The notes under the pieces: generated by a model
Seen by the model: only the letters and a program-made list of their open reading frames with translations
What the model was told of the DNA's origin: nothing
Databases searched by the model: none
Shown: positions 1-32,804 of the stretch, piece after piece
How positions within the stretch are numbered: position 1 is the stretch's first letter
Layout of the letters: each line of letters begins with the position of its first letter
Program-made: the position numbers and the translations under genes
IMG/VR virus record: IMGVR_UViG_3300048011_000431
Location: 1-32,804 of that record
Source: a virus
Strand: one strand, 5' to 3'
Length of the DNA: 32,804 nt

Positions 1-9
1 TTTTGTCAT

Positions 10-333
10 TTATAAAAGCCTTAGTACAACGTTATATAGGATAATAGTAACTATTGATCCCAGTAACATACTGTACCAGAAACCAACGTAACTAATTGTT
101 AACCCGAATATAACAAAAAATACAAGGGATGTCAAGACAAAATATACGGTTTCAAAAGAAAATTTAGAAAATGTTTCAACATCAACGCCCGCATACCACA
201 TGAATATCATTGCTAAGAAGGCGGTAAAAGGTATACCCATGAGTAGTGCGGCCAGTGTTGCATTACGTTGTGCAACTGTACTAACTGTAGCTACGAGTAT
301 ACCTGATATTATCGCTTTTAATAAGAATTCCAT
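10..333 (-). CDS. Small integral membrane protein, unknown function
   Basis: This 107-aa protein is almost entirely hydrophobic. About four membrane segments are visible (near residues 3-20, 28-46, 62-82 and 86-105), with a short polar loop containing VDVETFSKF between the second and third. It vaguely resembles small DUF3147-type membrane proteins, but I cannot confirm a family. It is the last gene of the leftward accessory block, 58 bases after the preceding gene. No Shine-Dalgarno sequence is visible. Instead a TAAATA box lies exactly 5 nt before the ATG, which suggests a leaderless late transcript. The stop codon lies inside the window, so the gene is complete. Function is unknown. Confidence 0.7.
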   Translation of the reverse strand: MEFLLKAIISGILVATVSTVAQRNATLAALLMGIPFTAFLAMIFMWYAGVDVETFSKFSFETVYFVLTSLVFFVIFGLTISYVGFWYSMLLGSIVTIILYNVVLRLL

Positions 334-338
334 ATTCT

Positions 339-346
339 TATTTAGT
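339..346 (-). promoter_or_regulatory. Possible late promoter (ACTAAATA) directly upstream of an ATG
   Basis: On the minus strand ACTAAATA is followed by five bases and then the ATG of the 107-aa membrane protein. It is one mismatch or so from the T4-type late box TATAAATA. With normal late-promoter geometry (+1 about 6 nt after the box) the transcript would start on the ATG. It is weaker than the other late boxes in the window. Confidence 0.4.
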
Positions 347-391
347 GTGTTATAGTCTTAAGATACCGAATAAGTTGAACCAGATCATCAC

Positions 392-682
392 TTATTCTAA
401 ATGATCCTCTGCACCATATGCTTCTTGCCAATACTCATGTGTTTGATATGCTGCCGTAACATAGCCTGCCGCAAATGCAAATAAAACCAAAGCCGTGATC
501 TTAAGATTCTTTTTCAGTCCGCCTTTGCCTTTGCTGCGTTTGTATGCTCGCCACATCCACCAGAAGCCTCCGATGGTAAGCACTGTGCTGAGTGCAATAA
601 TCCAAGGGTTGCTGGCTAGTTGCGCTCCTGTTGCTCCAAATATAAGCAACAATAATCCGTTAATGTAACATGCTGGACACAT
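392..682 (-). CDS. Small membrane protein with N-terminal CPAC motif
   Basis: This 96-aa protein begins with MCPAC, a CxxC pair right at the N-terminus, followed by about three hydrophobic segments (near residues 7-23, 26-45 and 60-79). A basic loop (KRSKGKGGLKK) lies between the second and third, and the C-terminal tail is polar. The start codon overlaps the stop of the pseudoazurin gene as TAATG, so translation is probably coupled to it. A CxxC at a membrane boundary could bind metal or carry a redox disulfide. With a cupredoxin as neighbour, a copper or redox role is plausible, but this is inference only. I do not recognise a family. Confidence 0.75.
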   Translation of the reverse strand: MCPACYINGLLLLIFGATGAQLASNPWIIALSTVLTIGGFWWMWRAYKRSKGKGGLKKNLKITALVLFAFAAGYVTAAYQTHEYWQEAYGAEDHLE

Positions 683-1098
683 TATAGATCACCCAGTAAT
701 TCTTTTAGTTTCTTCTTTGACTTGCCGCGCACCTTTGCGCCAGACACATCGTTATCACCGTCACCTACAACAACAATAGCAATCATACCCATTGTTTTAT
801 GTGGTGTGCATTGGTACAAGTATACACCTGGTGTGTCAAATGTAATTGAAACTTCTTTTGATAGTTTTGATTTCTTTGGTGCATCCCAACCGTCTGGACC
901 TGCAATAAATTCTACATTGTGTCCTTTATCCTCTGGTGTCCAAGTAATAGTATCTCCTACATCAATACGTGCGATGTCTTGTGAGTATACCATTTTTGCT
1001 CCATCGTCACGCTTGTTTAGCATTTCAACGGTAGTATCTGCTGCAAAAGCTGATGAAGCAAATAGCGCAAAAATAGTAGCGGTAATTAAATTTTTCAT
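682..1098 (-). CDS. Pseudoazurin (periplasmic blue copper protein)
   Basis: The 138-aa precursor starts with a typical Sec signal peptide (MKNLITATIFALFASSAFA, cleavage expected near residue 19). The mature part matches the pseudoazurin family: an EMLNK start, KGHNVE carrying His60, then YQCTPH with Cys97 and His100, and MGM with Met105. The Cys-x2-His-x4-Met spacing is that of the type 1 copper site, so all four ligands are present. Length is normal for the family. Known pseudoazurins shuttle electrons in the periplasm, for example to copper nitrite reductase or from the bc1 level. GAGG precedes the ATG at good spacing. The gene sits in a four-gene operon with three small membrane proteins behind a host-type promoter. 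In a phage it probably alters host respiratory electron flow, which is inference. Confidence 0.93.
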   Translation of the reverse strand: MKNLITATIFALFASSAFAADTTVEMLNKRDDGAKMVYSQDIARIDVGDTITWTPEDKGHNVEFIAGPDGWDAPKKSKLSKEVSITFDTPGVYLYQCTPHKTMGMIAIVVVGDGDNDVSGAKVRGKSKKKLKELLGDL

Positions 1099-1119
1099 GT
1101 TCGTTTCCTCTATGTTTTG

Positions 1120-1278
1120 TTATTCTAACCCGATACACGGGATAATAATAGATTGCGTACAGTTATCTGGATAAGCAATCGCTGAACCAAGAATAGGCAA
1201 TCCTACCATACCAATAATGATAATCAAGAATGCCCAACCAAGTCCTTTAGTTGTACAATAGTTTGTTTGTTCACTCAT
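1120..1278 (-). CDS. Very small single-pass membrane protein
   Basis: This 52-aa protein (MSEQTNYCTT...) has one strongly hydrophobic segment at about residues 13-35. Three cysteines lie outside it, one before (YC) and two after (NC and PC). The start at 1278 is chosen because GGTGGTG lies just upstream, and because the gene then overlaps the stop of the preceding membrane protein by eight bases, as is usual in this operon. A longer frame with upstream start codons would overlap the neighbour more and has no better ribosome site. The two distal cysteines could form a disulfide if they face the periplasm. Function is unknown. It lies directly upstream of pseudoazurin and is probably co-expressed with it. 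Confidence 0.65.
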   Translation of the reverse strand: MSEQTNYCTTKGLGWAFLIIIIGMVGLPILGSAIAYPDNCTQSIIIPCIGLE

Positions 1279-1633
1279 GTTCACCACCATTTGCACGACC
1301 ATCATATTTGCGACCTGATTTCAAAAGATTATTGAGTGATTCAGGATTATTTTCTGCTTGTCGGAATGTCACGATTGTAATAGTAATTCCAGTAATCAAT
1401 AAGATATGAAATGTGGCGCTTATGCCAAAAGCAATCATACTTCCTACCATAGCAGCAAAAATACCACTCCAGATAAAGAACAGTACTTGGAACACCATGT
1501 GTCCTACGACTGGGTCTAGATTGTTGAGGGGAGATTTTTCTACTGTCATTACAGTATCCCACATTTCTTTTGGAAGTCCAGTTATTGTTTTGATTGTAGT
1601 TACCCAACCAATAGGTTTTGTAGTATAGTCCAT
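1271..1633 (-). CDS. Membrane protein, first gene of the pseudoazurin operon
   Basis: This 120-aa protein has a polar N-terminal part of about 45 residues and then two hydrophobic segments (about 46-68 and 72-90). A charged tail rich in Gly, Arg and Glu follows. I do not recognise a family. The ATG is preceded by GAGG at suitable spacing. It is the first gene after the TTGACA promoter and leads into the 52-aa protein, pseudoazurin and the CPAC membrane protein. The arrangement suggests these four products act together at the inner membrane and in the periplasm, but no catalytic or heme motif is visible here. Confidence 0.75.
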   Translation of the reverse strand: MDYTTKPIGWVTTIKTITGLPKEMWDTVMTVEKSPLNNLDPVVGHMVFQVLFFIWSGIFAAMVGSMIAFGISATFHILLITGITITIVTFRQAENNPESLNNLLKSGRKYDGRANGGEHE

Positions 1634-1675
1634 AATTATGTCCTCTGTGTGTTAGTGTGAATTATCATACTATAT

Positions 1676-1703
1676 GATATAGCACAACTGCTAAGGTTGT
1701 CAA
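1676..1703 (-). promoter_or_regulatory. Host-type (sigma70) promoter of the pseudoazurin operon
   Basis: On the minus strand a perfect TTGACA (1703-1698) is followed after 16 nt by TATATC (1681-1676), with an A/T tract just upstream of the -35 box. It lies about 40 nt before the ATG of the first operon gene. The perfect -35 box and the absence of a late ATAAATA box suggest expression by unmodified host polymerase early in infection. Confidence 0.75.
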
Positions 1704-1731
1704 GTAAAAAATGCAATTTTATTTTTTATTT

Positions 1732-1902
1732 TTAGAAATCAGATTCTATACCATTATTGGTATATGTCTTACCGTTAAATCCGACATCCATCTTTTCAAT
1801 GTCTGTCATATTTTCTGAATTGATACGAACTCTTGGATCAAATTTGTCTTCTTGATTTCGTTCTGGTGCTTTATTGAATAGTCCTAATAAGAACTTAATC
1901 AT
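1732..1902 (-). CDS. Small hypothetical protein downstream of the DoxX-like gene
   Basis: This 56-aa protein (MIKFLLGLFNK...) starts with a short amphipathic or hydrophobic stretch of about ten residues, followed by a polar part rich in Asn, Asp and Glu. The start at 1902 is chosen because GAGG lies 9 nt upstream and the ATG overlaps the stop of the DoxX-like gene as ATGA, indicating translational coupling. An in-frame start further upstream lacks a ribosome site and would lie within the DoxX gene. The N-terminal segment could anchor it to the membrane beside its partner. Function is unknown. Confidence 0.6.
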   Translation of the reverse strand: MIKFLLGLFNKAPERNQEDKFDPRVRINSENMTDIEKMDVGFNGKTYTNNGIESDF

Positions 1903-2315
1903 GTGCGATTTCCTCGTAATGCAAAGAACATACCACCTACCCATAGCATAACATGAAAGTTATCATATAATATTACGTCCCAAAAACTGTCTGGTTCACT
2001 TATCCAAATAACGCCTGTCATAATTGAGCAAATTGTAATACCACTGAATCGAGTAATCATGTCTCCTAATTCTTTTATTATGTTTTTGAAACCTGCTAGA
2101 AAGCCACCGACAAATAGTCCTAAGCCCGCACCTATCTCTCCTAATACAACAAATGCCCATACTAATAAAGGAAGTCCAAACGATGTTGCTGTATCGGTAT
2201 CAATAGGCCATTTAGCAAGACCTTGTTGTAGGAATACGATAGCTAGTGGTATACGTAAGAGCCAATGGCTCATACAAAATTCTGGTATCTTACTTGTGAT
2301 TTGTGTTATATTCAT
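1899..2315 (-). CDS. DoxX-like membrane protein
   Basis: The 138-aa protein has the layout of the DoxX/TQO-small-subunit family: a first helix with LLRIPLAIVFLQQGLAKW, then a second and third helix with the GEIGAGLGLFVGG signature, and a fourth near the C-terminus. Length is typical. DoxX proteins are four-helix membrane proteins found in thiosulfate:quinone oxidoreductase and in redox or oxidative-stress complexes; many have no assigned role. A late-type TATAAATA lies exactly 5 nt before the ATG and no Shine-Dalgarno sequence is visible, so a leaderless late mRNA is predicted. It is coupled to a 56-aa gene. The neighbouring pseudoazurin operon suggests a shared theme of membrane redox chemistry. 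The family call is good, the function is not known. Confidence 0.8.
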   Translation of the reverse strand: MNITQITSKIPEFCMSHWLLRIPLAIVFLQQGLAKWPIDTDTATSFGLPLLVWAFVVLGEIGAGLGLFVGGFLAGFKNIIKELGDMITRFSGITICSIMTGVIWISEPDSFWDVILYDNFHVMLWVGGMFFALRGNRT

Positions 2316-2320
2316 ATTAT

Positions 2321-2328
2321 TATTTATA
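2321..2328 (-). promoter_or_regulatory. Late promoter TATAAATA, leaderless geometry
   Basis: The minus strand carries a perfect TATAAATA followed by exactly five bases (ATAAT) and the ATG of the DoxX-like gene. If the box spans -13 to -6 as in T4, +1 falls on the A of the ATG. Confidence 0.75.
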
Positions 2329-2377
2329 GTATAATAACACGTAAATTACGAAAAAGCGATGCGATAAATTGTAGCAG

Positions 2378-3130
2378 TTAGCCGATTACAAATCCCAATG
2401 GCGCTGAACCATCTTGATAATTCGTTAATTCAAATTCTAATTTTTCAATTAGTGCATCTGCTTCTGCTTTCATTTCTGCACCGTTAAGAGTTACGCCGCC
2501 TTGGGCGCCCGGTAACGATGAAAACTTACCACGTGCTTCACCTAGCATACGCTTGCAATATGCAAGTGCATAATCACGTATCCAAGACTTGATATATGGA
2601 TCAACCATAAGCTGTTCTTCATTACGTTCTAAGTGTACATGTATAAGAACAGTTGTGTCCGCTCTCATTCTGCGTAGAAGTTTTAATTTCTTTGTCACTG
2701 GATTCCAGATGTATTGAATGTCTGTTGCCGCCACACGATTGATTGTTTCTCTGTATTGAGCAAAAAAATCGTATGTTGAAGCGCCGCCAATATGATTATT
2801 TGTCATAAAATAAGAATTAGCGTATGCCAATTCAAATGGATCCATATCATTACCACCAGAAATTCCATTACCAAATGAACGATTCCAAATCTGTTTCACT
2901 TCAATGATTTCTTCAGGTAGTGAGTATTCTGAAACGTCTTCTTTTAGTTCAAGCGCATAGAAGTCTTCTTCTACTGAATTTTCTGAGCGTTGTCTAATTT
3001 TAGACACTGCAACATCAAGTGCTACATCATAATGTTCAGGATCCAATTCAATATCAATCATACCATCGCCAAGCAATAGTCTAATTTCTTTAATCACATC
3101 ATTTCTAATTTTATTACGGTTCTTAGGCAT
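2378..3130 (-). CDS. 13: Neck protein gp13
   Basis: This 250-aa protein matches gp13 of T4-like phages, especially the marine versions. Typical stretches are the IELDPEHYDVALDVAV N-terminal helix region, NSVEEDFYALEL, YSLPEEIIEVKQIW, DPFELAYAN, YIWNPVTKKLKLLRR and the C-terminal GEARGKFSSLPG...GVTLNGAEMKAEAD. In T4, gp13 and gp14 form the neck complex that closes the filled head and joins the tail. The ATG is preceded by GGAG and a late box (ATAAATAC) lies about 20 nt upstream, so it is a late gene. Unlike in T4, gp14 and gp15 are not next to it: they lie about 2.7 kb away on the other strand, with three non-neck genes between. Confidence 0.88.
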   Translation of the reverse strand: MPKNRNKIRNDVIKEIRLLLGDGMIDIELDPEHYDVALDVAVSKIRQRSENSVEEDFYALELKEDVSEYSLPEEIIEVKQIWNRSFGNGISGGNDMDPFELAYANSYFMTNNHIGGASTYDFFAQYRETINRVAATDIQYIWNPVTKKLKLLRRMRADTTVLIHVHLERNEEQLMVDPYIKSWIRDYALAYCKRMLGEARGKFSSLPGAQGGVTLNGAEMKAEADALIEKLEFELTNYQDGSAPLGFVIG

Positions 3131-3150
3131 TGATAAATCTCCAATATACA

Positions 3151-3158
3151 GTATTTAT
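3151..3158 (-). promoter_or_regulatory. Late promoter of gp13
   Basis: The minus strand reads GATAAATAC about 20 nt before the gp13 ATG, with a GGAG ribosome site between. It matches the other ATAAATAC boxes in the window. Confidence 0.75.
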
Positions 3159-3180
3159 CAAATATACTAGATATGGAAAA

Positions 3181-3204
3181 CCCATACTATTAAAATAGTA
3201 TGGG
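3181..3204 (-). terminator. Intrinsic terminator after the 145-aa gene
   Basis: A perfect inverted repeat (CCCATACTATT and its complement with a 2-nt centre) lies just after the stop of the 145-aa gene and is followed on the minus strand by TTTT. The U tract is short, so termination may be partial. Confidence 0.6.
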
Positions 3205-3226
3205 CTTAACGTTAATTTAAAAGTTT

Positions 3227-3664
3227 TTACTTAAAACCACGTGATGTTGGCAGATCAACTACCATATGTTTTTTCATATTATCATAATATGTATCTGTTG
3301 ATCCATTTGTAGGATCTAGTAATTCAGTAGCAAGTGCCGCATATGATGTAATTGATGTTTTTTCCATTACATATTCAACATTGTGGTTTGTAATAGCCCA
3401 ATCTCTGAATTCTTGAACTACAGAAAGGTATGTGTTATAATTACGCTCGTTTGCAAATTCTAATGTAATAGCCTGCACATCATCAACTTGATTATGAACT
3501 GTAATGTCTAAAAATACAGTTTCTTTTGCAACTTTAGATTTTTTAGAATTTGTTGCTGCAATGTGTTGGTCTAGAAGGTCGCGTTGTGCACCGATTGTAG
3601 TTTCAGTCTCAAAGTTTGGAACTCTAATTTCCATATAGTAAAATACTCTGTTTGAATGTGACAT
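3227..3664 (-). CDS. Hypothetical protein, likely late
   Basis: This 145-aa soluble protein has no recognised family. The composition suggests alternating strands and helices: VFYYMEIRVPNFETE, then ETVFLDITVHNQ, AITLEFANERNYNTYLSVVQEF, and a polar C-terminus. The ATG at 3664 is preceded by GGGAG at good spacing. It has its own late promoter (3718-3725), a hairpin leader and a terminator, so it is an independent late transcription unit. The strand-then-helix segment LEFANERNYNTYL faintly recalls WTFSSLEDMNAFI in the lone plus-strand protein at 24642-24929, which might mean distant paralogy. That resemblance is too short to trust. A minor structural or assembly role is possible but unproven. 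Confidence 0.75.
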   Translation of the reverse strand: MSHSNRVFYYMEIRVPNFETETTIGAQRDLLDQHIAATNSKKSKVAKETVFLDITVHNQVDDVQAITLEFANERNYNTYLSVVQEFRDWAITNHNVEYVMEKTSITSYAALATELLDPTNGSTDTYYDNMKKHMVVDLPTSRGFK

Positions 3665-3698
3665 TATTTTGTGTCTCCCGGGAATAAAATGAGTTAAG

Positions 3699-3725
3699 GT
3701 AGACCGTCGCCTACACAGTATTTAT
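3699..3725 (-). promoter_or_regulatory. Late promoter followed by a 5' GACG-loop hairpin
   Basis: The minus strand has GATAAATAC (box at 3725-3718) and then, starting about where +1 should be, a 6-bp hairpin GTAGGC / GTCTAC with loop GACG (3714-3699). The hairpin would form the extreme 5' end of the mRNA for the 145-aa protein. The same loop and closing pairs recur at 25187-25202 and 26881-26902. Confidence 0.65.
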
Positions 3726-4996
3726 CAAAAAACCTTCAAAATCAAAGTCTGCTCATTAAAACGGCCGTTCATTTTCGTTTCAACACTTTTTACAGCATCA
3801 AACTCTTTTTGCAATGAACGTTTTGCTACTTTCTTAAACTTAGAAACTTGTTCTGCTGGTTTACGCATCGTCTTCTGTACGCTCTTGCTTTCATCAAACC
3901 CAATCAGAGTTGTCCCCTTAAAGGAGAGACTACTATGAGCATCTGGGTAGTAGATGCCAAGTTTACGTGTCTTGACGTTATAAACCATAATCGCCGCAGC
4001 ATCTAAACAATCAATTGGCTTGATAGACACACTTGTAGTCGCCTGATCCTGCTTTGCATATTTAACCTTAGCAACAATCTTGTCTTTACTTTGTGGTTTC
4101 TTCTTACGAGGAGTACGATTAACTTTACTCTCTAGCATAATCATATCACATGCATCTAAGATACTTCTATATAATTCATGAACTGCTTTAATCTGTGACT
4201 TCTTTAGATGTGCATACCCTTCTTTAAGTTGCTCATAATCATCTTTCTTAGCTTCATTCATACGCTTAGGAGGATTAAGCAATTCATCATATTCTTTAAA
4301 TTCTAACTCATAAAATGATTTAATACACTTTGCATGATTTCCTTTAGCTTCCACTTTACGTAGCATCTTAACAGCATCAAACTTTTTAAGTGTAGCAGAC
4401 TTGTAGTCAAAATCATCTACAAAGTTATCTATTTCTTCTGCCATTTCTGCTGACTTGTCGCGTAGCAATTGTTGAATAGATGGACGAGGGATATCTTTTT
4501 TCTTTTCCTCAACTTTCTTTTCATGCTTGATATTTGCGCCGCGTTCAATAATTTCTACAAGTTTTTCTTTCACATAAACATCTGCATCTTTCATGCACGT
4601 TGATCCTACTCCCGGAAGAGTTTCAAGGTGTGCTGCAACACCGTCGTGATTAGTCGGCATTCCTTTAGTCAGTGAACGACAATAACCTGATACTGACATA
4701 GGTATCCAACTATCTGGTACTGCTTTAACTGCTGCTATATCAGTGTTTGTGTATCCATTATTTTTCATCCAAGTGATAACCCAAGGCTTACCATCTTTTT
4801 GAGTATAGAAATAATTATAATAAAAGCCTACACGGCACCGCTCTCGGTAATATTCTCCGCCGGTCATATCTTCTGCATATGTCCAGTCTGGCTCTGGGCC
4901 TGTATATTTTTCATCTACAAATCTAGGGGTGCGAGGCTTGCTTACTTTTTTAGTAACTTTCACTCTCGACATTTTTCGTTTAGTTGCCACTGTCAT
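3725..4996 (-). CDS. Conserved-looking hypothetical protein, lysine-rich
   Basis: This 423-aa protein has a basic N-terminus (KRKMSRVKVTKKVSKPR), a central charged region likely to be largely helical (about residues 140-300), and a more globular C-terminal part with KTRKLGIYYPDAHSSLSFKGTTLIGFDESKSVQKTMRKP. Similar proteins of unknown function occur in marine T4-like phages as far as I recall, but I cannot name a family. The high lysine content fits nucleic-acid or large-complex binding, which is inference. The ATG has an excellent ribosome site (GGAGG). A host-type TTGACA promoter upstream suggests early expression, unlike the late neck gene downstream. The late promoter of the next gene overlaps its stop codon. 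Confidence 0.8.
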   Translation of the reverse strand: MTVATKRKMSRVKVTKKVSKPRTPRFVDEKYTGPEPDWTYAEDMTGGEYYRERCRVGFYYNYFYTQKDGKPWVITWMKNNGYTNTDIAAVKAVPDSWIPMSVSGYCRSLTKGMPTNHDGVAAHLETLPGVGSTCMKDADVYVKEKLVEIIERGANIKHEKKVEEKKKDIPRPSIQQLLRDKSAEMAEEIDNFVDDFDYKSATLKKFDAVKMLRKVEAKGNHAKCIKSFYELEFKEYDELLNPPKRMNEAKKDDYEQLKEGYAHLKKSQIKAVHELYRSILDACDMIMLESKVNRTPRKKKPQSKDKIVAKVKYAKQDQATTSVSIKPIDCLDAAAIMVYNVKTRKLGIYYPDAHSSLSFKGTTLIGFDESKSVQKTMRKPAEQVSKFKKVAKRSLQKEFDAVKSVETKMNGRFNEQTLILKVF

Positions 4997-5025
4997 GGTC
5001 CCTCCTTCATTTGCTATTTAACAAT

Positions 5026-5053
5026 ATAATACATTGTTTATAGGAAATGTCAA
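5026..5053 (-). promoter_or_regulatory. Host-type promoter of the 423-aa gene
   Basis: A perfect TTGACA (5053-5048) is followed after 16 nt by TATTAT (5031-5026) on the minus strand. A run of A residues lies directly upstream of the -35 box. The gene's ATG follows about 30 nt downstream. Confidence 0.7.
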
Positions 5054-5060
5054 GTTTTTT

Positions 5061-5744
5061 TTACTTTTTAATAAAATCTGTGTTTCCATCAAGCTCTTGC
5101 ACTCTTGGAATAATATCAGTTTTTAAAGCGTTTATTAACAATGCACTACGAAATTCACTTGATCCGTTAGGCATCGTACTGTGTAATGTGCGACTATCAT
5201 ACATCAAAACATCACCGGGACTTGAAAGGAATTGCATACCTTCTGACAACAATCTATCATTATAATGCTCTCGATTCTTTTCTAAATCTTTATAATCGAT
5301 TCGTTCTGTGCTTGATCCAGGAAGTAATGCTGTTGCACCATTCTCTATTGTAAATGTGTCTAGTGGAATAATAATTTGTACACCAAGCACTTCATCGCTA
5401 TCTGCGAATTCATCAAAACGATACGGCGTATCAATATGTGCATACACTTTACTTGATCCAGGTCGAGTAGTGATACAGTCAACAACATGAATAGACCAAT
5501 TCTCATGTCCAAACATATGGGTTACCTTGCCATATAATTGTGCAACAAGTGGCATCCACATTTCTTTTGGTGGCTGGGTAGTCCACCACACATCATACTC
5601 TCGCTTACCGTCATGTTCTCCGTAATAATTGCCGTCTACTGCATTGCCACGATGATATCGTTCTGGGTTAGTCGCCCACATCTTGAATTGTGAGATTACT
5701 GTATTAGCGATAATACCACGTGATATTAATGTTCCGTCATTCAT
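5061..5744 (-). CDS. 2OG-Fe(II) / PhyH-like oxygenase
   Basis: The 227-aa protein carries the iron-binding facial triad of non-heme 2-oxoglutarate oxygenases: HID (His103, Asp105) in VYAHIDTPYRF, and a distal His188 in MYDSRTLHSTMPN. An arginine about 11 residues later (Arg199) is suited to bind 2-oxoglutarate. The layout (HxD late, short C-terminus, PGDVLMYDSR before the distal His) resembles PhyH-like enzymes. Its substrate is unknown. The start at 5744 is preferred because GGAGAG precedes that ATG, while an in-frame ATG at 5759 has no ribosome site. It is transcribed from its own host-type promoter, divergently from gp14. Small oxygenases of this kind are common in marine T4-like phages, where their targets remain unproven. 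Confidence 0.85.
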   Translation of the reverse strand: MNDGTLISRGIIANTVISQFKMWATNPERYHRGNAVDGNYYGEHDGKREYDVWWTTQPPKEMWMPLVAQLYGKVTHMFGHENWSIHVVDCITTRPGSSKVYAHIDTPYRFDEFADSDEVLGVQIIIPLDTFTIENGATALLPGSSTERIDYKDLEKNREHYNDRLLSEGMQFLSSPGDVLMYDSRTLHSTMPNGSSEFRSALLINALKTDIIPRVQELDGNTDFIKK

Positions 5745-5770
5745 AATGATTCTCTCCATACGTTATCTTA

Positions 5771-5799
5771 ACTATATGATAAATACAGTAATAAGTCAA
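5771..5799 (-). promoter_or_regulatory. Host-type promoter of the oxygenase gene
   Basis: On the minus strand TTGACT (5799-5794) and TATAGT (5776-5771) are separated by an ideal 17 nt, with a T tract upstream. The spacer contains, on the other strand, the late box of gp14, so the two divergent promoters overlap physically. Confidence 0.8.
5779..5786 (+). promoter_or_regulatory. Late promoter of gp14-gp15 operon
   Basis: The plus strand reads GATAAATAC about 25 nt before the gp14 ATG, with AAGGA as ribosome site in between. It lies inside the spacer of the divergent oxygenase promoter. Confidence 0.75.
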
Positions 5800-5810
5800 G
5801 GAAAAAAGCA

Positions 5811-6809
5811 ATGCCAAGATTAAGTTTATGGAACCCTCGTAAGGGTAATGACTACAAGTTCATTGATAAGATGGTGAAAGCACACTTCGATCATGGCGGT
5901 ACGTCATTACTTGTACACAAATATATCGGCTCAGTTGATGAGAACGATCCTAACTATGATCCAGCTAATCCACCAATTCAGGATTTGCTGTTCATGGAGA
6001 ATCGTGATAGAAAATATGAAACAACTTTGTATGATTTACGTGGTGCATATACAGTGAGTGACCAAGACTTTGATTTGTCACAGTTCGGTATGTTCTTAGG
6101 GTCAGACCAGAATGTATTCACAGTACATCTAAATCAGATGGTAGAACAGATGGGTCGAAAACTTATGACAGGTGATGTTATTGAGCTTCCTCATATGAGG
6201 GATGACTTACTACTTGATGAAGATGCGGCTGCCGTTAATCAATATTGGGTTGTACAAGAAGGTTCAAAAGCAAGCGAAGGGTTTGATCCAGGATGGTGGC
6301 CACATATTTGGCGTGTCCGTTGTAAGCAACTTCAAGACTCACAGGAGTATTCTGATATATTTGGCACTGGCGAAGAAGCTGATGATTTGAAGAATTTGCT
6401 CTCAACATATAACACCGAGTTGCAAATTAATGATGCTATCGTAGACGAAGCACAACAGAACGTTCCTGGAAAGTATTATGATTATAGAAAGAATAATCTT
6501 GAGTACGCGGTACAAAGCGATCATCCCGATGATGTTGATTATGCAACTGTAGCAAGTGGTAGTAGCTTTCCACAAGAACCAGATGACAATTCTTACTTCT
6601 TGAGAGTGGATTATAAACCAGCAAGACTATTTCAATATCGTGATAATAAATGGTTCAAAATTGAAGATGATGACGGCGCATGGGAAGTTGGACACAGATT
6701 GCATCATCAATTCATTAACAATGATGGCGTATCAATACTTGATGACGGCACAACGGTAAATTCACGTGTAAATCTGTCAAAAGCAGTTAGACCGAAGGTA
6801 GATGAATAA
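5811..6809 (+). CDS. 14: Neck protein gp14
   Basis: This 332-aa protein resembles gp14 of T4-like phages. The recognisable core is VFTVHLNQMVEQMGRKL followed by GDVIELPHMRDDLLL and a YWVVQEG segment, which mirrors the order NPNLF...GDLIYFP...F.INWVEP in T4 gp14. The marine version is longer than the T4 protein (about 256 aa). In T4, gp14 joins gp13 in the neck that connects head and tail. AAGGA precedes the ATG and a late box lies just upstream. Its stop overlaps the gp15 start as TAATG. Identity is supported by adjacency to gp15; without that context I would be less sure. Confidence 0.82.
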   Translation: MPRLSLWNPRKGNDYKFIDKMVKAHFDHGGTSLLVHKYIGSVDENDPNYDPANPPIQDLLFMENRDRKYETTLYDLRGAYTVSDQDFDLSQFGMFLGSDQNVFTVHLNQMVEQMGRKLMTGDVIELPHMRDDLLLDEDAAAVNQYWVVQEGSKASEGFDPGWWPHIWRVRCKQLQDSQEYSDIFGTGEEADDLKNLLSTYNTELQINDAIVDEAQQNVPGKYYDYRKNNLEYAVQSDHPDDVDYATVASGSSFPQEPDDNSYFLRVDYKPARLFQYRDNKWFKIEDDDGAWEVGHRLHHQFINNDGVSILDDGTTVNSRVNLSKAVRPKVDE

Positions 6810-8206
6810 TGAGTGATACAAGACAAATGCATTTTTATGATGAACAAATAAGAAGATATATTCTTCAGTTCATTCGTATGTTTAGTGGCTTCTCTGTAAA
6901 GACAGGCAAGAAAATGAATGATGGCGTAAGCGATTACTATATGCGTGTACCAGCAAGATACGGTGACGTATCTCGTATGGCGGCTACGATTGTCAAGGGA
7001 AATTCAGAGAACATTGTTAACTCAACTCCATTTATTGCATGTTGGGTTCAGAGTTTTCAACCAGATAGAGCGAGAGTACAAGATCCGTTATTCACAGATT
7101 CAGTAGGTGTAAATGAAAGACGTTGGGATCCAGAAACAAGCAAGTATACAAACGAACAGGGAAATAGGTACAGTGTAGGCAGATTAATGCCAGTTCCATA
7201 CTTATTAAACATGCAAGTAGATGTATGGACCTCTAATACCGATCAGAAGCTACAACTACTAGAGCAAATGCTAGTGTTATTCAATCCTGCACTTGAAATT
7301 CAACAGAATGATAACCCAATTGATTGGACTACGATTACAACAGTTGAGCTTACAGATATTCAGTGGACAAGCCGTGGCATTCCTGCAGGGATTGAAGACC
7401 AAATTGATATCGCAAGTTTGTTCTTCCAAATACCAGTTTGGATTAACCCACCAGCACAAGTTACAAAACAAAATGTTATTAGAAATATTATTCATAATAT
7501 CTATAATTACTCTGACTTAGATACACTTGATTATGATCCTAACGCATTTGAATTCTTTGCTGATTTACAAAAAGACAGTTCGGTTGTTGTTACTCCTGGA
7601 AATTATGCAGTAAATGTTTATAAAGAAGACGATACTATACTAATCAAAGCATTAGAGAACGGCAACTGGGATAACGGAATAGAATGGGATACTGTACTAT
7701 CTAACTATGGTACATTACATGATGGTGTTTCAAGGATACGTCTTAAATATCATGGTGAACTAGAAGATTTAAACGCCGATGTAATAGGCTCTGTATCACG
7801 CACAGAAGACCCTACAACGCTTCTGTTCAACTTAGATAGTGATACACTACCAAACAACACTATAACTAGCGTAGATAGAGTGATTAATCCAAGTACTGTT
7901 AAACCAGGATTCAACAGTTTCCCGTCACAATCTGTCGGACAACGATATCTATGCTTAGGTTCTGCATCATCTGATTCAGTATGGGGAATACACATTGAAG
8001 AAAACGATATCATTGAATACAACGGTTCATCTTGGGTTATTAGTTTCGATGCAAAGGAGTTCGATCTAAGAGCATACGTCACAAACACATATACTATGCA
8101 ACAATTTAAATTTGAAGATGGAAATTGGAGTGATACATATCAAGGTATTTACGAAGGTGGTTATTGGAGACTTGAACTAATCAGCGAAAGTGAAACTGAT
8201 GATTAA
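6809..8206 (+). CDS. 15: Tail sheath stabiliser / completion protein gp15
   Basis: The 465-aa protein carries the gp15 pattern of T4-like phages over about its first 235 residues: MHFYDEQIRRYILQF, the RVPARYGD strand, the YLLNMQVDVWTSNTDQKLQLLEQML segment, and IPVWINPP. In T4, gp15 caps the tail tube and sheath and joins the tail to the neck. The rest (about 230 residues) extends beyond T4 gp15 (272 aa) and looks like extra beta-rich domains, containing segments such as VVTPGNYAVNVYKEDD and SVGQRYLCLG, which may be exposed decoration. It is coupled to gp14 by TAATG and overlaps the Nudix gene at its end. Confidence 0.85.
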   Translation: MSDTRQMHFYDEQIRRYILQFIRMFSGFSVKTGKKMNDGVSDYYMRVPARYGDVSRMAATIVKGNSENIVNSTPFIACWVQSFQPDRARVQDPLFTDSVGVNERRWDPETSKYTNEQGNRYSVGRLMPVPYLLNMQVDVWTSNTDQKLQLLEQMLVLFNPALEIQQNDNPIDWTTITTVELTDIQWTSRGIPAGIEDQIDIASLFFQIPVWINPPAQVTKQNVIRNIIHNIYNYSDLDTLDYDPNAFEFFADLQKDSSVVVTPGNYAVNVYKEDDTILIKALENGNWDNGIEWDTVLSNYGTLHDGVSRIRLKYHGELEDLNADVIGSVSRTEDPTTLLFNLDSDTLPNNTITSVDRVINPSTVKPGFNSFPSQSVGQRYLCLGSASSDSVWGIHIEENDIIEYNGSSWVISFDAKEFDLRAYVTNTYTMQQFKFEDGNWSDTYQGIYEGGYWRLELISESETDD

Positions 8207-8624
8207 AGCCGCAGGCGGTTGCATTATAGCAAAAGATACAAAAAGAATACTATTACAACAACGAGCGGCTTCCGGATCATATGCGAGACATTGGGGATTT
8301 TGGGGTGGTAAAGTAGAAGAAAATGAAAATGTTTCCCAAACACTATTAAGAGAGTTGCGAGAAGAAATAGATTTAGATATCGAAAATAAAGTAAATAAAA
8401 TATATCCATTAGATCAATATCATTCCAGGGACAAGAAATTTAGTTATTACACATTCGTTATAATTGTAGATACAGAATTTCTACCAAAATTAAATACAGA
8501 AAGTGGAGGATATGCTTGGATTGATAGTGGTCACTTCCCAAAACCCATGCACCCAGGTACTAGGGACACACTATTCAAAAAGAATAAATTAAAGCAGATT
8601 AAAAATATTATTTTATCACTATAA
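8199..8624 (+). CDS. Nudix hydrolase
   Basis: This protein of about 141 aa has a complete Nudix box: G-KVEEN-E, seven residues, then RELREEID (pattern Gx5Ex7REUxEE), close to residues 35-60. An AAGGCIIA strand precedes it, as usual. Nudix enzymes hydrolyse nucleoside diphosphates linked to another moiety, such as damaged dNTPs, NAD, ADP-ribose or capped RNA ends. The substrate cannot be told from this sequence. The ATG at 8199 overlaps the end of gp15; an in-frame GTG at 8190 is an alternative and neither has a strong ribosome site, so translation is probably coupled to gp15. Being inside a late structural operon is unusual for a nucleotide-metabolism enzyme. Confidence 0.9.
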   Translation: MIKAAGGCIIAKDTKRILLQQRAASGSYARHWGFWGGKVEENENVSQTLLRELREEIDLDIENKVNKIYPLDQYHSRDKKFSYYTFVIIVDTEFLPKLNTESGGYAWIDSGHFPKPMHPGTRDTLFKKNKLKQIKNIILSL

Positions 8625-8627
8625 ATA
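8620..8627 (+). promoter_or_regulatory. Late promoter of the 234-aa gene
   Basis: A perfect TATAAATA, followed by C, overlaps the stop codon of the Nudix gene. It lies about 35 nt before the start of the next gene. Confidence 0.75.
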
Positions 8628-8660
8628 CTAGTAGAGGAAATAGTTCTTGGGAGGTAGCAT

Positions 8661-9365
8661 GTGTCAAAAGGCATTATTGATTTCAAAAAACAAAAGTTTA
8701 TTCGTGACTGCAAAGAATACCTAAAAACAGGTGTTATTGCGGATAGCCTTCGTATTGGCATCAATAACACAACTCCTGGGCACTTAGAATATCTTAAATC
8801 TGGATTAACAATAGATGATAAAAAAGTAATTGATACTGCGATAGAGCGTATCAAAAAGAAATATGTACAAGACATAACGAATAATCGTCAAAAGATGAAT
8901 ATCGTTGCTATCGCGGCACTTGAAAATCTAAGCACGATAGACAGAAGATTTGAAATTAAAGAAGTTATGGAAAGATACAGAGAAAGTATTAATCCAATAA
9001 AAGCACTGTACTATGACTTACAAGAAATTATGTTTCTTTATGATGGCAAAACAAAGAAAGACCATCATAAATTTTTAATAGAAAAGTTTAACACTAGTGA
9101 AAGTTTCGAAGAAATATTACTTGCTGTTGACCGAGACATAGAAGACTTGCGCAAATGTAAAGACCATCTTAGAAATATACGGGATGAATACAGTTTGCCG
9201 GGTACGAGTGAGTATAGTAGACGTGTTGTTGATTTACATAATGAAATGGAACAGTGGAAAAAGCTATTCAAAAAATTCCCAGAATGGGTAGTTGATAATA
9301 AGTCAGACGAACAAAAATCTTGGTTACGCAATACATTAAATAATTTCTTTAGCCGAGAGGATTAA
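8661..9365 (+). CDS. Hypothetical helical protein
   Basis: This 234-aa protein is charged and predicted to be largely helical, with no recognised motif. Segments such as DIEDLRKCKDHLRNIRDEY and LHNEMEQWKKLFKKF suggest coiled coils in the second half. Translation must begin at GTG 8661: GGGAGG lies 6 nt upstream, whereas the overlapping ATG two bases earlier opens a frame that ends after about 20 codons. It has its own late promoter. The stop is only two bases from the stop of the convergent ParB-like gene, with no terminator visible between them. It could be a tail or assembly factor by position, but that is a guess. Confidence 0.8.
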   Translation: MSKGIIDFKKQKFIRDCKEYLKTGVIADSLRIGINNTTPGHLEYLKSGLTIDDKKVIDTAIERIKKKYVQDITNNRQKMNIVAIAALENLSTIDRRFEIKEVMERYRESINPIKALYYDLQEIMFLYDGKTKKDHHKFLIEKFNTSESFEEILLAVDRDIEDLRKCKDHLRNIRDEYSLPGTSEYSRRVVDLHNEMEQWKKLFKKFPEWVVDNKSDEQKSWLRNTLNNFFSRED

Positions 9366-9367
9366 GT

Positions 9368-9823
9368 CTAGTCTTCATACGCACTAAACATAATTTCTAA
9401 TTGTGATTTATCAAATTTGATGAAGGTATCTGCATCTAACAATGTTTGAAATTCTTCTAATGTGTCGCATTCAAATACAACACACGGTGCTTGTTTCATT
9501 CCAGTTTTATATGCAACTACTGCACTATGATGCCCATCCCATATTATGTATTCACCATAAATCAATGCAACGCAGGTGGGATGATGCACGCCTGGGTGGA
9601 ACCCAGATATGATATCTTGTGCATGAGTGGGATCAAAACTTTCTCGTTGCTTATCTGTAATCTTTAACTTATCAAAATCCACATATTGTATGCTGTGTTT
9701 TTTGTTAAGAAGACTAGGACTTTCATCTATATCAAATCTCGTAAGATTGTCTAAGAATGATTCAGTTTTCAACGGCACAGTTTTTCTATTATTGTAATAT
9801 CGTATTTCTCTTGTTTCAGTCAT
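9368..9823 (-). CDS. ParB-like domain protein
   Basis: The protein of about 151 aa contains a ParB/Srx-like core: YVDFDKLKITDKQ near residue 50, then a loop, and IIWDGHHSAVVAYKTG followed by APCVVFE. The DGHH segment corresponds to the DGxHR motif of the ParB nuclease/CTPase-like fold, with the usual Arg replaced by Ser. There is no helix-turn-helix domain, so it is probably not a partition protein. The start at 9823 is chosen because the alternative upstream TTG lies within a late promoter box. The box ATAAATA is exactly 5 nt before this ATG and there is no ribosome site, so a leaderless mRNA is predicted. Its role is unknown. Confidence 0.7.
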   Translation of the reverse strand: MTETREIRYYNNRKTVPLKTESFLDNLTRFDIDESPSLLNKKHSIQYVDFDKLKITDKQRESFDPTHAQDIISGFHPGVHHPTCVALIYGEYIIWDGHHSAVVAYKTGMKQAPCVVFECDTLEEFQTLLDADTFIKFDKSQLEIMFSAYED

Positions 9824-9828
9824 AATTA

Positions 9829-9835
9829 TATTTAT
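9829..9835 (-). promoter_or_regulatory. Late promoter, leaderless geometry
   Basis: On the minus strand GATAAATA is followed by TAATT and the ATG of the ParB-like gene. The 5-nt gap is the same as for the DoxX-like gene, so +1 is predicted on the ATG. Confidence 0.7.
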
Positions 9836-9842
9836 CCACAAA

Positions 9843-9868
9843 AAAAGGGAGCGTTGCCGCTCCCTTTT
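9843..9868 (-). terminator. Strong intrinsic terminator of the fibre gene cluster
   Basis: An 11-bp stem (AAAAGGGAGCG and complement) with a GCAA tetraloop on the minus strand is followed by seven T. It lies just after the 488-aa gene and ends the large fibre block. The plus strand has a shorter T run. Confidence 0.9.
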
Positions 9869-9887
9869 CGTTAGTATGCAATAAGAA

Positions 9888-11354
9888 TTACTTGCCTACT
9901 TTTACTTCTACGAAACCGTCTACTGCATCTGCAATAGCAATACCTACGTATGCTGTCATACGTGGGTCTGCGTCTTCGTTTGTCCAAGCTGTTGCTGTAC
10001 CTGCAACGTCAGAAGCAACAAGAATGTCACCTTTCTTAACGTCACCAGTTACTTTCACTGGAACACGACCTTGTAGAGCAATGAATGGGTGTGTTTCATT
10101 GTTACCTGCTTCTGCATTCATAGCAACCGCTGGGCGCAGTGATACTACACCTGCAAGTGAACGCTGTGCGAATGATGATGAAGCTGTTACTTCTGCTTCA
10201 CCGCCGAACACTACAACTGTACCTTCTGCATATGGAGCATCTGCTGCATAACGTTCTGCAAGGTCAGCATACTTAGCGTATGTTGCTGTACCGTTGAAGT
10301 TTGTTGCTGTTACGTTTGCGAATGATGGTGAATCAGTTGTACGAACATGCTGGTTCATTGCATCTGCATAGCCGTTATCTGTAAAGCGACCATCTAGATC
10401 AACTGTTACGTTACCATTTGTACGTGATAGTGTTAGAACACCATTTGAAGTACTGAATGAAGCGCCAGTTAGATAGTTGTCTGAGTTAGCATCTGAAACT
10501 GTTACTGATTCTGATGTACCGTCACCTTTGTGAATAGTTACAGTATCATTTGAAACTGTAATTGCATCTGTTGCACGTAGTGCTTGTGATGATGTTTTAG
10601 CAACTTTTGCAGCAATGTTAGTAGCTGTTGTAGATGCGAAGTTTGCATCATCGCCTAGCGCCGCAGCTAGTTCGTTAAGTGTATTAAGTGCTGCTGGTGC
10701 TGAATCGGCTAGTCCCGCAATTTCTGAATCAACGTATGAGCGTGTTGCCATACGTGTTTCGTCTACTTTGATTGTGTTACCTGAATCTGAGAATGTTAGA
10801 CCAGTTGAAGCCATACCACCTGCAAGATCACGGAATACTTCTTGTGCTGTTGAGCCAAGTGACATACCATTGTTAATGTATAAGTGACCGTCAACATCAA
10901 CACGTGATGTTGATGAACCATTCCACCATGATGTTGAACTTGAACGACCAAGTGTTACATCTTTTGTGAACGCTGTATCTTTTGTGATCCAGTTATCGAA
11001 AAGTTCGTCTGAATCGTCGTCAACATCTGCGTCACCATCAATAGTTGTGATTTGGTTTGCTAGAATAGAAACGTTACGTTCTAGGTCAGCCATACGACGA
11101 AGATTTGATTTTGATGCACCAAATACGATATCGTCTGCGCCGATGTCTGCATCTGAAAGAATCGGTTCCATCTCACCTTTTGTGTTAACTTTAAACTTAT
11201 AGTTTTTATAGTCATCATCTGATGCTGATGATAGTGATGAAATATCGTTCCACTTACCATCGTTTGTTTTAAGAGAAGCTGCCGAAGCAATCTTTTCTTT
11301 CCATAGGTCTTTAAGTGATTTACTTGAACCACCAATTTTAAACTTACGTGACAT
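9888..11354 (-). CDS. Tail-fibre-like structural protein with conserved C-terminal domain
   Basis: The 488-aa protein has a distinct N-terminal part (MSRKFKIGGSSKSLKDLW), a fibre body with ATRSYVDSEIAGLADSAPAALNTLNELAAAL, a pattern common in phage tail fibres, and a conserved C-terminal domain starting near YAKYADLAERYAAD. The YADLAE segment followed by a beta-rich domain recalls the ends of many marine myovirus structural proteins and the intramolecular-chaperone or autoproteolytic tail domains (Peptidase_G2-like). I cannot assign a catalytic residue. AAGGAG precedes the ATG. It is the last gene of the fibre cluster and ends at a strong terminator. Confidence 0.8.
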   Translation of the reverse strand: MSRKFKIGGSSKSLKDLWKEKIASAASLKTNDGKWNDISSLSSASDDDYKNYKFKVNTKGEMEPILSDADIGADDIVFGASKSNLRRMADLERNVSILANQITTIDGDADVDDDSDELFDNWITKDTAFTKDVTLGRSSSTSWWNGSSTSRVDVDGHLYINNGMSLGSTAQEVFRDLAGGMASTGLTFSDSGNTIKVDETRMATRSYVDSEIAGLADSAPAALNTLNELAAALGDDANFASTTATNIAAKVAKTSSQALRATDAITVSNDTVTIHKGDGTSESVTVSDANSDNYLTGASFSTSNGVLTLSRTNGNVTVDLDGRFTDNGYADAMNQHVRTTDSPSFANVTATNFNGTATYAKYADLAERYAADAPYAEGTVVVFGGEAEVTASSSFAQRSLAGVVSLRPAVAMNAEAGNNETHPFIALQGRVPVKVTGDVKKGDILVASDVAGTATAWTNEDADPRMTAYVGIAIADAVDGFVEVKVGK

Positions 11355-11387
11355 TTTTTGTCTCCTTAATGAGTTTTCTAATACGAA

Positions 11388-11450
11388 GGGACCTCTCGTC
11401 CCCAGTGTTTACAATGTAAACTGTTGGGGGGAATGTTCAAACCCCCCAAC
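11388..11450 (-). other. Three consecutive hairpins between two fibre genes
   Basis: On the minus strand three perfect hairpins follow the stop of the 689-aa gene: a 9-bp stem GTTGGGGGG/CCCCCCAAC (11450-11423), a 6-bp GTTTAC/GTAAAC (11421-11407), and a 5-bp GGGAC/GTCCC with loop GAGAG (11402-11388). None is followed by a T tract and no clear late box is present. They may act as RNA processing or mRNA-stabilising structures or as a weak terminator, with the last one as the 5' leader hairpin of the downstream gene. Confidence 0.6.
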
Positions 11451-11460
11451 ATTGATTAGA

Positions 11461-13530
11461 TTATAGTTTAAAACCTACTACTTCAATTTCGTCATCTTCT
11501 GCAAGAATGCCTGTTGAAATACTTAGGTTGTTTGTTGCGTTACCATTAGCTGTGAATTCACCTGGACGTAGAAGTTGACGGTTTAGATACACTGCATAGT
11601 GATCCGCGCCTGCAAGTTCTGAGAATGTGAATGACACTGAACCAGATGCGTTAGATGTTGCTACTGCTGCTGATACTACTTGTTCTGCTGAGTGGAAGTG
11701 TGTTAGTGACGCTTCTAATGCTGCAACTGCACGTGCATTAGTAAAGTACTGGTTTGAACCTTCTGATAGATCAGATGTTGACTTATTAGCCAGACTTAGG
11801 TTTGAACCAGTTGCATTAGCAACTAGATTTGTTGCTGATGTGATAGCATCTGCTTCTGCTTGGTCTGCGTATGCTTTAGCGTCTACTAGTGCTTTAGCTA
11901 CAGAACCTGTACCAGTACCTTCAATAACATCTAAACGACCGCTTAGTGCTGTATCTGCATTTGTACGTGCTGTGATTTCAGCTGCAAGACCGTTATCATT
12001 TGTTGTGTCTACTGAGTTAACAAGTGAAACGATTTCTGCAAAAGTATCTGCATCTGATGTTGATGCCGCCATGATTGCATCGATACGGCCTTTTTCTGTG
12101 TCAATGTTAGACTGTAGGGTTGTATCTGCCGCTGCATATGCAGTTGTGATAGCTGTTTCACGTGTATCTGTGTATGCTTTCGCATCTGCTTCTGCTTGGT
12201 CTGCGTATGCATTTGCCGCTGCCGCACGTACTACATCTTTTGCTTCTGCTGATGCGATTGCATCTGCTTCTGCTTTAGCTACAGAACCAGTACCAGTACC
12301 TTCAACTGTGTCTAAACGACCACTTAGTGCTGTATCTGCATTTGTACGTGCTGTGATTTCAGCCGCTAGACCATTATCATTTGTAGTATCTACAGAATTT
12401 ACAAGTGAAACGATTTCTGCAAATGTATCGGCATCTGAAGTCGAGGCTGACATGATTGCGTCAATACGGCCCTTCTCTGTGTTGATATTGGACTGTAGAG
12501 TTGATACTTCTGAGTCAACATACCCTTTGTTTGCTGCATCTGTTGTATCTGTTGGTGTACCAACATTATATACACGGAAACCATTAACATTGATTTTACC
12601 ACCAGTTTTTGCTTCAAGTTCTAGGTCTGTTTGCCCATTATCAGCAGGTAGATACTTTTGACCATAGAAGAACGCTTGACCACCATTATTTTCAATAGTT
12701 AGTATATCATCACCGTTATTATTTGCTTTAATTAAAAGATCCGCGTTTTCTCCAAGTCTTAGTCCTGCATCAAACCTTGGTGTACTATCTAGGACAGCTT
12801 CTACATCACTGTCACCGTATGCGCCAGCTGCTACTGCTGCTGATAGTGTTGAGATTTCACTGTCAACGTATGCGTTGGTTGCTAAAGTTGCACCGTTTAC
12901 TGTTACTGGAACAGTAAGTGCTAGTGCTGTTGCTGATAATGCAAAGCGTTGTGAACCGTCAACTGTGATGCCAACTGTACCTGTACCTAAGTCAGCGATT
13001 TCAATTTCTGAATCGCCTTCTGTAATTGCAGATGTAGAAATGTTGCCAACTAAGCCGTCAACATAAAGTTTTGTTGCCGCATGTCCGTCAGCTGTTGGTG
13101 CGCCAACGTTGATAATTTGGTTATTATCCATGTCAACTTTATCACCAAATACAACAGCGTTTCCGCCTGCATCAGTAATTTTCTTGCCTGCTTGCATTTG
13201 TAGCGTTGCAGCCATATTTACTGAAGTTGCAGATTGGAATGTTAGTACACCAGTACCTGTTACTTTTGTAGTTAGCGATTGATCAGGGTCAGCTTGTACA
13301 ACAATTGTACCAGCATCTGATTCCATTACCTTTTGTCCATCGATATAAAGAGATCCTGATGAAAGGTAAAGGTCACGCCATTTTTTTGTTGGGCTACCTA
13401 GGTCGTAACCTGTAGTCCCGTCTGAATCAACGGTAGGTAAAATGTTACCTGTCATTTCTAGGTTCGCTTCAATGATTGAATCATCTGTCGACTGGAAACC
13501 ACCGTCAATAATAAATTTTCTTTGTGCCAT
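11461..13530 (-). CDS. Repetitive tail-fibre-like protein
   Basis: The 689-aa protein starts MAQRKFIIDGG and carries several phage-fibre motifs: LGSPTKKWRDLYLSSG, IINVGAPTADGHAATKLYVD, a second DTTDAANKGYVDSE, and DLSEGSNQYFTNARA near the C-terminus. Its middle has two nearly identical stretches of about 69 residues with DAIMSASTSDADTFAEIVS and GLAAEITARTNADTAL, joined by alanine-rich helical segments likely to form trimeric coiled coils. The C-terminal domain (about 80 residues) is beta-rich and ends in EIEVVGFKL. GGAG precedes the ATG. Such proteins form tail or side fibres; the exact T4 counterpart cannot be assigned. Confidence 0.82.
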   Translation of the reverse strand: MAQRKFIIDGGFQSTDDSIIEANLEMTGNILPTVDSDGTTGYDLGSPTKKWRDLYLSSGSLYIDGQKVMESDAGTIVVQADPDQSLTTKVTGTGVLTFQSATSVNMAATLQMQAGKKITDAGGNAVVFGDKVDMDNNQIINVGAPTADGHAATKLYVDGLVGNISTSAITEGDSEIEIADLGTGTVGITVDGSQRFALSATALALTVPVTVNGATLATNAYVDSEISTLSAAVAAGAYGDSDVEAVLDSTPRFDAGLRLGENADLLIKANNNGDDILTIENNGGQAFFYGQKYLPADNGQTDLELEAKTGGKINVNGFRVYNVGTPTDTTDAANKGYVDSEVSTLQSNINTEKGRIDAIMSASTSDADTFAEIVSLVNSVDTTNDNGLAAEITARTNADTALSGRLDTVEGTGTGSVAKAEADAIASAEAKDVVRAAAANAYADQAEADAKAYTDTRETAITTAYAAADTTLQSNIDTEKGRIDAIMAASTSDADTFAEIVSLVNSVDTTNDNGLAAEITARTNADTALSGRLDVIEGTGTGSVAKALVDAKAYADQAEADAITSATNLVANATGSNLSLANKSTSDLSEGSNQYFTNARAVAALEASLTHFHSAEQVVSAAVATSNASGSVSFTFSELAGADHYAVYLNRQLLRPGEFTANGNATNNLSISTGILAEDDEIEVVGFKL
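11911..12117. repeat. Direct repeat copy 1 (about 207 bp) inside fibre gene
   Basis: This stretch is highly similar, at nucleotide level, to 12292-12498, differing mainly at third positions. It encodes the EKGRIDAIMAAS...GRLD segment of the 689-aa fibre protein. Confidence 0.8.
12292..12498. repeat. Direct repeat copy 2 (about 207 bp) inside fibre gene
   Basis: Second copy of the segment at 11911-12117. Same reading frame and length, with scattered mostly silent differences, which indicates an in-frame duplication followed by divergence under selection. Confidence 0.8.
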
Positions 13531-13543
13531 TTTTTATGACTCC

Positions 13544-13559
13544 TTTTTTGATCAAAAAA
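13544..13559 (-). promoter_or_regulatory. AT-rich perfect palindrome next to the ribosome site
   Basis: A 16-bp perfect palindrome (TTTTTTGATCAAAAAA) abuts the GGAG of the 689-aa fibre gene. It could form a weak hairpin at the ribosome site. A second 16-bp palindrome holds the same position before the 1779-aa fibre gene. Confidence 0.5.
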
Positions 13560-13562
13560 AGT

Positions 13563-13592
13563 AAAGACATCTAGTCTTCCTTAATATTTATT
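13563..13592 (-). promoter_or_regulatory. Late promoter followed by a 5' hairpin
   Basis: The minus strand has CCAATAAATA (box 13592-13585) and then a hairpin AAGAC/GTCTT with a 5-nt loop (13578-13564), beginning about where transcription would start. It drives the 689-aa fibre gene. Confidence 0.6.
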
Positions 13593-13630
13593 GGGCTTTT
13601 CGCTTTGTAAACTACTTTGATTTTGTTTAT

Positions 13631-13680
13631 AAAAAAAACTAAGCAGTTTATGTTAGCTAGGAGCCGCTAAAAGCGGCTCC
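13631..13680 (-). terminator. Terminator region after the 1779-aa gene
   Basis: A 9-bp hairpin GGAGCCGCT/AGCGGCTCC lies about 17 bases after the stop. It is followed by a second small hairpin (AAACT/AGTTT) that runs into a tract of T on the minus strand. Together they look like an intrinsic terminator. Confidence 0.7.
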
Positions 13681-13697
13681 ATACCCTTGGTTTCTTA

Positions 13698-16600
13698 TTA
13701 TACATCAATGTAAGTTGAGATAACTTTCACTGTTGCTGTACCTGAGTCCGTTGTATATGTTAACTCTACATTGTTACCGTTCATGTTAACACTTGCGTCA
13801 CCAATTAGGTTTGAGCCTGTGTAAACTAGAGCGTATTCAGTAATGTATGCACTTGTGCCATCGTGTACTACTAGAGCTTCACGAGTTTCGTATGCACCTG
13901 CACCGTTATCCACTTGGATAACATACTTTGCTGAACGGAATGCTGTACCGTCAAATGTATCAATTACATCACCACCAGTACCTGCTGATACTGCTGACTG
14001 TTGTACGAACGCTTTGATATCTGCTGAGAACTTGTCCATTGTTACTGAGTTTGCTTCCAGGTATGGTACTGAGCCTAGGATGTGTGAAATCACAACCGCT
14101 TGTGTACCTGTTGGAATTGTATCAGTAAATGTAATTGTACCAGCTGAACCATTGATAGTATAGTGAGTTGTAGGGTCTTGTACAACACCGCCAACAAATA
14201 CCATCGCATCTGACTGAGTTGTTGTAAACCCTAGTGCAAATGTTGTTGTGCTTCCGTCACCGTTAATAGTAATACGGTTTGGTGAAGCAAACGATAGTTC
14301 AGTAATATCTTTTAGTTCCATGCCTGTTTCATCTTGCTTAACTGCTAGAACATATTCACCTTTCGATGTGAAATCTGAATCTGCTACATCTGTTAATTCA
14401 AGAACTGACACATCACCATTCATTGCAAACACACCAGTTGTTGAGTTGTATGTTAGCATTGCGCCTGCTGCTGTTGTATCATTTACACTTACTGCCGCTC
14501 TCGCTCTTGTAGGTGTAAAGTACTCATTTGAACCTTCAGCTAGATCATCAGTTGTATATAGGCTGATGTCTTGTGCTGAAATTGCTGTATCAACATAGTC
14601 TTTATTAGCCGCGTCTGTTGCTGCTGTTGGAGCAGTTACATTCGTTACTTTGTTTGAACCCATGTCAAGTGCACCAGTCATTGTACCACCAGCAAGTGGT
14701 AATTTTGCTGCAATTGCTGTATCTTGTACAAGGTCTGCCGCTACACGTGCCGCTTCTTCAGCTGAGATTGCTGTGTCTAATAGTTCACGAGCACCTTTTG
14801 CTGTTGTTGCTGTGTCCATGTAGTTTGTACCACTGTGTGCCATATATGTGCCATCAGTGTTTAGACCTAATGAAGTTTCGATTGCATTGATTTCGTTTAG
14901 GTTATCAGTCACTAGACCCGTTAGTGTTGAGTCTGCCGCCTGGAATGCCGCTACGATTTCAGTTAATGAATCTAATGCCGCTGGATCTGTGTTACTAATG
15001 ATAGTATTGATTGATGCTAAGTTTGTAGCAATATCAGTTTCATTTTGTGTTACACGAGCTTCAACTGCATCCACTTCACCATGGATTTCGTTTACTGCGC
15101 CAACTAATGCTGTTGCTGTTGTATCTAGTGCGCCTGAGCCAACTAGTAATTCAAGAGCGTCAACATTGCCTTCTTCAGTAGTTAAACGAGTATCTAGAGC
15201 ACCTTCTGCTAGTAAGGCACGTGCCTCTTCTGCTTTAATTGCTGTATCTAGTTTTTTATCTGCGTCTTTTAGTGAAGTTGCCGCTGTTAGGTAGTTTGTT
15301 GTTGCGTCTGCTGCATATGCACCAGATGTTTCAAGACCTGCGCCTGCTTGAGTAGCAGTAATTTCGCCTTCAGCCGCTGTTAAACGTGTATCAAGTGCAG
15401 TTTCTACACCAGTTGCACGTGTTACTTCAGCTGTTACTAAGCCTTCAATTCTGCCTTCTTCTGCAATTGCACGAACTTCTTCTGCATCAACATCTGCTAC
15501 ACGATCAAGAATTTCTTGTGCTAGTGCATCAGCATTAACTTTTACTGCTGCGTCAATTTTCTTATCTGCATCTTTTAGTGATGTTGCTGTGCTTGCATAG
15601 TTCGTTGTTGCATCTGCTACGTATGAACCATCTGCCGCTAAACCAGCACCAACTTGTGATGCGTCTAGTTCTTGTTGGATCAGTGTATCAGCTGCCTGGT
15701 AGTCTGAGATGATTTGTGTATCTGCTGCTTGGAAAGCAGAAGTTACAGTCGCATCACCTGACACGATATCATCAGCATTTTGTTTTACTTGCGTATCAAT
15801 TGCTGATAGTGCGCCTTTTACAGTTGTTGCTGAATCTAGATAGTTTGAACCGCTATGTGCTGAGTATGTACCATCTGTATTTAGACCTACTGCCGCTTGT
15901 GTTGCTGTGATTTCAACTACTGCCGCATCTAGTTCGCCGTGAATTTCATTAATTGCGCCGCCGAAAGTTGTTGCTGTTGTATCTAGTGGATTCTGTGAAA
16001 TGTCACCTAATACAGTTTCTAATGCCGCAATATCTGTAGCATTTGTTGAAATATCACCTTCGTTAACTGTTACACGACCTGCTAGTGTTGTTGCATCTGT
16101 GTGTAATTCGTTAATTGCCGCACCTAATGTAGTTGCTGCTGTGTCTAGTGCATTACCTTTATCAGTGTAAAGTTCTAGAGCATCAATATCAGCTTCATTT
16201 GTTGTTAGGCGTGTTGAGTTAGCTGTAATTAGACCTTGTAAGTTTTGGTCAGCCGCATCAAAAGCATCACCAATTTCTTTTAGTGTGTCTAATGCTGTGT
16301 CTGCACCATTTACTAGTGTATCAATACGTCCGTCTACTGTTTTGATTTGTGTATCTAGTAGTACGTCTGCGTTGAATAGGTCTGTTGCTGAACCTAAGTA
16401 GTTTGTTGTTGCATCTGCTGTGTAACCACCATCTGTGTCTAGGCCTGCACCACCTTGTGTTGCGTCTAGTTCAGTTTGGATAAGCGCATCTGCTGATGCT
16501 CTGTTACCTGCTTCAGTAATAATATCTGCCGCATTTGTTGCAATGTCATTTACGTTTGTAGCAATAGCCGCTGTATGTGTTGCGTCTACACCAGTTGCAC

Positions 16601-19037
16601 GAGTTACTTCGTTATCAATTTTTGTTTCGATACGACCTTCTTCTGCAATTGAACGTGCTTCTTCTGCATCAACATCGTTAGTACGGTTTAAGATTTCTGC
16701 CGCTAGATCGTCAGCATTTACTTTTGCTTGTGCATCTAGTTTTTCAGTTGCATCTTTTAGTGATGTTGCTGTACCTAGGTAGTTAGTACCTGAGTTTGCT
16801 ACATATGAACCGTCAGCCGCTAAACCTGCACCAATTTGTGTATCATCAACTTCACCTGATAGTGTGTTAATGTTATTTTGTAGTGTAGTATCTGCGTTAG
16901 CAAATTCTGTGCGGATTAATGCACGGTCTGCTGTTGCTGCCGCTGTTGCTGCTTCTTCTGCTGTTACACGTGTATCTAGAGCTGTAATTTCACCGTCTGT
17001 TGTTGAAATTTCTGCCGCTAGTGCATCTGCTACGATTTTAACTTGTGCGTCTAACTTGTTATCCGCATCTTTTAAATCAGTTGCTGCTGATAGGTAGTTC
17101 GATAGTGCTTCTGCTGTATACGAACCATCTGCCGCTAAACCTGCGCCTGACTGTGTTGCGTCTAGTTCTGATTGTACTGCTGAAACAGCTGAAATTCTTG
17201 CTGCTTCTTCTGCATCAACGTCTGCTACACGGTCTAGTACTTCTTGTGCAAGCGCATCAGCATTTGATTTTGACTGAGTATCTAATAAAGTCAGTGCTGA
17301 CTTAATTGTTGTTGCTGAGTCAATGTAGTTTGAACCGCTATGTGCGGCATAAGAACCATCTGCATTTAAACCAACACTTGCTTCTACTGTGTCAATTTGT
17401 GTTGCGTTTGCTGTTACTAGGCTTGTTAGTGTTGAGTCTGCGGCTTGGAAAGCTGCCACGATTTCTGTTAACGAGTCTAGTGCTGCTTGATCAGTGTTGC
17501 TGATAATGTTGTTAATTGATGCTAAGTTTGTTGCAATGTCTGACTCGTTTGTTGTTACACGAGCTTCGATAGCATTTACTTCGCCATGAACTTCATTAAT
17601 TGCACCACCAAGTGTTGTTGCAGTTGTATCTAATGGTGTATTTGCAATATCACCAATTACGTCTTCAAGTGCCTGTACTTCAGTTTGTAGTGTATCAACA
17701 TTACCTTCTTCAGTAGTTAGGCGAGCGTCTAACGCTGTATCTGCTGCTTTGTAAGCTGTATCTACTAGTTTGATATTATCCGCTAAGATTCTATCTGCCA
17801 TATTTAGGTCTGTAGCTAGGTTGATATAGTCAGTGTTTGTGTTTTGTACATATGTACCATCTGAAGCTAAACCAGCGCCTGTTTGTGTCGCATCTAACTC
17901 TGTTTGTAAAGCTGTGTCTGCCGCTTCATAATCCGCAATAATTTGCGTATCGGCTGCACCACGTGCATTTACTTCAGTTTGTAGGTTTGCTGAAATAACG
18001 CCTTCTGCTGCTGTAGCACGAGTTACTTCTGCATTTAGTTCACCATGTACTTCATTTAAACCAGCTGATAGGTCAGTTGCTGTTGTATCAAGAGCTGCTG
18101 AACCAATTTTTGCTGTGTTTGAATCAACTTCTGCTTGCATTGCTGTGTCAGCATTTGTACGTGCAGTTTCTTCAGCTTTAAGAGCTGAGTCAAGTGCTAC
18201 GTCTGCCGCATTTAGTGAAGTTGCTGATGCAATGTAGTTTGCTGATGCGTTAGCAACATATGCGCCGCTTGCGCCTAAACCAGCACCAACTTGTGTTGCG
18301 TCTAGTTCAGCTTGTGTTGCTGTTACTAGGCCTTCAATTCTTGCTTCTTCGCCTGTTGCTCTAAGCGTTTCTGCATTAATTAAGCCTGTGTTTGCAGTTA
18401 CTGATGCTGACAGTGCAGTATCAGCAGTTTGGAAAGCATTTACAATTTCTGTAAGTGAATCAAGAGATGCTTGATCAACGTTGCTTGTAATAAAGTCGAT
18501 GTTTGTTTGTAGTGTCGCATCGGCTGATTTATATGCTGCATCCATTGCCGCAAGTGCCATATCTAGTTTATCATCTGCGTCTTTAAGTGAGGTAGCTGTG
18601 CTTACATAGTTCCCAGAACCATTTGCTGCATATGTACCGTCTGTGTTCAGGCCTGCGCCTGTTTGTGTTACGTCTAGTTCACCCTGAAGTGCCGCAGTCA
18701 CAACATCTTGAGCTGAGTCAGCCGCTGTGCGTAATGTCGCCTCAGCCGCTACTGCATCTGCAATATCTTGAGCTACCGCTGCCTGCGCTTTTGCATTAGT
18801 GAAGTATTCGTTGTTCGAACCTTCTTGTAAATCGTCGGTTGTAAATGAACCAATTACTGCTGAAGCAGTAATTTTACGAAGTGCATTTGCTGCGTTGTCA
18901 TGTACAAGAAATACATCACTTGCAGGCGTGTTCAGACTCGTAAGAGCAGTTTGGCCAGAAACTGCTGTTACATCTAGTTTGGTATCAATAACCGCCTGGT
19001 TAGCTAACGCAGGGGTTTTAATCTGTCTAAAAGCCAT
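13698..19037 (-). CDS. Giant repetitive tail-fibre-like protein (about 1779 aa)
   Basis: This is the largest gene in the window. Near the N-terminus it has DDLQEGSNNEYFTNAKA. The body holds about eleven degenerate copies of a unit such as GAGLNTDGTYAANGSGNY followed by an ATSLKDADKKLD-type helix, interleaved with units like DTTATTLGGAINEVHGE and LDSLTEIVAAFQAAD. These are alanine- and aspartate-rich and likely form a long trimeric coiled-coil/beta shaft. Near the C-terminus come GGTMTGALDMGSNKVTNV, DAANKDYVD, DLAEGSNEYFTPTRA and a beta-rich tip ending VKVISTYIDV. The start at 19037 has GGAG upstream; an in-frame TTG at 19052 overlaps that site. It is probably a long tail fibre or a whisker-like adhesin. 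Confidence 0.85.
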   Translation of the reverse strand: MAFRQIKTPALANQAVIDTKLDVTAVSGQTALTSLNTPASDVFLVHDNAANALRKITASAVIGSFTTDDLQEGSNNEYFTNAKAQAAVAQDIADAVAAEATLRTAADSAQDVVTAALQGELDVTQTGAGLNTDGTYAANGSGNYVSTATSLKDADDKLDMALAAMDAAYKSADATLQTNIDFITSNVDQASLDSLTEIVNAFQTADTALSASVTANTGLINAETLRATGEEARIEGLVTATQAELDATQVGAGLGASGAYVANASANYIASATSLNAADVALDSALKAEETARTNADTAMQAEVDSNTAKIGSAALDTTATDLSAGLNEVHGELNAEVTRATAAEGVISANLQTEVNARGAADTQIIADYEAADTALQTELDATQTGAGLASDGTYVQNTNTDYINLATDLNMADRILADNIKLVDTAYKAADTALDARLTTEEGNVDTLQTEVQALEDVIGDIANTPLDTTATTLGGAINEVHGEVNAIEARVTTNESDIATNLASINNIISNTDQAALDSLTEIVAAFQAADSTLTSLVTANATQIDTVEASVGLNADGSYAAHSGSNYIDSATTIKSALTLLDTQSKSNADALAQEVLDRVADVDAEEAARISAVSAVQSELDATQSGAGLAADGSYTAEALSNYLSAATDLKDADNKLDAQVKIVADALAAEISTTDGEITALDTRVTAEEAATAAATADRALIRTEFANADTTLQNNINTLSGEVDDTQIGAGLAADGSYVANSGTNYLGTATSLKDATEKLDAQAKVNADDLAAEILNRTNDVDAEEARSIAEEGRIETKIDNEVTRATGVDATHTAAIATNVNDIATNAADIITEAGNRASADALIQTELDATQGGAGLDTDGGYTADATTNYLGSATDLFNADVLLDTQIKTVDGRIDTLVNGADTALDTLKEIGDAFDAADQNLQGLITANSTRLTTNEADIDALELYTDKGNALDTAATTLGAAINELHTDATTLAGRVTVNEGDISTNATDIAALETVLGDISQNPLDTTATTFGGAINEIHGELDAAVVEITATQAAVGLNTDGTYSAHSGSNYLDSATTVKGALSAIDTQVKQNADDIVSGDATVTSAFQAADTQIISDYQAADTLIQQELDASQVGAGLAADGSYVADATTNYASTATSLKDADKKIDAAVKVNADALAQEILDRVADVDAEEVRAIAEEGRIEGLVTAEVTRATGVETALDTRLTAAEGEITATQAGAGLETSGAYAADATTNYLTAATSLKDADKKLDTAIKAEEARALLAEGALDTRLTTEEGNVDALELLVGSGALDTTATALVGAVNEIHGEVDAVEARVTQNETDIATNLASINTIISNTDPAALDSLTEIVAAFQAADSTLTGLVTDNLNEINAIETSLGLNTDGTYMAHSGTNYMDTATTAKGARELLDTAISAEEAARVAADLVQDTAIAAKLPLAGGTMTGALDMGSNKVTNVTAPTAATDAANKDYVDTAISAQDISLYTTDDLAEGSNEYFTPTRARAAVSVNDTTAAGAMLTYNSTTGVFAMNGDVSVLELTDVADSDFTSKGEYVLAVKQDETGMELKDITELSFASPNRITINGDGSTTTFALGFTTTQSDAMVFVGGVVQDPTTHYTINGSAGTITFTDTIPTGTQAVVISHILGSVPYLEANSVTMDKFSADIKAFVQQSAVSAGTGGDVIDTFDGTAFRSAKYVIQVDNGAGAYETREALVVHDGTSAYITEYALVYTGSNLIGDASVNMNGNNVELTYTTDSGTATVKVISTYIDV

Positions 19038-19051
19038 TTTAGATTTCTCCA

Positions 19052-19142
19052 ATCAAATATATTTGATCGCATATAATCTTTATATACGAAACAACCCTGA
19101 TACGATCAGGATTGAGCATCAGATGATGCCATTAATATTTAT
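19052..19142 (-). promoter_or_regulatory. Late promoter and structured leader of the giant fibre gene
   Basis: The minus strand shows a TCATAAATAT late box (19142-19136). A hairpin GCATCA/TGATGC (19129-19116) begins within a few bases of the predicted +1, followed by a second hairpin CCTGAT/ATCAGG. A 16-bp perfect palindrome (ATCAAATATATTTGAT, 19067-19052) then abuts the ribosome site. The leader is therefore unusually structured. Confidence 0.6.
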
Positions 19143-19176
19143 GACTATTGGGGGTAGATTAAGTGCTATGAATATA

Positions 19177-20562
19177 TTATATTGGTAAATATCTTATATC
19201 AATTACATCACTTGCGGCTGGTGTTGACAAAATTGTTAATGTTGTACCAGATATGTGATAGTCCTGTGGAGTAAGTATTAGTCCGTTTTTAATAACTAAT
19301 ACAGAATCAACAGTATGACCATCTTGAATATTAAATGCAACCTGTACACCATCAGCAGTATATTGATTGCTTGAATATGTTAAATTTAAATGATCGTTAG
19401 TAATTGTATCATCAGCAATGTGTGATCCATTTACTTGATCAATAGCAATGTGTGTACTGTTAATAGTGTTGGTTGGTATTGCATTAGTAGTACTAAAAGA
19501 AGTTCTATACTTAACATAAATGTCCATTCCAGCATCTGGAACAGACAACATCTGTAAGGTTGTACCTATTACTTGGTAAGCTTCTGAAGGACGCTGTAAA
19601 ACGTCATTCACATATACGTCAATAGCATGTGCATTTGGAATTGTTTCTGATAGTGTATAATTTACTGTTGTTCCGTCTCCAGTAAATACCTGTGACGTTG
19701 GGTACTGTAAAACTGGAGTTGTAAAATCAGATCTAAGTACTGCTTCAAGATTAGCTAGATCACTTGCTACTTGACCACTAACATCACTAGTAACAGTAAC
19801 TTGTCCATTTCCATTATCAGTGACAGTAAATCCACTGTTAGGGTCAAACACAACATTTGTAGTATCAGATACTGACGTAGTTCCATCACCAACAGTTAAT
19901 TCTAGTTCAATATCACCTTGTTGGAAGGCAGTAACAATTTCACTAAGTGAGTCAAGTGTTGCAGGATCAGTATTTGTTAATATGTTATCAACTTGCGACT
20001 GTAGGTCACTAATGTCAGCAGTAATAGCCGCTGAGGCTACACCACGAGCACCACTATATGTTGCACCACTTATATAAACACTTTTTCCAGAAAAGTCAAC
20101 ACCGTTAGGTAAATTTTCACCAATAAAGTTTAATACGCCTGATTGATAATCAAAGAACCATTCATCGTTATTACCGCTACCAGTAGTAAAGACTTTGTTA
20201 GATATTGATTCTGCACCTGCTGGATCTCCACTAGTATGAACATAAACATTTACAAGATATGTTGCACCAAATTCAGTTGGGATCCAATCAGTGATTCCTG
20301 TTTTCCAAGTTCTGTTTCCAGTTGCGGTTATATCTTCAGTTGTTTCAATTGCTGTTCTAATCTCTACTGGTGCAGTAGATGTTGTTGGAATAACTGATGG
20401 AATGTTGCCTGATTCTGCCCAAATCGTGTCGCCACGTATTAGTAATGGGCTTGGTAAACTTTCGTTTGCCGCCAGTTTATTAAAGACTGTATCAGTCTTA
20501 GTGGCACCAAATCCAACTTTCTTGAATAGATAATCAATTTTTTGATTGTCGGAGATTGCCAT
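19177..20562 (-). CDS. Fibre or baseplate-associated structural protein
   Basis: The 461-aa protein (MAISDNQKIDYLFKKVGFG) has an N-terminal part seen in several marine myovirus structural proteins, including KTDTVFNKLAANESLPSPLL. The middle contains TLDSLSEIVTAFQQGD, related to the repeats of the giant fibre. Two C-terminal units each read like FTGDGTTVNYTLSETIPNA followed by a V-hydrophobic strand and a QRPSEAY or TPQDYHI turn, a module that recurs in phage fibre tips. GGAGG precedes the ATG, which overlaps the stop of the 1071-aa gene by one base (TAATG). It is probably a connector or fibre component; the exact role is unknown. Confidence 0.78.
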   Translation of the reverse strand: MAISDNQKIDYLFKKVGFGATKTDTVFNKLAANESLPSPLLIRGDTIWAESGNIPSVIPTTSTAPVEIRTAIETTEDITATGNRTWKTGITDWIPTEFGATYLVNVYVHTSGDPAGAESISNKVFTTGSGNNDEWFFDYQSGVLNFIGENLPNGVDFSGKSVYISGATYSGARGVASAAITADISDLQSQVDNILTNTDPATLDSLSEIVTAFQQGDIELELTVGDGTTSVSDTTNVVFDPNSGFTVTDNGNGQVTVTSDVSGQVASDLANLEAVLRSDFTTPVLQYPTSQVFTGDGTTVNYTLSETIPNAHAIDVYVNDVLQRPSEAYQVIGTTLQMLSVPDAGMDIYVKYRTSFSTTNAIPTNTINSTHIAIDQVNGSHIADDTITNDHLNLTYSSNQYTADGVQVAFNIQDGHTVDSVLVIKNGLILTPQDYHISGTTLTILSTPAASDVIDIRYLPI

Positions 20563-23500
20563 TAGTTAGCCTCCCCAATTTGCAAACTTGTTATTTCTTT
20601 TCCGCTAGCAATTGCTACCCTAACTAGGACAACATTATTTGTTGAATTACTCATATTTTCTGCACCAAGTGTCATTGTATAACTTGAATTAATGTTTGTA
20701 TTTGTGGGTACAACATCTGCACCTGTTAAAGCACAACCGTTTGATCCATTACCGCCATTAGCAGTATCACTACCAGGCACACCTGCGCCGGCATATTGAC
20801 TAGTACAATCAATCCAACCGTTTAACCCACTTGACACATCAATACCAGTACCTGGAGCCGCTACCCACATTCCTGAAATTCCTGTTGAATTAATAAAAAT
20901 GCTAAAGTTAGCAACAACCTGTCTTTGGAATGCAAAAGTAAAATATTGTGTTCCAGTATCTGAGCTTCTATCAGGACCAACTGGTAGGTAGCCTGTGCTA
21001 TAATCTGTAGTATCGTGTTTTAACACACCCCATCTTACAGTAGCTTCTTGGCTTCCACTTACACCAATTGCACCAGTAAATGGTGTAGCAGTGTAATCAG
21101 TTGCTCCATTTATAGCAGGTGTATCAGTTACATCGTTAACAAAATCAGCGATACGGAAACCGTTTCCAGTAAACACGCCATTACCTAATGAGCTAGTAAC
21201 TGGAATCGATCCTTCATTTAAGCCAAATAAGTTAGCTGTATGTACTTGTATTTTTTCATTTAGAGACTGGTAATTTCCAGTACCATTTACATTGTAAGTT
21301 CTAACTTTAAGGGTTTCAACTGCTGCAATACTTGAAGTAGTAATATTGATTGTTTGATCTGCAAAATCATAATTCAATGTATTTGCTTGAGGAATTCCCC
21401 CAGTTAGATAATTAGCATCTTCAAGATCTTGATAATCTTTATATTGTGTGCTAATTGTTGCACCGCTGGTGCTTTCTAAATTTGTGCCGTTTGCTATCTC
21501 GAAGACATTATTGGTTTGTCTATATGCTTGTCCAATCCAATTAGTTACTGCAACACCAGACAATGTTAATTTTGGAGAACCTGAATCGTAGTAAGGTATG
21601 CCTGAGATATATCTATATGTGCCTGCGGCTTGTTCCGTGAGTACTGCCGAAGACACATCTGTTGTCGGGACGTCAGTTAAGTCGTCACATACTATTGTTA
21701 CATAGTTTGTATTACCAGTTTGACTATGTTCAATTCGCTGATCGTTTACACCGATTGAATATTCAGCAAACGGCTTGGTAATTTTTGCATCGAATGTTTG
21801 ATAAAAGCCAGTAGGATAAAGTGAGCTACTAATGCTGTCATTTGCATCACGTTGATCACTTATGACAAGGCTGTCAAAAATTCCATTTTCGTTTAATGCA
21901 GTTGTAAAGGATTTACTTCCATCTACTGTTCCATTAACTACTGCGGTTACTTGTCCACTTAGTCCATTGTATGTATTTTGTGCTACACTTGTGTCTAGTG
22001 TACCACTAGTATACCTTCTTGCTGTATTAGTTTCTAAACTGTCTCCTGCATTAAGAGGATTAGTTGAACTATTATCTGTAAAACCAGATGCAAGTCTCGG
22101 ATCAATACCTTGGTAAGGATCTGTTAGTGAAATTGTTTTATTACTTAATCCTTCTGGCGATGCTGGAACAGCGTTCACTTGGAAAGTTAAGTTAGCTAAA
22201 TCTGTTTGTGTGGTAATATCTGGTGTGCCTGTTGCTGTCATTGCCAGTTGATAATTACCAGGTGCAACACCTGTAAAATCATGTGTTACACTACTTAAAT
22301 CTGTTGTTGTATCATTTGAACTGCTATCGTTCCAGTTCCAATCAAAAGTATCACCATGTTGTGTTGTGTTGTTAACTGTAACTAATGCACGATTTACACC
22401 ATTATAGTCAACACCATCATATACATCATACTGGTTATCTCCATTACGATCTGAAACTGTATCTGCACTACCTGCAATACTTGCCCTCACATCTGGTTCA
22501 ACATGAATAGTAAAATCGGTACTAACGAAAGGACTGTTTGAATGGTCACTTTCTACTCGTAAATTACCAACAAAATCTGTGGCTGTGTTATTTCCAGGAA
22601 GTGTATAACGGTGTTGTATACTGTTGTTAGTATCTCCGTTTTGGTTATTACCAACATTTACAGTTTGTGTATTACCATCACCAAATGTCCAAACATAACG
22701 AATTCCATATGTTGAATAATTACCAATAGTATTTTCTGTATTGTTAGTAAAATTAACTTCTAATCCATTGCTAGCTATTTCATTAATACCAGTAGTTTTA
22801 TCCAGCGTCACTTCTGGAGTATGTGTGTCATAAATTTTATAGCTTGCACCTTCATCGAGTGGAACCAATCCTGGTGTTGCTGTGCTGTGTGAGTCAAGTG
22901 TTAGTGATACCTGACGTGTAACTTCTAGTTCTGTGCTTGTTGTAAATGTATGAGCAAGTCTATCGCCTGTTGCGCCGCCTGGATCATTATCATCTGTAAT
23001 AACTGTATCGCTTGATCCATCTCCCCATGTCCATGTGTACTGGACTGTTGCTCCATTGGTATTTGATGAATTATTCTCAAAGTAAATAGTATCGCCGTCA
23101 TCCCATTGTGAAATAGGGCTTCCGCCAGTTGCTGTGGCATAAGCCGCAAACGATACCGCTGGATCAGCAGTAAAAATTGTAATATAATCTTCTCTTAATT
23201 TAGATGCTGTACTACCACTACCTACACCTGAATTATTAAATGCAATAACATTAACGTCAAATGGACTTCCAACATTATCTGCATATGTATGTGTTGGAGT
23301 TGAGTCAGAAGTTGCTGTTGTTACACTTCCATCACCCCATTCAATTGTATATCTATTTGCATTACCTTCTGGAACAATATTAAGTGTTGTTGTTAATCCT
23401 GCACCGCCTACAGTAATATTTGCTGTAAAGTCAACACTTCTAACAAAAGTATTGTTACGGACATTTTCCATAACTTCATTTAAATCATCAATAGCTTCGG

Positions 23501-23777
23501 TTAAAGTTTGGTTTGGATCAAATTGTTGATATGCACCATCCGTAAATGATCCATCAGGAGGAGTTCCAAGAAGTAAGTTAGCTTGTCCGGTAGCAGCGCC
23601 AACAACAGTTTCTAAATAAATTTTGGTAACAGCATCTTGGGCATTAACAGGGTCTTGTACATTTACAACTCTTTTGTCACTAACACTGACATTGTGTAGT
23701 GGAGAATCTGTATCTAGAACTAGATCGTTTTGGGCGGCTGTTATTTTATTAGATGTGTGATTCGTCTTAATAGCCAA
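20562..23777 (-). CDS. Large structural protein with PKD-like domains
   Basis: The 1071-aa protein begins with MAIKTNHTSNKITAAQ and a fibre-type motif (KRVVNVQDPVNAQDAVTKIYLE). It then has about four PKD-like beta-sandwich units recognisable by WGDG or a variant and a following H-x-(Y/F): YTIEWGDGSVTT...THTY, YTWTWGDGSSDT...AHTF, YVWTFGDGNTQT...QHRY, and a divergent FDWNWNDSS...THDF. The second half is beta-rich and unassigned. PKD domains are common in surface and carbohydrate-binding proteins. The start codon is TTG at 23777, since no in-frame ATG lies nearby and AGGAG is upstream. It is likely an exposed tail or baseplate protein for host binding. Confidence 0.8.
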   Translation of the reverse strand: MAIKTNHTSNKITAAQNDLVLDTDSPLHNVSVSDKRVVNVQDPVNAQDAVTKIYLETVVGAATGQANLLLGTPPDGSFTDGAYQQFDPNQTLTEAIDDLNEVMENVRNNTFVRSVDFTANITVGGAGLTTTLNIVPEGNANRYTIEWGDGSVTTATSDSTPTHTYADNVGSPFDVNVIAFNNSGVGSGSTASKLREDYITIFTADPAVSFAAYATATGGSPISQWDDGDTIYFENNSSNTNGATVQYTWTWGDGSSDTVITDDNDPGGATGDRLAHTFTTSTELEVTRQVSLTLDSHSTATPGLVPLDEGASYKIYDTHTPEVTLDKTTGINEIASNGLEVNFTNNTENTIGNYSTYGIRYVWTFGDGNTQTVNVGNNQNGDTNNSIQHRYTLPGNNTATDFVGNLRVESDHSNSPFVSTDFTIHVEPDVRASIAGSADTVSDRNGDNQYDVYDGVDYNGVNRALVTVNNTTQHGDTFDWNWNDSSSNDTTTDLSSVTHDFTGVAPGNYQLAMTATGTPDITTQTDLANLTFQVNAVPASPEGLSNKTISLTDPYQGIDPRLASGFTDNSSTNPLNAGDSLETNTARRYTSGTLDTSVAQNTYNGLSGQVTAVVNGTVDGSKSFTTALNENGIFDSLVISDQRDANDSISSSLYPTGFYQTFDAKITKPFAEYSIGVNDQRIEHSQTGNTNYVTIVCDDLTDVPTTDVSSAVLTEQAAGTYRYISGIPYYDSGSPKLTLSGVAVTNWIGQAYRQTNNVFEIANGTNLESTSGATISTQYKDYQDLEDANYLTGGIPQANTLNYDFADQTINITTSSIAAVETLKVRTYNVNGTGNYQSLNEKIQVHTANLFGLNEGSIPVTSSLGNGVFTGNGFRIADFVNDVTDTPAINGATDYTATPFTGAIGVSGSQEATVRWGVLKHDTTDYSTGYLPVGPDRSSDTGTQYFTFAFQRQVVANFSIFINSTGISGMWVAAPGTGIDVSSGLNGWIDCTSQYAGAGVPGSDTANGGNGSNGCALTGADVVPTNTNINSSYTMTLGAENMSNSTNNVVLVRVAIASGKEITSLQIGEAN

Positions 23778-23811
23778 TTTTCATAAACTCCTCTATCCCT
23801 TTTCATTTTGT

Positions 23812-24477
23812 TTATACTACACTCGTAGTACCGAACATACTTATTACTACCCAGGTAGTATCTCTAAACATCATAGTTATACTGTCCCCTTGTTGTGTCA
23901 TTAAAATACTTGTGTGTCCAAGAAGATTATCTGGGTTAATTTGGATAGGAGTTGAAATTGCGTCTTTTACATATATTATTTTGATATTACCATTTTGTCC
24001 ATCAGGCATGGTAACCTGTGTATCAGTATTTGTAGTAACTTCGCTTGTACCTGATGTTACATCAACTGCTGTTAAAATTTCAGCAGAACTTTGTGATACA
24101 GAAATATTGTTTGCATATAGGGTTGCCCACTCATTAGTAGGTGAACCTAAATTAACAGTGTCTGTGGTCGCTGGTGTCACGTCACTAGCAATTCCTGCAC
24201 TGAATGTGATATTCGATCCTGTTAGGCCTAATGTAATTACATCACCAGCAACAACAATGTTGCCTCCGATATAAGCATCAGTTGCAACATATATTCCTCC
24301 TGAAACATTTAACGCCGCGTCACCCAACAAAGGTGTTGTTAAATCTACATTGTCTGTACTTAGGATGGTTATCTTTTCAGCAGTTGATAATGACTGCTCA
24401 ACCGTTAGATTACCAGTTACAGTGTTGTTTCCATTAACAATATATTCTCCACCGTCTGGTACTATTACCGATGTCAT
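23812..24477 (-). CDS. Short fibre-like structural protein
   Basis: The 221-aa protein has beta-rich, Thr/Ser-rich composition typical of phage fibres, with GNLTVEQSLS, a repeat-like GGIYVATDAYIGGNIVVAGD and the motif VNLGSPTNEWATLYANN, which is related to LGSPTKKWRDLYLSS in the 689-aa fibre. The C-terminal segment (IQINPDNLLGHTSILMTQQG) is a common fibre-end fold in marine phages. The ATG at 24477 is chosen because GGAGG lies 8 nt before it; the in-frame TTG at 24492 precedes that ribosome site. It is the first gene of the fibre cluster and follows a late box. Confidence 0.8.
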   Translation of the reverse strand: MTSVIVPDGGEYIVNGNNTVTGNLTVEQSLSTAEKITILSTDNVDLTTPLLGDAALNVSGGIYVATDAYIGGNIVVAGDVITLGLTGSNITFSAGIASDVTPATTDTVNLGSPTNEWATLYANNISVSQSSAEILTAVDVTSGTSEVTTNTDTQVTMPDGQNGNIKIIYVKDAISTPIQINPDNLLGHTSILMTQQGDSITMMFRDTTWVVISMFGTTSVV

Positions 24478-24513
24478 CCAAATTTCCTCCAAATAGGTTT
24501 TCTTAATACAAAA

Positions 24514-24521
24514 GTATTTAT
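24514..24521 (-). promoter_or_regulatory. Late promoter of the fibre cluster
   Basis: GATAAATAC on the minus strand, about 40 nt upstream of the 221-aa gene and followed by its GGAGG ribosome site. Confidence 0.75.
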
Positions 24522-24590
24522 CTTTTTATCAGCATTATAAAAAAATCAATCAAACAAGTAAATCTATAACGTTTATCTCTACAAATCTGC

Positions 24591-24598
24591 ATAAATAC
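24591..24598 (+). promoter_or_regulatory. Late promoter of the lone plus-strand gene
   Basis: ATAAATAC on the plus strand, about 43 nt before the ATG of the 95-aa gene. Confidence 0.7.
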
Positions 24599-24641
24599 AT
24601 GTGCTTGGATACTAGCAAATGATATATCAAAGGAGCAAGTT

Positions 24642-24929
24642 ATGGAAGAATACCACGTATACAGAGTTTTCGAAGGCGATTTCGCTGATAACACAAGTTG
24701 GGAAAGTAGCGCAAGTTATGCATATTGCTCTACTATGAAAGACACATCACCAGTAACTGTGTCATTTCAACATGTAGTTGAATCAGGCGGAGACGCTGTT
24801 GTAAAATGGACATTCTCTTCATTGGAAGATATGAACGCATTTATTACTTTTGCGAGATCAGGTAACACTGATAGAGAAGTAGTAGGTTCACCGGAAGGAC
24901 AATTTCCAGGAAGAGCATACACAATTTAA
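24642..24929 (+). CDS. Small hypothetical protein, isolated plus-strand gene
   Basis: The 95-aa acidic protein has no recognised motif. It appears to alternate short strands and a helix (AVVKWTFSSLEDMNAFITFA), like a small alpha/beta domain. AAAGGAG precedes the ATG at good spacing, and a late box and a bidirectional terminator frame it, so it is a complete single-gene late unit. It is the only plus-strand gene between 9365 and the right end. It is transcribed towards the ncRNA locus and shares its terminator. Function is unknown. Confidence 0.75.
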   Translation: MEEYHVYRVFEGDFADNTSWESSASYAYCSTMKDTSPVTVSFQHVVESGGDAVVKWTFSSLEDMNAFITFARSGNTDREVVGSPEGQFPGRAYTI

Positions 24930-24965
24930 ATTTTTATAATTCTAGAATTAAAATTTATGTTAAAG

Positions 24966-24994
24966 AAAAAAGCGAGCTCAGGGCTCGCTTTTTT
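24966..24994. terminator. Bidirectional intrinsic terminator
   Basis: A 12-bp perfect stem (AAAAAAGCGAGC / GCTCGCTTTTTT) with a 5-nt loop and T tracts on both strands. It ends the 95-aa gene from one side and the ncRNA from the other. Confidence 0.92.
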
Positions 24995-25207
24995 AATAAA
25001 GTGATAGGTTGGACTTCAGAATACCAACAACCCAGCTTTGCAGTCTGTTCTGCTAAATCACTGAGAGCCTAGTATTAAACAGTTACGTTTAAAGTCGTAT
25101 CTTCATGTCTCCATGCTCATACGCTGTCACTACAACTACTAGCCAAGTTCGGGACCTGCTATCCCTCTTCCTTGCACTATCTAACTAAAGACCGTCGCCT
25201 TTGCTAT
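24966..25207 (-). ncRNA. Candidate structured non-coding RNA, about 240 nt
   Basis: No coding frame fits this interval, yet it has its own consensus promoter and a strong terminator on the minus strand. The RNA can fold into consecutive elements with perfect stems. The first is a 5' hairpin AAAGGC/GTCTTT with GACG loop (25202-25187). An imperfect arm follows with CAAG/CTTG enclosing GGGA/TCCC (25174-25144). Next, a closing stem CTAGTA/TACTAG (25142-25137 with 25074-25069) encloses a CGTAT/ATACG arm with a 3x3 internal loop, CATG stem and GAGA tetraloop, plus a TTAAAC/GTTTAA hairpin. The last is a stem AGTGAT/ATCACT (25062-25057 with 25005-25000) enclosing GCAG/CTGC and GTTGG/CCAAC hairpins. 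Two three-way junctions plus a GNRA loop indicate a specific fold. I cannot match it to tRNA, tmRNA, RNase P or SRP RNA. Confidence 0.78.
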
Positions 25208-25213
25208 GTACTT

Positions 25214-25242
25214 AATATAGTACTTCTAGATGCAAAAGTCAA
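25214..25242 (-). promoter_or_regulatory. Host-type promoter of the ncRNA
   Basis: TTGACT (25242-25237), an ideal 17-nt spacer and TATATT (25219-25214) on the minus strand, next to the T tract of the preceding terminator. The predicted +1 is near 25207. It has the strongest consensus of the host-type promoters here. Confidence 0.82.
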
Positions 25243-25243
25243 G

Positions 25244-25273
25244 AAAAAAAAGGCAAATAAATGCCTTTTTTTT
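25244..25273. terminator. Terminator after the haloperoxidase gene
   Basis: GGCA/TGCC with a 6-nt loop, flanked by eight A and eight T that extend the stem, just after the haloperoxidase stop. It separates that gene from the ncRNA promoter. Confidence 0.8.
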
Positions 25274-25278
25274 ATTTT

Positions 25279-26856
25279 TTATACTGAAATTGTTACATCA
25301 ACTCCGTCAAAACCAGTAATAGTAATATCACCAGTTGGCTCAATTAAACGTGATAGATAGTCTTCAAAGTAAGCGATTGCTACTTTTTGTCCTAACATCA
25401 TACCACAGTCACCATCTGAACGATAGTGTACACCTGCAATATTACGTCCAATTGCCATGTTTGCTGCTAGTTTGTTTAGTTCGCCATGTACTGTTACATC
25501 ACCTGCATCTGGTCTACTATATGTTACTAATGAGTTACCATCTGTTGAGTGTTGAACTGCACTATAGTTGCCCATTGTTGACCAGTTTGTATCTGCATAT
25601 ACTAATTTTAAAATAGTTGCATTAGCACCTGCAATTACTGCATGTCCAGCTGGATAAGCTGGGTGTGTTGGTGAGCCTTCTGCATATAGCATTGGTAAAA
25701 ATTCTGCATTATCACCACCATTTGCAACGTTAAATGCCTTTACAGCATCTAATGTTGACTGTGCATTTGTTGTTAGTGCTGAATCATGATACTGTGTGGT
25801 TGCACCAGATATACCAGTAACAATTCGAGCCGCCATTGTTTCTGGACGTAGTTTACAGTGATGTCTCCATTTGTGAACCCATGAGGCTGATAGTGCATGT
25901 GATGATACTGCCGCTACTGCTGGAGCAACAAACGCTGGACCACCATTAGTTAAGAATGCGCCGCTGTTTGATGGATCATTATCAGAGTATGCTGTGTGCC
26001 TTGTACCACCATGTGCTAGCATTGCTGCCGCATAATAGAATTGTTGGTAAATAAAATCACCATGAACAAGTGTTCCTAATCCTTTACCGTTCCAAATATA
26101 TTGAGCTGTTGCTTCATTTGCACCTTGTGCTACTGGTACTCCGCCATCAGCAATACTTTTAAAGTTTGTTGATGTATTTCCGTATACACCAGTATGTACA
26201 TCGTATTTTTGTGAAATTGTGTGTGCGCCCATTTTAAAATCATGTAGTAAAAATTGTGATACATATGGACCAGTAAGACATCCAGGTGCTACACCACGAA
26301 ATAATTCTGCACGTGTTAATGCACCGCTTACTGAATTTACTGGGCCTTTATATTCTGAACCAAATGCATTTAAATTTGTTACTGCACGATCAGCCGCAGT
26401 ATTTGCGCCACCAAAATTTAATTCGTCAAAAGAAATATCACGTTGGATATTTTGTTCGTAAACTTCAACCATTTCACCTGCGCCGGCAACACTATCTAAT
26501 GTTGGTGGTACTGGCATAGTAAATCCATAAGCGTCACAACCCATTACTTCACAGATAAATGCACCTAGTGGGTTTGCTAACTTACGTGTTGCGTTTGGTG
26601 ATAATTGAACATTTTCTAAATCATTTCTTGTACCACGTTCCATTGCCAGTGCTAGTTTTACAACATTTGCTTCTGATGGTAACAAAGTAGTACTGTCATG
26701 ATCTAATGTTTTGCTGAATAGGGCAGGCGTGTTCATTGTAGATACATCAGTATTAACACTTTGATCACGCTCAAACGTATTCATATTGTTTGCTGTACGA
26801 CTAGTTCTCATTTGACGGGCTTTGTCAATAGAATAGTCTTCTTCTCTTTTAGCCAT
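25279..26856 (-). CDS. Vanadium-dependent haloperoxidase-like enzyme
   Basis: This 525-aa protein has the full layout of vanadium bromoperoxidases: LFRGVAPGCLTGPYVSQFLL near residues 185-204, then KWRHHCKLRPE with Lys329 and Arg337, HPAYPAGHA with His398, Gly404 and His405, and GRNIAGVHYRSD with Arg471 and the vanadate-ligand His477. The spacings (Lys-8-Arg, His-7-His, Arg-6-His) match algal and bacterial family members. The usual Ser of PSGH is Ala403, which removes one vanadate hydrogen bond, so activity or halide choice may differ. No signal peptide is visible. The family oxidises halides with H2O2, making hypohalous species. AAGGAG precedes the ATG. It has a hairpin leader and its own terminator. 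Confidence 0.93.
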   Translation of the reverse strand: MAKREEDYSIDKARQMRTSRTANNMNTFERDQSVNTDVSTMNTPALFSKTLDHDSTTLLPSEANVVKLALAMERGTRNDLENVQLSPNATRKLANPLGAFICEVMGCDAYGFTMPVPPTLDSVAGAGEMVEVYEQNIQRDISFDELNFGGANTAADRAVTNLNAFGSEYKGPVNSVSGALTRAELFRGVAPGCLTGPYVSQFLLHDFKMGAHTISQKYDVHTGVYGNTSTNFKSIADGGVPVAQGANEATAQYIWNGKGLGTLVHGDFIYQQFYYAAAMLAHGGTRHTAYSDNDPSNSGAFLTNGGPAFVAPAVAAVSSHALSASWVHKWRHHCKLRPETMAARIVTGISGATTQYHDSALTTNAQSTLDAVKAFNVANGGDNAEFLPMLYAEGSPTHPAYPAGHAVIAGANATILKLVYADTNWSTMGNYSAVQHSTDGNSLVTYSRPDAGDVTVHGELNKLAANMAIGRNIAGVHYRSDGDCGMMLGQKVAIAYFEDYLSRLIEPTGDITITGFDGVDVTISV

Positions 26857-26880
26857 TTTTGTCTCCTTCGAAAGATTATA

Positions 26881-26930
26881 GTGTAGGACCGTCGTCCTAC
26901 ACCATTATTTAACAAAAATGTCTATTTATT
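26881..26930 (-). promoter_or_regulatory. Leader hairpin and likely late promoter of the haloperoxidase gene
   Basis: An AATAAATA box (26930-26923) overlaps the end of the permease gene, and a weaker TAAATAAT lies at 26911-26904. Between these and the ribosome site is a perfect 9-bp hairpin with GACG loop (26902-26881), the longest of the three GACG hairpins. Which of the two boxes is used is not clear. Confidence 0.55.
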
Positions 26931-27882
26931 AAGCTGGGTTGATAACGTAATGTATCATCAATACTACTCCAACTGATGCGCCTAAGCCTATCATCATCTT
27001 AAAGAAGTCTTTGGTTACTAATGGAAACACCGTTTTAAACTTGTGCTTGCCTGTCATTGTTGCCATAGCAAGTTCACGTCCACATAGTAGTCCTACAAAC
27101 ACCCAGGTTGTTGACATTGGAATATCATTAAGTTCTTTAAAGAAATACAAAATCAAAAAGTATACTAGATCAATAATCGTAGCACTACGAACATAACGAG
27201 TATTATGCTTTTCAATAACAATATTTTGAATTTTGCCGCCGCCTTCACGGAACATAAAGTATAATCCAACCACAAATATTAGACTAACTAAAATCATTAA
27301 GTCCCATGGAATTTCACGTGGTAAAAATACAGCAATATTTGCCATGTCGTGTGACAACCAAGTAAACCACAGGAAGCCTGTTGTTATCCATTGTCCGATG
27401 CGCCAATAATTTTTATGTTCTTCTTTGACTGGTTTTGCTTCATCTAGTAATTTGCTTACTACAATCCAAATTGCATAAGCGGCTACTGCGGCTACTGCAT
27501 ATCCCATCATTGATTTCATAAGCATTTTTTCTAGTACAAATGTACTAGCGAATGCACTTAATACTAAAAAAGAAGTACTAACTGGTACTCCTATCCTTGT
27601 AAGTATTAATAGTAATCCTGGTGCCATTGCATGATACCATTGTATTTCTTGAAAGGGGATTTTGTTTAGACGACCATAACTAATATCGCCTCCGTTCATA
27701 TACCATCCATACCAGAGTGTATATAATAAAACAGCCGAAGCGGCTGCCCACATTGTTCTCCAATGAAATTTTTCGTTGTTTGATGCAATCCAAGTACCTA
27801 ATGTTTGTACTGAATCATTTGCGATGACTGCATAGGCCGCGAATAAAAAGCCCACTATCATCCATAGTGTGAGTAGTTCCAT
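26929..27882 (-). CDS. PiT/PHO4-like inorganic phosphate permease
   Basis: The 317-aa protein has about eight membrane segments. It shows the two inverted-repeat signatures of PiT transporters in reduced form: AVIANDSVQTLGTW near residue 18, and WLSHDMANIAVFLPRE near residue 175. Each holds the Asn/His-Asp pair of the family's GANDVAN motif. A GVPVSTSFLVLSAFA segment corresponds to the G-x-P-(I/V)-S-(S/T)-T region. It is shorter than PitA (about 500 aa), lacking the large central loop. PiT proteins import phosphate with protons or sodium. The ATG has AAAGGAG upstream. Directly downstream of the capsid terminator, it has a promoter that reads both as host type and as late type. Phosphate uptake during infection is a plausible role. 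Confidence 0.82.
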   Translation of the reverse strand: MELLTLWMIVGFLFAAYAVIANDSVQTLGTWIASNNEKFHWRTMWAAASAVLLYTLWYGWYMNGGDISYGRLNKIPFQEIQWYHAMAPGLLLILTRIGVPVSTSFLVLSAFASTFVLEKMLMKSMMGYAVAAVAAYAIWIVVSKLLDEAKPVKEEHKNYWRIGQWITTGFLWFTWLSHDMANIAVFLPREIPWDLMILVSLIFVVGLYFMFREGGGKIQNIVIEKHNTRYVRSATIIDLVYFLILYFFKELNDIPMSTTWVFVGLLCGRELAMATMTGKHKFKTVFPLVTKDFFKMMIGLGASVGVVLMIHYVINPA

Positions 27883-27945
27883 AATTTTCTCCTTTGCTTG
27901 CCAGCTTTACCCTGGCGCTCACAAATATATCTTTATGATACGTTT

Positions 27946-27977
27946 TATTTATAGCACAGAAAATTGTTAGAAGTCAA
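27946..27977 (-). promoter_or_regulatory. Composite host-type and late promoter of the permease gene
   Basis: TTGACT (27977-27972) is followed after 18 nt by TATAAA (27953-27948). The same bases form a perfect late box, TATAAATA (27953-27946). Both polymerase forms could therefore start here. The -35 box abuts the T tract of the gp23 terminator. Confidence 0.7.
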
Positions 27978-27980
27978 TAA

Positions 27981-28006
27981 AAAAGGCGTTCCGAAGAACG
28001 CCTTTT
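27981..28006 (-). terminator. Terminator of the major capsid gene
   Basis: An AAAAGGCGTTC stem with a TTCG tetraloop on the minus strand, followed by a run of six T. It is a textbook strong terminator placed about 25 nt after the gp23 stop. Confidence 0.93.
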
Positions 28007-28029
28007 CTAATTAATGTAAACAGTAAAAC

Positions 28030-29193
28030 TTACTGGAATGATAGTGCTGATGAATCAACACCGATTTTCGCTAGATAGTCTGCTGCGTTACCAAGTGATG
28101 AAGCTTGGTTGTTTAGCTCAACGTAGCCATAACGTGTCATGAATGATACTGTTGGCTCGAATGTTGCTGGATCTAGTACTGTGCCTGATGACATTAGTGG
28201 GATGTATGGGCAATAGAACGCTGCCGCATCAATTTCACCTTCGCCTTTATAGCCTACTAGGATTTCTGTTGCGTCATTTGCATACTGGTCTACAAACACA
28301 CGCATTGTGTTGTTTAGTGTACCTACAAATTTCGTGTTAGTTGGTGCCTCGAAAGGACCTTCTGTTGTACGTGCAAATGCTGATGTTGTCGCTGACTGTA
28401 GTACAGTTAGGATTGTTGGTGATACAACAACATAGTTACCTGCGCCACGGCGTGTTCTTGCCGCGATTAGGTTTGCCGCTCTGTTGATTAGAACTGCTAG
28501 TGCCGCATGCTGGTCACCAACGAATGTTGCTTGACCTGATACGTTACCTTGGTCGTATGTATCTGAAGCTGTACCTGCTAGTGTACGTAGTGAAGTTAGA
28601 ACTTCTTGGTCAATCTCAGCAGTAATCTCTTGTGCAAGTGCTTGCATGATTTCTGCTTCAACGTCTAGACCGTGCATTGAGTTAGCGTCTTGCGCCGCTT
28701 CAAATGTCCAACGTGCTGATAGCTTACGTGTTTTAGCTTCTACAGTTTGCTTTAGTACTTGGATGCTTAGTTTGCGGCCTGCTTCTGCTTCCATTGAAGC
28801 TGTTGAAGTTGGACCACCTGTTGCTGCATCACCTGAATAGCCTTTAGCGATTGCAAATGGTGAAAGTGCTTCATCACCTGCGTTTACGCCGCCTGCTGAT
28901 TCTGAGTAACGTACACGTAGTGTGTGGATTTGGCCTACTGGGCCTGTCATTGGCTGTACGCCAACAAGTTCGTTTGCAATAACAGTTGGCATTACACGAC
29001 GAATAACTGGTAGGATAACTTTGTTCATTGTTGCGATGTTACCTGCCATTGTTGAACCAGCGGCTGCTGTTTCTGCTAGGTAGCCTTTAGTGTTTTCAAG
29101 AACTGATTCCATTACTACCTTCTTGTTGCCTGCTAGACCATCTGTTAGGGCGTCTTTAGTTACGTCCCAATTTTCAAATAGATTTTGTGTCAT
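28030..29193 (-). CDS. 23: Major capsid protein gp23
   Basis: The 387-aa protein matches gp23 of T4-like phages: a charged N-terminal propeptide with YLAE (residues 38-41) fitting the gp21 cleavage rule before TAAAGS, then PVIRRVMPTVIANELVGVQPMTGP, which is the diagnostic gp23 core, and QIHTLRVRYSE. Towards the end come the segments ILVGYKGEGEIDAAAFYCPYIPL and FEPTVSFMTRYGY, both typical of gp23. It is shorter than T4 gp23 (521 aa), mainly by missing insertion domains. It forms the hexamers of the head after proteolytic maturation. AGGAG precedes the ATG, 15 nt after gp22. A strong terminator follows. Confidence 0.97.
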   Translation of the reverse strand: MTQNLFENWDVTKDALTDGLAGNKKVVMESVLENTKGYLAETAAAGSTMAGNIATMNKVILPVIRRVMPTVIANELVGVQPMTGPVGQIHTLRVRYSESAGGVNAGDEALSPFAIAKGYSGDAATGGPTSTASMEAEAGRKLSIQVLKQTVEAKTRKLSARWTFEAAQDANSMHGLDVEAEIMQALAQEITAEIDQEVLTSLRTLAGTASDTYDQGNVSGQATFVGDQHAALAVLINRAANLIAARTRRGAGNYVVVSPTILTVLQSATTSAFARTTEGPFEAPTNTKFVGTLNNTMRVFVDQYANDATEILVGYKGEGEIDAAAFYCPYIPLMSSGTVLDPATFEPTVSFMTRYGYVELNNQASSLGNAADYLAKIGVDSSALSFQ

Positions 29194-29208
29194 TTTGGTA
29201 TTCTCCTA

Positions 29209-30300
29209 TTAGTTGATACCGGCTAATTTTTTAAGGTTAATAATTTCGGCATCGCTTTCAGTTGTCTGTGTGCTAGCCTTATTACCTGTGATCTCAGTCT
29301 TCTGAGATTCATTTAATTGTGATTTTGTTGTTGATGCTGATTCGTTAAGAACTGTTGGTAAGTACTTTTTAAACGCCGCTGAAAGTTTTTCAGTCTGTAC
29401 GCTCTCAAGTAAGTTACCCATCAACTCACGTTTTTCTGCTGCTAGAGGTGAAAGTAAATCATCAAGTGTAGCTTTTCTTGTATTTGCTTCTTTAATGCGT
29501 AATGCTTTCTTCTCTGCTTCTGCAATAATTGCTTCTTTAGCTTCAATAGCTGATTGTGCCTCAGCTAGTTTCGCTTTAACTTCTGTCATTTCAGATGTTA
29601 GTTTTGAAACAGTAGTGCCTTCTGCTAGGTGTGAACTTGTAAATTCAGCTGCAAATGTTTCAAAGATCTTACGACCAAACATGTTTTCTTTTGCTGACTG
29701 AATGTCTTCTTTAAGTGAGCTTAATTCGCCTTTAATTGTTGTTTCAACAATAGTTGCCAATTTTGTGCTTGCTTTAGCTACAAATTCTTTCTTAGCTTGG
29801 GCAATGATCTCTTTACCCTCAGAAACTAGTTTTACCTTCTGTTCGATTAGGTCTTTCTTGTCCTGGTGGAATTCATTAAGTTCTGAAGTTAGTTGCTCCA
29901 TTACGAAGTCTTCTAACTTCACGAAATTTGCTTCTTGAAGTTTGCGATCTGCATGTAGTTCGTTAATTTCTTTTTGTAGTGTTTCCATTACAAAACGATC
30001 TAACAAAGCACTATGCTCTTTAATTTTCTTTTGGTAATCTACTTTTGCTTCTACAGCTAGTTTTTTATCCTGTTGAAATTCTTCAAGTTCAGAAGTGATT
30101 GTATCTTTTAACATTGCATCTAGTGCTTCCACCATATGCTCTTTGTCATTTTCATAACGAGTAGCAAACTCTTCACGTAGCTCAGTAGTGATCTCTTCAC
30201 GAGTTTCAGCTAACTTCGCTTCCCACGCTTCTGTAAGAGTTGTGCGTACTTCTTCTGATAGCATTTCAGAACTTAGGAGTTGTTCAATTGCATGAGCCAT
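29209..30300 (-). CDS. 22: Prohead core scaffold protein gp22
   Basis: The 363-aa protein is highly charged and almost wholly helical, with long coiled-coil stretches (for example EFQQDKKLAVEAKVDYQKK and the related EFHQDKKDLIEQKVKL, an internal duplication). Position between the gp21 protease and gp23, length and composition identify it as gp22, which forms the internal scaffold and is degraded by gp21. Several (L/I)-x-E sequences that could be cleaved are present. Its ATG overlaps the gp21 stop by one base (TAATG), so the two are co-translated. The C-terminus (LKKLAGIN) resembles the end of other marine gp22 proteins. Confidence 0.93.
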   Translation of the reverse strand: MAHAIEQLLSSEMLSEEVRTTLTEAWEAKLAETREEITTELREEFATRYENDKEHMVEALDAMLKDTITSELEEFQQDKKLAVEAKVDYQKKIKEHSALLDRFVMETLQKEINELHADRKLQEANFVKLEDFVMEQLTSELNEFHQDKKDLIEQKVKLVSEGKEIIAQAKKEFVAKASTKLATIVETTIKGELSSLKEDIQSAKENMFGRKIFETFAAEFTSSHLAEGTTVSKLTSEMTEVKAKLAEAQSAIEAKEAIIAEAEKKALRIKEANTRKATLDDLLSPLAAEKRELMGNLLESVQTEKLSAAFKKYLPTVLNESASTTKSQLNESQKTEITGNKASTQTTESDAEIINLKKLAGIN

Positions 30301-30929
30301 TATCTTCTCCCAATATCTAAGTTATTAATAAAGTTTAGTACCTCACTCTGGAGATACTTTTGAGCCGTATCGTCGTGATTGGTAGCTTCTGCAACATCTA
30401 ATAAGATGTTACCACGCTTGCCATTCATTATTTGCTCATAAAGTGGGTCTGGATATGCATCAGGTGCGCTTGGGTTAGCAACGATATCAACTGTTTGAAT
30501 TTCGAATCCGCTAACTTTGCCGCCGTCTGCAACATTGCCAGTACCTCTTGACGATACGCCAAGTTTTGCACCGTTCTCTAATAGGGTTTTACATATATTT
30601 CCCAGTGGAGTAGGTACTAGTTTTAAACGTCCAATGCCATCATCACCGTCCATCCACATTTTTTCAATTATGTGAGATACACGATCTAGATTAACTTGTA
30701 AGTCATCTGGATGATCAGCTTCGCCTAGAACTGTAAATCCATCGTCAATTCTTTTTTGTATGCTTTCAACAGCTTTCTTAATTTCTTGACTAGGATATAT
30801 TCTTTGATTTTGATTTGGCTTGTTACCCTGAATGAAAATACCTTGCATGTACAGGCTTTTACCGTCATCCGAAGCTTCGGTAACGATATTTGCCTGTTTC
30901 CATGTAAGATGTTCAGTTAGTGTACGCAT
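30300..30929 (-). CDS. 21: Prohead core protease gp21
   Basis: The 209-aa protein has the herpes/T4-type prohead protease fold: YMQGIFIQGNKPNQNQRIYP, then GEADHPDD with the catalytic His73, and LGVSSRGTG with the nucleophile Ser (126 or 127), followed by the VDIVANPSAPDA strand. Length is that of the family. It cleaves scaffold and capsid proteins at (L/I)-x-E sites during head maturation. It begins almost at the stop of the acidic core protein and overlaps gp22 as TAATG, forming a tightly coupled late operon. Confidence 0.96.
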   Translation of the reverse strand: MRTLTEHLTWKQANIVTEASDDGKSLYMQGIFIQGNKPNQNQRIYPSQEIKKAVESIQKRIDDGFTVLGEADHPDDLQVNLDRVSHIIEKMWMDGDDGIGRLKLVPTPLGNICKTLLENGAKLGVSSRGTGNVADGGKVSGFEIQTVDIVANPSAPDAYPDPLYEQIMNGKRGNILLDVAEATNHDDTAQKYLQSEVLNFINNLDIGRR

Positions 30930-30930
30930 G

Positions 30931-31824
30931 TTACTTTGGTGCCTTGTTAATTAGAGAATCTGTTGATGGTTTAGCTGGAGCTGCACCTTTTTTCTCTGCA
31001 CCGTGGCCGCGACCTTCAGGTGATAGTGAAGCACCATCGCCTGGGTGTGTAACGCCCATGTCTTTTGCGTGTTCATCTGACAAGCCTTTTGATGAACCTT
31101 CAGAACCTTTAGCGCCTGTTTTGATAGTCTCGCCGCCCATGTCATTTTTACCTGCTACTGGCGAATGTTTACCATCGTCACCTGCTGGCATATCTACTGG
31201 GTGGATTGCACCGTCTTTACCAACCTTTGTTAGGTCAGCTGCTTCTTCTAGCTCTTCTTCATCTGAGTCTGTTTCTTCAGCTTCTTCTAGCTCTTCATCA
31301 TCTGACTCTTCTGATTCTGCAAATTCCATTTCCATACCTTCTTCTGGCATTTCCATTTCTGGTGCGTCATCTTCTTTGCCCATGATAGCCGCAAATTCAG
31401 CTTTTAGGTCTGCTAGTGCATCTTCAACATCAACCATTGCGTCTTCAACGCCGCCCATGTCTCCGTCTGCTTCTTCGCCACCTTCTTCTTCGCCGTCTTC
31501 GTCGCCTGCAAGTTCTAGTTCTGCTTCCATGTCGTCTTCTTCGTCATCATCTTCGCCGAACATTTCTTCAGCTTCGATTTCGTCTTCATCTGATTGAATT
31601 TCTTCAATATCATCAATAAAGTCGCCTGACTCTTCATCACGAATGGCTTCTTCTAAGTCTTCTTCTGAGATATCGTCTTCAACGATATCATCTTGCTCTA
31701 CAAGATCTGAATAGATCTCACGAGCTTTTTCCACAAAAGCTTCATGTAATAGTTCAGATGCTTTAGCTTCCTCACCATTTACTAGGCTTTCAATAATCTG
31801 TGTATAACGATCTTGAGCACTCAT
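30931..31824 (-). CDS. Acidic prohead core protein (gp67/gp68-like position)
   Basis: The 297-aa protein starts with a helical segment (RYTQIIESLVNGEEAKASEL, then LLHEAFVEKAREIY) found in marine T4-like phages at this place. A very acidic middle (runs of Asp and Glu, about residues 40-190) follows, then a polar low-complexity tail rich in Gly, Lys and Ser. In T4 the small core proteins gp67 and gp68 lie here, and gp67 is likewise strongly acidic. A role in the internal head core is the most likely, but assignment to one of the two is not possible. AAGGAG precedes the ATG. A probable late promoter (GTAAATAC) lies upstream, and the genes 21, 22 and 23 follow in one operon. Confidence 0.8.
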   Translation of the reverse strand: MSAQDRYTQIIESLVNGEEAKASELLHEAFVEKAREIYSDLVEQDDIVEDDISEEDLEEAIRDEESGDFIDDIEEIQSDEDEIEAEEMFGEDDDEEDDMEAELELAGDEDGEEEGGEEADGDMGGVEDAMVDVEDALADLKAEFAAIMGKEDDAPEMEMPEEGMEMEFAESEESDDEELEEAEETDSDEEELEEAADLTKVGKDGAIHPVDMPAGDDGKHSPVAGKNDMGGETIKTGAKGSEGSSKGLSDEHAKDMGVTHPGDGASLSPEGRGHGAEKKGAAPAKPSTDSLINKAPK

Positions 31825-31858
31825 AATAAATCTCCTTCATGAATAGGTTATAACAATT

Positions 31859-31866
31859 GTATTTAC
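31859..31866 (-). promoter_or_regulatory. Possible late promoter of the head operon
   Basis: GTAAATAC on the minus strand, about 34 nt before the ATG of the acidic core protein. It differs by one base from the common box here, so it is less certain. Confidence 0.45.
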
Positions 31867-31900
31867 GGTTACTCTTTACCAAAGTGCCTTAAATACAGAT

Positions 31901-31932
31901 AAAACCGCGATTTTTTTTCTAAACACGGTTTT
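31901..31932 (-). terminator. Possible terminator downstream of the small core gene
   Basis: An AAAACCGTG / CGCGGTTTT stem (one G-T pair) with a 14-nt A-rich loop, lying about 37 nt after the 64-aa gene. The loop is long and the T tract is part of the stem, so it may only be a partial stop. Confidence 0.45.
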
Positions 31933-31969
31933 ATGCATAGTTTATGTATATATACTTATAATATATAGG

Positions 31970-32164
31970 TTACTCTGGAGCCGGAGCAGAATACATTACC
32001 TTGTATCCTTGAGTCATTCTTTCATGCTCGGCTTTGGCTGATTCACGTCTTTTTCTCATTTTATTAAGATGTCTTAACGTCATTTTAGGTCTGCGAGTAT
32101 CATCTACATCCCATTTATTGAATTCATCATCCTCAGCATCTTGTGCAATTTCATTAAATCTCAT
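31970..32164 (-). CDS. Small basic protein between gp20 and the core protein
   Basis: The 64-aa protein (MRFNEIAQDAEDDEF...) has an acidic first third and a very basic middle (RHLNKMRKRRESAKAEHERM) likely to be one helix. The start at 32164 is chosen because GGAGG lies just upstream and the gene then overlaps the portal stop by eleven bases. A longer frame reaching 32203 has no ribosome site. It sits where T4 has small core proteins gp67 and gp68, between portal and protease, so a prohead-core role is probable. Sequence similarity to those proteins is not visible. Confidence 0.7.
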   Translation of the reverse strand: MRFNEIAQDAEDDEFNKWDVDDTRRPKMTLRHLNKMRKRRESAKAEHERMTQGYKVMYSAPAPE

Positions 32165-32804
32165 TGCCTTCTCCTCCACCAGCATCACTTGAAGCCGGAC
32201 CACCTACTGGGCTGTCCACATCTGTGCCTCCCATATCTGTATCTGCATCATTTTCTGCATCTACATCAGTAGGTTCAAAACCTTCAATATCACCAGTTCT
32301 AATACCTACACCACCAAGATCTCTCTTAGCATTGTTTTGTAAAGAAGAATCTGTATTCTCTTCTCTCCAATTAATTTCATTTTCTACAATCTCGTCTTCA
32401 GTAAGACCAAGATATTTTTTAAGTATAAAGCGTCTACTCAAGTATTGTACGCCTTCTACTCCACCAAACATTGTAACTCGCTGTGAGTCAAGTTCCATTT
32501 CTCTGTAGCTTGCAAAGTTTTGTGATTCAGTAAGTTGTATACTAAACAAGTTACTTGGAATATTAATTCCTCTGTGCTTTAAAAACATTTTAAATTCTTT
32601 ATCAAAATGTGTTTGCATTGTATTTTGTAAACGCTCACAATATTTTGCAAATCTATATTCTTGAATTAGTGCAGTACCAACCCTACCGTCTTGATAAGTG
32701 GCTGTTCCGTCATCGCTACCGGTTGGTAGATAGCTACTAGGTACTCGCAAACCACGCATTAGCTTATTATTAAAATATCTTAAATCGTCAATCTCTCAAA
32801 GATT
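32154..32804 (-). CDS. 20: Portal protein gp20, C-terminal part, with an in-frame TGA near the window edge
   Basis: About 216 codons of the portal C-terminal region are visible. EIDDLRYFNNKLMRGLRVP, then DGRVGTALIQEYRFAKYCERLQ and FKMFLKHRGI are hallmarks of gp20, and the acidic, Gly-rich tail is usual in marine versions. gp20 forms the dodecameric vertex through which DNA is packaged. Towards the right edge the frame reads N-L-stop-E-I-D-D. The TGA lies at 32798-32796, where T4-like portals have N-L-G-E, so a GGA-to-TGA change is likely. Strictly open translation therefore covers only 32154-32795, with a first ATG at 32759. Sequence error, a true nonsense mutation or a lost 5' part cannot be separated here. 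Confidence 0.88.

Follow-up and report, generated by a model that had tools for sequence, protein, structure and literature searches.

The window analysed here is a 32,804-nt stretch of viral DNA in which a vanadium haloperoxidase gene lies on the minus strand (25279..26856; match to PDB 1qi9, E 2.6e-45), with its own late-like promoter at 26930 (-) and its own terminator near 25245-25275. The next gene on that strand, encoding 226 aa (23812..24492), also has a late-like promoter of its own, at 24522, 22 nt before its start. Between the two lies a 95-aa open reading frame (ORF) on the plus strand (24642..24929), convergent to the RNA described below. It has its own Shine-Dalgarno sequence, AAGGAG, and a late-like promoter (24590, plus strand); it has no family match and no relative among the viral contigs searched. 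The haloperoxidase gene sits among phage late genes. A 99.9% identical copy occurs in contig L100, and the haloperoxidase DNA of contigs L098 and L099 is 76-79% identical to that of the window.

A small transcription unit among late genes

The minus-strand region between the haloperoxidase gene and the convergent ORF (24966-25207) contains no protein-coding gene. A sigma-70-type promoter, TTGACT-17-TATATT (25214..25242, minus strand), recognized in the sequence and in a window-wide promoter scan, predicts that transcription begins near 25207, where a 5' hairpin, P1, has its first base. The match by itself is weak (p = 0.04 within the window); the promoter draws its weight from conservation: representatives of the window's subgroup of relatives (group A, described below) have a near-consensus sigma-70 site at the equivalent place, just ahead of P1. 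An intrinsic terminator, AAAAAAGCGAGC-CCTGA-GCTCGCTTTTTT (24966..24994, minus strand), consists of a 12-bp hairpin and a T6 tract and is symmetrical, so that it could end the convergent plus-strand gene too. From promoter and terminator we predict a primary transcript of ~242 nt (24966..25207, minus strand), running from the predicted start to the end of the T tract. On sequence grounds, 25207-24966 (-) is thus a complete small transcription unit of promoter, 5' hairpin, structured RNA and terminator.

An earlier note on this DNA had read the interval as a structured non-coding RNA equipped with a promoter and a terminator of its own. Its bounds were exact, with the promoter at 25242-25214 and the terminator at 24994-24966, and its central proposal is supported by the sequence and by the comparison of relatives. 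The absence of coding capacity that it claimed is also borne out: on the sense strand of the RNA, no ORF exceeds 13 codons in the window, the longest ones across the subgroup have 13-37 codons, and no small ORF is conserved there.

The promoter of the RNA differs in kind from those around it. Each of the 12 ATAAATA (T4-late-like) sites in the window leads into an ORF, and the genes on either side of the RNA are among those served; the RNA has a sigma-70 site where they have ATAAATA promoters. Each of the 12 sites lies no more than 90 nt upstream of an ORF start, which provides a simple promoter map of the phage.

Relationship to manA RNA and a covarying fold

The default Rfam scan of the window (cmscan at the gathering score) returned nothing. 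A relaxed cmscan of the locus matched manA RNA (RF01745) at 39.8 bits (E 4.9e-9; 1e-10 in a second scan), and the default scan misses it because this score falls below the Rfam gathering cut-off of 55.2 bits for the family. The match covers the full length of the model (positions 1-192) at 24998..25202 on the minus strand, and stands apart from all else in the relaxed scan, in which no other Rfam family came near. IMES, GOLLD and ROOL gave no match at the gathering score in the window, nor up to E 10 at the locus; wcaG, PhotoRC-II and other marine cyanophage RNAs showed no similarity by cmscan at the locus; ARAGORN found no tRNA or tmRNA in the window; and blastn of the window RNA and two group B copies against named phages gave no match.

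The relationship also holds in reverse. A covariance model, R1, built from ten distinct group A sequences alone recovers cyanophage manA at full length (P-SSM2, 2e-9; L021, 8e-14), and has full-length matches beyond the cyanophages in a group B copy (L006, 9e-9) and in a copy from a tRNA array (L064, 5e-5). Judged by these models, the window RNA is a divergent relative of manA RNA and not of an unknown class. The earlier note had allowed for either a divergent form of a known class or a new class, and the RF01745 match and reciprocal model favour the former; the IMES and GOLLD types that it named as examples can be set aside. We call the RNA manA-like rather than canonical manA, since it scores below the Rfam cut-off and lacks the 5'-untranslated region (5'-UTR) position that defines the family.

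Thermodynamic support for the fold is modest by itself: the minimum free energy of the window RNA is -71.7 kcal/mol (z = -2.16), and 3 of 200 shuffles were as good. The comparative evidence for RNA structure, drawn from aligned sequences, is decisive. Across the ten distinct group A sequences, the consensus has 54 pairs with 99.6% of cells paired, and 20 of the 54 carry two-sided compensatory changes, a result that none of 500 shuffles equalled; with the partners slid, 29-41% of cells were paired. In a combined cross-group alignment, two-sided changes affect 45 of the 54 pairs, and 93.3% of cells are paired (0/500 shuffles as good); as the structure guided the fitting of this alignment, it is the shuffle and slide controls that count.

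In the consensus structure, P1 (25182..25206, minus strand; alignment columns 11-35) is a hairpin with a CGACGG loop and compensatory changes. The multibranched domain that follows is closed by P2, in which GATAG (25177..25181, minus strand) pairs with CTATC (25003..25007, minus strand); this stem is invariant in the subgroup and swaps in concert between groups, from GATAG/CTATC in group A to GTGGG/CCCAC in group B and GGGAG/CTCCC in group C. The most conserved element is P6 (25008..25028, minus strand), a GTTGG/CCAAC hairpin with an 11-nt loop, TATTCTGAAGT. The loops of P5 and P6 are complementary in each main group, with CAG/CTG swapped in the window subgroup, and the relation is not significant sequence by sequence; a P5-P6 loop-loop contact is on this basis only suggestive, and the original manA figure marks a pseudoknot with '?' (PMC2864571).

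Several stems had been drawn from the window sequence in the earlier note. Its GACG hairpin and its arm with a GAGA tetraloop and 3x3 internal loop, which correspond to helices 1, 6 and 7 of the consensus, are real and covary. The CTAGTA/TACTAG stem stands in part, being compensated in some relatives (CTCGT/GCGAG) and mismatched in others. We rejected its AGTGAT/ATCACT closing stem, which the window sequence can form but which lacks conservation; relatives pair its 3' strand with GATAG, as in P2.

Relatives, genomic contexts and hosts

To gather relatives, we searched viral contigs with a pair of degenerate patterns based on the P6 hairpin and then scored the records with RF01745. The family model matched 81 of the 85 records found, 31 of them below the cut-off, as in the window. 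After dereplication these comprise group A, to which the window belongs (22 contigs, five representatives); group B (18 representatives); group C (11), which is the cyanophage and Rfam-seed type; group D (two), which adjoin tRNA genes; and group E (one), within an array of 28 tRNAs. Subgroup contigs score 29.7-49 bits at the same locus.

In group A the RNA is found downstream of gp22 and gp23, separated from them by varying cargo genes; several cyanophages likewise carry manA directly after gp23, and others carry it elsewhere. The order in other group A contigs is promoter, RNA, terminator, late-like promoter and gene. A terminator follows within 110 nt of the RNA in all five group A representatives and in 12 of 18 group B loci, compared with 0-1.4% of shuffles (0% for group A), and by sequence every group A representative has a separate promoter and terminator. 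The promoter is located further upstream of the RNA in group B. In group C, a near-consensus sigma-70 promoter ends 0-15 nt from P1 in 11 of 11 cases.

Group B is marked by a second element. In 16 of its 18 loci, which are related and so do not amount to 16 independent events, a boxA-like element (TGATCTTTAACA, TGTTCTTTAATA and similar) occurs once, on the same strand and just upstream of the RNA; these loci include L009, L016, L027 and L057. Stray matches elsewhere in group B loci number one in ~170 kb. In rRNA leaders boxA is the site for NusB/NusE, and it functions in antitermination as well as in the maturation of rRNA (PMC4807359). It is absent from the window, from its subgroup and from the cyanophage group, and we found no earlier report in the literature of a boxA linked to a phage non-coding RNA. 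Three group B contigs (L018, L048 and L057) have extra hairpin-like modules of ~40-70 nt between boxA and P1, and L009 also has a tmRNA gene (10941-11374, minus strand).

Elsewhere the RNA keeps company with tRNA genes. It lies ~20 nt ahead of a tRNA in five contigs (L005, L007, L008, L047 and L060); in group D, tRNA-Arg or tRNA-Thr starts ~20 nt after it; and in group E (L064) it fills the gap between two tRNA genes. The phage array in L064 (3828-9787) holds 28 tRNAs, with the manA-like RNA as a bead between tRNA-Arg and tRNA-Ser. A 2013 paper reported that manA often adjoins tRNAs (PMC3692125). The window itself has neither tRNA linkage nor boxA.

The major capsid protein of the window phage shares 65-69% identity with its counterparts in large T4-related phages that infect Pseudomonas, Vibrio, Sinorhizobium and Cronobacter; given this resemblance, the window phage probably infects a heterotrophic proteobacterium and not a cyanobacterium. 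Among named phages, the closest by gp23 (Vibrio phage 2.275.O, PA5oct, Phosso and GAP32) have no manA. In a locus-matched comparison through the haloperoxidase gene, L098 and L099 lack manA at this place, and L100 ends before the RNA. Because contigs with the same upstream gene and the nearest gp23 relatives are without it, the RNA is dispensable cargo. At its place, ahead of a small ORF, L098 (~6750-6950) and L099 (~6740-6900) share a different untranslated stretch, GCGACCTC.GCT..GAAAAAA.GAG.GGC, which has no convincing Rfam match in L098 and is possibly another RNA.

Among cellular hosts, nine pattern matches occurred in genome contigs, none with a manA match, and 369 gammaproteobacterial genomes yielded no manA in a search run without a positive control. 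One contig binned as a 'Gammaproteobacteria' metagenome-assembled genome (MAG; L162, 1-300) starts with a cyanophage manA of which just the 3' part is present; a gp32-like gene of cyanophage type comes next, and the contig looks like a mis-binned cyanophage fragment.

A probable autonomous RNA gene and its possible roles

We propose that in this locus a T4-related marine phage carries an autonomous gene for a non-coding RNA, a divergent member of the manA lineage. That it is an autonomous RNA gene we consider very probable; the fuller reading, in which the RNA is also early and trans-acting, is probable on the sequence evidence. By sequence and comparison, the sigma-70 promoter sets the predicted start at the first base of P1, the multibranched fold closed by P2 comes after it, and the intrinsic terminator ends the RNA. 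Synthesis would be early, by unmodified host RNA polymerase, despite the place of the unit among late genes, since the promoters of the neighbouring genes are T4-late-like (ATAAATA) and that of the RNA is of the host sigma-70 type. The RNA may then act in trans as a stable, tRNA-like folded molecule, and perhaps binds a protein or particle of the host translation or RNA-processing machinery. This choice of target is a tentative guess by association, made because some relatives are embedded in tRNA arrays and those of a second group carry the boxA of rRNA operons. The wider claim that manA RNAs are, as a class, early, stable trans-acting phage RNAs that are transcribed from host-type promoters, in some cases with a boxA leader and in others within tRNA arrays, and that reprogramme host translation or ribosome assembly, and are not riboswitches, is speculative and on balance rather unlikely.

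Rfam and Weinberg et al. (2010) file manA as cis-regulatory and possibly a riboswitch (cis-reg 'Y', switch 'y'; PMC2864571), and we found nothing in the literature on its expression or function beyond prediction. As a leader, the window RNA would change its fold on binding a ligand and so control the gene downstream. Published label apart, this is what the cyanophage type often resembles: a terminator follows in only 1 of 10 group C loci, and an ORF often starts ~50 nt downstream with no terminator between, as in the case of a gp32-like gene, so that cis action is possible there and the label may hold for some cyanophage copies. The 5'-UTR location is not found in the window, where the terminator and a convergent gene come next; that neighbour has its own late-like promoter, as has the next same-strand gene (23812-24492), and the RNA is therefore not the leader of the next gene. 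No riboswitch expression platform is visible either, the terminator lying outside the RNA fold and no downstream gene being served, and downstream genes vary among relatives (small ORFs, purL, tRNAs and late genes). We thus regard a cis-regulatory leader as improbable here; judged from gene arrangement, that label is at odds with the window, with its subgroup, with most of group B and with the tRNA-array copies.

The patchy, cargo-like distribution and the placement in tRNA arrays would also suit a decoy against host defence, in which a tRNA-like RNA soaks up a nuclease or other sensor of phage RNA. A weak 13-bit cloverleaf similarity between manA and tRNA in CMCompare points the same way, but its authors judge it presumably false (PMC3692125), and the present evidence ties no defence system to the RNA, which leaves the decoy doubtful. 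The boxA of group B raises the prospect that the RNA sequesters NusB/NusE through a boxA leader and lowers host rRNA synthesis, the fold being a stabilizer; boxA-bearing RNA at high level does titrate Nus factors (PMC4807359). Because boxA is absent from the window, its subgroup and the cyanophage group, titration is not the common function, and we rate it as very improbable. Least probable is a put-type processive antiterminator or an attenuator acting on the polymerase that transcribes it. A terminator directly after the RNA in two groups and a boxA ahead of it in one would be in keeping with such an element, whereas read-through in the window would run antisense into the convergent gene, the genes that come next have promoters of their own, and a promoter-like site follows several group B copies.

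An autonomous, trans-acting RNA gene is accordingly the reading that we prefer. Since 2010, manA has stood as a riboswitch candidate with no ligand to its name; should these RNAs prove to be independent genes, looking for a ligand is misdirected, and in several lineages at least the Rfam label 'cis-reg' is wrong. The free-standing manA-like RNA suggests that such RNAs act on their own, and the rule-like link to boxA in one group and to tRNA arrays in others offers concrete partners that could be sought in lab-grown cyanophages such as P-SSM2. A fixed score cut-off, meanwhile, hides a whole phage subgroup of manA-like RNAs.

GOLLD and ROOL are large structured phage-borne RNAs that at times lie near tRNA genes; they are far larger than the window RNA and unrelated to it in sequence and fold. 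Both are the subject of a cryo-EM study (PMC12286853). wcaG and PhotoRC-II, from the same discovery set as manA, are likewise filed as cis-regulatory and likewise occur in T4-like cyanophages. With manA itself (RF01745) the window RNA shares the entire architecture in the same order (P1 with its GACG loop, P2, inner arms, P5 and P6), including the conserved P6 hairpin with an 11-nt loop, and an origin in T4-like marine phages. It differs in its score (39.8 bits against the cut-off of 55.2), in its position outside a 5' UTR, in its own terminator and in the P6 loop, which is TATTCTGAAGT in the window RNA and TATACAGTAAT in manA RNA. The cyanophage manA RNAs (P-SSM2, P-SSM3, MED4-213, S-TIM4 and S-SSM5) score 169-193 bits against the Rfam model and usually have an ORF close behind without a separate terminator; by the reciprocal model they are homologous to the window RNA, and viral-contig copies of their type also have their own sigma-70 promoter at P1.
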